From assembly GCF_002277955.1 (NCBI RefSeq), contig NZ_CP018477.1, positions 2,253,206 through 2,317,205 of the forward strand: a stretch of DNA of 64,000 nt, written 5' to 3'. The stretch is from Thermogutta terrifontis. GTDB taxonomy: Bacteria > Planctomycetota > Planctomycetia > Pirellulales > Thermoguttaceae. Of this stretch, positions 1-64,000 are shown in pieces. Made by a program: the position numbers and the translations under genes. Below the pieces are notes generated by a model. It was not told the origin of the DNA, did no database searches, and saw only the letters and a list, made by a program, of their open reading frames with translations. Within the stretch, counting starts at the first letter, position 1. Each line of letters starts with the position of its first letter.

Positions 1-190
1 AATATTCGGGACACTGTCATGATCGAATGCGACATTCTGCTGCTCCTGTCGCGGAAAACCGGTCAGGCATATTTAGTCATTTGGCTAAATGAACAATAAA
101 GTTTATGCGGATTGTCGGCAGGTGTCAAGGCTGAGCTATCCCCGCTTTTGTAAAAAGCCACGCTGTGTCACGAACCCTATGTGTTGTACC

Positions 191-208
191 GGCCATTCAT
201 GAATGGCC
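191..208. repeat. Dispersed palindrome family 1, copy a
   Basis: A perfect 18-base palindrome built from the half-site GGCCATTCA and its complement, flanked by CCTACCGG on the right. About 35 bases to its left lies a CCCCGCTTTTGTAAAAAG stretch (about 139-158). A very similar stretch precedes the copy at 20740. Related copies lie at 20740, 36696, 44643 and 55570, all in non-coding gaps. Confidence 0.75.
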
Positions 209-262
209 CCTACCGGTGAAACGCTTTCGTGGTTGCGGCAAAACACCGCAAACGCCAAGATG

Positions 263-366
263 GTGAAGGCTAAAGCCTTCACGATAAAGCGGCGATGAAT
301 CGCCGCACTCCACATGTGGAGTGCGGGGCTTCAGCCCCGCTTTCCACGCGGGACTTCAGTCCGCGG
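263..366. repeat. Cluster of five adjacent hairpin-forming palindromes
   Basis: Five inverted repeats follow each other almost without spacer: GTGAAGGCT/AGCCTTCAC (263-282), GCGGCGAT/ATCGCCGC (289-306), a perfect 24-base palindrome with half-site CCGCACTCCACA (303-326), GCGGGGCT/AGCCCCGC (323-340), and CGCGG..ACT/AGT.CCGCG (347-366). The second and third, and the third and fourth, overlap, so alternative structures compete. No ORF explains the conservation of pairing. Confidence 0.75.
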
Positions 367-400
367 CGAAAGAAAATGGAGGATCCAACGTCATACGGCT

Positions 401-469
401 GACCTGACGAGCAGGTCCCCCCGGACAAGGTCCCTCGGATGTGCGGACCTGGCAGGCAGGTCCCTCCGG
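401..469. repeat. Dispersed palindrome family 2, two copies
   Basis: Two near copies of a palindrome with arms GACCTG and CAGGTC, the first at 401-424 and the second at 443-469. Each is followed by a CCC(T)CCGG tail, and a degenerate half copy (GACAAGGTCCCTCGG) lies between them. The same element recurs at 55296-55317 and 55478-55499, and a partial form lies near 36791. Confidence 0.7.
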
Positions 470-586
470 ATTGAGTCTCGCTCCCATGCGCACCTGTGTT
501 GACGCCCGAGTCCGCATCGGCAACGAAAAATTGGGGATGAGTCAGGAAAGCGCAGAATTGACGCGTCCCCCTGAACGTGACCTTCA

Positions 587-1318
587 TCACGGAACAAAAA
601 GAAGCTTGAGAGCGGCAATGACCAGCACCACACTGAGGGCCCGTCGCAGCCAGACGTCACTGAACCAGGTGGACCCAAGTGTGGAACCAAGAAACCCGCC
701 CAATGCAACCGTTCCTACTGCAGGCAGCAAATGGGTCGGTACTGATTGCAGACCAGCCATCACCCCCAGGAGACCGGAGATCGAGTTGATGAGAACAAAC
801 GGGGCCGTGATCGCCGCCGCCTCACGTGCTGTCATCCATTGCGAAAGAATGAGAACAGGCGTCAAGAATATGCCTCCGCCTGTTCCAGTAAGTCCCGCGA
901 GGAGGCCGAGAACGGCGCCCGTTACAAAAAGGACAAAGGGTGAGGGTGACGGCTTAGTCATCCCTGTTTCTGAAGGTTTTCCGACAAGCATTCGCACTGC
1001 GGCAGCGAACAGGACGACTGCAACAAGTGGGCGGTATACATTGCGGGATACGGGCACAAATCCCCCAATGAATGCGAGGGGAGCGGAGCCTGCAAGCAGG
1101 AACAACAGGAACAACCAGCGCGGCCGCACACGACTGAAACGGACAGTCGCGATGGTGGCCACAAACACATTGAGCACGAGCGCAGTTGGCCGCATCTCCT
1201 CAGGGGCGAAACCGAGAATGGCCATCCAGGCCAGATAACCCGATGCGCCCGCATGTCCCACAGACGAATAAAGGCAAGCTATGAGGAACAGGCCTCCAAG
1301 AAACAGCGCGAACATCAT
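587..1318 (-). CDS. TauE/SafE family sulfite/anion permease
   Basis: The 243-residue protein is almost entirely hydrophobic, with about eight membrane segments. It carries the two glycine-rich half-motifs typical of TauE/SafE transporters: SSVGHAGASGYLA near residues 18-30 and AGLTGTGGGIF at 141-151, one in each internal repeat. The family moves sulfite, sulfoacetate or other organosulfur anions across the inner membrane; the substrate here cannot be read. Two consecutive ATG codons are possible starts and neither has a clear Shine-Dalgarno. It is the last gene of a minus-strand series, 206 bases after the GH99-like gene, so it may have its own promoter. Confidence 0.85.
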   Translation of the reverse strand: MMFALFLGGLFLIACLYSSVGHAGASGYLAWMAILGFAPEEMRPTALVLNVFVATIATVRFSRVRPRWLFLLFLLAGSAPLAFIGGFVPVSRNVYRPLVAVVLFAAAVRMLVGKPSETGMTKPSPSPFVLFVTGAVLGLLAGLTGTGGGIFLTPVLILSQWMTAREAAAITAPFVLINSISGLLGVMAGLQSVPTHLLPAVGTVALGGFLGSTLGSTWFSDVWLRRALSVVLVIAALKLLFVP

Positions 1319-1524
1319 TTTTCAAGACCGCAAGTTCAAGGGTGAATTGCCGCTGGATTCTCCATGGATCGTCGTAATGTCACACATTAAGCGCTTCTGT
1401 CGAGACCGCAAGGAATGGTTTGTATCAGTTTCGGTATTGGGAAACCGAAATGAGCCGCTCCACGCAGTGTGCTAATCTAACCGTTCCGAGAAGGGAACAG
1501 GAATCGTGGCAGACAGAAAACGAT

Positions 1525-3711
1525 TCAAGGTTGATTGGGCCGCGCGTGAGCCGCAATCTCTTCTGGCGAAAGGCATCGCGAGTAGATGCGGACCTCGTCA
1601 ATCGCTCCGGTAAAGTGCGCAGAATGGCCTTTTTCATAGTTGCCCAGTACCAAATAACGGCTGTTGAAAGTGATGGGGGCCCGCCGTTCGAGTTCACCGA
1701 TTTCCCGGCCCTGCATGTAGAGTCTCATCGTACTGCCGTCGAACGTGGCCGCCAGATGGACCCATGGCCCAACAGGGAGCGGTGATTGCCCGACCAGATG
1801 GTGACTCCAGGGCGTGACGGGAATTTGAAAACACGGCTTGCCCTCGAGCACACCAACTCGAAATCCGGTTGTTTCAACCCCACCGAAAACACAGTTGACG
1901 ATCCACCGATTGTTCTGGTTGGGAGTTTCAGTGCGAACCCAGCACTCCACGGTGAGCTGCGAGCAATTTGTCAGCGGCCTGTCCATGGGCACGATGACAC
2001 ATCCCCCGTGGCAATCGAGGGCCCAACCCTGCCGTCCTTTAACGCGGGCAACGTTGTGAAGCACTCCCCCGAGGCGATGCCCGGAATAATCGAAGGCCAC
2101 CTCTTGCTCCGGAGGCTCGTCAAAAGTCCACCAGGCGACAAGGGCGGGATCGGTTCCCGGAAGGGTGACTCGGCGTCGAGCCTGCGCAATGAGTGCGCGC
2201 TCCCTTTCAAAGTACTGTCGGACAGGCGCGTCGTACGGACCGAGGCCGACGTCCTCTGGAAGCAAGTCAATATGCTGAAAAGACTCGGTGGAAAAGACGC
2301 GACGGACCGCATCCAGATATTCAAAGCCGAACTCACGGTGAGGCGCAATGTAATGCCCTTCCCCCCATTCATTCCAGTTGTCAAGAAGAATCAACCGGCT
2401 TCCCAATTGCTCCCTGGGAAAAGTTGCTGCCAGTGCCTTAGCACGCCGGAGGAGTTCCTCGAAATCCTTTGGTGGCAGCTTCCAAATAGACCCCTCGTCT
2501 TGCCATCCACTCCAGCCTTGTGACACGGTGATGACCTGGGGAATGATTCCCAGCTCCTGTGTGCGCGTGATGTACGACAACTGTGCCTCGATCGCTTGCC
2601 GCGGCGTGGGATTATTAGGAACTGGCCAGACGTATGCAAAAGTATAGTCCAGCCCAAGGTCTTTCATGAGTTGAAGATGGCGGGCGTCGGTACCTCGATA
2701 TTCGCCGAGAAGGTACAGTCCCGCGAAACCTGCCTGCCGGCATAATTGGCGTGCTTTTTCGAAGGCACTCGCAACTTTATCCACACCGCCCAGGTCGTCC
2801 ACCAGAAACTCGGGACGATAAATAAAAAGAAGAGGCTTGCCATCAATTACCAGATAGTTGGGCCGTTGGAAGTAGTTTTTGATCCAAAAAGGCAGGAGGT
2901 TGTCCAAAAAGTCACGCTCATCGGCGACACCGGCCTGACCACGGGCCTGATTTTCCCACATGATGGCAAAACGCAACCTGTCCTGAAATCGGGAATGAAA
3001 AAAGGCCTCGTGAAGAGCACTGGAGTACCGCATCTCAACTGGACCGCCCTGTCGCGCCCGGTACCAGCAATAAACGAAAAATGAAATCCCGTGCTCAACG
3101 GCCCATTTTGTCTCCCAATCGGCTACTTCAGGGTTTTCCTGACCGTAGAACCCTAGTGCCGGCGTCCTTTCGGGATGCTTGAGCAGGTTGCGCCAGATTT
3201 CAGGCCTGTCTGTCTCCCAAAGCGGGCAATTGTGGGCGCCGACAAGAATATCGGTGGCCACCGGCTGAGGTGGTGGAATCTCCCGGTTTTTAGGGATCGA
3301 AAGAGCCGGGAGAAACAGCACGGAAAGAGACCGGCGCACCGCGGCCTGCTGGTATTTGGCAAGGACCGCCAAATCGTGGCGTCCTGCTTCCGATGTCACC
3401 ACCGTCCATGACGTATTGATTTCGTCAACCCCGTTTTCGAAGCGAAATGACTGTTGCACATTTCCTTGGACAAGACGCACCTCGGGCGGAAGAATTAGTT
3501 CCAGTGTGCCCTCGAGGTCCTGGCCTCCACGATTACGAAGGGTGACGGAGAGGGTGCAAGGCCATCCTGCACGATAAATTGGCCGGACGGGCTGGAAGTC
3601 GGCGATTTCCAATTCTCCCGGCCGGACTTGCCCACTGAGAAGCACCGTCAGAAGCATAAATGCGCAGAAAAACCCCGTTTTGAGCAATCGGCCTGAAAAT
3701 CGCGCCGTCAT
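1525..3711 (-). CDS. Exported GH99/WbsX-like protein with C-terminal LamG-like domain
   Basis: The protein has 728 residues. Residues 1-30 form a signal peptide. Residues 35-130 look like an immunoglobulin-type or CARDB-like beta domain. Residues 150-475 match the WbsX/GH99-like (beta/alpha)8 domain, with the diagnostic LLDNWNEWGEGHYIAP near 442-457. Residues 525-725 resemble a laminin-G/concanavalin-like carbohydrate-binding domain. GH99 relatives cleave internal alpha-mannosidic bonds, while WbsX proteins are linked to surface polysaccharide; which applies is not decidable here. The start is supported by AAGGAG 6 bases upstream. It follows the ROK gene by about 78 bases and probably shares its transcript. 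Confidence 0.75.
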   Translation of the reverse strand: MTARFSGRLLKTGFFCAFMLLTVLLSGQVRPGELEIADFQPVRPIYRAGWPCTLSVTLRNRGGQDLEGTLELILPPEVRLVQGNVQQSFRFENGVDEINTSWTVVTSEAGRHDLAVLAKYQQAAVRRSLSVLFLPALSIPKNREIPPPQPVATDILVGAHNCPLWETDRPEIWRNLLKHPERTPALGFYGQENPEVADWETKWAVEHGISFFVYCWYRARQGGPVEMRYSSALHEAFFHSRFQDRLRFAIMWENQARGQAGVADERDFLDNLLPFWIKNYFQRPNYLVIDGKPLLFIYRPEFLVDDLGGVDKVASAFEKARQLCRQAGFAGLYLLGEYRGTDARHLQLMKDLGLDYTFAYVWPVPNNPTPRQAIEAQLSYITRTQELGIIPQVITVSQGWSGWQDEGSIWKLPPKDFEELLRRAKALAATFPREQLGSRLILLDNWNEWGEGHYIAPHREFGFEYLDAVRRVFSTESFQHIDLLPEDVGLGPYDAPVRQYFERERALIAQARRRVTLPGTDPALVAWWTFDEPPEQEVAFDYSGHRLGGVLHNVARVKGRQGWALDCHGGCVIVPMDRPLTNCSQLTVECWVRTETPNQNNRWIVNCVFGGVETTGFRVGVLEGKPCFQIPVTPWSHHLVGQSPLPVGPWVHLAATFDGSTMRLYMQGREIGELERRAPITFNSRYLVLGNYEKGHSAHFTGAIDEVRIYSRCLSPEEIAAHARPNQP

Positions 3712-3789
3712 GGTGACTCCTTCTATGAACAGTGTCTGGTGGCAGGGCGTGGATGGAGCAATTTCGCCGTTTGATCGACGATATTCGGT

Positions 3790-5157
3790 TTATCGAGAGA
3801 CGCAAAAATAGGCCGACCTCCGCGTGTTGGATCGCTCATATGCGATCGCGGCCTGCGGTGTGGGTAGAGCCAACAAGCTGATCCGTCTTCGAGCGAAGAA
3901 CTCATAGATTTTACTGATGTCCGTATTTTTCACATCGAAGCCTAACCCAAGGATGACGGTCTCAACACCGCCCCGTGTTAGCATCTCTAGAAGCTCTTCG
4001 GAGAGCCATGCGTCACTCTCATTCACGAGTTTCGAACTTGCCTTTTTAACACGTCCATGGCTCAGAATGACAACATCTTCCTCGTACTGTTTACCAGCAA
4101 TTGTGATACTACCAGGGTGGCACTCTTCCACGCAGGGATACTTGATGTTGCGCAGAGATTTAAAGACGTTGATCCCCACTTTTCTGGCGGCGATCGCCAC
4201 TGCTCCTAGAACAACCGCATCGTCCCCGAGAGCCGACAGGCAGAGGCCACCACGCTCCCGGGCGCCGGGGAGTTGATCGGAGTTCACGACGGCCTGAATT
4301 GTCGGCCACAGAGTGTCCCCACATGCCTCCATGACCCCGCCTCCCAGCACGATCCACTCCGGATCCAAGAGGTGCCGTACGGTGAGGCATGCATAACCGA
4401 TGATCTCCGCGGCCCGCCGCATAATCCGCTCGACAAGGGGATCACCCTTTTCCAGAGCTTGCTTGAGGGCTTTACTCCGAATAACGCTGAGATCTCCGTC
4501 GAGGATTTCGGTCAGTAATGTGGACTCGCCTTTCGCCACCGCATCTCGAATGTCGCGTTCAATGGCCGCCCGACCAGCGAGGGCTTCAAAACATCCGCGA
4601 TTCCCACATCCGCACAGCGGGCCCCCAATCTCCATGACGATATGACCGATTTCACCCGCCACTTCCCGGGCACCTCGCCAGATCTTCTTTTTCTGTGCAA
4701 ATCCCGCCCCGATTCCCGTGCCGACAAAGATCCCCATGGCGCTTTTGGCCCCGCGGGCAGAGCCCAGCCAAACTTCACCCAGCGTACCGAGATTGCAGTC
4801 ATTCCCCAGGATAACTCGGCAGCCAAAACGGGATTCCAAGCGAGGGACGAGATGGACGCCGGAAAGGCAACTGTTGGGAGTACGTACAATCGTCCCCTTT
4901 TTGGGATCCACCACTCCCGGTATGGCGACACCAATGGCCGTCACGTCGCGGTGGCTCAGATCCTCTTCTTTGAGCACCGCTTCGATGACGCCTTCGATTG
5001 CCTCAACAATCTCTGCGGGGTTGTCCGTCCGCGGTGTGGGAAGCCGCTCCCGGGCGCGAATGACCCCGCGCCGATCGGCCAGCACGCCAAGAATTTTAGT
5101 GCCTCCCACATCGACAGCAACGAAATTCGGTTCGTTGGATTGTTGTTTGCCAGCCAT
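3790..5157 (-). CDS. ROK-family sugar kinase fused to an Mth938-like C-terminal domain
   Basis: Residues about 10-330 form a standard ROK (glucokinase/NagC-type) protein. Visible motifs are the phosphate-binding AVDVGGTK at the N-terminus, GND with the likely catalytic Asp near residue 120, GTGIGAGF, and the zinc motif CGCGNRGC near 182-189. ROK kinases phosphorylate hexoses such as glucose or N-acetyl sugars. There is no N-terminal DNA-binding domain, so this is a kinase and not a repressor. Residues about 348-455 are extra: ITIAGKQYEEDVVI, ETVILGLGF and LPTPQAAIAYE resemble the Mth938/DUF498 fold. ATG at 5157 is preferred over an upstream GTG at 5178 because GAGGG precedes it. Its upstream neighbour ends about 26 bases away. 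Confidence 0.85.
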   Translation of the reverse strand: MAGKQQSNEPNFVAVDVGGTKILGVLADRRGVIRARERLPTPRTDNPAEIVEAIEGVIEAVLKEEDLSHRDVTAIGVAIPGVVDPKKGTIVRTPNSCLSGVHLVPRLESRFGCRVILGNDCNLGTLGEVWLGSARGAKSAMGIFVGTGIGAGFAQKKKIWRGAREVAGEIGHIVMEIGGPLCGCGNRGCFEALAGRAAIERDIRDAVAKGESTLLTEILDGDLSVIRSKALKQALEKGDPLVERIMRRAAEIIGYACLTVRHLLDPEWIVLGGGVMEACGDTLWPTIQAVVNSDQLPGARERGGLCLSALGDDAVVLGAVAIAARKVGINVFKSLRNIKYPCVEECHPGSITIAGKQYEEDVVILSHGRVKKASSKLVNESDAWLSEELLEMLTRGGVETVILGLGFDVKNTDISKIYEFFARRRISLLALPTPQAAIAYERSNTRRSAYFCVSR

Positions 5158-5182
5158 AGGTGATCCCTCTGTGCTCACCGTA

Positions 5183-7168
5183 CTAATGCTCCTGCTCTAA
5201 TATTGTGGGGTGGAAAAGCCGCTCCTGCAAAGGAACGGCCGGTTTTCCCAGAACGGCCGCTCGCATCCACTCCGCCCACCACTGAGTAGCTCTGGCAGCA
5301 TGGGACATTGGTGGGTTAACGTTCAAGGATTCTGTCGCCACACGCACAGAGTGCAGCAATTCCTCATCGTTTCTCACCAGCGTGCATGGTGCCCGCAATT
5401 CAACAGTCAGAGGAGGCAGCTTTCCCAACGATCGGGCGAAAAAATCTTTCACGTTCGCCGGTCGTGATTGTCTCAATTCGCAACCGATAAAAAAAACGCT
5501 TTGTTGGCTCACATCAGTCTGCCAAAGATTATCGACCACCAGCCGCGGACCATCGACCATCAATCGGCCCTGGACGAGAAGCCAGGGATAGAGAGTGACT
5601 GCGTCAGCGATGTGGTCATTGGTGGCAATTCGCAGAGCGGAAGCAATGTCCCAGGAACGCGTGAAAACGCATTCGTCGTTGTGATTCGTCGGGACAACAG
5701 GTGGTACAGCGGCGAGAAGGACTGCTCCGTGGGGCACTTCGGCGCGCTGTGTTTCCCTCCTGATTGTGTTCAAAATGATTTCCTGGGCCTGCCATGACTG
5801 AACGTAATTGTTGCGCTGCAACAAAAAGGAGGTGGCATTGACGAGTAAGGCCACACACAGACCAACTTGCAGCCAGCGCGTTCTTTTAAAAGATTGTTGA
5901 TGAGCCGGGCCAGTCCAATAGGTGCTCGCCGCGAGAGCAACGGCTACCCACAGGGAGGAAAGTTTTCGGTTGTCGTTGCCATAAACCGCAGCATAACTGC
6001 CAGAGAGCACAAATAGCAGAACGCTCATTGCCGCGGAGATCCAGCACACCCTCCTGAGCACGCCGACTCGACAAGATTGGGTAGCGAAGTGGTTGCGGTG
6101 AGAACGGTCCTCGCCATTTGATCGTGTTTCGAGATGAACACTGCCATCTGGCTTGTCGCCCGATTGACGCGCTGTGTTTTGCGCGTTTAGAGGTTCCCCA
6201 GCACCCGTGGTTCGCGAGTGAGCTAGGACAAGGGAAATCGTCACGAGCAGAGCACCCGCCAAAGCTGATGCATCCCACGCTTCATGGATTCGGAAAAGAC
6301 CATCGGCCCAGAGAATAGGCGTCTGAACGGACACTGCAAATACCCAATAAAGAAACGTCCGGAGCATCATTCCAAGGCCGCCCGGCGTCAGCCGAGACAT
6401 GTCCGGAAAAAAACTTGGCATGATCAATTTCTGCACGACCAGCCCCAGTAAAACGGCAACAGCGAGGGGAACTGTCGTCCTGGCAACGCTTTTCCATGTG
6501 TGCCGATCAAATCCCAGGTAGGTGGGTGACGCTGAGCCCAGAGTGGCTAGCTTTCCAGATTGATCCGCCTTAAAGCAGGCAGCATGGTAGAGCGGCATCA
6601 AACACTGCAAAACGAGCAGGGGTAGAAAAATCTCGTAGATCAGCATCCCGATGAAAATAAGAAGACCGGACAACAACAGCCAGCCGCCCTGCCGGCTCAT
6701 CGCCCTTTCGTGACATACGAGTGACCCTGCCCATAAAACGTACGCCGTCGCCGCGAGATGTTGCATTCCTGGCGAAAACACAAGTGTGGAAGCAATACTT
6801 GGCAAATATACGGCCGACAGGAAAAAAGCCGCGGCCTTTTCGCCGCACAATCGACGCCAGACGTACCAGACCATTCCCCATGCCACGCTGAGCGACAAAA
6901 ACTGAGAGCAGACGTACCAGCGAGGAGTGCCGCCATACACGCCGGATATACTGGAAAGCACAACGGGAGCTAATGGGCGGGCAGAGAAAAGTGGAAACCA
7001 TGACCGCACGGCATCCCACCACTGACGGTGCACACGCCAATGGTCGATGATCATCCAATCGTCGCAAACCCAACCTGCTTTAAAAAGATACGGAATATAT
7101 ACTGCAAGTATGAAAACAATAGCAGCACAGGTGGGCAGCCTTTTTTTGCAGAAGTGTGCAAATGCCAT
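5183..7168 (-). CDS. Polytopic membrane protein, GT-C glycosyltransferase-like
   Basis: The N-terminal two thirds alternate hydrophobic segments (about ten) with short loops; the C-terminal about 200 residues are soluble. The first exported loop has CDDWMIID followed by RPLAPVVLS. Acidic pairs in this loop are typical of GT-C glycosyltransferases of the PMT/ArnT type, which use lipid-linked sugars at the outer face of the membrane. No family was recognised beyond this resemblance. The start is uncertain: ATG at 7168 or TTG at 7189, neither with a good Shine-Dalgarno. It lies 72-95 bases after the GH127 gene and directly before the ROK gene. Confidence 0.65.
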   Translation of the reverse strand: MAFAHFCKKRLPTCAAIVFILAVYIPYLFKAGWVCDDWMIIDHWRVHRQWWDAVRSWFPLFSARPLAPVVLSSISGVYGGTPRWYVCSQFLSLSVAWGMVWYVWRRLCGEKAAAFFLSAVYLPSIASTLVFSPGMQHLAATAYVLWAGSLVCHERAMSRQGGWLLLSGLLIFIGMLIYEIFLPLLVLQCLMPLYHAACFKADQSGKLATLGSASPTYLGFDRHTWKSVARTTVPLAVAVLLGLVVQKLIMPSFFPDMSRLTPGGLGMMLRTFLYWVFAVSVQTPILWADGLFRIHEAWDASALAGALLVTISLVLAHSRTTGAGEPLNAQNTARQSGDKPDGSVHLETRSNGEDRSHRNHFATQSCRVGVLRRVCWISAAMSVLLFVLSGSYAAVYGNDNRKLSSLWVAVALAASTYWTGPAHQQSFKRTRWLQVGLCVALLVNATSFLLQRNNYVQSWQAQEIILNTIRRETQRAEVPHGAVLLAAVPPVVPTNHNDECVFTRSWDIASALRIATNDHIADAVTLYPWLLVQGRLMVDGPRLVVDNLWQTDVSQQSVFFIGCELRQSRPANVKDFFARSLGKLPPLTVELRAPCTLVRNDEELLHSVRVATESLNVNPPMSHAARATQWWAEWMRAAVLGKPAVPLQERLFHPTILEQEH

Positions 7169-7261
7169 AACCAAAAAGAAGGACAGCAACCATCAGCCGA
7201 GCAATACCGATGCACATTCACCATCCTTGTCAGTGGTGTGTGCCACTAGCACGGAAGACGT

Positions 7262-9727
7262 TTATCGCTCGGATTCGTGACCAGTGGACTCTCCGTTTGG
7301 GTCGGCTGATGTGGTCACAACCCGCAAGTCAAATATACCACCTGCCATGGCCCCCGGATGGGCCTGAAAACGCACGGTGACCGCTTCGCGATCTTTTACG
7401 AGTTCGGCCGGCAGCGGGTAAACCTCAATAAAAAAGCGTCCGGGCCGATTGTTCGCCAATCGCTGTGTAGCGAGCCTCGATCCATCGACCACAATATCAA
7501 AAACCCGATTCCCAACGTCGCTGCCCCAGTATTCCACAAGGAGGGACTGCCCCTTGCCCTTGCCTACTTTCACTGTGTAGGCGAACCATCCACCGTTGAC
7601 GGCATGCCGCCACCGCCGCCCGGCAAACGTCCCGCTCTCGGTCCTTTCACCAGCAAGGGAATGTTCTTTTTCGCTAAGGGGGTCCCCAACAATAACTCGG
7701 TCGACTGTTCGCTTTTCAATTTCCTCCCATTTTTTCTTTGCTTGATTATATTCGCTAATGATTTTCTCCCATTGTGATGGAGATACTCGATCGAAATAGA
7801 CCACATAACGCCGGGGACCATGGATCTTGTAGAACGGTTCAAGTATGATCTCTCGGTCCGCGCTATCCACAAGCGATCGGAATAATCCCCTGGGCGCCGT
7901 CCAGCATCCGGGACGCCCCTCCGCCACTTTGAACGTCGTCAAATCGACATGATCCGCCACGGCCGCCAGCAGCCCTCCAAAACTGCGGCCGATGTCCCTG
8001 GCCGGGAAATAGGCAACGGCAGGCGATTGGAGCACGCTGTCCGGTACAACAGCCGCAAGCACGATGGGACCATGGAGAATGGCAAACCGGTCAGGATTAT
8101 CGGGGAATGATTCTGTCCGCAACTGCATGGGCACCCGGATTTCGACGTGGTCACCGGCAGTCCACGTACGGGTGACGCGAACGAACTGGCCCGGACGATC
8201 TTCCAACGCCCATGGAGTCCCATTGACCAGAATCGAGTATCCCTGAGTACACCACGCTGGCCAGCGGATCGCAATGGTTAATTGCGCGGGCGACTGCGGT
8301 TCAACGTAGAGATGCACCGTGTCTGAATCGGGAAATTGCGTTTCCAGTCGGACTCGTACACCTTTTTGTTGCCATTGGAGTTCTGACGGAATAAACAGAT
8401 TCACATACAAAGTGTCGCGGCCATCGTGAAAGTAGATGCTTTCTCCATATTTCGCATGGTTTTCGATGCCTGTTCCCGTGCAGCACCAGAAAGAGTCCAG
8501 GGGTGTGGAATAAGTTTTATGTGATCCCGATTGTAAAGGAACATAGTAGCACATCATTCCAGTTTCTGGATCTTGCGACGCAAGGATGTGGTTGTAGAGG
8601 GCACGCTCGTAGTAGTCGGCATATTCGGGTACCATTTCCCAGAACAGCAGGTGCCTGGTGAGCTTGAGCATGTTGTATGTGTTGCAGGTTTCCGCAGTGT
8701 TGGGGCCGAGGGCTTCCGAGAGCCTATCTTTGGGCGTGAAATGCTCGTTGTTGCTGTTTCCACCAATCACATAGGAACGTTCGTGGACAACACACTTCCA
8801 GAAGTTCAACGCGGCATCGCGATACCACGGCGTTCCCGTTAATTCGTACAGTCTGGCCGCACCGATAAACTTAGGAATCTGCGTATTGGCGTGCAAACCG
8901 GTGAGAATGTCCTTCCCTTCGGCTAAAGGCTTGAGCACCGCCAGATGGTTGAAGCGCTCGGCAATCCGCAGGTATTTTTCTTCCCCGGTTAAGGCGTACA
9001 GATTGGCCAGGGCCTCGTTCATGCCGCCGTGTTCCACGTTCAACATGCGTTGCATCTGCTCGTCGGTCAGGCGGCTGTTCCGCGCGATCACCCAATCCCC
9101 GAGCTTCTTGGCCACTTCTAGTGCCTGCTGATCGCCGCAGTACACGTAGGCGTCGAGCAGCCCTGCCAGAATTTTGTGGAGCGTGTAGTAGGGAGCCCAA
9201 ACCCGTCCAGTAGTTTCAACCCGGTCAAAAAACTCTTCTGGAAACGCGCTAAGATAGCCGTTACCGAGTTTCTCCTGGCACTTCGCCAGTTCCTGGACCA
9301 AAAAGTGGACTCGGTCCCGGAACTGGGCATCGCGAGTACTCGCGTACATGAACGAGCAGGCTGACAGATAATGGCCCACAAAGTGTCCCCGTAATTCGCA
9401 ATCAGGTCGTTCCCAGCCGCCGAGCGGTCTCGCATCACTGGGAAGTCCCGCATTGACCCGAAACACGTGCAAAAGGCGGTTCAGATCGAGCGACACCAGG
9501 TATTCCGCGTCCTTCCGCATTGCATGGAGAAAAGGGCTGGGCAACAGACGCACGTCTTCCAGGCGGAAGGGATAGGTCGATAAGGGGATCTTCGACTTAC
9601 ACTCAGATGCTCGCAGATGTTCGACAGGAGGCAAAACCCCAAAAGTACCCACAACTAACACGGCAAATAAGAAACGTGAAAGTAGCTCCATGGGCCAGTT
9701 CCTCGAAGAATTCGTATGGTTTGGCAT
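7262..9727 (-). CDS. Exported GH127-family beta-L-arabinofuranosidase-like enzyme
   Basis: The 821-residue protein has a signal peptide (hydrophobic core about residues 17-32) and a GH127 (formerly DUF1680) alpha/alpha barrel. It retains the zinc-thiolate active site of the family: AETCNTYN with Glu346 and Cys348, and FWCCTGTGIENHAKYGESIYF-type motif with Cys415 and Cys416, matching the Glu/three-Cys set described for the Bifidobacterium enzyme. A jelly-roll domain follows from about residue 690 (YTVKVGKGKGQSLLVEYWG). The family removes terminal beta-L-arabinofuranose from plant glycans. Both ATG 9727 (AGAGGTGG upstream) and ATG 9691 (GAGGAA upstream) are plausible starts. It heads the minus-strand carbohydrate block. 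Confidence 0.88.
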   Translation of the reverse strand: MPNHTNSSRNWPMELLSRFLFAVLVVGTFGVLPPVEHLRASECKSKIPLSTYPFRLEDVRLLPSPFLHAMRKDAEYLVSLDLNRLLHVFRVNAGLPSDARPLGGWERPDCELRGHFVGHYLSACSFMYASTRDAQFRDRVHFLVQELAKCQEKLGNGYLSAFPEEFFDRVETTGRVWAPYYTLHKILAGLLDAYVYCGDQQALEVAKKLGDWVIARNSRLTDEQMQRMLNVEHGGMNEALANLYALTGEEKYLRIAERFNHLAVLKPLAEGKDILTGLHANTQIPKFIGAARLYELTGTPWYRDAALNFWKCVVHERSYVIGGNSNNEHFTPKDRLSEALGPNTAETCNTYNMLKLTRHLLFWEMVPEYADYYERALYNHILASQDPETGMMCYYVPLQSGSHKTYSTPLDSFWCCTGTGIENHAKYGESIYFHDGRDTLYVNLFIPSELQWQQKGVRVRLETQFPDSDTVHLYVEPQSPAQLTIAIRWPAWCTQGYSILVNGTPWALEDRPGQFVRVTRTWTAGDHVEIRVPMQLRTESFPDNPDRFAILHGPIVLAAVVPDSVLQSPAVAYFPARDIGRSFGGLLAAVADHVDLTTFKVAEGRPGCWTAPRGLFRSLVDSADREIILEPFYKIHGPRRYVVYFDRVSPSQWEKIISEYNQAKKKWEEIEKRTVDRVIVGDPLSEKEHSLAGERTESGTFAGRRWRHAVNGGWFAYTVKVGKGKGQSLLVEYWGSDVGNRVFDIVVDGSRLATQRLANNRPGRFFIEVYPLPAELVKDREAVTVRFQAHPGAMAGGIFDLRVVTTSADPNGESTGHESER

Positions 9728-9797
9728 TTCCGATCCACCTCTTCCATCGTAAAACCCTGGGTGGAGCAGGGCCTATCTGCTGCCCGTTCCTGTAACG

Positions 9798-9803
9798 ATT
9801 ATA
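9798..9803 (-). promoter_or_regulatory. Candidate -10 box for the GH127-led transcript
   Basis: On the minus strand the exact hexamer TATAAT lies about 70 bases before the GH127 start codon, preceded by GTG. A TTGACG sits only 10 bases upstream, too close for a normal -35, so the -35 element is unclear. Confidence 0.4.
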
Positions 9804-9887
9804 CACCTTTTTCCGTCAAGCCATGGAGGTGCAGCCTAAAATCGCGGGGACGGGCAGTTACGCGAGTAGGCTACGTGCTAGACCAAT

Positions 9888-9916
9888 AAAAAAGGCCCCG
9901 CATTGAAGCGGGGCCC
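9888..9916 (-). terminator. Intrinsic terminator of the BON-domain gene
   Basis: Read on the minus strand, an 8-bp stem GGCCCCGC/GCGGGGCC with a 6-base loop runs straight into TTTTTT. It lies 36 bases beyond the stop codon of the BON gene, which is transcribed towards it. Confidence 0.85.
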
Positions 9917-9951
9917 AAACATCAATCAGGCGGGAAGGATACTTATAAGCT

Positions 9952-10932
9952 TCAGTGGCCCGTGATCGCTCGGAACAACCCAGAGAACGGTCCCTTGGTT
10001 GATCCGTCATCGAAGTCGAGGAACCACCAACCGTCGTGCCATTCAAGAGTCACTTTCCGCCATCCGAGCGGCACCTGCGGATAGGGATAGAACGGACCAA
10101 TATAGGGCCACGCGGTTGCGGAATACTGTTTGGGGTAAGTGACCGCGGCGTAATTCGGGTAAGCCGCGTAGCTTGGCCAGGCGTAATTCGGCATGTTGGG
10201 CTGATCATACCGGGCCGGTGCCGCTGCTCCGACCTGGCCGGCGTACATTGGAAGTGGACGACCAAGTGGTGCCGCTGGAGATGCTTGAGTCGCAGGGGCG
10301 ACCGGTGTCGGCTCCTGAGCTTGGGCGTAAGCGATCGGCAGAGGTCGAATCGGCCGCGGGGCGCTTTCCGTAGCTACTGTGGCGGAAGCAGGTGTGGCTT
10401 CAACCGGGGGTTCCAGCGCTGGGATTTCTGGAGCGGCAAACGCGGGACCTTCGCTGACTGCGGTAGCGGCCGTCGGACGCACAGGCTGATTGGCGAACAC
10501 AGAGGGAACAGGATCTGCCTTCTGCACTTTGCCCGCCAGGGCCGGCGCCGCCATTGGGCGGTCGCTACCTTGCAGGCCGCCGATTGGCGAAGTCACCCGT
10601 TCGGGAGCCACCGCTGCCGTGACCGGTTGCAGACCGAGTTGCTCCGCCGGAGCTCCACTTTCGACCAATAGTTCATTGATCACTGTTTTGACGCCCTGAA
10701 CCTGGCTGGCAAGGCGTTCCGCAATGGCCCGCTGTTCCGGATCAGCGACTGTCCCCCGTAGCCAGACAGTTCCATCCTGACAACGCACACCAATCTTGTA
10801 CCCCTTGAGCTGCCCGCTGTTCTTAAGCGCACTGGCAATCTCCTGGGCCAGTTCCTGGTTGCCTGCGAGCACCAGTTGGGGCGCGAACACCATGAACGCC
10901 GCGGCAATCCATGTGAACGAATGACCTCGCAT
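9952..10932 (-). CDS. Exported BON-domain protein with Pro/Ala-rich region
   Basis: The 326-residue product begins with a signal peptide ending near VLAGNQ (residue 24). One BON domain covers about 25-92, with the typical turn DGTVWLRGTVADPEQRAIAE and VQGVKTVINELLV. BON domains bind membranes or phospholipid surfaces in periplasmic and outer-membrane proteins. Residues 95-245 are low-complexity Pro/Ala/Glu sequence. The C-terminus is aromatic-rich, with tyrosine/proline runs and a WHDGWWFLDFDDGS segment. GGAGGACAGGC upstream supports the ATG. It is a single-gene unit with its own terminator. The specific role is unknown. Confidence 0.8.
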   Translation of the reverse strand: MRGHSFTWIAAAFMVFAPQLVLAGNQELAQEIASALKNSGQLKGYKIGVRCQDGTVWLRGTVADPEQRAIAERLASQVQGVKTVINELLVESGAPAEQLGLQPVTAAVAPERVTSPIGGLQGSDRPMAAPALAGKVQKADPVPSVFANQPVRPTAATAVSEGPAFAAPEIPALEPPVEATPASATVATESAPRPIRPLPIAYAQAQEPTPVAPATQASPAAPLGRPLPMYAGQVGAAAPARYDQPNMPNYAWPSYAAYPNYAAVTYPKQYSATAWPYIGPFYPYPQVPLGWRKVTLEWHDGWWFLDFDDGSTKGPFSGLFRAITGH

Positions 10933-11443
10933 GCCTGTCCTCCTGTTTCGGAAATCGCCCGACGGTCGGCATCTCCCTCGGAAGGCCGAATCGATTCCCG
11001 CCTGGATCTTGTGACCGTTTTGTGTCAGGCTCTCAACAAACCGAAATCCACCACGTAAACACGAACTGTTGTAAACGCGAACTCCGGCGACAATTCAATT
11101 ATCCGGCCGGTTTGGGTTCTTTTCTTCCGGCAGGAAGAGTTCGCCTAGCTATAGGATTCGGAAAAACGGTCGCGGAAACCGGAGCTTTTTTCGGGTTTTA
11201 GCAAACTCAACGGTCGCTCCGTACATACTGTAAACTTCCCATATTGCCAGAGTTGCCGCGGTTATGGATTGTGCGGTCGGCGAAATCCTATGACGTCTTC
11301 CCTGCGGGTGGCTGAAGTTGGTGGAGAAGTTCGATAAAGGTGCGCTATGTCGAAGAAGCCGATCACCCGAGCCTGTTCGGTCCGCTCTAGATGGGCTGGC
11401 TCCCCCTTTTAGTGCGGAAGGGGACGGCGAGAAAGGCCTCGGG
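10933..11443. other. Intergenic stretch without recognisable gene
   Basis: About 510 bases upstream of the BON gene. No open frame with coding character, no strong hairpin and none of the dispersed palindromes was seen. It presumably holds the BON promoter on the minus strand. Confidence 0.5.
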
Positions 11444-11797
11444 CTACACTGAGCGGCGATGGAATTGCCGGGAGAAGTCGGTAATCCCGATGAGCAGCAT
11501 CAAGGAGAAAGTCACCAGGCACAGGCACCAGATTCGGGGTGACTGCCCTGCTGAACCGAGAATGACCCCAGAAAGAAGGGCCATGGCCCCTCTGTAGGCG
11601 GGGATTGCCCATCTTCCAGTGCTGGGAAACCGGGTGCAAAGCGCCAGCGCAATCCCAATTACTGGTAAACACGTTACCAGCACGTTTGCCAACACGATGG
11701 GTGCGGTGATATTAGCTGGGCACCACATTGTTATTATTGCCGTTGTTCCGAGGCGCTGATCGGGGAACTCGAACCATTCGTGGGGGGATTCTATCAC
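11444..11797 (-). CDS. Possible small membrane protein
   Basis: A 117-codon frame starting at GTG encodes three hydrophobic stretches (about residues 30-52, 71-85 and 91-106) with short polar loops, compatible with a small integral membrane protein. No family was recognised and no convincing ribosome binding site is present; an internal ATG at 11725 is an alternative start. It could be a chance frame in an otherwise empty 1.1-kb gap. Confidence 0.35.
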   Translation of the reverse strand: MIESPHEWFEFPDQRLGTTAIITMWCPANITAPIVLANVLVTCLPVIGIALALCTRFPSTGRWAIPAYRGAMALLSGVILGSAGQSPRIWCLCLVTFSLMLLIGITDFSRQFHRRSV

Positions 11798-12077
11798 TGC
11801 TCTTCAGTTTTCGGCTAGATCAATTCTTTTGACCCCCAAAGCCTAAAACTCATCGTGGCCGAATTTGGATAGGGAAATGGCTGCGCGGCAGACACTCGGC
11901 CGGGTTGGTCCTTGCGCAGGCCGTGCATCGCGAACAATCCGACTCCTCGTTGTTTCACTACCATCCCCACGGGCAAGAAAAAGCTAGTGTTTCTCGGGAG
12001 ATGTCGTGTGATGAGGCCAGAGCCACTTCAATGGCAGGAGGAGGTTTCTCCCCAACCACAATACGAGGGAACTGACG

Positions 12078-13565
12078 ATGTTGGAATTGGTCGATCCCTG
12101 TCAGAAGGTGAAAAAGCAAGAATACAAGAACGTCTTTCCAACCCTCGAGCAAAAGCTGGCGGCATGTCAGCGGGCGGCCAGGGCGGCTGGCATACCCGTG
12201 ATCATCGTGTTTGAAGGGTGGCATGCTGCCGGCAAGGGGATGGTTATCAATAGTCTGGCCCAGGTGCTGGATCCTCGCGGATTTCGTGTCCATCTGACTC
12301 TCCCGCGTAACGAAGAAGAGAAACGGCACCCATGGATGTGGCGATTCTGGAATAGGATTCCCGGGGCGGGCGAGATTGCTATTTTCGACCATTCCTGGTA
12401 TCAGCGCGTGCTCGACGATTTTGCGGAGGGGCGGATTTCTAAAAAAGAGTTCCGTCAGGCGATTGCCGATATTTTGGAATTCGAAAGGCAACTCGCGGAT
12501 GCGGGAACATTAATCGTCAAGTTCTGGCTCCACATTGACCCGCGGGTGCAGAAAAAACGCTTGAAAGCCCTCGCTTCCTCTCCAGCCACCCGTTGGAAAG
12601 TCTCCCCAGAACAGTGGAAACAGAACAAGAAGTACAAGAAATGGTTCAACCTGGCGAACCAGGTGCTCGAAGCCACCAGTACATTCCAGAACCCTTGGCA
12701 GATCGTGGAAGCTCATCAGGCCCGTTTTACTCGCCTGAAGGTGTTCCGCACGCTCATTTCGAAGATCGAGCAGGAGGCTCAGCGACGTTCGAAACAGCTC
12801 GCGGAGCCTCCGTCTCCCATGCCAGAACCGCGAGAAGACGAGCTTCTCCGTCCCACGATTCTCGATCGAGTGGACCTTACTCAGTCACTGGAGCGCGGGC
12901 AATATGAGAAGGAATTGAGAGGGCTCCAAAAGGCCCTTTACGAGCTTGAGCATCGCTGCCATTTGGCACAGGTGCCGGTGGTCATTGTTTTTGAAGGGTG
13001 GGATGCGGCGGGAAAAGGCGGAGTGATCAAGCGACTGACGCGGGGCCTTGATCCGCGAGGTTATGAAGTGGTACCCATTGGGCCACCGACCGCCGAAGAA
13101 AAGGCTCATCACTATCTGTGGCGGTTCTGGCGACGGCTGCCGAAAACGGGCCATATCACGATTTTTGATCGCTCGTGGTACGGGCGGGTGCTGGTGGAGC
13201 GGGTAGAAGGTTTCTGTCGGGAGGAGGAATGGCAGCGGGCATTTCGGGAAATCAACGAATTCGAAAAACAGCTTGCCGACTTCGGAACCGTGGTCATCAA
13301 GTTCTGGCTGCACATCGACCCTGATGAACAACTTCGCCGATTCCAGGCCCGTCAAAGCGATCCTAACAAGCAGTGGAAAATCACTGAGGAAGACTGGCGG
13401 AATCGCAGTAAGTGGCGACAGTACGAGGTGGCCGTAACTCAAATGCTGGAACGCACCAGCACCACGTATGCTCCCTGGACGGTGGTGGAAGCAAATTGCA
13501 AGCTTTTTGCCAGAATTAAGGCGCTCAGGACTGTCAAGGAGCGTCTTGAAGCTGCCGTCTCCTGA
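12078..13565 (+). CDS. Two-domain PPK2-type polyphosphate kinase (polyphosphate:AMP phosphotransferase)
   Basis: The 495-residue protein holds two PPK2 domains in tandem, at about 10-235 and 270-495. The C-terminal copy has the intact Walker A GWDAAGKG (307-314) and FDRSWYGRVLVERVEG lid motif. The N-terminal copy has GWHAAGKG (47-54) and FDHSWYQRVL (103-112), so it lost the conserved Asp and Arg. Tandem PPK2 enzymes (class II, as in Pseudomonas PAP) phosphorylate AMP to ADP from polyphosphate in the cytoplasm, with catalysis in the C-terminal half. GAGGGA precedes the ATG. It is convergent with nupC, 20 bases away. Confidence 0.9.
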   Translation: MLELVDPCQKVKKQEYKNVFPTLEQKLAACQRAARAAGIPVIIVFEGWHAAGKGMVINSLAQVLDPRGFRVHLTLPRNEEEKRHPWMWRFWNRIPGAGEIAIFDHSWYQRVLDDFAEGRISKKEFRQAIADILEFERQLADAGTLIVKFWLHIDPRVQKKRLKALASSPATRWKVSPEQWKQNKKYKKWFNLANQVLEATSTFQNPWQIVEAHQARFTRLKVFRTLISKIEQEAQRRSKQLAEPPSPMPEPREDELLRPTILDRVDLTQSLERGQYEKELRGLQKALYELEHRCHLAQVPVVIVFEGWDAAGKGGVIKRLTRGLDPRGYEVVPIGPPTAEEKAHHYLWRFWRRLPKTGHITIFDRSWYGRVLVERVEGFCREEEWQRAFREINEFEKQLADFGTVVIKFWLHIDPDEQLRRFQARQSDPNKQWKITEEDWRNRSKWRQYEVAVTQMLERTSTTYAPWTVVEANCKLFARIKALRTVKERLEAAVS

Positions 13566-13585
13566 ATGCCGGTTTTACTCCACGA

Positions 13586-14785
13586 TCAAATAAGGATCGC
13601 CGCGACACACGCTGTCAGATAACACGCCAGAGTACCGGCGATCATGGAACGGAATCCCAGTTGGGCGAGTTCTGACCGCCGCCCAGGGATGAGCTTGCCA
13701 ATCCCGCCAATCATCACGCCAATCGATCCGAGATTGGCAAAGCCGCAGAGAGCGTATGTCGCAATCGTGAAGGAGCGTGGTGCCAAAGTCTGTTTGAGAG
13801 TGGTGAGTTCCTGATAAGCAATAAACTCATTGAGAATGAGTCGCTTCCCCAGGAGTGTTGCCACGGTCGACACGTCTTTTGGGTCGACCCCCATGAGAAA
13901 AGCAAACGGAGCGAAGAGATAGCCGGTCAATCTCTCTAAACTGAGGGGTTCCCCACCCACGTTTCCCGGCAGGCTAAGGAGCCAGTTAGCAAAGGTGATC
14001 AGAGAGATAAACGCGATAAGCATGGCGGCCACGTTGAGGGTCAGGGTGAGACCTTCGCTAGCACCGCGGCAGGCGGCATCCAGGATGTTGGTGTCCTGCC
14101 TGGGGATCTCCACGCGAACCACCCCTTTGGTCGGCGAAATCTCGGTTTCGGGGACCATGATTTTCGCGACCACAAGCGCTGCCGGTGCAGAGATCAGAGA
14201 TGCCGTGACAATATGCCCGGCATCTACCCCCATGGCGACATAAGCGGCCATGACAGTTCCCGCAATGGTTGCCATTCCGCTGCTCATCATGGCCATCAAC
14301 TCCGAGCGGGTCATACTTTCCAGATAGGGCCGAATCACCAGCGGAGCTTCTGTCATTCCCACATAGACATTGGCGGCGGCCGCCAGAGATTCCGTGCCAG
14401 AAACGTCCATGACCCATACCATGATTTTCGCCATGGCTTTAACGAGGAGTTGGAGAATTCCCAGGTGAAAAAGAATGGCGGTCAGGGACGACACGAAGAT
14501 GATCAGCGGTAGGACCACGAAGGCTACCTGGTGGTGTTTTGCTTCCGGGCCGAACACGAAACCCGTTCCCTGATCCACGCAATACTGAAGGCGCTCGATG
14601 AGCAAGCGACTGGCAAAAAAGGCCCCTTGTCCGATGTCGGTGCGAAGAAAGATGAAGGCGATGATCCATTGCAAAAACAGGCCGCTGAGAATCAACCGCC
14701 AGTTCATCACCCGGCGATTCTCCGAGAAAAGCCATGCGACAAAAAGGATGACCAGCACGCCCGCAACGGGAATAAGCCGATTCAT
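13586..14785 (-). CDS. nupC: NupC-type concentrative nucleoside transporter
   Basis: The 399-residue polytopic protein has about nine to ten membrane segments and the CNT family signatures VYVGMTEAPLVIRPYL and FVVLPLIIFVSSLTAILFHLG. The C-terminal part contains EFIAYQEL and YALCGFANLGSIGVMIGG, also typical of the family. CNT proteins import nucleosides with protons or sodium. GGAGGAGC upstream fixes the ATG at 14785. It stands alone and is convergent with the PPK2 gene, a loose thematic link through nucleotide metabolism. Confidence 0.92.
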   Translation of the reverse strand: MNRLIPVAGVLVILFVAWLFSENRRVMNWRLILSGLFLQWIIAFIFLRTDIGQGAFFASRLLIERLQYCVDQGTGFVFGPEAKHHQVAFVVLPLIIFVSSLTAILFHLGILQLLVKAMAKIMVWVMDVSGTESLAAAANVYVGMTEAPLVIRPYLESMTRSELMAMMSSGMATIAGTVMAAYVAMGVDAGHIVTASLISAPAALVVAKIMVPETEISPTKGVVRVEIPRQDTNILDAACRGASEGLTLTLNVAAMLIAFISLITFANWLLSLPGNVGGEPLSLERLTGYLFAPFAFLMGVDPKDVSTVATLLGKRLILNEFIAYQELTTLKQTLAPRSFTIATYALCGFANLGSIGVMIGGIGKLIPGRRSELAQLGFRSMIAGTLACYLTACVAAILI

Positions 14786-15109
14786 CGTTCAAGCTCCTCC
14801 CTGGTATGCAGCATGCGTGACTTCGGTTATCGGAATGAGGCGACCACCTGGCGTTTTTTGAGGCTGATACTCGGCCCAGCGTCTCTTCGTGATTCTGCAT
14901 GCCGCTGGCCTGCTTTTTGCCGGGAGTGGTAATATAAATAAGGCACAAGCCGCCCTACAAGCCGGAAGTGCGCTCTTCCGAATGCGTCCGGACGTTTGGG
15001 GGCGACATGATCAATAGCGGATAGAGGCGGTGCCCTCAGGTCTAGAGCAATTGGAGCTGAACGCCCAAGGCTGAAAACGACAAAACCTGTGCTGAGAGGG
15101 AGATCTGCG
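14786..15109. other. Divergent intergenic region
   Basis: This 324-base region separates nupC from the thiamine-binding-type gene. I looked for a TPP riboswitch because of the downstream product and did not find its conserved CTGAGA and ACCTGA-type segments. GTAATATAAATAAGG near 14928-14942 is an AT-rich patch that could belong to a promoter. Confidence 0.4.
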
Positions 15110-15418
15110 ATGGTTCTGCTGGAATTCAGTATCTACCCGCTGGATAAGGGGGAAAGCTTGAGCGCGTATGTCGCGCGATGCGTGGAGATTGTGCACACCA
15201 GCGGTTTGAAATATCAGTGCCACGCGATGGGCACCATCATCGAGGGAGAGTACGACCAGGTCATGGAAGTGGTACGCAAGTGCTTCGAAGCCCTTCAAAA
15301 GGACTGTAATCGCATCGAATGCATCATGAAGCTGGATTATCGCAAGGGATATCAGGACAGAATCTCCGGAAAGGTTCGCAGCATTGAAGAAAAACTTGGG
15401 CACGTTGTACAAAAATGA
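15110..15418 (+). CDS. MTH1187/YkoF-type thiamine-binding protein family (DUF77)
   Basis: The roughly 102-residue protein starts VLLEFSIYPLDKGESLSAYVARCVEIVH and continues with YQCHAMGTIIEGEYDQVMEVV, the pattern of the small MTH1187/YqgV family, whose ferredoxin-like fold binds thiamine-type ligands in some members. Function in the cell is not established. ATG at 15110 follows GAGGGAG and is preferred to a GTG seven codons upstream. It is followed 28 bases later by glcD and may lead that transcript. Confidence 0.8.
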   Translation: MVLLEFSIYPLDKGESLSAYVARCVEIVHTSGLKYQCHAMGTIIEGEYDQVMEVVRKCFEALQKDCNRIECIMKLDYRKGYQDRISGKVRSIEEKLGHVVQK

Positions 15419-15445
15419 CTCAACCGGGTAACGAGAGAGCCCACG

Positions 15446-16879
15446 ATGCAAGACCTCTCTCCACGTCAGAAAGCTCTTCGCGAAATCACGTCGCGACTTG
15501 GGCGTGAGAATGTCCTGGTCCACCCCGCTGACCGACTGGTTTACGAATGTGACGGCTACACTCTCGTCAAGTGCATGCCCCAGGCTGTGGTATTCCCGCG
15601 GAACACGCGCGATGTGCAGCAGGTGGTTCGTATATGTCGGCAATATGGAGTCCCGTTGGTGGCGCGAGGTGCGGGAACTGGGCTGGCCGGCGGTGCCACG
15701 CCGATAGATGAGGCGATCGTTGTCAGTCTGGCCCGGATGAACCGAATCCTTGCAATTGATCTTGTCAACCGGCGGATCCAAGTAGAAGCCGGGGTCATCA
15801 ATCTCGAACTGTCGCAACGTCTCGCGGGGACGGGCTACCAATTTGCTCCAGACCCATCCAGCCAGGTGGCGTGCACCCTGGGGGGAAATATCGCCACCAA
15901 TGCGGGCGGACCCCATACGCTGAAATATGGTGTGACGGTCAACCATGTTCTGGGACTGGAGTGCGTCACTGGTGAGGGAGAGGTACTTGTGGTGGAGCCG
16001 AGGTGGGACCCGGGTGATCTTGATTGGATTGGGGTGCTGACCGGTAGTGAGGGCACCTTGGCGATTGTGACCAGTGCCTGGTTGAAGTTGATCCCCGCTT
16101 ATCAAGAGTTCATCACACTCCGTGCGACCTTTTCGCGAATTGAAGATGCCTGTCTCGCGGTCAGTCGAATCATCGGTGCCGGCATCACTCCGGCGGCAAT
16201 GGAACTCATGGATCAGGGGATCCTTCAGGCCGTTGAAGAGGCCTTTCATTTCGGTTTTCCCACCGATGTCGAAGCAGTGCTGATTGTGGAACTCGACGGA
16301 GTGGGACCAGCCATTGCAGCCCAGGCGGAGCGGGTTGCGGCGTTTTGCCGGGAGTGTGGTGCCGGGGAAGTCCTGAGTGCCTCCGACGCAGCGGAGAGGG
16401 CTCGCCTGTGGCAGTGTCGTAAATCGGCTGTGGGAGCGGTAGGACGGCTCAGCCCCGCGTACTTTATCCAGGATGGGGTCGTCCCGCGGACCAAATTGCC
16501 TGAGGTGGCCACCCGTGTGAAGGAAATCGCACGTCGCTGGAATGTTCGCGTGGTCAATGTGGCTCATGCCGGGGACGGTAATATTCACCCCATTTTTCTT
16601 TACGATCCGAAAAATCCAGATGAAGTGAAACGAACGGTGTCCGCGAGTCATGAAATCCTTGCTGCCTGTATTCATCTGGGCGGAAGTATTACCGCGGAAC
16701 ACGGCGTGGGATTGGAGAAACGCGACTTCATGGAGCAACTGTATCCGCCGGAAGTATTGCAGGCGATGAGAGCACTCAAGAGTGTCTTTGATCCCGATGC
16801 CATCCTGTCACCCGGTAAAGTAATTCCGCGGGACGGTCAGGAGAAGTCCGCCATCGTCGAGGGTGAGAAGAACGCATGA
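15446..16879 (+). CDS. glcD: Glycolate oxidase FAD-binding subunit GlcD
   Basis: The 477-residue protein has the PCMH-type FAD-binding domain (PLVARGAGTGLAGGA near 69-83, GGNIATNAGGPHTLKYGVT near 147-165) and the FAD-linked oxidase C-terminal domain ending HAGDGNIHPIFL and SITAEHGVGLEKR, the signature of GlcD and D-lactate dehydrogenases. Together with GlcE and GlcF it oxidises glycolate to glyoxylate and passes electrons to the membrane quinone pool. Its stop codon overlaps the glcE start by four bases (ATGA), indicating translational coupling. Confidence 0.93.
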   Translation: MQDLSPRQKALREITSRLGRENVLVHPADRLVYECDGYTLVKCMPQAVVFPRNTRDVQQVVRICRQYGVPLVARGAGTGLAGGATPIDEAIVVSLARMNRILAIDLVNRRIQVEAGVINLELSQRLAGTGYQFAPDPSSQVACTLGGNIATNAGGPHTLKYGVTVNHVLGLECVTGEGEVLVVEPRWDPGDLDWIGVLTGSEGTLAIVTSAWLKLIPAYQEFITLRATFSRIEDACLAVSRIIGAGITPAAMELMDQGILQAVEEAFHFGFPTDVEAVLIVELDGVGPAIAAQAERVAAFCRECGAGEVLSASDAAERARLWQCRKSAVGAVGRLSPAYFIQDGVVPRTKLPEVATRVKEIARRWNVRVVNVAHAGDGNIHPIFLYDPKNPDEVKRTVSASHEILAACIHLGGSITAEHGVGLEKRDFMEQLYPPEVLQAMRALKSVFDPDAILSPGKVIPRDGQEKSAIVEGEKNA

Positions 16880-18123
16880 TTTCGACATCCGAGAGCTTTC
16901 TCCAAAACTGGCTGCCGATCGAGGCCGCGCAGGAGGTTGCCACCTCCCAGGAAATGAGTCAGGTAGTGCGCGAAGCATCGCGCCGTGGCCGAGCTGTTTA
17001 CACGGTGGGAAGTGGCTTCCGGGCCAGGTGGGGAAGCCGTCCTGAAAAGAGTGGGTTGGCAATTTCATGCGCTCCTATGAACGGAATCATCGATTACCAG
17101 CCCACGGAGTTGACATTGACCGCAGAGGCGGGAGTCACCATTGCCCAGCTCGAAGCGACGCTGTCCGCCTCCGGGCAATGGATTCCCGGGTTGAGTGGAT
17201 TGCCGGGCGGCCTCCAATTGGGCGGGCTTCTGGCCAGCCCATTTCCTCGCCTTCGCGATTGGCGGTGGGGCCGACTGGCAGAAGCCGTTCTGGGCCTTGA
17301 AGTGATCACTGGTGAAGGAACACGTCTGGTCCTGGGCGGTTCTGTTGTCAAGAATGCTGCTGGGTATCGACTCTTGCGTTTATTTCTCGGAAGCTGGGGG
17401 AGCTTGGCGATCATCACGCGGGCCACGCTCATGACCCGGCCCCGGCCCGAGGTCTCCGAATTTTTCACGGTGGGAATGCGGCGTGCTACTTTTTGTGAGA
17501 CGTTTCTCCAACGTCTCGCTGCCCTGCCCTTGCCGTGTCTGTCGGATGTCATGATCTGTGAACAAACCTGTTTGATCGACTCCAATCTCGACTTAGACCT
17601 TGCAGAAGAATTGGGACGCCGCTGGATTGCGGCGACTTTTCTGCTGGAAGGCGACCGACTGGAGGTAGACCTGGCACGAGATGCCCTGACCTCCTTGGCA
17701 GGCCAGCAGGGTTGGAAGGTGATTCCCACTTCCAGGATCAGTGACACCGCGTTTGAGAGTAAGCTGACGACCGGTGGTGACGCTGTTTGTCAGATCAGCG
17801 GGTTGCCAGAACAAATGGCCGTGATAACGGCGCACATCAAAGAGGTGTTTCCTGGGGCGATTTGGTGGGGCTACCTTTTCAGTGGACAGGTTCTCCTCGT
17901 TGATGCTGCTAAGGAATTCACCATCGAGAAAGTCAAGGCGCTGAGAACCAAGATCGAGGAGAAGAGGGCTTGTCTGGTGGTTCTCCGGACGCCAGCCAAT
18001 CCTGATTGGCCCTCGTCGGTCGTGTGGGGGTTGCCCCATCCGCGACATGTGTATGTCCAGCGATGGAAAGACATCTGCGATCCGGCCCATATTCTCAACC
18101 CGGGTCGATACGTATTCACATAA
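16876..18123 (+). CDS. glcE: Glycolate oxidase FAD-binding subunit GlcE
   Basis: The 415-residue protein has the N-terminal half of the FAD PCMH fold (TVGSGFRARWG, LTAEAGVTIAQLEATL, GGSVVKNAAGYRLLRL) but not the C-terminal HGVG motif of GlcD, as expected for GlcE. The start overlaps the glcD stop. It is somewhat longer than the Escherichia coli protein (about 350 residues). It lies directly before glcF, with 28 bases between them, completing a glcDEF operon. Confidence 0.9.
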   Translation: MISTSESFLQNWLPIEAAQEVATSQEMSQVVREASRRGRAVYTVGSGFRARWGSRPEKSGLAISCAPMNGIIDYQPTELTLTAEAGVTIAQLEATLSASGQWIPGLSGLPGGLQLGGLLASPFPRLRDWRWGRLAEAVLGLEVITGEGTRLVLGGSVVKNAAGYRLLRLFLGSWGSLAIITRATLMTRPRPEVSEFFTVGMRRATFCETFLQRLAALPLPCLSDVMICEQTCLIDSNLDLDLAEELGRRWIAATFLLEGDRLEVDLARDALTSLAGQQGWKVIPTSRISDTAFESKLTTGGDAVCQISGLPEQMAVITAHIKEVFPGAIWWGYLFSGQVLLVDAAKEFTIEKVKALRTKIEEKRACLVVLRTPANPDWPSSVVWGLPHPRHVYVQRWKDICDPAHILNPGRYVFT

Positions 18124-18151
18124 ACCAGAAGAAAGAAAACTCGACGCGAAA

Positions 18152-19456
18152 ATGGCGGTGCAAGTGCACGAACATTCGATGGAGGAGATTCACCGGTGCG
18201 TCCATTGTGGACTGTGCACCTCGGCGTGTCCTACATTTGTGGAGTTACGTCAGGAGGCCGACAGTCCTCGCGGACGCATCTACTTGATGCACGCGATCCT
18301 GGAGAAACAGCTATCGATCGATCGAAAAACTGTTCAACACATTGAACTGTGCCTGGATTGTCGCGCCTGTGAGACTGCGTGCCCGTCGGGAGTGAGATAT
18401 AGCCGCATCCTCGAACCCGTGCGTCTGTCCCTAATCAACAAGCGGGCGGTTTCCCTGACGTGGGGTGAGAGGTTCTTTCTCTTTCACGTCTTTCCCTATT
18501 CGCGAAGAGTTCGCGCGGCTCTATGGCCGGTCAGACTGTTACAGCGATTGGGAGCCTACCATGGCCTGGAACGAATGGGACTTTTTCGCGTGCTCCCCGG
18601 CATTCTGGGGAAAATGGCCAGCCTTGTGAATCCTCACGTACCGGGACAAAAGCGTCTGCCAGATTTTCTTCCTGGGAAAGGACGTCGGCGGGCTCGCGTG
18701 GCCCTGTTTGTGGGGTGTGTGGGCGACGCAATGTTCCGGCACATTCACTGGGCGACACTCCGTGTGCTGCAGGAAAACGGTTGCGATGTGTTGGTACCCC
18801 GCGGTCAGGGATGTTGCGGAGCGATTCATTATCACGCTGGTGACGACCGTGGCGCCAAAAAATTGGCTGAGCAGAACGTCCGTAGTTTTCCTGTCCGTGA
18901 CCTCGATGCGGTGATTGTCAATCATGCAGGCTGCGGCGCGATGCTCAAGGAATATCCCCAATACTGGGCAGATGGGGATCGTGAGCGATACGCAGAATTT
19001 AGCGGGAAAGTCCGCGATATCTGTGAGTTTCTTGACGACCTGGGAATCAAGGCCCCAGAAAACCCATTGCCTTTGCGAGTGACTTACCACGATGCGTGTC
19101 ATCTTGCGCATGCGCAGCAAATTCGCCGACAACCCCGAGCGCTGCTTTCAAAAATTCCCGGGCTGGAGCTTGTACCGTTGTATGAAAGTGAGCTTTGCTG
19201 TGGTTCCGCAGGGAGCTATAACCTTCTGCAGGATGCGATGGCCATGCGATTGGTGAAGCGGAAGGTGGATCGCATCCTGGAAACAGGCGCTCAAGGCGTG
19301 GCAGCTGCCAATGCCGGTTGCCTTCTCCACATTGGTCGCGAGGTAAGACGGCGTCGGCTTCGCCTGCTTTTGGCACATCCGGTTGAGCTTCTGGACTGGA
19401 GTTACAGGGGAGTCACGCCCCCGCAGCCTGGCTTCGACGTGGAATACCGTCTCTAG
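18152..19456 (+). CDS. glcF: Glycolate oxidase iron-sulfur subunit GlcF
   Basis: The roughly 434-residue protein begins with two 4Fe-4S clusters, CVHCGLCTSACP and CLDCRACETACPSG, followed by two cysteine-rich CCG domains (GCCGAIHYHAGD and LCCGSAGSYNLL). This is the GlcF/LutA-type electron-transfer subunit. ATG at 18152 is chosen because an upstream in-frame ATG at 18047 would overlap glcE by 77 bases. The 3' end overlaps the convergent GH88-like gene by four bases. Confidence 0.92.
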   Translation: MAVQVHEHSMEEIHRCVHCGLCTSACPTFVELRQEADSPRGRIYLMHAILEKQLSIDRKTVQHIELCLDCRACETACPSGVRYSRILEPVRLSLINKRAVSLTWGERFFLFHVFPYSRRVRAALWPVRLLQRLGAYHGLERMGLFRVLPGILGKMASLVNPHVPGQKRLPDFLPGKGRRRARVALFVGCVGDAMFRHIHWATLRVLQENGCDVLVPRGQGCCGAIHYHAGDDRGAKKLAEQNVRSFPVRDLDAVIVNHAGCGAMLKEYPQYWADGDRERYAEFSGKVRDICEFLDDLGIKAPENPLPLRVTYHDACHLAHAQQIRRQPRALLSKIPGLELVPLYESELCCGSAGSYNLLQDAMAMRLVKRKVDRILETGAQGVAAANAGCLLHIGREVRRRRLRLLLAHPVELLDWSYRGVTPPQPGFDVEYRL

Positions 19457-20586
19457 CTGTTATTCCCCTCGGCTGTCAGGACCTTGGTCAGCCCCTCCAC
19501 GAAGAAGTAGTCTCCCCACATGACGGATTCGTCCACGCCAAGGTTCTTTCGCGTGTGATACACGCCGTGTTTGAGGATGCCTTCCCAACCCGGGGTTTCA
19601 ATGGCGAGGTATTCGGGGTCGCACAGAGCGGATAACATCACAAGGGCTATGTTGCGGTAGACAAGCCCACGTTCGGGAGATCGGGTCTGTTTTGCCAGAT
19701 CCCACAGACCACTGGCTGCGATGGCGGCTGCCGAGCTTTCTTTTTGCCGACCCCACGGCGGGGGCTGCGACAGATCAGCGTGAAAATCCCAGTATGGGAT
19801 CTTGTCCTCGGGAAGATGGGTGATCCAATACTCAGCGTTACGTTCCGCCACTTCCAGAAACTCGGGGTTGTTCGTCAGGGCGTAAACCTTGCTGAATCCA
19901 TACATCGACCACGCCAGGCCACGCGCCCAGCAGCTCTCGGGGCTAAGGCCCTGATGGGTGCTCTGGCCAAGAAATTGCCCGGTTTCCACGTCGAAAAGTC
20001 CCTCATGGGCGGTGGAACCATCCGGGCGTACCAGGTAATCGCGGGTAGTCCGGCAATGGGCCAGGCCGATCTCCAGCAACTCTTGATCACCCGTTTTTAG
20101 AGCCGCGAAGATCACCAGAGGGACGTTCATCATAATGTCGATGAACAGACTGTGTGGGCCAATAAAAGAGCAGAGATACTTTCCTTTGGGTTGAAACCGC
20201 ATGGCAAGTGTGCGGCCAGCGGTGATGAGGACATCGAGCAAGGCCTGATCGCCGGTCAGTTCGTACCATGGAAGATACGTGTTGAGAAAGATGAATCCCA
20301 AGTCATGAACATTGCGATCGTGTTTGCGATGCTCGAGCAGACGTGAATAGTGCGTTGCCAGTTCCCACCATTTAGGGTCTCGCGCACGCAGATAGAACTG
20401 CCACATCATTCCAGCCAGGAAGCCGCCGGTCCAGTCCGTCCACAGTTCGCCTTCGTGATACCATCGGCCGTTGACCGTGTAGATGGGGAAGAAGTCAGGA
20501 TGTTTTTCGACCAGGGCGGCCACCTGTTTTTCGGCGAACTGAAGGGCCTCCTGAAACTTGCTGATTTCTTCCGGCCTGAGAGTCAT
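19453..20586 (-). CDS. GH88-family unsaturated glucuronyl hydrolase-like protein
   Basis: The roughly 377-residue protein has the alpha/alpha-barrel pattern of GH88: WTDWTGGFLAGMMWQFY (50-66), RNVHDLGFIF with Asp95, FIDIMMNVPLVIF with Asp150, and ARGLAWSMYGFSKVYALT. The two aspartates match the essential pair of the family, which removes 4,5-unsaturated uronic acids released by polysaccharide lyases through hydration of the double bond. No signal peptide is seen, so it probably acts in the cytoplasm on imported oligosaccharides. GGAGGAG six bases before ATG 20586 decides this start over an upstream one at 20631. Confidence 0.85.
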   Translation of the reverse strand: MTLRPEEISKFQEALQFAEKQVAALVEKHPDFFPIYTVNGRWYHEGELWTDWTGGFLAGMMWQFYLRARDPKWWELATHYSRLLEHRKHDRNVHDLGFIFLNTYLPWYELTGDQALLDVLITAGRTLAMRFQPKGKYLCSFIGPHSLFIDIMMNVPLVIFAALKTGDQELLEIGLAHCRTTRDYLVRPDGSTAHEGLFDVETGQFLGQSTHQGLSPESCWARGLAWSMYGFSKVYALTNNPEFLEVAERNAEYWITHLPEDKIPYWDFHADLSQPPPWGRQKESSAAAIAASGLWDLAKQTRSPERGLVYRNIALVMLSALCDPEYLAIETPGWEGILKHGVYHTRKNLGVDESVMWGDYFFVEGLTKVLTAEGNNS

Positions 20587-20931
20587 GACATCTCCTCCCG
20601 CTGCCTTATGAAATGGGCTCAGGCGGCTCATTATACCGCAATATTCGTATACTCACACCCGGGACGTTTGGTAAGTCAGGGATTTGCCCAGCCCCACTTT
20701 TGCAAAAACCTATAACATACCAGCAGGCCATAGTGGTGTAGGGGCAATTCATGAATGGCCCCTGCAACAGATTCAGCCATTGGCCTGTCAAAGTTCCCGT
20801 GTAAAAAGTGCGGACGAGTCACAGTTAGGGCGGATTGTTCCCCAAGGATCGAGTCGCTACACTGGTCGATAATTCTGCAAAGACGAGGACAATTGTGGAC
20901 GATTCGACGAGCTTTGAAGGAGATCCTTGTT
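20587..20931. other. Divergent intergenic region between GH88- and GH51-like genes
   Basis: The 345-base region holds the two divergent promoters, not resolved, and one copy of the CAATTCATGAAT palindrome listed separately. The left flank of the palindrome contains CCCCACTTTTGCAAAAACC (about 20693-20711), shared with the copy at 191. Confidence 0.5.
20740..20763. repeat. Dispersed palindrome family 1, copy b
   Basis: The sequence AGGGGCAATTCA followed by TGAATGGCCCCT forms an almost perfect palindrome centred at 20751/20752, with one mismatched pair. A conserved module, CCACTTTTGCAAAAACCTAT, lies about 30 bases to its left and matches, in reverse complement, the flank of the copy at 55570. 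Confidence 0.75.
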
Positions 20932-22839
20932 ATGAGCCGTGCCACCACACGCCGTCACACCACAAACTCTTTGCTTGCGGCGATTGCAACCGTTGGCCTA
21001 CTCACTGCCTGTGGAGGTGGGCATGCACAAGAGGCTCGCGTGACGATTGATGCATCTCAAACGGCTGCCCCCATTTCCAAATACATCTACGGGCAGTTCA
21101 TCGAGCACCTGGGCCGGTGTATTTACGGCGGGATTTGGGCGGAAATGCTCGTCGACAGGAAATTCTTCTATCCTGTCGGTAGCAAGGAATCCCCGTGGAC
21201 GGTCATTGGGCCAGAAGGGAGCGTAACAATGGATCGTCATCAGCCCTTTGTGGGGGTGCATTCACCGCGAGTCGCGTTGAGGGGCGATGGCACCGTCGCG
21301 GGCATCGCTCATGGCGGTTTAGGCGTTCTCGCTGGGAAAGAGTACGTCGGTTACATATGGGTGAAAGGCGCTCCGGAAGCAGCCCCAATCACGGTGAGAC
21401 TGGTGTCGGGAAATAATCCTGGCAATGCGGGCGAGATGGACATCCCCGAGGTGGGATCAGACTATCGGAAGGTGACTTTTCGTTTTCGGCCTGCAGAGTC
21501 TACTGACGATGCCCGGCTGGAAATCGTGTCCAAAGGTAGAGGCTACTTTTATGTGGGGACAGTTTCCCTGATGCCGGCCGACAACATTCATGGCATGCGG
21601 GCGGACACCATTGCTCTGCTAAAAGAGCTGGACTCTCCCATCTATCGCTGGCCGGGTGGCAACTTCGTGAGCGGTTACGACTGGCGGGACGGAATCGGCG
21701 ACCGCGATAAGCGCCCGCCGCGCAAAAACCCTGCCTGGCAGGGAATTGATTCGAACGATTTCGGAATCGATGAATTCATGACGTTCTGCCGGATTGTCAA
21801 TACCGAGCCGCTGGTAGTGGTGAACACGGGGCTTGGGGATGTGGAGATGGCTCTCCAGGAGCTGGAATACGCCAATGGCTCTGTTGAGACAAAAATGGGG
21901 CAGCTACGGGCCAAAAACGGTCACCCCGAGCCCTATCGTGTCAAATACTGGGGCATCGGAAACGAAATGTACGGTAACTGGCAGCTTGGACACATGCCTT
22001 TGGAGGAGTACGTCAAAAAGCATAACGAGTTTGTTGCCGCAATGCGGAAGCTCGACCCCACAATTGTGGCCATTGCGGTTGGTAATGTTGGACCATGGAC
22101 TGAGGGAATGTTCCGCCACTGTGCGGACTTTATCGACCTGATGAGTGAACATTTTTACGTCGGGGCAAAAAAGGATTTGCTGGAGCACGTCGAGCAGGCC
22201 GCACGTCGTGTGCGCGAGATCGCCGACGCCCATCGCCGCTATCGGAAAGAAATCCTGGGCGGCAAGGCCATTCCTGTTGCGCTCGATGAGTGGAACTACT
22301 GGTACGGAGAGCATCTCTACGGCGAGCTGGGAACGCGGTATTTCCTCCGCGATGGCCTTGGAGTCGCGAAGGCTCTCAATGAGTATGCTCGTAACACGGA
22401 TGTCTATTTCATGGCCAATTATGCCCAAACCGTGAATGTGATCGGAGCGATCAAGACGACGAAAACGGCCGCCAGCTTCGAGACCACCGGGCTCGTCCTG
22501 GCCCTGTATCGAAAGCACTTCGGGCAAGTCCCCGTCGCCACCACATGTTCCAACTCCGTCCTCGATGTCCAGGCCGCTCTGAGTGAGGCAAAGGACGCGG
22601 TGGTGCTTGCCGTGGTCAATCCGACTGCCGAACGGCAGCACCTGATCCTGCAATCCACCGCGGTAAAGCTGGAATCGCCCGGCCGTGCATGGGAAATTGC
22701 CGGGGATGATCCGATGCTTTTCAATGAGCCGGGAAAGCCTCCGCGTGTCAGCATTGTGGAAAGAGAAATTCCCGACGCGGGGAAGGTTGAAGTGGCACCC
22801 TACAGCGTCACGCTGATTCGTTTTCCCGCTAAACGCTGA
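20932..22839 (+). CDS. Exported GH51-type alpha-L-arabinofuranosidase
   Basis: The roughly 635-residue product has an N-terminal signal with a lipobox-like LLTACGGG (about 23-30), suggesting a lipoprotein. A possible carbohydrate-binding beta domain covers 90-215. The GH51 barrel follows with the acid/base in GIGNEMYGNW (Glu344) and the nucleophile in VALDEWNYWYG (Glu453), then a C-terminal beta domain. The family releases alpha-L-arabinofuranose from arabinan and arabinoxylan. ATG 20932 is chosen because AAGGAG precedes it and it gives a clean signal peptide. Export fits a cooperating set with the exported GH127 enzyme upstream. Confidence 0.88.
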   Translation: MSRATTRRHTTNSLLAAIATVGLLTACGGGHAQEARVTIDASQTAAPISKYIYGQFIEHLGRCIYGGIWAEMLVDRKFFYPVGSKESPWTVIGPEGSVTMDRHQPFVGVHSPRVALRGDGTVAGIAHGGLGVLAGKEYVGYIWVKGAPEAAPITVRLVSGNNPGNAGEMDIPEVGSDYRKVTFRFRPAESTDDARLEIVSKGRGYFYVGTVSLMPADNIHGMRADTIALLKELDSPIYRWPGGNFVSGYDWRDGIGDRDKRPPRKNPAWQGIDSNDFGIDEFMTFCRIVNTEPLVVVNTGLGDVEMALQELEYANGSVETKMGQLRAKNGHPEPYRVKYWGIGNEMYGNWQLGHMPLEEYVKKHNEFVAAMRKLDPTIVAIAVGNVGPWTEGMFRHCADFIDLMSEHFYVGAKKDLLEHVEQAARRVREIADAHRRYRKEILGGKAIPVALDEWNYWYGEHLYGELGTRYFLRDGLGVAKALNEYARNTDVYFMANYAQTVNVIGAIKTTKTAASFETTGLVLALYRKHFGQVPVATTCSNSVLDVQAALSEAKDAVVLAVVNPTAERQHLILQSTAVKLESPGRAWEIAGDDPMLFNEPGKPPRVSIVEREIPDAGKVEVAPYSVTLIRFPAKR

Positions 22840-22980
22840 AAGGTGCGCTGAAGATTACCGGGGAGCGGCAAGCCAACGTCGCAACTGATCGTTGTCGCGC
22901 GTTTTTGCCCCTCGGTTCATGCGCACGAATTCGGCTGGGTGCTGGAGGGGCATTTTCTGGAATAACGGTGGGCGCCGGCG

Positions 22981-23970
22981 TCAGGAGGCGAGCGTTTCCA
23001 GGAGACGTACCAGCTCCTGGGGAACCGGCTTGTGCGCGGCATACGTTTGTTCAAATGGCACGAGGACAAGCTCACCCCGCTGCTCGCCCGCCATACACCC
23101 GGTCTTTCCTGCCAGAATTGAGCGAACGGCGAAATCTCCCAGCCGGGCAGCCAGCAGTCGATCCTGGGGGACGGGGCTTCCTCCTCGCTGCAGGTGACCG
23201 AGAGCGAGCACCCGGGTTTCAAACGGACATCCATTTTCACAGAGGGCTTTTTGAAGGGCGGCGGCACCCCCACGCTCGTCCCCCTCCGCCACGATCATCA
23301 TCACCGAAGTCTTGCCGCGGGATTTCAATTCGTGGAGTTGGCGGATGATCTCGGATACTTCGGTGGGGGTTTCGGGGATGCATGCAATTTCCGCGGAGGC
23401 GGCGATTGCCGTATAGAGAGCGATGTACCCACTGTGTCGGCCCATCACCTCCACGAGGAACATCCTCTCGTGTGCATCGGCCGTGTCGCGCAGCTTGTCA
23501 ACCGCATCCACAGCCGTGTGCACCGCAGTCGCGAAGCCAATTGTGTAGTCTGTTCCCAGGAGGTCGTTATCAATTGTTCCAGGGCACCCGATGATCTGGC
23601 CATCCCAATACTTGGCGAGCGCTACTGCGCCGTGAAACGTTCCGTCGCCACCGATCGGGATGAGAGCGTCAATCTTGTACTTCCGCAAAATCTCGGCTGC
23701 CCTTTTTTGTCCCGACTCTGTGTAAAATTCCTCGCAGCGACTGGTGTGGAGAATGGTCCCCCCTCGCCGAGCGATATCAGACACGCTCCGCAGCGACATG
23801 CGTGGCTGTCCCTGCTCGTTGAGGAAGAACTCTTCCCGCAAAAGACCGGAATAGCCCCGGAGGATCCCAATCACTTCGTGACCCGCTGAAATCCCTGCCC
23901 GAACGATCGCCCGCACGCATGCGTTCATGCCAGGGGCATCACCGCCACTGCACAGGACTGCAATCCGCAT
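22981..23970 (-). CDS. pfkA: ATP-dependent 6-phosphofructokinase
   Basis: The 329-residue protein carries the PfkA signatures: GGDAPGMNACVRAIVR at the N-terminus, PIGGDGTFHGA, PGTIDNDLLGTDYTIGF and MGRHSGYIALY. Gly in GGDGT and Gly in PGTIDND (instead of Asp and Lys) mark the ATP-using and not the pyrophosphate-using type. It phosphorylates fructose 6-phosphate in glycolysis. GGGAGGAG precedes the ATG. The PfkB-type kinase lies upstream on the same strand, about 60 bases away, so both may be co-transcribed. Confidence 0.93.
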   Translation of the reverse strand: MRIAVLCSGGDAPGMNACVRAIVRAGISAGHEVIGILRGYSGLLREEFFLNEQGQPRMSLRSVSDIARRGGTILHTSRCEEFYTESGQKRAAEILRKYKIDALIPIGGDGTFHGAVALAKYWDGQIIGCPGTIDNDLLGTDYTIGFATAVHTAVDAVDKLRDTADAHERMFLVEVMGRHSGYIALYTAIAASAEIACIPETPTEVSEIIRQLHELKSRGKTSVMMIVAEGDERGGAAALQKALCENGCPFETRVLALGHLQRGGSPVPQDRLLAARLGDFAVRSILAGKTGCMAGEQRGELVLVPFEQTYAAHKPVPQELVRLLETLAS

Positions 23971-24030
23971 GGTCTCCTCCCAGACGCTCTGCTTTTATTT
24001 CAAAAAACAAATGAAGCCGTTGCTGACCGG

Positions 24031-24990
24031 TCAAAGCGGCGTGATTTCTAGTTGATGGCTTGCCAAAAATTCCTCTGCTTCCGCCCGATTGAAGACACCT
24101 TCGGTGGTCCCGATTGCCCGCACACAACTGGCTCCCAGCGCACTCCCCCAGCGTACACAGCCTTCGGGCGACTCGCCGAGAAGCAATCCCATGATAAATC
24201 CCGCGTCAAAGGCATCACCTGCGCCGGCGCCCCCGACGAACGTGGTGGGATAAACTCCCGCTCGGAAACTCCCACGTTCTCCCACAAAGAGACAGCCTTT
24301 TTCGCCCAGTGTGATGACGACATTCCGGGCTCCCATGTCGTGAAACCGCCGCGCTTGCTCGACAGGATCGGATACACCGAGGATGATCTCGCCTTCGTCG
24401 TCGTTAGGCATGAAATAATCAACGTGGGGAAGGACCTTCCTCAAAATGGATTGAAAGTCCTTGCGCTCCATGAGCACCACGTCGAGAACAACCGTGATTC
24501 CCCGCTGGCGGGCGGTTGCCAGCAGATTAGCGAAGTCATCGGTTTCCACACCTGGCATCATCAAATACCCGCCGACGTAGAGAACCCGAGCGCCGTCCAG
24601 CCAAGCGGTTGGAATATCGCCGGTGTGAAAAACCACATTCGCCCCCGGCGTGCTGATGAAGCGTCGGTCTTCACCCTGCACATTGACGATCATGGTGGCC
24701 GCCGTACCGTATCCCGGTACAGCGCGGATTCCAGCCGTAGCCACACCGGACCTTGTGAGTGCTTCCTGAATGAACTGGCCGAAGAAGTCTTCCCCCACAC
24801 ATCCCGCCACGCCCACAGAAACATCCAATTTTCTCAAATCCACGGCCACGTTCGCCGCGCAGCCCCCCAATCCGAGCTGGATGCGAGACGTTGGAACGAG
24901 CTCACCGGCTTTAGGGAGCCGTTCAATCGGTTCGCAGGCAATATCAGCGAAAAGAATACCGGCCGATATGACCTGGAGCGCCTGGGACAT
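24031..24990 (-). CDS. PfkB/ribokinase-family carbohydrate kinase
   Basis: The roughly 319-residue protein shows the two PfkB signatures: GGCAANVAVDLRKL (N-terminal) and GGAGAGDAFDAGFIMGLL with the catalytic Asp. The substrate (ribose, fructose, a ketogluconate or other sugar) cannot be assigned from the sequence. ATG at 24990 is preferred to the one at 24996: AGGAGG is only one base from the latter but seven from the former. It precedes pfkA on the same strand. Confidence 0.88.
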   Translation of the reverse strand: MSQALQVISAGILFADIACEPIERLPKAGELVPTSRIQLGLGGCAANVAVDLRKLDVSVGVAGCVGEDFFGQFIQEALTRSGVATAGIRAVPGYGTAATMIVNVQGEDRRFISTPGANVVFHTGDIPTAWLDGARVLYVGGYLMMPGVETDDFANLLATARQRGITVVLDVVLMERKDFQSILRKVLPHVDYFMPNDDEGEIILGVSDPVEQARRFHDMGARNVVITLGEKGCLFVGERGSFRAGVYPTTFVGGAGAGDAFDAGFIMGLLLGESPEGCVRWGSALGASCVRAIGTTEGVFNRAEAEEFLASHQLEITPL

Positions 24991-25115
24991 GTTCATTCCT
25001 CCTGGATTTATTCACCCCCTGAGCGGCCGACGTCGAGTACCACAAGCCGCTCGCGTCGCGTCACCTTGATCACGTTTTCTTTTGCCGAAGCTGAGTTTAT
25101 GGATCCGGCTTCAAT

Positions 25116-25766
25116 TCATCCACCACCGACGCTATTGGACAGTTTCAAGAGCTTTTGCTCGATCAATTCCCGCAGGCGAAGGGCGATATCCGTTTTTGTC
25201 CCGGTCCATTCGGCGAGACACGTGCCCTCCGAATCGAGAACCTCCACCGACGAGCAATCCGAGCCGATCGCCGAGGGGCGGTTCACGACCATCAAGTCGC
25301 ACCGTTTCTTCTGAATTTTTTCCAGGGCGTGCTGCCTCGCATTGTGTGTTTCCAGGGCAAAACCCACAATCCATTGATGCCTTTTCATCATGCCAAGGCT
25401 GGCCAAAATATCGGGGGTCTCCACGAGGCGGAGTGTCAGCGGAGTCCCCGATTTGACAATTTTTCGAGTTGCCATCTGCTCCGGGCGAAAGTCACAAGGG
25501 GCGGCGGCACCGATCACGCCGTCGCAGTCTGGAAAAATGGATTGGCAGGCCTTCAGCATTTCCTCCGTCGTTACCACCGATACGATTTCCGCTTGCGGAG
25601 GATAATCAATGGCCACAGGTCCTGACACCACGATGACACGATGGCCAGCAGTACAGAACGCCTCGGCCAGGGCCCTGCCCATCCGTCCTGAAGACGCGTT
25701 CGATAGGAATCGCACCGGATCCAGGAATTCCCGCGTTGGTCCTGATGTGATGAGGACGGTGGCCAT
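25116..25766 (-). CDS. coaB: Stand-alone phosphopantothenate-cysteine ligase (CoaB domain)
   Basis: The 216-residue protein is the CoaB half of the usual CoaBC fusion: ITSGPTREFLDPVRFLSNASSGRMG, AAAPCDFRP, IVGFALET and LMVVNRPS are all visible. CoaB joins 4'-phosphopantothenate and cysteine on the way to coenzyme A. The flavin decarboxylase CoaC half, with its HFxCD-like motif, is absent here and no other frame in the next 435 bases supplies it. CoaC may be encoded elsewhere in the genome. Confidence 0.88.
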   Translation of the reverse strand: MATVLITSGPTREFLDPVRFLSNASSGRMGRALAEAFCTAGHRVIVVSGPVAIDYPPQAEIVSVVTTEEMLKACQSIFPDCDGVIGAAAPCDFRPEQMATRKIVKSGTPLTLRLVETPDILASLGMMKRHQWIVGFALETHNARQHALEKIQKKRCDLMVVNRPSAIGSDCSSVEVLDSEGTCLAEWTGTKTDIALRLRELIEQKLLKLSNSVGGG

Positions 25767-26201
25767 TTTTCACCCGGGCAACTTTGTTAATTTGGTCTGC
25801 CAAATCCGAAGACCGCGCTGAGAGTGACCGATGGCACCGGTTTCGCCTTTCGGGAACCTCAGTGCGGCTGGTCGGTCACCACGTTGGGTGCAACAGCAAT
25901 CGGGACGCAGGATCCTCGACGTGCCCAAGAATTTCCCCATTGACACAAGTCGCGAGCAATGCCGGTATGGCCCAGCGCGGATCTGATTGCGGTGGTGACC
26001 CACACATTAATGTAACGTTGCAAGTTTATCGAACAACGTGCGTTTTTTCCAGTTGGCCTGGTTTGGCGGTTTTTCGCTCTTGATAGGAAAGCGTCTTTTT
26101 GTCATACTCTCCCGCCTTTCCACGTTGCCGGAATTTCAACCCAGCGATTGTTGACCGGGCAGAAGCGTTCTGAAAGAGTGGTTGAGCTGGAGTAAACATC
26201 C
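25767..26201. other. Intergenic region between coaB and a small lipoprotein
   Basis: About 435 bases with no credible gene; a 77-codon minus-strand frame (25770-26003) lacks protein-like composition. It contains a well-formed promoter at 26080-26108 for the lipoprotein gene. Confidence 0.5.
26080..26108 (+). promoter_or_regulatory. Candidate sigma-70 promoter of small lipoprotein gene
   Basis: TTGATA at 26080-26085 and CATACT at 26103-26108 are separated by exactly 17 bases. The predicted transcript start leaves a leader of about 85 bases before the ATG at 26202. Confidence 0.5.
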
Positions 26202-26465
26202 ATGACCAGCAGGTTGTCGCGTCGTTGCCGGAGCATGGGAATCGTTGTGAGTTTGCTGGCAAGTTTTTTGAGCATCGCTGGCTGTACTTCGGTGCCGCCC
26301 CAGAACGAATTGACACCGGCTTCGGACTTGTCTCAGCTTGCCCGCCAGCTTCGCCCCGCTGATCCAAACCGCGAACCATTCACCTTCAGTAACGAGGCGC
26401 GAGCGATCGAAGAAGACCTCGGGGTTGGAAAAAAAACGTCCCCTGTTCCCACCGAGGCGAAATAA
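26202..26465 (+). CDS. Small predicted lipoprotein
   Basis: The 87-residue product has a basic N-terminus, a hydrophobic segment and a lipobox, SIAGC, with Cys at about 27. The mature part is only about 60 residues, polar and rich in Pro and Glu, with no recognised domain. GGAGTAAA upstream supports the ATG, and a promoter lies at 26080. It probably sits in the outer or inner membrane; its role is unknown. Confidence 0.65.
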   Translation: MTSRLSRRCRSMGIVVSLLASFLSIAGCTSVPPQNELTPASDLSQLARQLRPADPNREPFTFSNEARAIEEDLGVGKKTSPVPTEAK

Positions 26466-26497
26466 AAAAGGCCCCTCAGACGGAATGGGGCCTTGTA
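26466..26497 (-). terminator. Intrinsic terminator between convergent lipoprotein genes
   Basis: The stem AAGGCCCC/GGGGCCTT encloses a 10-11 base loop. On the minus strand it is followed by TTTTTTA, giving a strong terminator for the gene ending at 26540. On the plus strand the tail GTATTG is weak, but the stem may still help stop the plus-strand gene. Confidence 0.75.
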
Positions 26498-26539
26498 TTG
26501 CATAGGTCGTTCGTGGTAAAGCGAGGATCGATTGCGGGA

Positions 26540-27115
26540 TCAATAGTTGCTCCCCGCGCCGCCTTCCACATTTCCTACCATGTGCAGGTGGTCGTGGTCG
26601 ATGTAAACCACTTCGACAGCTTCCTGGTTTTGTGTGGTGTAGGGAATCGGCCAGCCGACTTTAACTGTTTCCGTGAAATAAATGGTGCACTTCCAGTGGA
26701 CGTGGTGCAGTTGGGCCGGGCCTATCAGCGGATAAACACGCGGTGGATCGATCGAATCGGTGATGAGTTCCTTCACAATTCGCACATTACCGCGCTGGAC
26801 CTCGTGAAGGAGGGGTAAACCGCCTTCCACACCACGGGCCTTTTCCAAGGCACGGATCACCTCGTCGTCGGATGGCTCATCGAGGGCCGCATGCGGAGCG
26901 CCCTCAACCAATGGTGGAAGAATCGGCATTTTCTTGTACCGCTCTTCTTCCCAAGCTTTATCCTCGAACTTCTTCTGAAAATACGGGGAAACCGGGATTG
27001 GATAATTGAGAACTCCCCAATCAAGGGGGCTCATTGCGGTCCCACAGCCTGTGAGGAACAGCAGTCCGCCACCCAGGAGTCCCCACAATTGCAGTGTTTG
27101 TAGTCCTCGCGCCAT
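26540..27115 (-). CDS. Predicted lipoprotein of unknown function
   Basis: The 191-residue protein starts with a hydrophobic stretch and lipobox FLTGC (Cys about 24). The mature part contains a Glu/Lys-rich helix (KKFEDKAWEEERYKK) followed by a C-terminal beta-like region with YPLIGPAQLHHVHWKCTIYFTETVKVGWPIPY. That region has an even mix of hydrophobic and aromatic residues and looks like a compact domain. I do not recognise the family. GAGGAGCGGTAC supports the ATG. Confidence 0.7.
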   Translation of the reverse strand: MARGLQTLQLWGLLGGGLLFLTGCGTAMSPLDWGVLNYPIPVSPYFQKKFEDKAWEEERYKKMPILPPLVEGAPHAALDEPSDDEVIRALEKARGVEGGLPLLHEVQRGNVRIVKELITDSIDPPRVYPLIGPAQLHHVHWKCTIYFTETVKVGWPIPYTTQNQEAVEVVYIDHDHLHMVGNVEGGAGSNY

Positions 27116-27439
27116 GTACCGCTCCTCAACTAGCGATCGTTACCGTTTCGATTCTGGGTTGCCAGGCTTAATGACGCCTCAGACCGATCGTCCTGTCGCC
27201 GGACACCCTCATTCTGGCGAGCCGGCGTGGCTGAGCCATTTGGAAGACCGGCTACATCATTTATCGTGAGAATCTACTCCGAACTTGCAGGATTTTCCCG
27301 CGATGAGGGAGAAATGGACGGTAGCGGTCTTACCTGGCGGACGGCCCCTGAGGCTGCGGAATAGCAAGAGCTCACTTGCCAGAAATTATTTCGAACTTCT
27401 CAAATGTCCGCGGAACAGAGTGGTAACCGGCCCCAGAAT
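27116..27439. other. Intergenic region, nothing recognised
   Basis: About 324 bases between two minus-strand genes. No gene, strong hairpin or dispersed palindrome was seen. It presumably holds the promoter of the lipoprotein gene at 26540-27115. Confidence 0.4.
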
Positions 27440-28474
27440 CTACTTTTTGAGAACAGTCTCTGCGGAGAACTTTGTGATCAGTCGGAGAACGGTTTTTTCC
27501 TCAGAGTCGAGTTGAGCGAATAGAGGGCCATCTCTGAGATCAAACGACCGTCGTGGCCGCCCGTCCGCTGCAGCGCGGCAGTCTCCAATGTGAAAGCACC
27601 ATCCGGCAGCCCCTCCACGGAAAGCGGCCTCCAGATCGGCAATAAAGTCTTTGGCGGATGGCTGCCACGAGCTAAAATCGCGTCGGAATGGTTCCTGATA
27701 GTGAACCGGGACAATCTTGCCTATCTTCTGTAAGGTGTCCAGATACTCACGTGTTTTTGCCTCCGTTTGCTGGGCTGATTTCGCGTTCCGAGGCCGATGC
27801 GGCGCGATAAAATCCAATCCCACCCGCATGACATATTCACGCAACATATCCGGCGGAATGTCCCCAGCATGCGAGGCCGTGACAAGCCGACTGGAATCGA
27901 GGGAGCGAACCTCACGTCGGAGCACGACCAGGTCCTCAATGGAAGTGAAACGGGAATCCTGGATGTTCCGTTCGTTGGAGAGGTCGAGGTACCAGTTTCG
28001 GTAATCCTTCAGGTGCTCCACCAGGGAACGAACTGCCCGAAGATGCGCATCGAGGGACTGCAGCCGCCGGGGCCCGGTCACGCCATTCCCCCGGGAGAGT
28101 GTGATATCCACGATCATCCCTTGGGTGTCGCACCAGCCTACGATTTCGCGGAGCTTTGCCATCCCCGGTTCCCAGGGGTGGCCCTCCTCGTCGACGGCGT
28201 AAGCTTTCTGATCAAAAGCTGCCCAGTTTGCCCAAATTCGGATCCAATTGAATCCCAGTCTTTTGATTTCCTGCAGATCTTCAGTCCAGATTTCTCGTGG
28301 CGCACCAAGCGCGCCGTAATAACTGATGCCCAGCAGAAAGGTCGGCTCACCATTAATTGTGAAACGCGATCCCTCAATTCCCAGGACTGTGTGAGGCTGC
28401 GCGGAAGCCCGCCTTGGCGCGGTCGAAATTCCGAAAAGAAGGATTAGCAGGCATGTGGTAAGCGTGCGATGCAT
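27440..28474 (-). CDS. Exported glycoside hydrolase-like (beta/alpha)8 protein, GH5-type
   Basis: The roughly 344-residue protein has a signal peptide (residues 1-26, ending ASAQ). It has a TIM-barrel pattern: FLLGISYYGALG, IKRLGFNWIRIWANW, YLDLSNERNIQD (a putative acid/base Glu in an NE pair) and VPVHYQEPFRRD (a possible nucleophile Glu). It resembles the GH5/cellulase superfamily, but no exact family was recognised, so the substrate is open. ATG 28474 follows GGGAGGG and yields the signal peptide; an upstream GTG/ATG-type extension does not. It stands alone. Confidence 0.7.
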   Translation of the reverse strand: MHRTLTTCLLILLFGISTAPRRASAQPHTVLGIEGSRFTINGEPTFLLGISYYGALGAPREIWTEDLQEIKRLGFNWIRIWANWAAFDQKAYAVDEEGHPWEPGMAKLREIVGWCDTQGMIVDITLSRGNGVTGPRRLQSLDAHLRAVRSLVEHLKDYRNWYLDLSNERNIQDSRFTSIEDLVVLRREVRSLDSSRLVTASHAGDIPPDMLREYVMRVGLDFIAPHRPRNAKSAQQTEAKTREYLDTLQKIGKIVPVHYQEPFRRDFSSWQPSAKDFIADLEAAFRGGAAGWCFHIGDCRAAADGRPRRSFDLRDGPLFAQLDSEEKTVLRLITKFSAETVLKK

Positions 28475-28582
28475 AGTGGCCCTCCCTCGTCCACGTTTTT
28501 GCCGCTCAGGTCTTGACCAAATCGGCTGGCGATCCAGACGCTCACCCAAAAACCTGACGGGTGTTGGTTGAAGCCTATTGTG

Positions 28583-29965
28583 TCAGCTTTCCTTGATGGC
28601 GGCAACCAGGTCGAGCACCGCACGCTTGCCATCCGCGAAAAACATTAGTGTATTGGGAGCGGCAAACAGAGGATTGGGGATGTTTGCGAAGCCAGGGCTA
28701 AGGCTCCGCTTGATCACCACTACGGTTTTCGCTTTGTCCACTTCGATAATCGGCATGCCTGCAATGGGGCTTTTGGGATCTGTCTTGGCAAGGGGATTGA
28801 CAACGTCGTTAGCCCCCAGGACGATCGCCACATCGGTTTCGTTAAGGATGGCGTTGATCTCGTCCAATTCTTTGAGCTTGTCGTAAGGTATTTCGACTTC
28901 CGCCAACAAAACGTTCATATGTCCGGGCATGCGACCCGCTACCGGATGAATACCGAACAGAACCTCGATCCCTCGCGATTCGAGCAAGTGATAGAGGTCC
29001 CGAACCGCGTGCTGAGCTTGGGCCACAGCCATCCCGTAGCCAGGAACGATCACAACACGGCGCGCGGTATCGAAGAGCATGGCAATTTCTTCGGCTGTGG
29101 CGGATTTCACCGTCCGATAGACCTCGTCCGCCTTGGCAGCCTGCTCACCTTCCTGAAGTACGCCGAACAAGACGTTGAACATCGAGCGGTTCATCGCTTT
29201 GCACATGATATTAGTGAGGATGATGCCAGACGCCCCGACAAGCGAACCCGAGATGATCAGCACGGCGTTTCCCAAAACGAATCCGGTTGCCGCCGCTGCC
29301 AGTCCGCTGTAGGAGTTCAGGAGGGCGATGACAACAGGCATATCGGCACCACCAATCGGATTCACCAACGTTAAGCCCAATACCGAGGATAAGGCCACCA
29401 CCACCCAGTACCACCCTGGGGCGGATGGATCGAGGACCCCCAACACACTCGCTCCCAGGGCCAGTATGCCCAGAACGGCGTTGATCGGCTGGAGAAGTGG
29501 ATATCGAATCGGCTCTCGAAACGCCTTGTATTCCTGCAGTTTCGCGAAGGCCAGAAGACTTCCCCAGAAGGTTACAGCCCCAATAATTGCCGAGGCAAAT
29601 GTGGCAATGGCAATGTCGCTGACGGGTGGGGGAGGAGTCCGAATCAGCTCCGCGGCAGCTACTAGGACAGAAGCTGCCCCACCGAAACCATTAAGAAGGG
29701 CCACCATTTGCGGCATGGCGGTCATGCGCACTTTGAGCGCCAGCACGGCCCCCATGACACTCCCCACGATCAGTCCCAAAATAATCCAGTGATACTCGAT
29801 GATTCCGCTATGAAAGAGCGTGGCGAGAACAGCAATGAGCATCCCCAGGGCCCCCGTTAGATTTCCGCGGACTGCGGTTCGGGGGTGGGTGAGACCTTTA
29901 ATGCCCAGAATAAACAGGACCGAGGCTAATAGATAGGCCAGAACAATCACACTCTCGGGAATCAC
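28583..29965 (-). CDS. pntB: Proton-translocating NAD(P) transhydrogenase subunit beta
   Basis: The 460-residue protein has about eight N-terminal membrane helices followed by the soluble NADP-binding domain (VVIVPGYGMAVAQAQHAVRDL, IHPVAGRMPGHMNVLLAE, DVAIVLGANDVVNP). PntB couples hydride transfer from NADH to NADP with proton inflow. It starts at GTG 29965, with AGGTGAG upstream. It is the last gene of a split three-gene pnt set. Confidence 0.95.
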   Translation of the reverse strand: MIPESVIVLAYLLASVLFILGIKGLTHPRTAVRGNLTGALGMLIAVLATLFHSGIIEYHWIILGLIVGSVMGAVLALKVRMTAMPQMVALLNGFGGAASVLVAAAELIRTPPPPVSDIAIATFASAIIGAVTFWGSLLAFAKLQEYKAFREPIRYPLLQPINAVLGILALGASVLGVLDPSAPGWYWVVVALSSVLGLTLVNPIGGADMPVVIALLNSYSGLAAAATGFVLGNAVLIISGSLVGASGIILTNIMCKAMNRSMFNVLFGVLQEGEQAAKADEVYRTVKSATAEEIAMLFDTARRVVIVPGYGMAVAQAQHAVRDLYHLLESRGIEVLFGIHPVAGRMPGHMNVLLAEVEIPYDKLKELDEINAILNETDVAIVLGANDVVNPLAKTDPKSPIAGMPIIEVDKAKTVVVIKRSLSPGFANIPNPLFAAPNTLMFFADGKRAVLDLVAAIKES

Positions 29966-30099
29966 GTCCGTCTCACCTTTCCTTCAGTCTACTTCCGACT
30001 TAGTCCGGGATTGTGGCGGATACCGAACGCTTTGTTTACACCGAATTGAATGTGCTGGGGCGCTCCGTGGAAATACCGTCCGTCGACGTCCCTGGGGAA

Positions 30100-30444
30100 T
30101 TACGATTTGCGTTTAAACATTTGAAGCATTCGGTCCGTGACCAGGAAACCGCCAACCACGTTGATTGTTGCAAGGATGACCGCCAGGGTTCCCAGAATGG
30201 TGGCCAGTGTCGAATGCCCGGCTCCGGCCGCAATGATGGCCCCCACAATCGTGATGCCGGAAATCGCATTCGATCCGGACATCAACGGCGTGTGCAGGGT
30301 TGGTGGAACCTTTGTGATAATTTCGAACCCCACAAAGATAGCCAGCACGAAGATTGTGAGTGCCATGACGAAGGGCAGGTCGGAGTGGCTCCGCGCTGCC
30401 GTCTGCTCAGCGATTTCGTTAGCCAAAAGAAGCAAACTTTCCAT
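30100..30444 (-). CDS. pntAB: NAD(P) transhydrogenase membrane subunit alpha-2
   Basis: The 114-residue protein is the membrane part of the alpha chain, with three helices (TIFVLAIFVGFEIITKVPPTLHTPLMSG, GITIVGAIIAAG and TLAVILATINVVGGFLVTDRML). It is encoded separately from the NAD-binding part, as in Rhodospirillum-type enzymes. It lies 134 bases upstream of pntB. Confidence 0.93.
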   Translation of the reverse strand: MESLLLLANEIAEQTAARSHSDLPFVMALTIFVLAIFVGFEIITKVPPTLHTPLMSGSNAISGITIVGAIIAAGAGHSTLATILGTLAVILATINVVGGFLVTDRMLQMFKRKS

Positions 30445-30581
30445 AAATAAAACCCTTTTGCCGACCGGTTAACTTTCGCAGTAGGGTCTCGCCTTAATGC
30501 TTCGTGTGCAGGCCAACCGTTTGGGATTCCTTTTTGCCCGATGCGATTGAGAACTGGACCAAATTTCCAAGTTTTCTTGCC

Positions 30582-30608
30582 CCAACTCTTATTTGTTGAA
30601 TAAGTTGG
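30582..30608 (-). promoter_or_regulatory. Hairpin in the pntAA-pntAB gap
   Basis: CCAAC-TC-TTATT can pair with AATAA-GTTGG across a TGTTG loop, with a 2-base bulge. It lies inside the unusually long 215-base gap between the first two pnt genes. No T-run follows on the minus strand, so it is not an obvious terminator; an RNA-processing or stability role is only a guess. Confidence 0.35.
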
Positions 30609-30659
30609 ATGACTGCGCTGCGTGTTGAAGCTTTAACTCGATTGGTGTGCCGAGGCTTT

Positions 30660-31811
30660 TCATTGCGACGGCTGCCCGGCAGGTTCCCTCAACATTGCGT
30701 GGACCACCTGGCCGCCCCGAGCTACCAAAGTATCCCGAATAATCTCGTCTTCAGAGTCAAGGGCGATCTGGCCATTCTTGCATACATACAGGAAAAAGGT
30801 CGTGATGTTTTTGGAATACATCTGGCTGGCATGGTGCGGTATTTCTGCCGGGAGATTCACGGGGCCGAGAATGGTAACTCCGTGCTCCACCACGGTTTCT
30901 CCCGGCCGGGTCAGTTCACAATTCCCCCCTCGCTCAGCCGCTAAATCCACGATGACAGAACCGGGCTGCATGCCAGCAACCATCTCGCGGGTGATCAAGA
31001 CGGGAGCTCGCCTACCGGGCACCGAGGCCGTCGTGATCACCACGTCGCTCTGGGCCACCACCTGAGTCATTAGTTCACGTTGGCGGCGGTACACTTCTTC
31101 ACCAAGTTCTTTCGCATACCCGCGTTGATCCTCGGCTGCCTGAGTTGGCAACTCCAATTCCACAAATTTGGCGCCGAGGCTTTGAACCTGCTCTTTGACA
31201 GCAGGGCGAACGTCATACGCGGACACCGCAGCGCCAAGCCGCTTCGCCGTCGCGATCGCCTGAAGTCCCGCTACCCCTGCCCCCACCACGAACACCTTGG
31301 CGGGCGTCAGTGTGCCAGCCGCCGTCATGAGCATCGGGAAAATCTTGGGAAGCGTCAGCGCGGCGAGAAGCACAGCCCGATATCCGGCGAGAGTGGCCAT
31401 GGATGAGAGGATGTCCATGCTCTGTGCCCGCGTGATGCGTGGGAGCAACTCGAGCGCGAAGATCGTCGCTCCTTTTTCTACCCACGGCAGTAAATCCCCT
31501 TTTTTGCTCAGCGGATCCCAGGCACCGATGAGAATCTGACCGGGCCGGATCCCCGCGAGTATTTCGTCTCGGACCTCGGGCGGAATATCCCATCGGACAC
31601 CAAGCAGCACCTCGGCCTCGAGGACCTCCGCCAGGGATGTTATGGTTGCACCTCTCGCAGAATATTCGCTGTCAGGGAATCCAGCCCGTTCCCCGGCTCC
31701 GCTTTCCACACGCACGGTGTGGCCCGCTTTTACCAGGCCAGGGACATTCGCAGGGACAACGGCGACCCTTTTCTCCCCGGGAAACCGCTCTCTCAGTACG
31801 CCAATAATCAT
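30660..31811 (-). CDS. pntAA: NAD(P) transhydrogenase subunit alpha-1 (NAD-binding)
   Basis: The 383-residue protein shows the alanine dehydrogenase/PNT N-terminal domain (KRVAVVPANVPGLVKAGHTVRVE) and the NAD-binding Rossmann domain (VFVVGAGVAGLQAIATAKRLGAAVSAYDVRP). It ends without the membrane part, which is encoded by pntAB. It is the first gene of the pnt set. Confidence 0.95.
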   Translation of the reverse strand: MIIGVLRERFPGEKRVAVVPANVPGLVKAGHTVRVESGAGERAGFPDSEYSARGATITSLAEVLEAEVLLGVRWDIPPEVRDEILAGIRPGQILIGAWDPLSKKGDLLPWVEKGATIFALELLPRITRAQSMDILSSMATLAGYRAVLLAALTLPKIFPMLMTAAGTLTPAKVFVVGAGVAGLQAIATAKRLGAAVSAYDVRPAVKEQVQSLGAKFVELELPTQAAEDQRGYAKELGEEVYRRQRELMTQVVAQSDVVITTASVPGRRAPVLITREMVAGMQPGSVIVDLAAERGGNCELTRPGETVVEHGVTILGPVNLPAEIPHHASQMYSKNITTFFLYVCKNGQIALDSEDEIIRDTLVARGGQVVHAMLREPAGQPSQ

Positions 31812-32459
31812 AGGATTCGTAAATTCGTCAAAAAGAGCCTACATTTTACGGGAAAGGATACCCATTGTACACAAAACAGTAACGTGGTGAATGAGGGGGG
31901 AAGCTGAGTCATCCAGTTTTGAGCTTCGCTAGACAGGGCAGCGGATCACGAGACGCCGTTGCCCGGGGATGAGGTATCCGCGAGTGACCTAGTGGTCAGG
32001 TTCATATTCCAAAGTTGGACAGTTTCACAACAGCCGAGCCAAACCGCTTGGTTTGCTTCCCGTTCAAACTCAGGGACAACTCATGATTTCATGATTTGTC
32101 CTACCATACGCTGCGCGTCTGGCCGCCAAGAGAGCGTGGCAAAAAGTGGGGACATCGAAAAATTTTTGGGCTTGAGCGACCGCACAGAAAAAGGTAGATA
32201 ACGAGTGTCCCCGGTGCCGCTCGTGGCGAAAGTTTTTACCCAAAACGCTCGAGTCGCACATTAGGAAAAATACGCAAATGAAAGTAACCGTGACGGATCT
32301 TCCGTAGGTGACACATTTTCTGGCCGAATCAGCCGATGCAGGTTTCAAGAATCACAATTGCGGTCGGCCAGAATTCCGGGACGGCGTGGAGTCTGTTCCT
32401 CGCCCAGAAAAGTTGTAGCGCTGGCTGGATTTCTCAAGTTTCCCACGGAGGGGAATACC
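31812..32459. other. Divergent intergenic region
   Basis: About 650 bases between pntAA and the low-complexity lipoprotein. No gene is credible. Around 32069-32096 GGGACAACTCATGA/TCATGATTTGTCC forms an imperfect palindrome that looks like a diverged relative of the CAATTCATGAATTG family. GTGACC/GGTCAG (about 31984-31998) forms a short inverted repeat. Confidence 0.4.
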
Positions 32460-33704
32460 ATGGCCCTAGCGGCAAGATACGGTTTGGCGGGGGTCCTTAT
32501 CGTCTGCTTTTCTGTCGGCGGTGGATGTGCTGCCAATAAGACGGGATCCCAGTGGTCGCTCGCTAGTATCAACCCATTCAAGAAAGCTCAGACTGCCGAG
32601 CCCTATCCGCAAAAGCCGTCGGCCTTTGCAACACCAAGCGCAGTGCCCGGCGATAAGCAAGGGGCGAGCCTTGCCAGCGCACCAACGCAGGGTGGACCTC
32701 TGTATCCCAGCACCACTCCGCGAGTCTATTCCAGCCCAACGAGTAGCCAGAACGCTTTGAATTCTTCATCTTTACAGCAGGCTTCCGGGCAGTTGTCCAG
32801 CAATCCCGGGCAAAGTTCCTCGCCTTACTCCCCGGTGAATCGGTACGATCCCAACGCGTTTACCCGCAATCAGAATCAGACGGTGCAAGCGCAACCGGTC
32901 GGCGCGGCTGTCGCATCAGACACCAGCACCGTTGACTTGGGCGGAACTGCGGGCGGATATCCGACTTCCCAAAACACGGCCGGGATGCCGACAAGAAGCC
33001 CCGTAGGACTTGCGACGCCAGCCTCCAGTTCACCTGTTTCGGGGTACAGCGGCGGCCTCCCCGTGAGTTACGACACGGCATCCTCTCCGGCGCTGCCCAC
33101 CGGTTCCAATACCGGACTGATGTCGCAGCAGCCGACCTCAGCCACAAAAACCACCTCACAGGGGCTGTCGTCAGGTTCGAGCTCAGCTCTGCCGGGTAAC
33201 GCCCTGGCTCCACAGAACGATTGGAGCGAACTGGTGGGCGATCGTTATGCGCAAATGTATCGTCAAGCTCCGCAAACGGCAAATGCGGACGCCAACCTGT
33301 CTGCCGGCGGTGGAAACAGCCCGTTAGGGGCGACCGGCTACGTTCCGGGTGACACGGGCTACGTGCCCGGACAGACCCCTAATCCGCCAGGCAACATTTC
33401 CTACCAGCCGGGCCAGACCGGATACCAGCCGCCCGGCATTCCACCTTATACGCCACCTTATGCAGTACAGAATAACGGGGTTCCGGGAGCCCCGGCCGGA
33501 ACAGGTGCCTCGGTGCCTGCTCCGTCCAACTCCGGAGAGTATCGGCCGGGCAGCACAAAAACCTACATTCCCCGAAGTACTTCTTTGCCACAGGGAAGTA
33601 GCACTACTTCCGGTTTCGAGACAACAAGTCCCAGAAGTGCTGGGGTGGTAACGACGGTGCCGACCAACTCTCCACCTACAGAGGGCGAATCCTTCCGGCT
33701 TTAA
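32460..33704 (+). CDS. Low-complexity Ser/Pro/Gly/Thr-rich predicted lipoprotein
   Basis: The roughly 414-residue product starts with a hydrophobic segment and a lipobox-like GGGC (Cys about 23). The rest is disordered, dominated by Ser, Pro, Gly, Thr, Gln and Asn. Near residues 285-330 degenerate repeats of GYVPGDT, GYVPGQT, SYQPGQT and GYQPPG appear. No domain is recognised. GGAGGGG seven bases before ATG 32460 fixes the start. It may be a surface spacer or matrix protein; compositional bias prevents a better call. Confidence 0.7.
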   Translation: MALAARYGLAGVLIVCFSVGGGCAANKTGSQWSLASINPFKKAQTAEPYPQKPSAFATPSAVPGDKQGASLASAPTQGGPLYPSTTPRVYSSPTSSQNALNSSSLQQASGQLSSNPGQSSSPYSPVNRYDPNAFTRNQNQTVQAQPVGAAVASDTSTVDLGGTAGGYPTSQNTAGMPTRSPVGLATPASSSPVSGYSGGLPVSYDTASSPALPTGSNTGLMSQQPTSATKTTSQGLSSGSSSALPGNALAPQNDWSELVGDRYAQMYRQAPQTANADANLSAGGGNSPLGATGYVPGDTGYVPGQTPNPPGNISYQPGQTGYQPPGIPPYTPPYAVQNNGVPGAPAGTGASVPAPSNSGEYRPGSTKTYIPRSTSLPQGSSTTSGFETTSPRSAGVVTTVPTNSPPTEGESFRL

Positions 33705-33787
33705 AAACCGGAATGAATCATCCCGCTCTGAAACGATTAAGGCCGGTTTCCGGCGTGCGGAGATCGGTTGGCAGCCCCGGCAACCTT

Positions 33788-34408
33788 TTAGTTCTTCTCC
33801 TTTTTGAGCGGTGTGGTCCACAAATAGATCGTGTGTTCACGCTGGCCTTTTGGCTTAAAGTGGATCACCTTATCAGGAATGACTCCATCCATGTCAAAGT
33901 CATGTGAGACGATTCGGCTACCGGGTTTGAGTTTTTCCAATTGTGGGATCAGCTTCACATTCAATTGCGGAAGCAGGTAAAGGGTCACCACCGTCGCCTC
34001 ACTCAGATCGAGAGTGAAAATGTCCTTTTGTTCGATCCGCACGAGATCCTCCACTCCGTTTTTGCGGACATTTTCCCGGGCTTCCTTGATGCGTTCAGGA
34101 TCGATGTCGAACCCCACCGCCCGGACGCCGTATTTCTTGGCTGCCGTGACGACGATACGGCCATCGCCGCAACCAAGGTCATAGACCACGTCACCCTTTT
34201 TGACCTGAGCCACCTCGAGCATCTTCTCCACAACTTCATACGGGGTGGGGACGTAGATGACGTCGGGAGTACGAATAAACTTTGGTTCTTCTTCCTTCGC
34301 GGCAGCGGTCTGACCGGATTTCTCTGCCGTGGCTGCTTCGAACGCGAGCACTGCGGAAGTGACTGCCAACAAACATGCTCCGAGCAACAGAATCCACAGC
34401 CTTTTCAT
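33788..34408 (-). CDS. Predicted exported or membrane-anchored SAM-dependent methyltransferase, FAM173-like
   Basis: The roughly 206-residue protein has a clear signal peptide or anchor (residues 1-23, LWILLLGACLLAVTSAVLA). A Rossmann-type methyltransferase domain follows: YVPTPYEVVEKMLEVA, VVYDLGCGDGRIVVTAAKKYG (motif I), VGFDIDPERIKEA and YLLPQLNVKLIPQL. The YVPTP and DLGCGDGR pattern resembles FAM173/ATPSCKMT-like lysine methyltransferases, which are membrane-bound in mitochondria. Because SAM is cytosolic, a periplasmic location would be surprising. AAGGAGGTC fixes ATG 34408. Confidence 0.8.
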   Translation of the reverse strand: MKRLWILLLGACLLAVTSAVLAFEAATAEKSGQTAAAKEEEPKFIRTPDVIYVPTPYEVVEKMLEVAQVKKGDVVYDLGCGDGRIVVTAAKKYGVRAVGFDIDPERIKEARENVRKNGVEDLVRIEQKDIFTLDLSEATVVTLYLLPQLNVKLIPQLEKLKPGSRIVSHDFDMDGVIPDKVIHFKPKGQREHTIYLWTTPLKKEKN

Positions 34409-34623
34409 AAAGACCTCCTTCCCGATGCGATAACAGGATGGTGCACCACATTGCGCGGCCCCGTGCCGCACACTGCCGATAGGTTAATTTTCTCCTTTAG
34501 ACAAGTAAAGTAGCCGTTCCAGAAAAATACCCCGCGGAAATTCCATGGCTGAACGGCGATGCCCGCGTCTTGCTCGGGACTCCAATCGTGCGACGAGCGA
34601 CAACTTCCTTACGAAACTCGTAG

Positions 34624-34652
34624 TTGACACGGGCATGGGGAACCGATACATT
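34624..34652 (+). promoter_or_regulatory. Promoter of tRNA-Gly
   Basis: A perfect TTGACA (34624-34629) and TACATT (34647-34652) are spaced by 17 bases. The predicted start is about 12 bases before the tRNA 5' end. Confidence 0.7.
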
Positions 34653-34671
34653 GATAATCGAAGATGCACAT

Positions 34672-34743
34672 GCGGGAGTAGCTCAGGGGTAGAGCGCTAG
34701 CTTCCCAAGCTGGGGGTCGCGGGTTCGAATCCCGTCTCCCGCT
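34672..34743 (+). tRNA. tRNA-Gly, anticodon CCC
   Basis: A complete 72-base cloverleaf is readable: acceptor GCGGGAG/CTCCCGC, D-arm GCTC/GAGC, anticodon stem CTAGC/GCTGG with loop TTCCCAA (anticodon CCC), and T-arm GCGGG/CCCGT with TTCGAAT. The discriminator is T and no CCA is encoded, so CCA must be added after transcription. It reads glycine GGG codons. A strong promoter and an intrinsic terminator flank it, so it is a single-gene unit. Confidence 0.97.
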
Positions 34744-34782
34744 CTTTGGTTTGGTGTAACCTTTCACTGGTGGACCGTTGTC

Positions 34783-34808
34783 TGCCCCCGACGTGGGGCA
34801 TTTTTTTT
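34783..34808 (+). terminator. Intrinsic terminator after tRNA-Gly
   Basis: The stem TGCCCC/GGGGCA with a six-base loop is followed by eight T residues, 40 bases after the tRNA 3' end. Confidence 0.9.
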
Positions 34809-34944
34809 GTTCGGAAGAGCCGTTTCGGCTCGGGGTACGGCGCGGAATTCTCAGATCGGGAAAAAGTTGGCAACGGCGCCGCGACTGGTCGCGGGCTTGT
34901 TCATAAATCTCACGGCCACCACTTGCGATCGCTTCGAGTAGGCC

Positions 34945-35676
34945 TCACCGGTGGAGAGATTCGATCATTTTTCGGAACGCCTCCGCATTCGCGGCCACTG
35001 TTTTTTCGGGACCGTAGAACTTGATGAAGTAGCTTAGGCCGTCCTGCGATTCGATCACGGCCCCCAGCATGCGGTAGTTTTCACGCGGGACTGCATTTCC
35101 CATCATGGGGCCGGAACTTTCCATGTAGGTTCCCGTTATATCGACGAAGTGTACGCGTGTTCCGGCGATTTCCAGCGTTTCCTGTTTTACATGATTCGAC
35201 GCCGGCTGGCCTTGAGGATGTTCAAACTGGTTGATCCATCTTTGGATGTTGGCCTCTACGGATCCGCCGGCAGCCATGAAAGTGACGCGACCATCCCGCG
35301 GATCGCCTGTCACCGCCGGCACGGAGAATTCATACTCAATCATCGAAATCGCCGGTGTCCGCCGCTGCCATCCTTGCGGAACTGTGAGCCGGTATTTTCC
35401 CGCCAGAACAATTTCCCCGGCATTACCCTCGGGTTGTTCCGGCTGCGTGGCGGGCGATTCGACGTTTTCCTTCTGAGACGCCATTAGCCCGCTTTCGTTC
35501 GAGGTCGGCTGCCGGGGAGTGCTCGTCCCCGTGGGTTGAACCACCACCGTTTTCTCCGGACGGATCACAACCTCCTCCTGCGGAGCCTGCTGGCACCCCA
35601 TCACTGCCAAGAAGCAAGCGCTGTAAACTGCGACGTTGATCCATGCTACTTTCATCGAGAATCTGAGCTGAGACAT
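34945..35676 (-). CDS. Predicted lipoprotein of unknown function
   Basis: The roughly 243-residue product has a signal peptide with lipobox AVMGC (Cys about 28). A Pro/Thr/Ser/Glu-rich linker follows (to about residue 85), then a compact domain of about 150 residues starting YRLTVPQGWQRR and ending YFIKFYGPEKTVAANAEAFRKMIESL. Its tryptophan/glycine opening and final helix resemble small photosystem-PsbP/DUF-like folds, but I do not recognise the family. ATG 35676 follows GAGGTG; ATG 35655 is an alternative. Confidence 0.75.
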   Translation of the reverse strand: MSQLRFSMKVAWINVAVYSACFLAVMGCQQAPQEEVVIRPEKTVVVQPTGTSTPRQPTSNESGLMASQKENVESPATQPEQPEGNAGEIVLAGKYRLTVPQGWQRRTPAISMIEYEFSVPAVTGDPRDGRVTFMAAGGSVEANIQRWINQFEHPQGQPASNHVKQETLEIAGTRVHFVDITGTYMESSGPMMGNAVPRENYRMLGAVIESQDGLSYFIKFYGPEKTVAANAEAFRKMIESLHR

Positions 35677-35790
35677 AGAGCGACACCTCACATTCTTTCT
35701 GATTGCCCGCAAACTGTGCATATTTTAAGTACCCCAAATTTTGAAAGAAATTCTTTCATCACCGAAGAGTGGGGCACTTCCACGGGGTTC

Positions 35791-36270
35791 TCATCCCCCA
35801 ACCAGCTCGCGGAGAGCGCTAAGGACCTGTTCATCATGCCCGTCAACTTTGACGTTCTTCCACACTTTCCGGATGATTCCGTTAGCGTCGATGAGAAATG
35901 TGGAGCGCTGAATCCCCATGGATTTCTTGCCGAAGCGTACCTTCTCTCGCCAGGCCCCGAACATTTCGGCCACCTTGTGGTCGGTGTCCGAAAGCAGGGG
36001 GAAGTTCAAGTTGTATTTCTGACGAAACTTTCTGTGGCTGTCGAGGTCATCCGTGCTCACCCCTAACACGACCGCTCCGAGCTTTTCCATTTCCGCTTTA
36101 AGGTCCCTGAATGCGCAGGCTTCACGGGTGCATCCTGGTGTGTCGTCTTTTGGATAGAAATAGAGCACCACCGGGCGACCGCGAAGGCTTTTCAGATGAA
36201 TTGTTTCACCTGTATCAGAGGGCAGCGTGAAATCAGGGGCTTCCACTCCCGCTTCAAGCCAATCGGCCAT
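35791..36270 (-). CDS. bcp: Bcp-type thioredoxin-dependent peroxiredoxin
   Basis: The 159-residue protein has the AhpC/TSA fold of Bcp/PrxQ proteins, with the peroxidatic and resolving cysteines in YPKDDTPGCTREACAFRD (five residues apart, the atypical two-Cys PrxQ arrangement). It reduces organic and hydrogen peroxides in the cytoplasm. GGAGGAC upstream supports the ATG. Confidence 0.95.
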   Translation of the reverse strand: MADWLEAGVEAPDFTLPSDTGETIHLKSLRGRPVVLYFYPKDDTPGCTREACAFRDLKAEMEKLGAVVLGVSTDDLDSHRKFRQKYNLNFPLLSDTDHKVAEMFGAWREKVRFGKKSMGIQRSTFLIDANGIIRKVWKNVKVDGHDEQVLSALRELVGG

Positions 36271-36994
36271 TGATTGTCCTCCGGCTCACTTCGAGAAACT
36301 TTACTGTGGGTTGCTGGCTGATCTACTTTAGGTTCAAACAACCTCTTGAGCGGCACGAGCGTCGACAACTTCCTGAGAGAACGTCGGCCAATGAATTCTT
36401 CGATTCACGAATTTCGTGGGGACTGCCCGCCACCTCGGTCCGACAATCCCCTTTAGGTCTTTGCACTGACTTGTGGAATTATAGAGAACAGGGCAAAGGG
36501 GCGTTGTGAAATAGTGGGCGCCACCGAGACCAGGTTGAGCAGTACCGAAAGAGATCCACAGCAAAATCGCGCTCGGCCCGAGATATGGGAATCCTGACGT
36601 CTGCGGTAAACAATTCTGAGGTCCAGATTGGTTGGCGGCTGAACCATCCCCACGCATGTAAAAACTGTGAGATTCCGCGGGCGCGAGGTGTTGGAGGGGC
36701 AATTCATGAATTGCCCCTACCGTTAATGACAACCTGAACCCGGCGGTTGGAGCCCGGTCGCTGAAATAAACGATGAAAATCTTGGAATGTGGACCTGACA
36801 AGTAAGCATTTCGGCGAAGTTGTTGGGCGGGTCCCTTTGTCGTGTCCACCGCGACGCCATGCATGATCCAACGTTCGTAAGCGGACCTGACAGGCTCGCC
36901 CCTCCCAAGTTGAAGCATACTCCCCGAGCCGATATGGACATTTCGCGTCCCCCTCAGCCGAGGAATAGTGGGGGTTACTGACTTTTCTCTCCAC
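36271..36994. other. Intergenic region with dispersed repeat element
   Basis: This 724-base gap separates bcp from the aroF control region. It contains the full-length form of the CAATTCATGAATTG repeat element (36696-36802) and another partial GACCTGACAGG palindrome near 36883-36893. No gene is credible. Confidence 0.6.
36696..36802. repeat. Dispersed palindrome family 1, copy c with conserved flank
   Basis: The palindrome at 36696-36717 is a perfect 22 bases (half-site GGGGCAATTCA). The following 85 bases match the flank of the copy at 44643: both have AACCTGAACC/AACCTAACC, a CCGGC..GGAGCCCGGT-type GC block, an AAATCTTGGAATGTGGA segment (36776-36792) and GTGGACCTGAC. The two elements therefore share about 107 bases, far more than the palindrome alone. 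Confidence 0.7.
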
Positions 36995-37023
36995 TTGCAA
37001 AGTAAGTGGTACGATCTTAAGAT
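36995..37023 (+). promoter_or_regulatory. Promoter of the aroF leader
   Basis: TTGCAA (36995-37000) and TAAGAT (37018-37023) are separated by exactly 17 bases. The predicted start near 37030 gives a leader of about 240 bases before aroF, with room for the leader peptide and terminator. Confidence 0.65.
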
Positions 37024-37061
37024 ATGAGTGGATTTCGAAACGCTCTGTGTTGGTACGTCCT

Positions 37062-37133
37062 ATGAATCGACTGTGGTCCTACTACCGGTTTTACTTTAGC
37101 CCGCCTGGTTGCGGGGCCGGTGGAGGTCCATAA
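37062..37133 (+). CDS. Aromatic-rich leader peptide of aroF (attenuator peptide)
   Basis: A 23-codon frame starts at ATG 37062 and ends at TAA 37131. Its residues 5-12 are WSYYRFYF: one Trp, three Tyr and two Phe in eight codons. The rest is Pro/Gly/Cys-rich. It lies between a promoter and an intrinsic terminator directly upstream of DAHP synthase, the first enzyme of aromatic amino acid synthesis. This is the layout of ribosome-mediated attenuation leaders such as trpL and pheL. No strong Shine-Dalgarno is present. A 13-codon frame from ATG 37024, ending in CWYVL, overlaps its start by ATGA, but it would begin upstream of the predicted transcript start. No name is assigned because I do not know a described planctomycete counterpart. 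Confidence 0.75.
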   Translation: MNRLWSYYRFYFSPPGCGAGGGP

Positions 37134-37177
37134 ACGGTTCGAACCCTAACCGAAGACAACCCCAGCCCTGGCAACCA
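37106..37177 (+). promoter_or_regulatory. Proposed antiterminator pairing in aroF leader
   Basis: TGGTTGC (37106-37112) within the peptide gene pairs perfectly with GCAACCA (37171-37177), and GGGC (37114-37117) pairs with GCCC (37165-37168), with a small internal loop. This would hold the 5' arm of the terminator. In the competing state CCCGC/GCGGG (37100-37115) and CTACCGG/CCGGTGG (37082-37123) hide the same segment and leave the terminator free. A ribosome stalled on the aromatic codons (37074-37097) would disrupt the early hairpins and favour antitermination. This mechanism is inferred from complementarity. Confidence 0.6.
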
Positions 37178-37199
37178 AAAAAGGTTACCAGGGTTTTTT
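37166..37199 (+). terminator. Intrinsic terminator (attenuator) upstream of aroF
   Basis: CCCTGG-C-AACC pairs with GGTT-A-CCAGGG (ten base pairs with one C-A mismatch) across a loop of six A, and is followed by TTTTTT. It lies 73 bases before the aroF ATG, 32 bases after the leader-peptide stop. No other upstream gene on this strand needs a terminator, supporting a regulatory role. Confidence 0.85.
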
Positions 37200-37271
37200 G
37201 TTTGAAATGGTAACTCTGGTCCAACAGTGATTGACTTGGCGAGCCCGTGAAGTGCGAAAGGAGATCGATTC

Positions 37272-38312
37272 ATGATTGTGGTCATGCAGAGGGGAGCAAC
37301 AGAACGGGAAATCAATTACGTCGTGGAGCGCGTGCAATCGCTGGGACTACGTCCCCATGTCATTCACGGGACAGAACGCACCGTCATAGCGGCGATAGGC
37401 GACAAGCGGGACGAGCACCGTGCGTCGCTGGAAAGCTGTCCCGGTGTTGCCGAGGTGATTCCGATTCTGGCACCCTACAAGGTGGCCAGTTTGGAGGTCA
37501 AACCCGAACGTACGGTGGTCCGTGTGGGGCCATTCATTGCCGGAAATTTGCACATTGGCGTGATTGCGGGGCCATGCTCTGTGGAAAGTGAAGAGCAGAC
37601 TGTGTCCACGGCGCGGGCGGTTAAAGCTGCGGGAGCCACGGCACTTCGGGGTGGCGCCTTCAAACCGCGGACGAGCCCCTACAGTTTTCAGGGGCTTAAG
37701 GAAGACGGCCTTAAAATACTCGCTTTAGCTCGGGAAGAAACCGGCCTGCCGATTGTGACAGAAGTGATCACCCCCGCCGATGTTCCGGTGGTGGCTCAAT
37801 ACGCGGACATTCTGCAAATCGGGGCCCGCAACATGCAAAATTACCGGCTTCTGGAGGAGGCCGGCTACGCAGGCAAGCCGGTTCTTCTCAAACGCGGTCC
37901 GGCAGCTACCGCGGAGGAGCTTTTGCTGGCGGCGGAATACATTCTGAACACAGGCAATCACAATGTGATTCTCTGCGAACGGGGAATCCGCACATTCGAG
38001 TCGCACACACGATACACTCTTTCTTTGGCAACGGTGGTTTGGCTTCATCAGAGAACACATCTTCCCGTCATTGTGGATCCCAGTCACGGTACAGGACACA
38101 GCGCGCTGGTGCCCCAGATGGCCGCGGCGGCGGTTGCTGCCGGGGCGGACGGCCTCATCATCGAAGTGCACCCACGGCCCGAAACGGCTCTCAGCGACGG
38201 CTTTCAGTCTCTTACGTTCGAGCAGTTTGAGGCTACCATGGAACTTTGCCGAAAAGTCGCGGAGGCTTTGGGCAGATCTTTGGGTGCAGCCGTTCCCGCC
38301 ACGTGTCACTGA
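37272..38312 (+). CDS. aroF: 3-deoxy-7-phosphoheptulonate (DAHP) synthase, type I-beta
   Basis: The 346-residue protein starts with a ferredoxin-like (ACT-like) domain, residues 1-75, followed by the KDO8P/DAHP-synthase barrel. Motifs include [36 protein letters not shown] and [11 protein letters not shown]. The N-terminal domain is that of I-beta enzymes, as in Thermotoga, where it mediates inhibition by Tyr and Phe. The enzyme condenses phosphoenolpyruvate and erythrose 4-phosphate, committing carbon to chorismate. AAAGGAG supports the ATG. Expression appears to be controlled by the upstream leader peptide and terminator, so control would operate at both enzyme and transcript level. Confidence 0.95.
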
Positions 38313-38524
38313 ATAAGGAAACCAGGATCAGAGGCTGGCTTAACCCTGCTAACGGGCAGATTGGCACGGTTCGGCACGTTGCTTATGCCCAATCTCTGGC
38401 AGCCGACTCGTTTTGTCGAATGAACTTTGTTATATTGTGGACGAACCATCGGTTGGAGACCTTTGGGGCAACCTCTCTTCTGCGAGGCTTGTTGGGTTGA
38501 AATTTTGTGACGGAGGACTGGCTC

Positions 38525-40018
38525 ATGGCCATTGCGGAATTCGATCTCTTGCCGGAAGTTCGAGAGTTTCTCGAAAAGAAGCGCTTTGGCGGAGTGATCG
38601 GTGGCAAAGAGGTTTTCTCCCAGAAGGGAGAAACCTTCGTGACCCGCGATCCCGGGACGGGTGAGGTGTTGGCCGAGGTCGATAATATGCAACCAGAAGA
38701 GGTAGACCAGGCCGTCAACGCTGCATGGAAGGCGTTCCGCGAGAGCGGCTGGCCTACAATGACCGCCCACGAGCGGGGTGCGTTGCTTCATCGGTGGGTC
38801 GAAGCGGTGGAGAAGCGGAAGCGGGTGCTTGCCCAGATCGAGTCCCTCGATTGCGGAAAGATTTATCGCCAGGCTGAGGCGGATGTCCAGAATTTTATTG
38901 ACACAATGCGTTACTTCATCGAGATGTCGCTCCATATCGAGCGCCGCGCTACTCTGGCGGTGCCGCGGTATGAGGCGTACTCCTATCGCGCTCCATGGGG
39001 GCCCTGCGGGTTCATTTTTCCGTGGAATTTTCCCATTTTGCTCGTGGGTTGGGGAATCGCGCCGGCTTTGGCTGCTGGGAACACGGTTGTCATCAAACCA
39101 GCGGAGGACACACCATTGTCCACGCTGTTTGTGGCTCATCTGGCGAAGGAAGCCGGTATTCCCGACGGCGTGATCAATGTAATTCCCGGCATTGGTGAAA
39201 TCACCGGGGCGGCGTTAGCTCGGCATCCCGGTTTAAGGCGAATGTCCTTCACGGGATCGCCAGAAGTGGGCCGATTGGTTGCCGAGGCCTGTGGCCGAAA
39301 CCTGGTTCCGGTAAAGCTGGAATTGGGCGGCAAAGGAGCCGCCGTCGTGTTCGACGACGTGGATCTATCCGACACCGTGGAACAACTGGTACGAGCTGTC
39401 ACGTTCCATTGTGGGCAGGTCTGTTGTACAGCCACGCGATGGATCATTCAGAAATCGATCTATGACAAATTTGTGGAGCAGGCGCTGGAGCGGCTGCGGT
39501 CTTTGAAGATCGGTCATGAGTTGGAGCCCCGGGTGGATATCGGACCGGTAGTCAACGAAAAGCAGAAAAAGCGAATCCTTTCCTATATCGAGCGTGGGCG
39601 GCAAGAGGGGGCTGAGGTGATTCTTGAGGGGGGTGAAGCGGAAGTGCCAGGTAAGAAGGGGTTCTACGTCAAGCCAGCTTTGCTGGCTGGGTCGCTCAAA
39701 AACGTTGCAGCTCAGGAGGAGATTTTTGGCCCGGTGGCTTACCTGACTTCCTTCGAGGACGAGCAGGATGCCATTGCCAAAGCGAACGACACGGACTACG
39801 GTCTGGCCAATAGCGTATGGACAGCCGATCTGGAAAGAGCTCGTCGCGTGGCCGAGGCCATGGAGGCTGCCAATAGCTGGATCAATGCCCATAACCTCTT
39901 CCCTCACGGAGTGCCTTACGCTGGGATAAAAAAGAGCGGACTGGGCGGCGGCGTGCTCTCCGAACAGACGTTTTTCGACTATCTGCGCAGCACTTCTGTG
40001 GTTCGGCCTCTGGCGTGA
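38525..40018 (+). CDS. NAD(P)-dependent aldehyde dehydrogenase
   Basis: The roughly 497-residue protein has the ALDH fold: FIFPWNFPILLVGWGIAPALAAG, SFTGSPEVGRLVAEACG, the general-base Glu in KLELGGKGA, and the nucleophile Cys in FHCGQVCCTATR. It is closest in pattern to the ALDH1/betaine-aldehyde type, oxidising an aldehyde to its acid; the natural substrate is unknown. ATG 38525 follows GGAGGAC; an upstream GTG at 38507 is less likely. It stands as a single gene. Confidence 0.92.
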   Translation: MAIAEFDLLPEVREFLEKKRFGGVIGGKEVFSQKGETFVTRDPGTGEVLAEVDNMQPEEVDQAVNAAWKAFRESGWPTMTAHERGALLHRWVEAVEKRKRVLAQIESLDCGKIYRQAEADVQNFIDTMRYFIEMSLHIERRATLAVPRYEAYSYRAPWGPCGFIFPWNFPILLVGWGIAPALAAGNTVVIKPAEDTPLSTLFVAHLAKEAGIPDGVINVIPGIGEITGAALARHPGLRRMSFTGSPEVGRLVAEACGRNLVPVKLELGGKGAAVVFDDVDLSDTVEQLVRAVTFHCGQVCCTATRWIIQKSIYDKFVEQALERLRSLKIGHELEPRVDIGPVVNEKQKKRILSYIERGRQEGAEVILEGGEAEVPGKKGFYVKPALLAGSLKNVAAQEEIFGPVAYLTSFEDEQDAIAKANDTDYGLANSVWTADLERARRVAEAMEAANSWINAHNLFPHGVPYAGIKKSGLGGGVLSEQTFFDYLRSTSVVRPLA

Positions 40019-40353
40019 GCACAGCCCGCGGTGTGGTTCGCGCTTGTGAATAGAGGGACTCTAATTAAACTGGAGAATGTATTCGTGTCACCCGGAATGG
40101 GGTAAGCCCCGGGACGGCTTGCATTTTTGGCCGCCATGGGCCGGGATGATCTTCGTGTGGTAGATTTTTTTCGACGCAGCTATAATAGGCCACTTTCTGG
40201 CTCCTGTGAGGGATTCGGCGAGGTGAGAAAGAGGTCCATTCAAGAGGCGACGCTCTTTCTTATAGGGAAGTGTCTCGAGACAACGCATTTGCCCAGTTCG
40301 GATGAGTTGAGGTGAGGCACCTTACGGGACGAGCACCTTGAGGACGTACATCA
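40019..40353. other. Intergenic region with promoter
   Basis: A 335-base gap between the aldehyde dehydrogenase and a small membrane protein gene. It contains an exact TATAAT (listed separately) and no gene that I can support. Confidence 0.45.
40181..40186 (+). promoter_or_regulatory. Candidate -10 box upstream of small membrane protein
   Basis: TATAAT is exact, but no good -35 hexamer lies 16-18 bases upstream. If used, the transcript would have a leader of about 160 bases. Confidence 0.35.
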
Positions 40354-40536
40354 ATGGGTAAAGGCCTCTGCATCTTCGGAATGGTCGGAAGTGCCCTATT
40401 AATCCTCCTGTTTGGTCTCGACCTGGCCCTCGGAATCCCTTTTGGCCGCGTGAGTGTCGTCATGGACATCGGTTTTATCGTGGCTTCGGTGCTCTTGGGA
40501 GTCGCCGGCTTTCTTACTTTTCGAGAAATCCCCTGA
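40354..40536 (+). CDS. Small two-helix membrane protein
   Basis: The 60-residue product has two hydrophobic segments (about 5-28 and 35-54), with charged ends MGKG and FREIP. No Pro-rich, cysteine or catalytic motif is seen. The composition and clean start and stop suggest a real small integral membrane protein; the family is not recognised. It is convergent with the cobA-hemD gene. Confidence 0.6.
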   Translation: MGKGLCIFGMVGSALLILLFGLDLALGIPFGRVSVVMDIGFIVASVLLGVAGFLTFREIP

Positions 40537-40672
40537 CTCGATCTTCGGCCTTCTATTCTCGCCTCTTGCTTGAGGATTCACTCCCGTCTTCTGTCGATCG
40601 AACGTTCTGTTTCCGCCATTCGTCTTTCCACAAGAAAAACGACAAAAATGCACGTTATGTGGACGATCGGTT

Positions 40673-42250
40673 TCAAGAGGAATTGTCGATGTTTCGGCGC
40701 TGGGCGTCACGTTCTCGCCTCACCGCCTCGACGATTGCGTCCACTACCCCGGGGATGGTGTAAGTCTGCGCTTCCGCGGCCGGTTCAAAACCGTGCTCAC
40801 GGAGGACAGCCGAGGTGATTGGACTGATGCTGGCAATCCGAACGCGTGGTAGGTAATTGCCGAAGAGACGAACCGCCGCCGTGGCGATGGAGGGACTTGT
40901 TGCGGTCACCCAATGAATGCGACCCTCCGTGAGGAGACGCTCGACTTCCTGTGAAATTATGGTGACATCGCGGCTTTCGTAGGCAGTGACCTGATTAACA
41001 TCCCAGCCGCCCTTTCGCAGTTCGTCCAGTAACACCGGCCTGCCCCGGCTTGCCCGAACAAGCAGGATTCTTCCCCGGGTTGGAAGGCGATTCAGCTCCT
41101 CTGCCAGCTTTTCCGCGCAAAACTGACCGGGAACGAGGTCCGCACGCAGGCCGAACTGCCGCAATGTGGCTGCTGTTCCCGGACCAATAACCGCAAGTTG
41201 CACGCCTCTCAGCCGCCGGGCGTCCGCACCCAGATGAAACAGCCGTTCCATGAAAAAACGTACCCCGTTTCCGCTTGTGAAAACGATCCACTGATAGGAC
41301 TCCAGAGAGGAAATGGCTTCATCCAAGGGCCGCCAGTCGAACACTGGGAGGATCTCGATGACTGGATGAATGACGACATGGGCGCCAAGGGATTCCAACA
41401 AGTCCCGCAATTCGGTGGCTTGCTCTTCAGCCCGCGTGACCAGCACACATTGCCCGAACAGTGGCTGGCGCACATACCACGCGTCGGTTGGAGCTTCACG
41501 TGCCGTTTCGCCCACGATGATGACAGCCGGCGGTTTGATTTGAGCGTTGGCGATGAGCTGTGGAAGGTCGCCAAGAGTCGTCTTGTAAACCTTTTGATCG
41601 GGCCATCCACAGCGCCGCACCAGCACCACAGGAGTGGTGGCCGATTTGCCGTGAGCGATGAGTTGTCGCGTCCATTCCCCGGCAGAGCGGACCCCCATGT
41701 AATAGATCAGCGTGCCGGGAAACCGCGCCAGAGCTTGGTAGTCCAGGTGGCTTTCACCTTTGTAACTGTGTTCATTCCCCGCGACAAAGGCCACGGCAGA
41801 AGCCTGATCCGCGTGCGTCAGGGGTATTTCCGCTAGCGAGGCGGCCGCCAGGGCCGCGGTGATCCCCGGAATGATGACGGTCGGGATGCCCTGCCGCCGC
41901 AGGAAGGAGGCCTCTTCAGCGAATCGCCCGAAAATAAGCGGATCCCCCCCTTTCAACCGTACCACCGTCTGAGCGTTGCGTGCCGCTGCGAGGATCAAGT
42001 CGTTAATTTCCTCCTGGGAGAGAACCCGGCCCTGACTGTGGTGACCGAGGGGGATCCGCCGCGCGTGCTTCGGGGCATACTCGAGAAGCGCAGGATTGAC
42101 CAGGTAATCGTAAATGACGACATCCGCTTTCTGAAGGCACTGGATACCCCACAAAGTGATCAGCCGGGGGTCACCTGGCCCGGCACCAACGAGATAAACG
42201 GTGCCTAGCCCAGCGTTTGGCACATCCTTTTGTTTATCCTGGTCAGTCAT
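40673..42250 (-). CDS. Uroporphyrinogen-III C-methyltransferase/uroporphyrinogen-III synthase fusion
   Basis: The roughly 525-residue protein fuses two tetrapyrrole enzymes. Residues about 15-260 are CobA/SUMT: VYLVGAGPGDPRLITLWG, VVIYDYLVNPALLEYAP, RLKGGDPLIFGRFAEEA and ALAAASLAEIPLTHAD. Residues about 270-520 are HemD: VLVTRAEEQATELRDLLESLGA, WIVFTSGNGVRFFMERL and VTATSPSIATAAVRLFG. HemD makes uroporphyrinogen III, and CobA methylates it to precorrin-2 for siroheme and cobalamin. This natural fusion is known in other bacteria. ATG 42250 is chosen at the start of homology. Confidence 0.92.
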   Translation of the reverse strand: MTDQDKQKDVPNAGLGTVYLVGAGPGDPRLITLWGIQCLQKADVVIYDYLVNPALLEYAPKHARRIPLGHHSQGRVLSQEEINDLILAAARNAQTVVRLKGGDPLIFGRFAEEASFLRRQGIPTVIIPGITAALAAASLAEIPLTHADQASAVAFVAGNEHSYKGESHLDYQALARFPGTLIYYMGVRSAGEWTRQLIAHGKSATTPVVLVRRCGWPDQKVYKTTLGDLPQLIANAQIKPPAVIIVGETAREAPTDAWYVRQPLFGQCVLVTRAEEQATELRDLLESLGAHVVIHPVIEILPVFDWRPLDEAISSLESYQWIVFTSGNGVRFFMERLFHLGADARRLRGVQLAVIGPGTAATLRQFGLRADLVPGQFCAEKLAEELNRLPTRGRILLVRASRGRPVLLDELRKGGWDVNQVTAYESRDVTIISQEVERLLTEGRIHWVTATSPSIATAAVRLFGNYLPRVRIASISPITSAVLREHGFEPAAEAQTYTIPGVVDAIVEAVRRERDAQRRNIDNSS

Positions 42251-42406
42251 TGCATCGAGGCCCCCGAATCGGCCACGGTTTGCTCTGTTGAGTTTGGAAC
42301 TGTTGTGGCTAAAATGGTAATAGGCAAAATATGGAAAGAAGTGGTTATCGGGCGGGATCAAACCGCCGGGGGAGTGAAAAATTTCCTGTTCCTCGTCGAG
42401 GCCAAA

Positions 42407-43879
42407 ATGGCATCCGAAACTCCTGCACAGGCTGTCGGTAATGTGCCGCCGGAACCAAGCCCGGCCAAGCGAAAGCGACTCAAAGAATGCTTTGAGTACG
42501 GCAACCGCATTGCGGCTCAGGAGAATTTCGACTACGCCGCCGACGTTTACACTGAGTGCATAGTAGGAGAGCCGGGTAACGCTCTCTATGTTCAGGCCTT
42601 CTTAAGCAATCTTAAGAAGAAGTTCAATAATAACAAGCGCGGCCAGGCTTTGGGATTTTTCAAGCTGGCTCCTCTCAAGGCGGCATTAAAAAAAGCCGTT
42701 CACAGTAAAGACTGGGTGAACGTGTTTCGGATTGGCGCCGAGGCGCTCAAGATCAATCCGTGGGACACCGGTGTGCTTACGGCGCTGTCCCAGGCATGCG
42801 AACAGTGCGGCTACCACGAGGCACAACTCGTCTATCTCAAGCAAGCGCTCGATGCCAACCCCAAGGATGTGGAAATGTGCCGCCGCTGTGCCCGGACCTT
42901 GGCCGAGCTCAAGCTCTATGACCAGGCCATCGCCATGTGGCACAAGGTGGAGCAGCTCAAGCCGAACGATCCAGAGGCTCCCAAGGCCATTGCCGACCTG
43001 ACGGTTCGAAAAACGATCGAAGTGGGAGGATACGACGAGACTGGGGAATCCCGGCGTCGGATTGAAGCAGCCGGTGGCGAGGTGCGGACGCCGGATGCTT
43101 TGAGCCGTCGAGATCGGCTGGAAATGGAAATCAAGCGGCAACCGACGAATTTGCCGCTTTATTATGAATTGGCCGAAATTTATGTCCGCGACGGCGAGTA
43201 TGCCAGGGCTGAGCAGTTGATGGCCAAGGCATACGAAATCACAAAAGACGTGGCCGCGAAAGAAAAGCTTGAGGACCTCCAGCTTCGTCGACTCCGTCAA
43301 GCCCTGGCGGAGGCGGAAAAAGAATACCGCAGCAATCCGTCGGACCAAACGAAGCAGAAGATGGTGGCTGCCCAGAAGGCTCTCTGGTCAAAAGAGCTCG
43401 AAGTGTACAAGGATCGCGTGGAACGGTTTCCGAACAATCTGGCATTCCGTTTCGAGCTGGGGGTCCGTTACCAGCTTAATGAAATGTATGAAGAGGCGAT
43501 CAAACAGTACCAGATCGCCCAGACAGATCCACGGCGGAAGGGCGTGTGCCTTCTCAACCTGGGCCAGTGTTTTGAGAAAATCGGGCAGCATCGCTTGGCC
43601 ATGAAGCACTTTGAGGACGCTGTCCAGGAGATTTCCGACCGGGACGCCGAAAACAAGAAACGGGCTCTTTACTCCGCCGCCGTGCTGGCCTATCGTCTGA
43701 AAGACTATCGGAAGGCCGAACAGCATGCGAGCGCGTTGGCGGCGATGGATTACTCTTACCGGAATGTCGGAGAGCTTCTGGATAAGATTGCCAAGCGGCT
43801 GGAAGCTCAGCGGGGAGCCGCAACGGCGGAGGAAGAGGCGGTGGAAGTCGAACTGCCCCCTGGACAAGATGAAGAATAG
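42407..43879 (+). CDS. Tetratricopeptide repeat protein
   Basis: The roughly 490-residue cytoplasmic protein consists largely of TPR-like helical pairs (for example EYGNRIAAQENFDYAADVYTECI, PKDVEMCRRCARTLAELKLYDQAIAMW and FRFELGVRYQLNEMYEEAIKQYQIA). A Lys/Arg/Glu-rich middle section (KRLKECF, EKLEDLQLRRLRQALAEAEKEY) may be coiled coil. TPR proteins mediate protein-protein contacts; no partner can be named. No signal peptide is seen with start 42407, where GAGG lies six bases upstream; a longer frame from 42230 would overlap the divergent cobA-hemD start. Confidence 0.82.
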   Translation: MASETPAQAVGNVPPEPSPAKRKRLKECFEYGNRIAAQENFDYAADVYTECIVGEPGNALYVQAFLSNLKKKFNNNKRGQALGFFKLAPLKAALKKAVHSKDWVNVFRIGAEALKINPWDTGVLTALSQACEQCGYHEAQLVYLKQALDANPKDVEMCRRCARTLAELKLYDQAIAMWHKVEQLKPNDPEAPKAIADLTVRKTIEVGGYDETGESRRRIEAAGGEVRTPDALSRRDRLEMEIKRQPTNLPLYYELAEIYVRDGEYARAEQLMAKAYEITKDVAAKEKLEDLQLRRLRQALAEAEKEYRSNPSDQTKQKMVAAQKALWSKELEVYKDRVERFPNNLAFRFELGVRYQLNEMYEEAIKQYQIAQTDPRRKGVCLLNLGQCFEKIGQHRLAMKHFEDAVQEISDRDAENKKRALYSAAVLAYRLKDYRKAEQHASALAAMDYSYRNVGELLDKIAKRLEAQRGAATAEEEAVEVELPPGQDEE

Positions 43880-43974
43880 TTTTGATAATGATGTTTTCGA
43901 CGACTTAAGCATTAAGGTATGGAGGTCCACGGGGTAATTCGTCTCCAGAACGGCTTTTGGGTGCTCTGAAGGAT

Positions 43975-44262
43975 ATGCCCAACACAAAAAGCGCAAAAAA
44001 ACGTCTTCGGCAGAATATCAAACGGCGGCTTCATAACCGGGCCATCAAACGTGCCACCCGGACCCAGTGCCGAAAAGTGCGGGAAGCGGTGGCGGCAGGT
44101 GACTTGGCCCGGGCGGAAGAGGAACTGCGGAAAGCCTATAAGCTCCTGGATCGCGCAGGCGTCAAACGCATCATCCACCCCAATGCCGCGGCAAGAACAA
44201 AAGCACGTCTGGCGGCTAAAGTGAACAGCTTGAAGGCCTCGCTGACGGCGTCTGCCCAGTAG
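43975..44262 (+). CDS. rpsT: 30S ribosomal protein S20
   Basis: The 95-residue basic protein begins MPNTKSAKKRLRQNIKRR and has the long helical, Lys/Arg/Ala-rich pattern of S20 (NRAIKRATRTQCRKVREAVA, GVKRIIHPNAAARTKARLAAKV). S20 binds 16S rRNA in the body of the small subunit. GAAGGA precedes ATG 43975. It is encoded as a single gene, as usual for rpsT. Confidence 0.96.
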   Translation: MPNTKSAKKRLRQNIKRRLHNRAIKRATRTQCRKVREAVAAGDLARAEEELRKAYKLLDRAGVKRIIHPNAAARTKARLAAKVNSLKASLTASAQ

Positions 44263-44932
44263 TGCTGACAAAGACCGCGCTGTTGTTTCCTTTTGGCTCG
44301 TCTCCGGGGAGTACCTTCCCCATTCGGGTTGGGTGGGCAATGTTGCGTGCTTCCCCTGCCGGAATTGCGCTCCCGCTTTCCTTCTGAGATTACGTCTCAA
44401 TCGCCTTTTGTGAGCCTTGTCCTACGACTGGGTGTCTATCAGGAGGAGTGCAGTCGGGGTCAGCTAGGCGGCTTCAATGGCGATTCAAGGTTCCGTGTTT
44501 TCGGGCGTTTTGGGCCAAATAGTCTTGTTGCCTGTTCTGTGGACGCGTTTTTTTGGATAAACCATGGTGGTGGTAAACACGCAATAAACCCCGCCCGCTA
44601 CCGATTCGTCGTTTCTTTTAGCGATGTGTAAATCGTGAGGTAGGGTCAATTCATGAATTGCCCCTATGCTTCAGCAAGAACCTAACCGGCCAGATGGGGG
44701 CCGGGTTGCCGAAACATTTGTCCCAATCTCGAAATGTGGAGGTGACGAGCGGTTCCTCGGTGCTGAATCTCACCTCGTGTGCAAGGTCAACGGCATGATC
44801 GGCACCCTATCCATGCGACAGAAGAAAAGTCGGGATGAATCAGCGCCTGCTGGGGCTGAAGTACACACTCGTGGGCGTCATAATAGAGGAAATTGGCCGG
44901 TTCGTGCCCAGATACTAAAAACGGGTTGAGAC
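44263..44932. other. Intergenic region with dispersed repeat
   Basis: The 670-base gap between rpsT and trpE holds one full-length dispersed repeat element (44643-44751). I searched it for a Trp-codon leader peptide and terminator like that of aroF, and did not see one directly before trpE. No gene is credible. Confidence 0.55.
44643..44751. repeat. Dispersed palindrome family 1, copy d with conserved flank
   Basis: AGGGTCAATTCATGAATT with GCCCCT forms a 22-24 base palindrome with one mismatch. The right flank (to 44751) repeats the flank of the copy at 36696: AAGAACCTAACCGG, GGGGCCGGGTTGCC, AATCTCGAAATGTGGA and GGTGACGAGC. Confidence 0.7.
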
Positions 44933-46489
44933 ATGTCCGCACTGCGATACTACCCGGAGTTTGCAAAATTCGCAGAGCTTGCCGACGGGGTTGACCTTGT
45001 TCCAGTCTATCGCCGCCTGGTGAGTGACTCTCTCACGCCGGTTTCGGCCTTCCACAAATTGGATGCCGGTCGGTGTGCGTGCCTTGCCGAAAGCGTTACC
45101 GGGGGTGAAAAGGTCGGCCGGTATAGTTTCCTCGCCACGCACCCCTTTTTGGAAGTTGAAGCCTGGGACCGGCGTGTCATCGTCAATTCGTACACGGGCG
45201 TTTCCGCCTCGGGGGCCCCTCTCCTGGAAACGAGGCAGTATGTCTGCCAGAACCCAATCGAGGAACTCCGTAAACGCGTGGAAAGCCTGCGAGTAAGGAT
45301 GTTGCCCGAACTTCCCCCATTTTGTGGGGGTGCCGTGGGCTACGTGGGCTATGACGTTGTTCGGTATTACGAGCGTCTGCCGAACGTGCCGCCGGACGAT
45401 CGCAACATTCCGGATCTGTCCTTCGGTTTCTATGACAGGATGGTGATTTTCGACAACGTCACCAAAGCCCTCATTGTGGTGGCGCTGGCACATGTCCGCC
45501 ATCCCGGTTGGAGCTTCGCTGACGCCTACGACGATGCGTGCCGACGAATCGACGAAATCGTTGATCGTTTGCGAAATACACCAGCGGACCTCGAGCCTTT
45601 CGACATTCCGATTGAAGGGGAGCCGACGCTCAACTACCGATCCAATTTCACCCAGGAGCAATTCGAGGAGGCGGTTCGGAAGTGTATTCGCTACATTGAA
45701 GCGGGCGACATTTTCCAGGTGGTCATCAGTCAGCGGCTGGAGGTCGACCTGCAAGCTCACCCGTTTGAGGTATATCGGGCACTGCGGGTTATCAACCCCA
45801 GCCCGTTCATGTTCTATGTGCGGAGTCCGAGCGTCACACTGGTCGGGAGCTCCCCGGAAATCCTGGTGCGGGTGGTAGGTCGTCAGGTGACGACTCGGCC
45901 GCTGGCGGGGACTCGCCCGCGGGGTAAATCGGAGGAAGAAGATCGACGGCTCGCGGAAGAGTTGCTGGCCGATCCGAAAGAGCGCGCGGAGCATGTCATG
46001 CTCGTGGATTTGGGGAGAAATGACCTTGGGCGGGTGTGTCGATTCGGCTCGATTAAGTTGACCGACGTTATGACCATTGAGCGGTACAGCCATGTGATGC
46101 ATATCACGTCCAATGTTACTGGAGAGCTGGCACCCGGTCGCACGGCCTTTGACGCCCTTCAGGCGTGCCTGCCCGCCGGCACCGTGTCGGGAGCGCCAAA
46201 AGTCCGAGCGATGGAAATCATCGACGAGATCGAGCCCCACAAACGGGGGCCATATGCAGGTGCGGTGGGGTACTTTGATTTCAGCGGAAACATGGACACC
46301 TGTATCACGCTTCGGACCATCGTGGTCCAGGGCGACAAGGCATACATCCAAGCCGGTGCAGGGATTGTGGCGGACAGTGATCCCCGCCGTGAATGGCAAG
46401 AAACGCTCAACAAGGCCAGGGGACTCCTCAAGGCGATCGAAATTGCTCAGACCAGGTCCGCACCGCGGGAATATGCTGTGCGCCGTTAG
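44933..46489 (+). CDS. trpE: Anthranilate synthase component I
   Basis: The 518-residue protein has the N-terminal region with the Trp-binding LAESVTGGEKVGRYSFLA and the chorismate-binding domain: FQVVISQRLEV, GSSPEILVRV, RPLAGTRPRGKSEEED, DLGRNDLGRV and GTVSGAPKVRAMEIIDE. It makes anthranilate from chorismate with glutamine or ammonia, opening the Trp pathway. It is not followed by trpG or other trp genes here. With aroF it is one of two aromatic-pathway genes in the window. Confidence 0.94.
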   Translation: MSALRYYPEFAKFAELADGVDLVPVYRRLVSDSLTPVSAFHKLDAGRCACLAESVTGGEKVGRYSFLATHPFLEVEAWDRRVIVNSYTGVSASGAPLLETRQYVCQNPIEELRKRVESLRVRMLPELPPFCGGAVGYVGYDVVRYYERLPNVPPDDRNIPDLSFGFYDRMVIFDNVTKALIVVALAHVRHPGWSFADAYDDACRRIDEIVDRLRNTPADLEPFDIPIEGEPTLNYRSNFTQEQFEEAVRKCIRYIEAGDIFQVVISQRLEVDLQAHPFEVYRALRVINPSPFMFYVRSPSVTLVGSSPEILVRVVGRQVTTRPLAGTRPRGKSEEEDRRLAEELLADPKERAEHVMLVDLGRNDLGRVCRFGSIKLTDVMTIERYSHVMHITSNVTGELAPGRTAFDALQACLPAGTVSGAPKVRAMEIIDEIEPHKRGPYAGAVGYFDFSGNMDTCITLRTIVVQGDKAYIQAGAGIVADSDPRREWQETLNKARGLLKAIEIAQTRSAPREYAVRR

Positions 46490-46858
46490 ATCCCGGCGGG
46501 GGAATGGGGGCTTCACGTGGCGGGACAACCTGGTAAGTAACCACGTCACAGACGCTGCGGGCGGACGTGCTGTTGTACCCGAGGCAAGTCGGACTGCACG
46601 GCTTTCAGTTTTTTGGCAGTTGCGGTGGCCGCGCAGGTAGTCTGACCACTGGGAACCGACTGTGATGCTTTTCGTCCCGCTTTACCGTCGCATTTTTGAC
46701 TAATTCCCTTACAATTCATAAGAAGCAGGGACACTACGTAGAACTTCTGACACGGTTGTGGTGGTCATTTGTTGGCATCCGTGGCTGGAAGACGCCATAA
46801 AACTACCAAAGTGAACTGTGGATCACGTGTTTAAAGGTATTTGGAGATACAAGACGTC
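46490..46858. other. Intergenic region with der promoter
   Basis: The 369-base region between trpE and der contains a consensus-like promoter (46696-46724). No gene or dispersed repeat was recognised. Confidence 0.5.
46696..46724 (+). promoter_or_regulatory. Candidate promoter of der
   Basis: TTGACT (46696-46701) and TAAGAA (46719-46724) are separated by 17 bases. The predicted leader is about 128 bases long. Confidence 0.55.
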
Positions 46859-48271
46859 ATGCCTATTCCTAAAGTAGTCATTGTCGGTCGACCGAATGTG
46901 GGCAAGTCGAGCCTTCTCAACTGGTTGGTGGGGCGGCGGGTGGCCGTTGTTGACGCACGGGCAGGTGTAACCCGGGACCGTGTCACGGCTCTGGCGCGGA
47001 TCGATGATCGTTGGTTAGAGTTCGTGGACACAGGCGGTATCGGAATCGTGGACGCAGCCGAACTGGAAGAGCATGTGGCGCGGCAGATTGACATTGCCCT
47101 TCATGAGGCCACGCTCATCTTGTTCGTGGTGGACACGCGGGCGGGGCTGACGCCCATGGACGAGGAGATTTCCCGCCGCCTTCGCACTCTGGTGCGTCCG
47201 ACGATTTGTGTGGCGAACAAGGCCGATGCTCCCAAATGGGATGTCGTAGCTCAAGAGTTTTCCAGGCTGGGCTGGCCGCTGGTAACCGTCAGTTGCGAGC
47301 AGCATCGTGGAAAGGAAGAGTTGCTTGGGGAGATTTTCCGCCTGCTGCCGTCTTCGGCGTCCGAGGACGTGCCGGAGCCCGTCATGAAAGTGGCTGTCGT
47401 CGGTCGAAGAAACGTGGGGAAAAGCACCTTTATCAACACTCTCGCCCGGCAGGAGCGGATGATTGTCAGCGAAATCCCGGGCACGACACGGGACAGTGTT
47501 GACGTCCGGTTCGAGCTGGACGGGCAGGTTTTTGTGGCGATTGACACGCCCGGGCTGATGCGGCGTAAAAGCATTCGTGAAAATGTTGATTTTTACGGGG
47601 TCTGTCGGGCGCAGGAGAGTATCCGCCGGGCCGACGTCGTGCTCCTGTTTTTCGACGCCACCCAGGATATTGCCCGGGTGGACAAGCAGCTCGCCAAATA
47701 CATTGCGGAACACACGAAACCGTGCGTCTTTGTGGTCAATAAGTGGGATCTCCTGGCGAACAAAACGCCAACAGAGTCGTGGGTCAATTTGCTCCGCAGT
47801 ACCTTTGGCAACATGTCTTATGTGCCGATCGCCTTCATTACTGCAAAGACGGGAAAGAACGTTAAACGGCTTATCAACCTCGCCCAATCTCTCCACAAGC
47901 AGGCCCAGATAAGAGTGGGGACCGGGCAACTGAATCGAGCACTTCAGGACATTCTCAAGCGGCATCCGCCGCCGTTGTCCGGGACAAAAAGACCAAAGAT
48001 ATACTTTGCCACTCAGGTGGGAGTTCAGCCGCCCACCATTGTCATGTTTTGCAATGAGCCAGAGGCATTCTCCAACGCCTACCGCCGCTACCTCGTCAAT
48101 GCCCTCCAGGAAGAGCTTCCCTATCCGGAGGTGCCGGTGCGAATCTTTTTGCGCAAACGGGAAAGTAAGCCCGGCAAAGTGGCGGTTCCCGCTCTGGACG
48201 AACGTGACGACATTCCCGTCGACGAGGGAGACGTGGAGGACGACTGGGGCGACATTGAAGCGTACGAATGA
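46859..48271 (+). CDS. der: Ribosome assembly GTPase Der (EngA)
   Basis: The roughly 470-residue protein has two GTPase domains in tandem, with P-loops GRPNVGKSS and GRRNVGKST, switch DTGGIG and DTPG, and NKxD motifs NKAD and NKWD. A C-terminal KH-like domain follows (YFATQVGVQPPTIVMFCNEP, RIFLRKRES). Der assists 50S subunit maturation. The Asp/Glu-rich tail after 450 is an extension. ATG 46859 is the natural start; a TTG six codons upstream is less likely. Confidence 0.95.
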   Translation: MPIPKVVIVGRPNVGKSSLLNWLVGRRVAVVDARAGVTRDRVTALARIDDRWLEFVDTGGIGIVDAAELEEHVARQIDIALHEATLILFVVDTRAGLTPMDEEISRRLRTLVRPTICVANKADAPKWDVVAQEFSRLGWPLVTVSCEQHRGKEELLGEIFRLLPSSASEDVPEPVMKVAVVGRRNVGKSTFINTLARQERMIVSEIPGTTRDSVDVRFELDGQVFVAIDTPGLMRRKSIRENVDFYGVCRAQESIRRADVVLLFFDATQDIARVDKQLAKYIAEHTKPCVFVVNKWDLLANKTPTESWVNLLRSTFGNMSYVPIAFITAKTGKNVKRLINLAQSLHKQAQIRVGTGQLNRALQDILKRHPPPLSGTKRPKIYFATQVGVQPPTIVMFCNEPEAFSNAYRRYLVNALQEELPYPEVPVRIFLRKRESKPGKVAVPALDERDDIPVDEGDVEDDWGDIEAYE

Positions 48272-48466
48272 CCGCAATTTTGATCGCCACGGTGCCCCAC
48301 TCTTCACGGACGGTCATAGCCGCGAGTTCGAGGTTCCATGGTGCGTAGGCCCCAGCGTTTGCCTGGTTGCTGCCTCGCGATCACGGCTGCAGGTGCAGAC
48401 CAGGACCGCTCAGAAGGTCCCGCAGGCTCTTTCAAGGTGTTGAATGCACGGAGTACCTGAGAGACA

Positions 48467-49546
48467 TCACAGTATCGAGAGCGAAGGAAGGGGCGGCGAT
48501 GCCCGACGCTTTTCCACGATTTGACGCACAAGGTTTTTGCACAGGGCACTCAGGCATGGCTGAAGAACGGGGTCTTCAAAGCAGTCAACAAGTTTTCCTT
48601 CGTCCCCGCGAACACGGATTGCCATATTAAGCGGTATTTCGCCAAGGAATGGTACCTTGAGCTCTTGAGCCTTCTTTTTCGCCCCACCCGAGCTAAAGAT
48701 GTCGTGCCTGGTTCCGCAATTCGGGCAGACAAAGTAGCTCATGTTTTCCACGATCCCTAAAAGCTCGATATTCACTTTGCGGAACATCGCGATGGCTTTG
48801 ACCGCATCGAGGAGCGCCAGCTCCTGCGGAGTGCACACAACCACCGCCCCGGAGACGGGAAGAAGCTGGGAAAGGCTCAGCGCCACGTCGCCGGTACCCG
48901 GTGGCATGTCGACAATGAGGTAGTCCAGGTCTTCCCAGTCGGTATCTCGGAGAAATTGTTGGACGGCCTGATGGAGCATCGGACCACGCCAGATGACCGC
49001 CTCTTCCCGGGGCACAATGAAGCCCATCGACATCACCCGCATCCCATGGACAACAATGGGGACGATTTTTCCTTCATAAAGGGTAGGTCTCTCCTCGGTT
49101 CCCAGGAGGTGCGGAATGCTCGGGCCGTAAACATCCGCGTCCATCAGGCCGACTTTACAGCCCGCCCGGGTGAGACCGAGCGCCAGGACTGCAGCCACGG
49201 TGCTTTTTCCCACACCACCCTTCCCCGATCCTACTGCCACGACGTATTTGGCTTTTAGACCGATCTGGCCGAGCTTTTCCGCTGCCCGCGGAAACTCGGA
49301 AATCTTTACTTCCACTTCCACGGCTGAGTCCAGATTTTTGCGGACCAAATCGCGGACTTCCTGGGCGAGTTCGTCCCATAATGGGGCACAGAAGGTTGTC
49401 AACCCGAGTTGAATGGTCACCCGGCCGGGCGCAATCTTAATATCCTGCACCTGGTCCAGATTGACGACACTTCGACCGAGTTCTGGGTCAAGAAACTGGT
49501 CCAGAACCTTGAGGATGTTTTCACGTGTCAGAACGGCGTCACTCAT
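48467..49546 (-). CDS. Mrp/ApbC-type iron-sulfur cluster carrier ATPase
   Basis: The 359-residue protein has an N-terminal MIP18/DUF59 domain (about 5-90) and a P-loop ATPase with the deviant Walker A GSGKGGVGKSTVA, DADVYGPSIP, IVDMPPGTGD and the cluster-binding CxxC in YFVCPNCG. Mrp/ApbC proteins deliver Fe-S clusters to apoproteins. It is convergent with der. AAGGAG lies upstream of the ATG. Confidence 0.93.
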   Translation of the reverse strand: MSDAVLTRENILKVLDQFLDPELGRSVVNLDQVQDIKIAPGRVTIQLGLTTFCAPLWDELAQEVRDLVRKNLDSAVEVEVKISEFPRAAEKLGQIGLKAKYVVAVGSGKGGVGKSTVAAVLALGLTRAGCKVGLMDADVYGPSIPHLLGTEERPTLYEGKIVPIVVHGMRVMSMGFIVPREEAVIWRGPMLHQAVQQFLRDTDWEDLDYLIVDMPPGTGDVALSLSQLLPVSGAVVVCTPQELALLDAVKAIAMFRKVNIELLGIVENMSYFVCPNCGTRHDIFSSGGAKKKAQELKVPFLGEIPLNMAIRVRGDEGKLVDCFEDPVLQPCLSALCKNLVRQIVEKRRASPPLPSLSIL

Positions 49547-49803
49547 GGGTGGGTTGGCTCCTTTTTTGTCATCAGCGTGCGCTTATCCGAATTCTGAGCC
49601 CACTTTTCACTGTCGGGCAAGATACATCGGCCTCGTTAAAAGTGAAGCTCACGGCAATCGCCGCAATTTGCAATTTTGGTGAACTCGTCGGAGGTGCGAG
49701 TATTGGCAAGCACAGTATGGTCAACATTCTCTCCATTCTACCGTCATGAGCAAGCACGTGCCGGCACAATAAGGGGGTTCAAGCCGACGGTGGGAAACAT
49801 GCT

Positions 49804-50325
49804 CTATCTGGACACGGGTTCTTTTCCGCTCCATTGTGGCCAGGGGAGGCGATCCCACAGTCCTTGCAGCCATTCACTGGGCGGCTCGTCCAGACGCCGC
49901 AGGTGCCAGGCCAGCCATAGCGCGAGGATTTCCATCTCCCAGGTGGACTGGATAACGCACCGTACTCCTAACTCCCAAAGGGGAGGAGAAAGGTTGATGC
50001 CCGGGCTATGGATCACGCAGAAAGTCGCCAACCGAAACTCGGTCCTCCAATCCGGGAGTCTCCGAAGGCAAGCTTGGTAATGTGGGCTTTTCGCAGAGAG
50101 GATGGCGAAGCTCGCTGGTCGGCTTCTCAAGATCGACTCGATCTTGTCGGTCGTGGAAGCGACGAGAATGCGCGGTAAAGGTTGCCAGACTTGTCCAACT
50201 TGTTGAAGAACCTTCCAAGCATTGGAGAGGGCCAGTTGCCAAACCCGGCCGGGATGCTGAAATATCACGGCTGGCGGCAGGTGCGATTGGCCGGAAGTGG
50301 AAAGATTGGAATTAAACTGGCTCAT
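49804..50325 (-). CDS. Hypothetical protein
   Basis: The 173-residue frame has ordinary alpha/beta composition, with PRILVASTTDKIESILRSRPASFAILS resembling part of a receiver-like fold and a Trp/Pro/Leu-rich C-terminus. No known family is recognised. It may be a diverged response-regulator-like domain. It lies just beyond the end of the interrupted gene at 50507-52075, on the same strand. The ribosome binding site is weak, so the start could differ. Confidence 0.45.
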   Translation of the reverse strand: MSQFNSNLSTSGQSHLPPAVIFQHPGRVWQLALSNAWKVLQQVGQVWQPLPRILVASTTDKIESILRSRPASFAILSAKSPHYQACLRRLPDWRTEFRLATFCVIHSPGINLSPPLWELGVRCVIQSTWEMEILALWLAWHLRRLDEPPSEWLQGLWDRLPWPQWSGKEPVSR

Positions 50326-50506
50326 TTCAAGGTGACATCAGCCGCACTGAAGTTTTGCTTTCCGACTGGCACGCCCAAAATATCCGTTCGCCATCGATCG
50401 CCGCACACCGCCTGGTGCTCGGACACGTTTTTCGAGTGGCTGAGAAGATTATGTCCAATTGGTAGTTGCGCTCTCGCTTTGAATTGCGTTTGATTTTGCT
50501 CCTTTA

Positions 50507-52075
50507 TCAGGGGACCGGCGAATTCCATTTTTTGAGCCACCGCTGGAATGCCTGGAATTTTGGCGACTGCGTGGGTGATTCGTCGGCATACTCCAGGAGC
50601 CCCCAGCTTCCCCACTGACTCCACCGTCCCACAGATGAAAAATGGCAGCACAATCCACCGCCAATCTCTTCCCAGGCCTGGAAATACTTGTCGTAGATGT
50701 TTCCCATTCGGGGATGGCGATTGGCCTATTTAAGCAGTTCCACGAGCTTTTCGTTCCGGTTGGCGTCACCGACGGCCACAAGATGCTGCCCTGCCTCGTA
50801 GGCCACAAGACCGACCCCAAACCGATTAGCTACCTCTTTCTGTCGCTTCATCCATTCAATGGCCTGCGGGAGGCTTCGGTTTTCTACGTGGTCGAGTAAT
50901 TTGTCCAATGACCATTGGGCGACTTCCTCCGCCGTGGGGCCATTCCCAGACGAGTGGATATTCATGCTGATATATGGTGCGATAGCCAGCACGTCGGCAT
51001 GTCGATAGGCATCCTGAAATGACAGGATCTGTTCAGACACGTAAGGGTTCGCCGCCTGACTGGGAAGCACCCGGACCAAGCGATCTCTTCCACCGAACAC
51101 TTCCTCCCAAATGCGAAAGATTTGCACCGATCGCCAGGCCGTGTAACGCCACGCCGCTTCCCACGGCTTTTCCGCAAAGCCGAGGCGAATCCCCTGCTCT
51201 CCCGCCCATGGGCTCTGTTCGAACATCCCGTTCCAGACTTCGTTGGAGTATTCAAGATAGACCTTCAATTCCGGGTTCAGCCTATCTTTGACAAGCTGTG
51301 CGAATTTGCGAATATACTCGTCATCGGCCAGATGAGGCATACAGAACCAGGCGTCCGCCTTTTGGCGGTTGCACAGGTCGATCATAAGCTCGAGCGGGAT
51401 GCCTTTTGCGCAGAATGTGGCATCCTCTAACAATGGCCGATCTTCCCACCGCGCAATTCGTGAGCCATTGGTCTCCATCCAGTCCATGAAACGAAAACAC
51501 CTCACCCCTGCCCAGCGTTTCAGGAAATCGGGATGAAAAGGTTCTTTCTCATAGACTTCTTCAAATCCTGGCATGATCACCCGGATGTTTCGAACGTAAT
51601 CCGCCGGATCGGTCTGAGTGATTCGCAGAAAAATTGCTCCTTTGGTTGAATCGACCTCGATCACCAGTCGTCCCGGATGTTCTTCCACAATTCGTGCGGC
51701 GTTACCGACCTCGATCTTCCCTTTTCCGTCGTAAAAAACGGTGTATTTGCCGGACGGATAATGCCCGCCGTCGATCGTGCACATAAGTGTTTCCGCCCAG
51801 CAGTCAGGTTGCAGGCTCCGCACCCAACCGTGTTCGTCGAGATCGAGGCGCGGTCCCTGCCCCCACGGCTTTCCTTTTTGCTGGCTGATCCAGGGGCGGG
51901 AAAGTTTGAAGACGTCAACAAACGGCAGTTCGGTGTTCCAGTCGGCCGGGCCAGCAAGATTGATCCCCATTTTCGGCTGGGCGGGTTCGGCCTGAGGCTC
52001 GCCCTGGCAGACAATGGCCCCTGAACTGAAAACCACCGCGAGCGCAACACAAACAACAGACCATCTTTTCGCCAT
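50507..52075 (-). pseudogene. Exported GH-like protein interrupted by in-frame TAG
   Basis: The first 449 codons encode a signal peptide (1-26) and a TIM-barrel-like enzyme with YLEYSNEVWNGMF (acid/base-like Glu) and LVAYEAGQHL (nucleophile-like Glu). TAG at 50726-50728 follows ELLK. The same frame then continues without another stop for 73 codons: after ANRHPRM comes GNIYDKYFQAWEEIGGGL and later RWSQWGSWGLLEY, which reads as a natural C-terminal end of such a domain. The whole frame is 523 codons. Either the gene is a recent pseudogene, the stop is read through or suppressed, or the truncated 449-residue form works. A sequencing error is the fourth option. Confidence 0.7.
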
Positions 52076-52325
52076 GTGTCGAGACTCCGAGACATAGAAG
52101 TTGCCAGATTATCGCTGGGAGTTCATGGTTTGCAATTCACTTTCCTATCTTCGAGTCCGTGCCCGATGACTGTCAATACGCTCCATGCCGGATTGCTCTC
52201 GCTTGATTCTGAGCACTGGATTGCCAATAATGGTGGCCAGGTCAGGCACCTTTTTGGCTCGGTGGCCAAACCGCCATCTGGTTGCGACCTTGAGTGCTTG
52301 AGCATGTGGAGGCGGGAGCCGCATT

Positions 52326-53270
52326 ATGAAGCTCAACCAACAATTCTTGGCGAGGTATTTCGGGATGGTCCGATTTATTAGTGTCATTTGTGCCGTCGTA
52401 CTCGGTATCGCGTGTCTCAGCCAGCGTCCTCTTCGTGCCGCCGAGAATCGACCTCTTCGAATCATTGTGTTTGGGGCCCATCCGGACGACTGTGAAATTC
52501 GGGCGGGTGGTGTGGCGGCACTTTGGGCAAAGGCCGGACATCAGGTGAAGTTTGTTTCCATGACGAATGGTGATATTGGGCATTGGGCGATGGCTGGCGG
52601 TCCTCTGGCTCAGCGACGAACGGCGGAAGTCCAGGAAGCCGCCAGAATCCTGGGTATCACAACCGAAGTATTGGACATTCACGACGGCGAGCTTTTGCCC
52701 ACTCTGGAAAACCGAAAAACGATGACTCGCCTCATTCGCCAGTGGCAAGCAGATATCGTGATCGGGCACAGACCAAATGATTATCATCCCGATCATCGCT
52801 ACACGGGCGTGCTGATGCAGGACTCGGCCTTTATGGTGGCGGTTCCCTTTTTCTGTCCCGACGTTCCTCCGCTTAAGAGAAACCCCGTGTTTTTATACTC
52901 GTACGATAATTTTCAACGCCCCAATCCCTTTCGGCCTGATATTGTCGTGGCTATTGATGACGTCATTGAGCAAAAGCTGGATGCCTTGCTCGCCATTGAG
53001 TCGCAGTTTATTGAAGGCGGGGCGCTGGGATCGCTGGAGACCGCCCCGCAGACGGAGGCCGATCGTCAAAAAAAGCGGGAAGAGGTTCGTGAGGCTTTCC
53101 GCCGAAGATTTGCGCAAATCGCCGACAAATGTCGTGACCGACTCATCGAGCTCTATGGGCCGGAAAAAGGAAAAGCGATTAATTATGCGGAAGCGTTCGA
53201 GGTGTGTGAGTATGGCCGACAACCGACTGAACAGGAAATCCGCGAACTGTTTCCATTCATTTCACCTTAA
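52326..53270 (+). CDS. Exported PIG-L/LmbE-family deacetylase
   Basis: The 314-residue protein has a signal peptide (hydrophobic core about residues 14-32, ending near LRAAEN). The PIG-L zinc-binding motif AHPDD is at about residues 57-61, and the distal His is in HPDHRYTG. The family removes acetyl groups from N-acetylglucosaminyl compounds. Export suggests an extracellular or periplasmic amino-sugar substrate. ATG 52326 has GGAGGCGGGAG upstream; ATG 52365 is an alternative. Confidence 0.85.
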   Translation: MKLNQQFLARYFGMVRFISVICAVVLGIACLSQRPLRAAENRPLRIIVFGAHPDDCEIRAGGVAALWAKAGHQVKFVSMTNGDIGHWAMAGGPLAQRRTAEVQEAARILGITTEVLDIHDGELLPTLENRKTMTRLIRQWQADIVIGHRPNDYHPDHRYTGVLMQDSAFMVAVPFFCPDVPPLKRNPVFLYSYDNFQRPNPFRPDIVVAIDDVIEQKLDALLAIESQFIEGGALGSLETAPQTEADRQKKREEVREAFRRRFAQIADKCRDRLIELYGPEKGKAINYAEAFEVCEYGRQPTEQEIRELFPFISP

Positions 53271-53579
53271 CTTTAAAAAGGGGCACCTGAATACAATAGG
53301 CTTTGCGGGTAATCTCGTCAATTGATGGACGGGGCAAAAGTCCCGCGGGACCGACAAGCAGTCTCCGGGACGTGTCAGGGCTTATCTCAAGTCCAGGTGT
53401 TACTGGCAGCCAGGCTTGGCCCGTGCGGATGACCGAGGCGGCAAGCCAGTCTCGGCGAACGCACAGATGCCGGCGGTTTCCCTCGTGAGCAAGCGGTGGC
53501 TTCACGACGGGGGTTTGTGCTGATTCATCAAGTGTAGTTTCCTTCGGTCAATAAGTTTTGCGCAAGGAGGTACGTGGTG
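53271..53579. other. Leader region of the PEP-CTERM gene
   Basis: About 309 bases with TACAAT near 53291-53296 as a possible -10 box. Several GC-rich stems (for example GGGAC/GTCCC around 53330-53370) are visible. I compared it with c-di-GMP and cobalamin riboswitches and found no match. Confidence 0.35.
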
Positions 53580-54296
53580 ATGAGACGTCGAGATTTTTCG
53601 GCGATTCAGCACCTGTGTGTATGGCTGGCGCTCTGCGGAGCGGGTTTGGCAAGCCAGCGTGTTTTGGCGGGGATTATCTATAACGGTGGTTTTGAGAGCG
53701 ACTTCTCGGTGACGCCCAACTGGAGTGTGAGTTTGGCCGATAGCGGCACACTCCAACGTGTGACGAGTTGGACGGCCCTGGCTGATCCGACAAAGACTAT
53801 TCTTCCGAAAGAAGGCAACTATTTACTCATGATCAAAAGTGATGAAGTTCCTCCCACAGACACTATCCTAACGCAGAATGTGGTCCTTTCCTTAGGGGAC
53901 ATTGTATCGGGTTGGATGGCGATTGACGCCTATCTATCATCCTACACATATGCGGACAGCGATTACGCGGCGGTCCGTATTCTTCAGAATTCCACTGTAC
54001 TTTTTTCAAAGACTTTGACTGTGGATCAGCTTAAAAACGATCTATCCCTGCTCAATTGGCAATTTTGGTCGTGGACGGCCCCCGCGGCTGGAACCTACAC
54101 GCTTGAGTTACGCGCCATGGACGACACCACAGAAACTGGTCTCATGACATGGTGGGGGCTGTTCGATGGGATCACAATCACAGCGAGCGTGGTCCCGGAG
54201 CCGTCCGTCGGCGTCGCACTTATATCGGGGCTGGTGATGGCGATGGCGCTCGGGCGGCTTCGGCACTTGACCGACCGTATCACCACCAGACGTTAA
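53580..54296 (+). CDS. PEP-CTERM-anchored secreted protein
   Basis: The roughly 238-residue protein has a signal peptide (1-30), a beta-rich body (GIIYNGGFESDF near 31-42 and YTLELRAMDD near 175), and a C-terminal sorting signal: VVPEP at about 206-210, a hydrophobic segment (GVALISGLVMAMALG) and an Arg-rich end. PEP-CTERM proteins are processed by exosortase and displayed outside the cell. No exosortase gene lies in the window. AAGGAGG precedes GTG GTG ATG; ATG 53580 or the GTG before it may be used. Confidence 0.87.
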   Translation: MRRRDFSAIQHLCVWLALCGAGLASQRVLAGIIYNGGFESDFSVTPNWSVSLADSGTLQRVTSWTALADPTKTILPKEGNYLLMIKSDEVPPTDTILTQNVVLSLGDIVSGWMAIDAYLSSYTYADSDYAAVRILQNSTVLFSKTLTVDQLKNDLSLLNWQFWSWTAPAAGTYTLELRAMDDTTETGLMTWWGLFDGITITASVVPEPSVGVALISGLVMAMALGRLRHLTDRITTRR

Positions 54297-54309
54297 GGCG
54301 ATCCAACAG

Positions 54310-55098
54310 TCACAGGGTTCGAATGTGGAACCCGCCGTCCACCAGAAAGCGGGCCCCGGTGCTGAAGGGGAAATAATCCTGAACAATGGCGGCGACTGCC
54401 CGGGCGACGTCTTCGGGACGTCCCCATCGCCGAATGGGCCATGCCCCCTCGGCGATCAACCGGTCATATTTCTCTTTCACGGGCGCCGTCATATCGCTCT
54501 CGATAACGCCGGGACAGATCTCGAAGACCTGGATTTTTTCCTCCGCGAGCCGCTGGGCGAAAAGCTGCGTCATCATGTGCATTGCGGCTTTGGTCAGGCA
54601 GTAGTCCGCTCGATTTGTGGAGACGGCGAACGCCGAAACGGAAGAAATATTAATGATGTAGCCTTTTTCCTGTCTCCCTGCCCGAATGAAATCAATCATC
54701 TTGCGACCGGCGGCCTGCGATAGGAAAAACGGACCTTTGAGATTGGTGGCGAAGACCCGGTCCCAACTCTCCTCGGTGGCTTCCAAAATATCCTTTCTGC
54801 CCACCGAGGTGATCCCCGCATTATTGACAAGCACGTCCCAGCGACCGTAGTTTTCAAGACAAGCGATCATCCTCTCTCGGTCCGCGGCATTTCCGACATC
54901 TGCCTGAATGGCTTCCGCAGATCCTCCTTTCGCCACGATGGACGCCACAACTGTCTGAGCGGCCTCAGGTCGCGTGGCGTAGTTGACGAAGACGTGATAT
55001 CCCAGTTCCCCAAGTGTCAGCGCAATCGCTGCCCCGATCCCACGAGATCCCCCGGTGACCAGAGCCGCTGGCAGCGAAGGTGCGGTGGTGCTTGTCAT
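54310..55098 (-). CDS. Short-chain dehydrogenase, 3-ketoacyl-ACP reductase-like
   Basis: The 262-residue SDR has TGGSRGIGAAIALTLG (NADP-binding), DVLVNNAGITSVGR, NISSVSAF (catalytic Ser) and YCLTKAAMHMM (catalytic Tyr and Lys). It is FabG-like, but the alcohol or ketone substrate is not predictable and it is not next to fatty-acid genes. GGAGGACAGAG supports the ATG. It is convergent with the PEP-CTERM gene. Confidence 0.85.
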   Translation of the reverse strand: MTSTTAPSLPAALVTGGSRGIGAAIALTLGELGYHVFVNYATRPEAAQTVVASIVAKGGSAEAIQADVGNAADRERMIACLENYGRWDVLVNNAGITSVGRKDILEATEESWDRVFATNLKGPFFLSQAAGRKMIDFIRAGRQEKGYIINISSVSAFAVSTNRADYCLTKAAMHMMTQLFAQRLAEEKIQVFEICPGVIESDMTAPVKEKYDRLIAEGAWPIRRWGRPEDVARAVAAIVQDYFPFSTGARFLVDGGFHIRTL

Positions 55099-55256
55099 CT
55101 CTGTCCTCCTCTTCGCCTAAATCCTTCCTGAACCCCTGGGAGTGAACGACCTCAGCAAAATTGGTGAAGCTGCAAGTTGCGATGTGACGCAGACAGTTCC
55201 ATCAGCTTGACGAAGCCCGATCTGCTTCTTAGCGCTGGAAAGCCGATTTCGCGTCG

Positions 55257-55317
55257 CCGGGCACGACGAGCGTGCCCCTCCGAAGGATTTTTCGGAGGGA
55301 CCTGCTTGTCAGGTCCG
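55257..55317. repeat. 61-base direct repeat, left copy
   Basis: It starts CCGGGCACGACGAG, contains the hairpin CTCCGAA/TTCGGAG around GGATTT, and ends with GGACCTG/CAGGTCC palindrome (family 2). The right copy lies 182 bases further on and differs at only a handful of positions. Confidence 0.8.
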
Positions 55318-55438
55318 ATTTTCGGGTTTTGCACGTCATGGGACAGACTGCAGGGCCCGATTCCACCCGGAGCCATGGGACGCTTTGGACGGCGTCCCTC
55401 CGGTGGACCTCTTCAGGTTAAATGATCTATCCTATTTT

Positions 55439-55499
55439 CCGGGCACGATGAACGAGCCCCTCCGAAGGATTTTTCGGAGGGACCTGCTTGTCATGTCCG
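55439..55499. repeat. 61-base direct repeat, right copy
   Basis: It starts CCGGGCACGATGAA and repeats the hairpin CTCCGAA/TTCGGAG and the GGACCTGCTTGTCATGTCC half of the left copy. In this copy one base in the palindrome arm has changed (CATG for CAGG). Confidence 0.8.
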
Positions 55500-55569
55500 C
55501 TTTCCAAGCTTGGATAGTCCGTTTCACCCACCGGGTTCCGACTGCTCGGTTCCGCTCCCGCTCAAAAGG

Positions 55570-55597
55570 GTAGGAGCAATTCAGGAATTGTTCCTAC
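55570..55597. repeat. Dispersed palindrome family 1, copy e
   Basis: GTAGGAGCAATTCA followed by GGAATTGTTCCTAC forms a near-perfect 28-base palindrome. Its right flank (55606-55648, ATAGGTTTCTGCAAATGTGG) is the reverse complement of the module left of the copy at 20740. Confidence 0.75.
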
Positions 55598-55879
55598 CAA
55601 TCCATTAAACCTGTGGCGTTTCATAGGTTTCTGCAAATGTGGAGAGGGGTCACTGCCACGCAGCTTGACAAAGCTCAGTCCAAGGCTGACACTCAAGTAT
55701 TATTATCATGAAGAATCGTTCGACAGGAGTCAAACGCGGGTCTGCATATCGTTCCGCAGGGCGTCAGAATGGCTGAAAGCACCATCCAGCAAATCGGTCA
55801 ACAACCGGGTAGTGGCTCTGTTTACGGAAAGAGGCAACGGGGTCAAAGATTGGCCGTGGTTTATTGAGGGAGATACATT

Positions 55880-56662
55880 ATGGAAGTAGTCATCAAGGAC
55901 ACGTACGAGGAAATGTGTCGGGCGGCTGCCGAGGCTGTGGCCAGTGTTCTCAATGCCAAACCCAACGCCGTTCTCGGCTTGGCTGTGGGAAATACGCACA
56001 TCGGATTGTACCGCGAACTTGTGCGGATGTTTAAAGAGGGGCTCCTCGATTTTTCCCAGGTGACAACCTTTAATCTGGATGAATACGTCGGCCTGGGTAA
56101 GGATCACCCTCAAAGCCAGTATTACTTCATGCATGAAAATTTCTTTAAATATGTGAATCTATCACCCCAGAATATTTACATGCCGTCGGGAACGGCGAAG
56201 AATTACCGAGCTTTTTGTGCTTGGTACGAGCAGCGTATTAAGGAGTGTGGCGGGATTGATTTGCAAATTCTGGGAATCGGGACGGATGGACATATTGCTT
56301 TCAACGAACCGGGCAGTTCGCTTGGTTCACGGACAAGAATCAAGACCCTGTCCGAACGACGTTTGGCGGAAATCAAGGATCTGTTCGACGAGGGCGAAGA
56401 ATTACCGATCTATGCCATCACGATGGGGGTGGGTACGATTCTCGAAGCACGGCGAATCATCCTGCTAGCGCATGGGGCTGCCAAGGCGGATGCAGTGGCG
56501 GCGGCCATTGAGGGACCGGTGACGAGTATGGTGACGGCCAGCGCTCTGCAGCTTCATCGGGATACGATCGCTTTTTTGGATCGCGAAGCTGCATCCAAGT
56601 TGAAGCTGTTTGATTACTATCTGTGGGTCCAGAAGAAGCGGCCAGGGGCTCCAGGATATTGA
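55880..56662 (+). CDS. nagB: Glucosamine-6-phosphate deaminase
   Basis: The 260-residue protein shows the NagB pattern: FNLDEYVGLGKDHPQSQYYFM, GIGTDGHIAFNEPGSS and MGVGTILEARR. The conserved Asp, His and Glu catalytic residues of the family are present. It converts glucosamine 6-phosphate to fructose 6-phosphate and ammonia. The substrate-binding loop reads GLAVGNTHIGLY where GST-P is more usual. GGGAGATAC precedes the ATG. ruvX follows 24 bases later, so they may be co-transcribed. Confidence 0.93.
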   Translation: MEVVIKDTYEEMCRAAAEAVASVLNAKPNAVLGLAVGNTHIGLYRELVRMFKEGLLDFSQVTTFNLDEYVGLGKDHPQSQYYFMHENFFKYVNLSPQNIYMPSGTAKNYRAFCAWYEQRIKECGGIDLQILGIGTDGHIAFNEPGSSLGSRTRIKTLSERRLAEIKDLFDEGEELPIYAITMGVGTILEARRIILLAHGAAKADAVAAAIEGPVTSMVTASALQLHRDTIAFLDREAASKLKLFDYYLWVQKKRPGAPGY

Positions 56663-56686
56663 ATATTGGCAATGTAAAAAACCATC

Positions 56687-57229
56687 ATGAGTAACGAGCC
56701 AGCAGGAGAACAGCGCCAAGAAGAAGGCCTGAAAAGAACGGCGCTGCCCGAGCGGGGACGGATCGCCGGACTGGACTACGGCAAGACACGCATCGGCATT
56801 GCCTTGAGCGATCCAGGCCGGGTGTTGGCCACTCCTTGGTCGGTTTACCAGCGACGGGGACCCAGCCAGGACGCAGCTTATTTTCAGAAGCTGGTTCAAC
56901 AGGAGGAAATCGTCCTCTTTGTCCTGGGCTTGCCTGTCCATTGTGACGGAACCGAAAGCGAGGTCTCATTGGAGGTGCGAGAATTTGGAAAATGGTTGGA
57001 GTCGGTGACCCGCGTGCCGGTCGTTTATATGGATGAGCGGTTCAGCACGCAGACAGCGGAAACGTGGCTTCGGACCGCAAATCTGAGTCGTAAGGAAAGG
57101 CAGAAACGCGTGGACAAACTCGCCGCTCAGATTATTCTGAGCTCCTATCTGGCAATTCTAAAGCGGGGCGATGCTCCGCCGTCGTGGACGCCCTCCCCTT
57201 TGGATGATTCCTCCAGCAGCGAAGAATGA
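56687..57229 (+). CDS. ruvX: RuvX/YqgF-family Holliday junction resolvase-like nuclease
   Basis: The 180-residue protein has the RNase-H-like fold with GLDYGKTRIGIALSDPG (first Asp), FVLGLPVHCDGTES, and DERFSTQTAETWL near the C-terminus. YqgF/RuvX proteins act in 16S rRNA processing and were first predicted to be resolvases. It has a C-terminal Pro/Ser-rich tail. It is followed by the SDR gene 33 bases later. Confidence 0.9.
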   Translation: MSNEPAGEQRQEEGLKRTALPERGRIAGLDYGKTRIGIALSDPGRVLATPWSVYQRRGPSQDAAYFQKLVQQEEIVLFVLGLPVHCDGTESEVSLEVREFGKWLESVTRVPVVYMDERFSTQTAETWLRTANLSRKERQKRVDKLAAQIILSSYLAILKRGDAPPSWTPSPLDDSSSSEE

Positions 57230-57262
57230 ACAGACTGGGATTGCCGGGGGACAGTCAACTGA

Positions 57263-58153
57263 ATGGCCCGACGCATTGTGGTTGGAACCGGTTATGTAGG
57301 CCTGCGTATTGCCAAGCTATGGCAAGAGCGAGGAGACGACGTCTACGGAGTAACGCGATCGTCTTCAAAGGCCGCCACGCTGACAGAATTGGGGATCAAA
57401 CCCATCATTGCCGATGTTTTAGTGCCAGCGAGTTTGGGCGATATCCCTCATTGTGACACTCTGGTCTACAGCGTTGGGCCCGGCGGCCAAAGCCAGGTCT
57501 CGCGATTTGCCCTGTATCGTGACGGTCTGGTGGCGGTCCTCGATCGTTGGGGCCATCAGGCCGATCGAATTGTTCTCGTCAGTTCGACAGGAGTTTATGG
57601 AAATTCATCATCCGAAGTGATTGATGAGTCGACTCCCAGAAGGCCGCTCCGGGAAGCCTCGCAGGCGCTGGCAGAAGCGGAGGATATCCTTCTGACGCCG
57701 GCATGGCGGAGCAAGGCGATTATCATGCGCATGGGTGGGATTTATGGTCCCGGCCGACTGCCACTTCTGCGTTACATTCGCACGCAGCAACCGCTTCCCA
57801 CCGATTCGGACGCGCTTCTCAATCTGATATATGTCGACGATGCCGCCCGCGCCGTTATTATTGTGGCTGACGCGGCAGAGCCTCCGGAGGTGGTCAATGT
57901 TGTTGATGGTCGCCCGGTCACACGAAGGCAATTTTACGAGAGAGTATGTCAGTACCTCGGCTTACCACCACCCGTCTTTTGTTCACCGTCGCCGGAAGGT
58001 ACACACTTGTCCCGAGGAGCGAGAGGAGATAACGCGGTGCGAATGATCAGCAACCGGCGGTTGGTCGACCGATATAACATGTCTTTTCTTTGCGCGGATT
58101 ATGAACAAGGCATCGAGCGGATTATTGCCTCCGAGCTGCAGAAAGAGTGTTGA
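57263..58153 (+). CDS. NAD(P)-dependent epimerase/SDR-like protein, YeeZ-type
   Basis: The 296-residue protein starts with a Rossmann motif, VVGTGYVGLRIAKLWQERGDDVYGVTRS, and continues with LVSSTGVYGNSS, MRMGGIYGPGRLP and LINLIYVDDAARAVI-type extended-SDR signals. It resembles the atypical NAD(P)-dependent epimerase family that includes YeeZ. The YxxxK active site is not obvious, so catalytic ability is unclear. It lies 33 bases after ruvX. Confidence 0.75.
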   Translation: MARRIVVGTGYVGLRIAKLWQERGDDVYGVTRSSSKAATLTELGIKPIIADVLVPASLGDIPHCDTLVYSVGPGGQSQVSRFALYRDGLVAVLDRWGHQADRIVLVSSTGVYGNSSSEVIDESTPRRPLREASQALAEAEDILLTPAWRSKAIIMRMGGIYGPGRLPLLRYIRTQQPLPTDSDALLNLIYVDDAARAVIIVADAAEPPEVVNVVDGRPVTRRQFYERVCQYLGLPPPVFCSPSPEGTHLSRGARGDNAVRMISNRRLVDRYNMSFLCADYEQGIERIIASELQKEC

Positions 58154-58205
58154 TGATGTCCGTGTTTACAAATACACGATCAGACCAGGTACGAGGTAGG
58201 TTCCG

Positions 58206-59633
58206 ATGACGAAGTCTTCAGGCCATTATACTTGTAGTGCTGGCAGGATCGGTTTATCGATATTTCTGGGGTTTGCCCTCTTTTTTAGCACCCCGGTCTT
58301 GGGTTCCGAGAGGGACAGCGGTTACCGCGGTATCTGGTTCACGCTTGGGCAGATGACTGAGTGGGGCGACAAGTATTCTGGCGGACTCGGAACATATACA
58401 GCGAACCATGTTCCGATCGCGATCTATTGTCCTCAGGTCAAAAAAACCTTTTTTGTCTACGGCGGTGCAAAAGATGGCAAGCGACATTTACTGAATATGA
58501 TTTCTTATTACGATCACGAAACAGGGACGGTTCCGCGACCAGTCATAGTTCATGACAAGGGCGGGGTGGATGATCCGCATGATAACGCGGCGCTGGCCGT
58601 TGATGACCAGGGATATCTATGGGTTTTTATCAGCGGAAGGGCGCGTCTTCGCCCCGGTTTTATCTACAGAAGCCGCAGGCCATATTCCATCGACGACTTC
58701 GAACTCGTTCAGGAGCGAGAACTTACTTATCCACAGCCATGGTGGTTCCCGGGCGAGGGATTTTTCTTTTTGTTTACGAAATACACGAGGGGGCGCGAGC
58801 TGTACTTCAGCCGTAGCCTGGACGGGCGAGAGTGGCTTGCGGATGTGAAATTTGCCGGGATGGGCGGGCATTACCAGACAAGTTGGCGACGACAACATCT
58901 CGTCTTCACCGCGTTTAATTATCATCCGGGAGGAAATGTTGATCGCCGGACGAATCTTTATTATCTGCAAACCGACGATATGGGACAAACATGGAAAAAC
59001 GTCCAGGGTGACCCAATCGAAATTCCGTTGACCGATCCGGTGAATAATGCGCTCGTCCGTCACTATGAGGGTGAACACCGTCTTGTCTATATTCACGATA
59101 TCGATTTGGATCGAAATGGATATCCGGTCATCCTCTACATCACGTCTGCCAGTTACAAACCGGGACCAGAGGGGCATCCACGTTGGTGGACGGTAGCTCA
59201 CTGGAATGGCAAGACCTGGGAGTTTTCAGAAATCACGCCAGCCAACCACAATTACAGCACGGGAGCCCTTTATATCGAGGAAGATGGTTGGCGAGTTATC
59301 GGTCCGACTCAACCGGGACCACAACCCATCGGTGCGGGCGGCGAGATTGCCGTGTGGCTGAGTAGAGATGAAGGTCATACCTGGAGAATGGTCCGGCAGC
59401 TCACCGCACGAAGTCCCTTTAATCACAATTATGTACGGCGACCCGTTAACGCTGACCAGGGATTCTACGCATTTTGGGCGGATGGCAATCCGGACGCGTT
59501 TTCCCCTTCCTGTCTCTATTTCTGCACGAAAGACGCTGATGTTGTGTACCGCCTTCCCTATCACATGACCGGCGAGGAAGAACGCCCCGAACCACTCCCA
59601 TTGACTCATCTCAATAGCACTGGGACCGAATAA
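58206..59633 (+). CDS. Exported BNR-repeat family protein
   Basis: The 475-residue product has a signal peptide (about 1-33). The start of the mature protein, YRGIWFTLGQMTEWGDKYSGGLGTYTANHVPIA, matches the opening of BNR-4 repeat-containing proteins common in planctomycetes and Bacteroidetes. Further BNR/Asp-box-like turns (SRDEGHTW, QTDDMGQTW and SLDGREW) point to a beta-propeller. Such proteins are thought to be glycosidases or lyases acting on polysaccharides, but none was characterised closely enough to name a substrate here. AGGTAGG precedes the ATG. Confidence 0.8.
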   Translation: MTKSSGHYTCSAGRIGLSIFLGFALFFSTPVLGSERDSGYRGIWFTLGQMTEWGDKYSGGLGTYTANHVPIAIYCPQVKKTFFVYGGAKDGKRHLLNMISYYDHETGTVPRPVIVHDKGGVDDPHDNAALAVDDQGYLWVFISGRARLRPGFIYRSRRPYSIDDFELVQERELTYPQPWWFPGEGFFFLFTKYTRGRELYFSRSLDGREWLADVKFAGMGGHYQTSWRRQHLVFTAFNYHPGGNVDRRTNLYYLQTDDMGQTWKNVQGDPIEIPLTDPVNNALVRHYEGEHRLVYIHDIDLDRNGYPVILYITSASYKPGPEGHPRWWTVAHWNGKTWEFSEITPANHNYSTGALYIEEDGWRVIGPTQPGPQPIGAGGEIAVWLSRDEGHTWRMVRQLTARSPFNHNYVRRPVNADQGFYAFWADGNPDAFSPSCLYFCTKDADVVYRLPYHMTGEEERPEPLPLTHLNSTGTE

Positions 59634-60337
59634 TCCTCATCCCATTCTCTGAGAAAGAGCCGCGCGCTAGCTGCGGCGCAGGCCGTGAATATCAGCGGCC
59701 CATCGCCTGGCTCGCCAGCGCTATTTGTCCCCGGGATTTCGTCGTTCCCAATCTGGTTTCGCCTGGTTGTTTAAAGCCGATGCGGCGCGAATGAGCCCGT
59801 CTCCGATCCTTCCTTCACTCGGGATCCAACCGGTCGTTCCCAGCGCGAAAAGTTGAAACGGTTGGACGTGGTTTGTCCAACCTGTCGGTTACATTGGTGT
59901 TGGAAGGGAAAGTTCCCGGATGAGCTTCGGAGGTTGGACAGGGGATGGCCCGGCGCCTGGTTTCTTGGGGCAGAACGGCGGCACTGCCCCGAATGCCGCC
60001 ACCAGCGCCGGGCCGCCTTTTCCAAGTGGCTTACTTCAACGTGACACAGCCGCCTGGAGACTGTAGAAATTACTGCCTTGGGTTTTGGCAACAGGCAGGG
60101 TTTTAACACTGGCTACATGTGACGTGTTACTCCTTCCTGGTGGGAAAGTCGGTAGTGGCCACGAGGTGTCGGGGGCCGTTTTTCAGAAAAGAGGGCGGAA
60201 TCCGAAGAACACTTTGGCGCTGACGCCCCAGACGTTTTATAATCGAACACGGGGGCGGAATGATGGAACCGGTTTATCGATTTTTGCGACGATGCTGTGG
60301 ATGGGGAATCACCTGGAAGGAGACCTGGGAGTTGCGC
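59634..60337. other. Intergenic region before the WYL regulator
   Basis: About 700 bases with one possible small zinc-ribbon frame (59853-60044). Nothing else is recognisable. A GC-rich stem (GGCCCGGCGC/GCGCCGGGCC, about 59947-60017) is visible inside that frame. Confidence 0.4.
59853..60044 (+). CDS. Possible small zinc-ribbon protein
   Basis: A 63-codon frame starting at TTG contains VCPTC near residues 7-11 and HCPEC near 44-48, spaced like a zinc ribbon, with many Arg and Trp. No ribosome binding site or better start is visible, and the frame overlaps an inverted repeat, so this may be chance. Confidence 0.3.
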   Translation: MKRLDVVCPTCRLHWCWKGKFPDELRRLDRGWPGAWFLGAERRHCPECRHQRRAAFSKWLTST

Positions 60338-61441
60338 ATGTCCGAGCACTCTCCGCTTGTCCGTCAATGGATGATGCTCAGGATCCTCTCCAGCCGTCAC
60401 TATGGCGTGACAGTGAAAGAGCTGGCTCAGGAGTTGGGCGTCAGCGAGAAAACCGTGCGTCGCGATCTGGACGCTTTTTCTGAAGCAGGATTCCCTTTGG
60501 AAGAAACCGTGGTCGAACACGGGAGGAAGAAGTGGAAGCTGGCCGGGGATCTGACGGTCAAGGGGGTGCCGCTCCACTATGACGAGGCCATTGCTCTCCA
60601 CGTCGCGCGGTGCTTCATGGAGCCGCTGGCAGGAACAATTTTCTGGTCAGCCGCACAGCGGGCGTTCAATAAAATCCGCTGCATGTTCAACGAGCGAGCG
60701 CTGAAATATGTGGAGAAAATGGCCCAGGCTTTTTACCAAACCCGCGTGGGCTTTTGTGACTATTCGCGACAGGCTGAGATTATCGATCAGATTATGATTG
60801 GACTGGAAGATCATCGTACATTGGAAATCGAATATCAATCGCTGAAAGCCACGGAGCCGGTCACGTATGAAATCCATCCTTACGGTATGACGTATCATCG
60901 GGGGGCTCTCTATCTTGTGGGATGGTCCCCCGGGAAAAAAGAGATACGACACTGGAAAGTGAATCGGATAAGTCGGGCGGAGGTGACCGACCGACGGTTC
61001 GAAATACCCAACGATTTCCGATTGGACGAACACTTTGCTGGAAGCTTTGGGGTGTATCAGGGGGACGGTGATTATCATATCCGCGTTCGTTTTTCTGCTC
61101 AGGTGGCGCGGTATGTCAGTGAAGCGCGGTGGCACGCCAGTCAGCGACTTCATCACCAGCGAGATGGCAGCCTTATAGCAGAGTTTGACCTGGAAAGCCT
61201 GGAAGAATTTGAACGATGGATTTTGAGCTTCGGGCGTCACGCGGAAGTGCTTGAGCCACCGGAACTGGTGGAGCGGATTCGTTATGAGGTGGAGCAAATG
61301 GCGCGGATTTACAACCCCAATAACGAGGATCAAACACTGACGCTTTCCAGTCCCAAATCCATTTTTGAGGCGGCCCTCCCGCAAGAGGAGCCTTTTCTCG
61401 GAGGTCGGATGAAGAGTGCTGTCTCTCGCGCTCAAAAATGA
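60338..61441 (+). CDS. HTH- and WYL-domain transcriptional regulator
   Basis: The roughly 367-residue protein has an N-terminal DeoR-like helix-turn-helix (YGVTVKELAQELGVSEKTVRRDLDAFSEAGFPLEE, about 22-56) and a WYL domain in the middle (LEIEYQSLKATEPVTYEIHPYGMTYHRGALYLVGWSP) with a C-terminal extension (WCX-like). WYL proteins bind nucleic acid or small ligands and often repress or activate stress or DNA-repair genes. No target can be read. ATG 60338 is favoured over an upstream one at 60260 because GGGAG precedes it and homology starts there. Confidence 0.87.
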   Translation: MSEHSPLVRQWMMLRILSSRHYGVTVKELAQELGVSEKTVRRDLDAFSEAGFPLEETVVEHGRKKWKLAGDLTVKGVPLHYDEAIALHVARCFMEPLAGTIFWSAAQRAFNKIRCMFNERALKYVEKMAQAFYQTRVGFCDYSRQAEIIDQIMIGLEDHRTLEIEYQSLKATEPVTYEIHPYGMTYHRGALYLVGWSPGKKEIRHWKVNRISRAEVTDRRFEIPNDFRLDEHFAGSFGVYQGDGDYHIRVRFSAQVARYVSEARWHASQRLHHQRDGSLIAEFDLESLEEFERWILSFGRHAEVLEPPELVERIRYEVEQMARIYNPNNEDQTLTLSSPKSIFEAALPQEEPFLGGRMKSAVSRAQK

Positions 61442-61489
61442 AAACGATTGTCTCCGACAGATGAGATCAAGATTTTCCGCGGAAAATCC

Positions 61490-62656
<1,167 letters not shown>

Positions 62657-62812
62657 CTATGCCACAGTCGGCATTGCCTGGTCACGACTGCTGTCGAAAC
62701 GTCCCACTGACCTTCGCACCTTACCTTACATTGTGAGTAAGCAAGGCCAACCCTGGCCACTGAGTGCCGGGATGAATCGTTGGCCGAGCATCCTGCAAAC
62801 GTGCGGAAGGAA

Positions 62813-64000
62813 TCAATCCCCGCGAAGCTTGAGTCCTAACGCTCGCAGCTTTTCGCGAACCTCGTTGAGGCTGGTTACGCCGAAGTTCTTGCACTCCAGT
62901 AATTCATCGCCGCTGTAACGGATCAGTTCTCCAACTGTATTGATTCCCAGCCGGGCGAGACACTTCCGTGCACGCACGGAAAGATTCAGCTCGGAGACCG
63001 GTTTGGCAAGGAGTGCCTGTTCCTCGGGAGGCAGGGCTTCTTCCTCTTCCCCAACGCCCTCTGCGGCAGGCGCGCCTGGACGCTCGGGGAGCAGCTGCCC
63101 GAGACGGAGCCCTTTGGATGCCAGCATCTCTTTGATTTCGGCGAGACTCGTTTCACCGAAATTCTTGCTGGCCAGGAGGTCTTGCTCGGTGCAGCGGCAC
63201 AGATCGCCCAACGTCATGATGCCCATTTTCTGGAGGCAGTTACGGCTGCGGACGGAGAGTTCAAAATCTGTGACAGGGGTGGCGAGAATCTGAGCGAGGC
63301 GATCTCGACGTCGGGTGGTATCCTCTTCGAGAACAATCTGCCCGGCCGCCTGGGCGTCTTTCAAGAACAGCCGCGCACGCTCATGCCCCGGAAAGGCCTC
63401 CAACACCCTCTGATAGCAGCGGACAGCCTTTTCGTACTGCTCCATATCCTCGTAAAGAATGCCCAGATTGATGAGCGCACCCAGGTGCGGCGGAAACCGC
63501 GATACGCATCTTTGGTAAAGTTCGAGAGCGACGTCGTCGTTGCCATGACGGTCATTTTCCCACGCCAATCCGAAAAGTGCGCCCACGTGGTTAGGATCAA
63601 TTTGAATCGCCTTTTCATAAAGCGCGGCTACTTCTTCGGCGGGAGCACCCAACGCTGCCAGCGTGGCACCACGCTGGTAGTAATACTCGGCACTTTCGGC
63701 GGCGGAACCAGAAAGCCGATCGAGGATCTCCATCGCCCCCTTGAGCTCTCCTTTCCCCCGCAGAGCCTCCACTTCCCCGAGAGCGCAATCATCCGGGTTG
63801 TAGCCAGCGATTCTTGCCGCCCGAAAACTCTCCAGTGCCTCGTCGTACCTTTGAGTAGCTAGATAACACTTTCCAAGGTAGAAATGGGCGAGCGCACCGT
63901 TATCCCCTCGTTTGAGGACGGAAATAGCGCTTTCGAAACGCCCCAGCAGATAGAGGCAACAGCCGAGTCGGACATTACTGGCCGGAGTCTCTTCGCGAAG
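62813..64000 (-). CDS. TPR protein with two RNA polymerase alpha C-terminal-like domains (5' truncated by window)
   Basis: The frame is open to the window edge, so the N-terminus is missing; the visible 395 residues start with TPR pairs (SNVRLGCCLYLLGRFESAISVL, HFYLGKCYLATQRYDEALESF, YYYQRGATLAALGAPAEEVAALY). Two helix-hairpin-helix domains follow in the C-terminal half, each like the RpoA C-terminal domain: ELSVRSRNCLQKMGIMTLGDL with NFGETSLAEIKEML, and NLSVRARKCLARLGINTVGEL with NFGVTSLNEVREKL. A Glu-rich linker separates them. This TPR-double-alpha-CTD layout is one I associate with planctomycetes; it may touch DNA or the transcription machinery, but the role is not established. Confidence 0.85.
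   Translation of the reverse strand, partial: LREETPASNVRLGCCLYLLGRFESAISVLKRGDNGALAHFYLGKCYLATQRYDEALESFRAARIAGYNPDDCALGEVEALRGKGELKGAMEILDRLSGSAAESAEYYYQRGATLAALGAPAEEVAALYEKAIQIDPNHVGALFGLAWENDRHGNDDVALELYQRCVSRFPPHLGALINLGILYEDMEQYEKAVRCYQRVLEAFPGHERARLFLKDAQAAGQIVLEEDTTRRRDRLAQILATPVTDFELSVRSRNCLQKMGIMTLGDLCRCTEQDLLASKNFGETSLAEIKEMLASKGLRLGQLLPERPGAPAAEGVGEEEEALPPEEQALLAKPVSELNLSVRARKCLARLGINTVGELIRYSGDELLECKNFGVTSLNEVREKLRALGLKLRGD

Follow-up and report, generated by a model that had tools for sequence, protein, structure and literature searches.

Within a window of 64,000 nucleotides of the Thermogutta terrifontis genome (the whole stretch of DNA that was analysed), one gene encodes a protein of 455 amino acids that contains, in a single chain, a ROK sugar kinase and a C-terminal domain of the Mth938/DUF498 family (Table 1). 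This pairing is real, old and common to two bacterial phyla, Planctomycetota and Armatimonadota. We rate the combination of ROK and Mth938 as a new domain architecture; no description of it was found in the literature searched, which covered few subscription journals, and domain-architecture databases may record the fusion. We propose that the protein is a putative hexose kinase, probably ATP-dependent, carrying a docking or regulatory Mth938 tail tied to polyphosphate metabolism, and we give this reading a probability of about one half. The gene is probably THTE_2175 of T. terrifontis R1, considering the four putative ROK glucokinases named in the excerpted text of the R1 publication (THTE_0095, THTE_2175, THTE_3207 and THTE_4164, with no up-regulation on xanthan gum; PMC5673643) together with the four places that carry ROK matches in the window's genome (at about 0.09, 2.26, 3.38 and 4.47 Mb).

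Table 1. Features of the window, with positions counted from its first nucleotide
Feature	Coordinates	Strand	Remarks
ROK-Mth938 fusion gene	3790..5157	(-)	ORF from ATG, 455 aa + stop
ROK kinase domain	4183..5121	(-)	residues 13-325; PF00480
Mth938/DUF498 domain	3823..4131	(-)	residues 343-445; PF04430, profile, fold
N119-D120	4798..4803	(-)	invariant in 48 aligned ROK relatives
E169-x-G-H172	4642..4653	(-)	invariant in aligned ROK relatives
CGCGNRGCFE	4585..4614	(-)	residues 182-191; ROK motif CXCGXXGCXE
Segment 368-384	4006..4056	(-)	weakly basic in window, strongly basic in Armatimonadota relatives
C-terminus FCVSR	3793..3807	(-)	replaces HxTC of 32/33 stand-alone Mth938 rows
PPK2 gene	12015..13562	(+)	516 aa, two PPK2 stretches; PF03976, 498.4 bits

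The open reading frame has no internal stop, and an alternative GTG start (3790..5178 (-)) is open as well. Pfam places the ROK domain at residues 13-325 (213.7 bits, E 5.5e-63, for a gathering cut-off of 22.9 bits) and then DUF498 at residues 343-445. A sequence-only reading had described a ROK protein running past the usual 300-330 residues, with a tail at 345-455; the excess length is real and the limits were correct to within a few residues. The ROK match begins at residue 13 with no Pfam N-terminal DNA-binding domain before it, which is the layout of a ROK sugar kinase rather than of a repressor. All the residues that mark ROK membership are kept (C182, C184, C189, E191, E169 and H172); D120 of the N-D pair is presumably the catalytic base, and we take E169-x-G-H172 to be the sugar-binding ExGH motif of ROK kinases. 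The nearest solved sequence is the glucokinase 2qm1 (E 5.2e-39) and, in the whole-chain fold searches, the ROK part matched solved ROK proteins with best Z scores of 36-37. The ROK glucokinases and hexokinases 2qm1 (Enterococcus faecalis), 3vgk (Streptomyces griseus) and 3vov (Thermus thermophilus) resemble the kinase part in fold and length and share its N-D, ExGH and cysteine motifs; their chains, however, are of about 300-325 residues without any extra domain, whereas the window's protein adds the Mth938 tail. The score against TIGR00744, the ROK_glcA glucokinase subfamily, is 183 bits, below the curated cut-off of 260.35. Concerning the phosphate donor, the excerpted text of PMC6406325 describes the CXCGXXGCXE motif of ROK proteins and polyphosphate glucokinases of methanotrophs that are without it; these enzymes, like 1woq, share the ROK-type fold with the window's kinase, which does carry the motif. 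The motif is kept here, and the model of polyphosphate-glucose phosphotransferases (NF045942) scores only 34.7 bits, far below its cut-off of 250, which makes ATP the more likely donor. Judged on its sequence, the fusion protein is a putative glucokinase-like hexose kinase of the ROK family, most likely ATP-dependent.

The assignment of the tail was approached by profile, by single sequence and by fold. PF04430 scores 34.4 bits on the whole protein and 38.1 bits on the tail alone, just above the cut-off of 33. Used as a single-sequence query, the tail matched MTH938 (1ihn) at E 0.0011, and a profile built on 17 fused tails, all taken from other genomes (alignment A2, the window's tail being left out) reached the archaeal 2cyj at E 9.9e-20, 1ihn at 3.1e-19 and human AAMDC (2ab1) at 5.4e-11. 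Among the matches listed (50 for each search), whole-chain fold searches covered the ROK part alone, and the tail was therefore folded and searched separately. Modelled alone, it has a mean pLDDT of 90.9, and Foldseek against the PDB gave 2cyj (E 1.1e-6), 1ihn (E 2.3e-5) and 2ab1 (E 2.9e-5). The nine matches at E<=1e-3 are these three (2ab1 with two chains), 2fi9, 3cpk, 2gm2, 2fvt and 2k2e, while the tenth lies at E 0.58. The PDB title of 2k2e reads Mth938-like, and we take 2fi9, 3cpk, 2gm2 and 2fvt to be DUF498 members; 2fi9, 2gm2, 3cpk and 2k2e are also weak matches to the fused-tail profile (E 0.0025-0.071). The predicted structure thus shows the tail to have the Mth938 fold, and profile and fold together support its homology to the stand-alone Mth938 proteins 1ihn (MTH938), 2cyj (PH1505) and 2ab1 (human AAMDC), from which it differs in being joined to a kinase and in being without the GTSH and HxTC motifs. 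The Mth938/DUF498 assignment made from the letters alone, to be checked by HMM search and structure prediction, is thereby borne out, Pfam, profile and fold being in agreement. A short match of the tail profile to the glucokinase regulatory protein 3w0l (33 residues, E 0.002) was taken as chance. For the whole fusion chain, modelled with 48 aligned sequences, a mean pLDDT of 93.0 and a pTM of 0.93 suggest that the tail sits at a defined place on the kinase part.

The tail could also be imagined as an ordinary ROK C-terminus with a chance likeness to Mth938, or the fusion as an artefact of gene calling, a suspicion to which the Pfam score barely above the cut-off lends some colour. Of the ROK relatives matched only up to a point short of the tail (45 of the 56 matches of L091-L146 were read), 43 of 45 run into a stop codon no more than 35 residues past the match end; the exceptions are L094, open for 131 residues, and L114, with no stop in the stretch read. 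Alignment A4 left out 10 of these 45 read relatives, in which a stop falls inside the matched stretch. These stop positions and the fold of the tail rule out an ordinary ROK C-terminus, in agreement with the sequence-only reading. The wider suspicion of a spurious fusion is already refuted by the profile, fold, selection and tree results, and by the 62 genomes of the window's bacterial family that were matched through both parts.

Regarding its distribution, a ROK orthologue (E<=1e-60) is found in 72 of the 119 genomes of this family and the tail is present in 64 of these 72. The match spans the ROK part through the tail in 62 genomes, with a stop codon flagged inside that of G476, and the tails of G395 and G400 are visible despite a cut at the contig end; G506 and G522 were counted neither as tailed nor as tail-less. 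The six tail-less orthologues (G466, G467, G468, G393, G402 and G526) stop soon past the ROK domain, and one of them, G393, belongs to the window's own genus. When DUF498 was used as query, 57 of the 119 family genomes gave matches; in the window's genome (one contig, 4.81 Mb) the fusion tail is the sole DUF498 match at E<=0.001. In a phylum-wide sample, DUF498 was matched in 32 of 392 genomes, 28 of the 34 places listed lying in frames of less than 300 aa and weak matches falling within long frames of G264 and G003. The full-length profile (E<=1e-85) detected six of these 392 genomes: G000, G353, G075 and G031 are fused (G031 split across two contigs), the gene of G160 is truncated at a contig end and the frame of G048 has ROK length. 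A scan of named genomes, which was pattern-limited, gave among the matches listed fused proteins in Thermoguttaceae and other Pirellulales/Planctomycetaceae MAGs, in the Phycisphaerae MAGs L085 and L086, in MAG L084 and in a Candidatus Zipacnadia MAG (L087), whose phylum according to NCBI is Armatimonadota. In this second phylum, 23 of 201 genomes have a ROK match at E<=1e-85, of which 16 are fused and five tail-less (G552 and G578 stand outside both counts; the matches read exclude L186 as well as L199, which is the same gene as L087), and Pfam confirmed DUF498 in six of the 16 fusions. The count across planctomycetes proposed along with the first assignment gives 64 of 72 family orthologues, and the architecture extends to 16 of 201 Armatimonadota genomes.

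The history of the fusion was traced with trees of both parts. In the maximum-likelihood tree of the ROK part (78 rows, of which 12 are outgroup ROKs; L002 and L003_paralog were left out), 59 fused and six tail-less rows group with G160 in a single clade (support 100/99). Four changes of the tail label are needed on this tree; with the outgroup, they read as a single gain followed by three losses, including that of G393 from the window's own genus. Because the outgroup was drawn from the pattern-limited scan, there may be unfused ROKs that are closer. In the tail tree, a single branch parts the fused (46 rows) from the stand-alone sequences (33 rows) with support 98/90, and after addition of Armatimonadota it parts 60 fused from 33 stand-alone rows (support 93/79, present in 89% of 200 bootstrap trees). 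The tail trees left out L010 (cut by a contig end) as well as L056 and L059 (second views of included fused genes), and L215 is in neither the ROK tree nor the tail trees. The two stand-alone genes that branch closest to the fused tails, L015 and a second Mth938 copy of L074, come from the window's bacterial family; neither is joined to a kinase, and both keep the canonical motifs. The L074 copy (6375-6929 (+)) follows, at a distance of about 1.4 kb, a fusion gene whose tail is without HxTC. Within the fused set neither the planctomycete tails nor the Armatimonadota tails form one clade, so that ancient descent and inter-phylum transfer both fit. The trees support a single fusion event that preceded the divergence of, or the exchange between, the members of Planctomycetota and Armatimonadota, followed by at least three losses of the tail.

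The C-terminal HxTC motif (counted as HxxC) is found in 32 of 33 stand-alone rows, in 14 of 15 Armatimonadota fused tails and in 24 of 45 planctomycete fused tails; it is typical of Mth938 without defining it, and the window's tail has lost it together with GTSH. Despite these losses, purifying selection is evident in the tail: a comparison of the window with G392, its nearest relative, gives dN/dS values of 0.037 for the ROK part and 0.082 for the tail, and the tail value is <=0.41 in all 15 pairs where it could be computed. Selection thus acts on the tail even where the motifs are gone. At the amino acid level the tail is less conserved than the ROK part in 17 of 17 pairs compared, pairs which reuse rows and are not independent. 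Long inserts were noticed in some fusions: L035 (1453-3153 (-)) has a long lysine-rich insert within its Mth938 tail, and L033 (1471-3012 (-)) and L034 (283-1818 (+)) have inserts of several dozen residues, partly lysine-rich, just before the ROK cysteine motif.

Two readings of the tail meet these data directly. In the first, the tail would be a second enzyme and the protein bifunctional. Fusions often unite enzymes of one pathway, and the motif is nearly constant in the stand-alone proteins and the Armatimonadota fusions; on the other side, 21 of the 45 planctomycete fused tails have lost the motif while the window's tail stays under purifying selection, and we know of no catalytic activity in the Mth938/DUF498 family. 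We hold a bifunctional enzyme to be quite improbable. In the second, the tail would do no more than extend the structure, or would be a relic decaying in the window's genus, and its role would end at stability. The three independent losses, the lower identity of the tail in all pairs and the missing motifs of the window are what one would expect of it, whereas the low dN/dS of the tail (0.08 in the window's genus) and its long retention in two phyla speak for constraint, and we consider this reading rather unlikely.

The gene neighbourhood provides the lead towards polyphosphate. The next gene on the same strand encodes a CHAD protein in 12 of the 16 Armatimonadota fusions (by Pfam in L201, L206, L207, L208, L209, L210, L211, L212, L214, L215 and L087, with a partial match in L205), and the next gene is no CHAD gene in the other four (L202, L203, L204 and L213). 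CHAD is close to single-copy: the 30 genomes searched have one match in 24 cases, two matches in two and none in four. CHAD was found in 14 of the 16 Armatimonadota fusion genomes and adjoins the fusion in 12 of these 14; none is adjacent to the five tail-less Armatimonadota ROK genes, among which L217 offers only 160 bases downstream. The excerpted text of PMC6537752 describes CHAD as a polyphosphate-binding domain whose stand-alone genes often lie in operons with polyphosphate enzymes. For 33 planctomycete fused loci the upstream sequence extends to 1 kb or more; polyphosphate kinase 2 (PPK2) is the next upstream gene in five of them (L070, L069, L148, L149 and L153) and is not in the other 28, window included. 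Four of the PPK2-adjacent loci sit in one five-row subclade of the ROK tree (support 100/99), whose fifth row, G396, is outside the PPK2 count, L148 being from the genus of G398. The five loci seem to reflect a single event, and adjacencies shared by related genomes do not count as independent of one another. The window's genome has one CHAD match, elsewhere in the genome, and the window's PPK2 gene lies 6.9 kb from the fusion on the opposite strand and serves as context only; the fusion adjoins neither directly. The two-domain layout of the window's PPK2 gene is one known from class II PPK2 (polyphosphate:AMP phosphotransferase).

Other neighbours were recorded. The fusion region of the window is flanked by a GH127 beta-L-arabinofuranosidase-like gene (7262-9727 (-), PF07944 E 1.2e-137) and by a gene for a WbsX + Laminin_G_3 protein (1525-3711 (-)). 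In six planctomycete loci (L070, L073, L078, L147, L148 and L149) the kinase gene is preceded by a sigma-70-type gene; this set was obtained by ORF clustering and Pfam-tested in L070 only (3238-4971 (+)), and its member L078 is tail-less. Two tandem thymidylate-kinase-like genes (PF02223) are upstream of the Armatimonadota fusions of L209 (366-1927 (+)) and L207 (7177-8970 (-)), and similar genes cluster in L087, L202, L203, L205, L214 and L215 and in the tail-less L216 and L220. A single conserved operon around the gene in all planctomycetes was rejected, ORF clustering having given local groups only. PPK2-like frames suggested by clustering in L073 and L078 were likewise discarded, as phmmer with a PPK2 sequence matched, in the set of loci clustered there, L069, L070 and the window only.

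The charge of the tail bears on how polyphosphate might be involved. A 20-residue segment of it has a mean net charge of +7.3 in the Armatimonadota fusions (n=15), against -0.3 for their whole tails; the same segment carries +4.1 in planctomycete fused tails (n=44), +0.9 in stand-alone proteins (n=29) and +2 in the window. The kinase itself might then take its phosphate from polyphosphate, the basic segment of the tail holding the chain. The CHAD and PPK2 neighbours and the strongly charged Armatimonadota segment would suit such a donor, and the ROK family does include polyphosphate glucokinases, one of which (1woq) is among the matches. Against it stand the cysteine motif kept by the window's kinase, the NF045942 score and the charge of just +2 in the window, and we judge it quite improbable that polyphosphate is the direct donor.

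We favour instead the docking or regulatory tail. The sequence-only reading had suggested that the fusion could connect sugar phosphorylation or regulation with an unknown Mth938 activity; what the present data add to this suggestion is the polyphosphate context of the genes. In this proposal, the Mth938 domain, probably non-catalytic and joined to the kinase C-terminus, would link the kinase to partners of polyphosphate metabolism, which may be the CHAD protein in Armatimonadota and PPK2 in one planctomycete clade. Polyphosphate and sugar phosphorylation could thereby be coupled, for instance by way of ATP that PPK2 supplies or by a location at polyphosphate granules. The polyphosphate link is drawn from gene order alone, in relatives rather than in the window's own neighbourhood, and is our best lead; the four Armatimonadota fusions without a CHAD neighbour and the TIGR00744 score below its cut-off count against the proposal. 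As the tail in the window's genus has lost the basic segment, GTSH and HxTC and the gene has neither partner adjacent, the tail may there be mainly a structural or allosteric part of the kinase, and its loss in six of 72 family orthologues, one of them in that genus, indicates that it is dispensable. A stronger statement, that Mth938 is a polyphosphate-related module which recruits the kinase to polyphosphate or its enzymes and thereby lets polyphosphate pay for the phosphorylation of sugar, appears to us distinctly unlikely. As a comparison, the excerpted text of PMC12419801 (eLife) reports Lipocone membrane proteins in which a DUF498-like domain, likewise joined to another domain, is read by its authors as ligand-binding and regulatory. 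This agrees in spirit with a regulatory tail, although in the text excerpted that domain is an extracellular ligand-binding part of membrane proteins and no sugar kinase is involved.

Finally, the Thermogutta protein published as a putative ROK glucokinase (probably THTE_2175) contains an additional domain which goes unmentioned in the excerpted text of PMC5673643. The fusion also matters beyond this organism. Mth938/DUF498 is an old family that extends from archaea to humans, for which we know of no established molecular function. Its fusion to an enzyme of known chemistry, in two phyla and beside polyphosphate genes, makes the function of DUF498 testable. If the module were indeed polyphosphate-related, this would be the first molecular role for the Mth938/DUF498 fold, including its archaeal members and human AAMDC.
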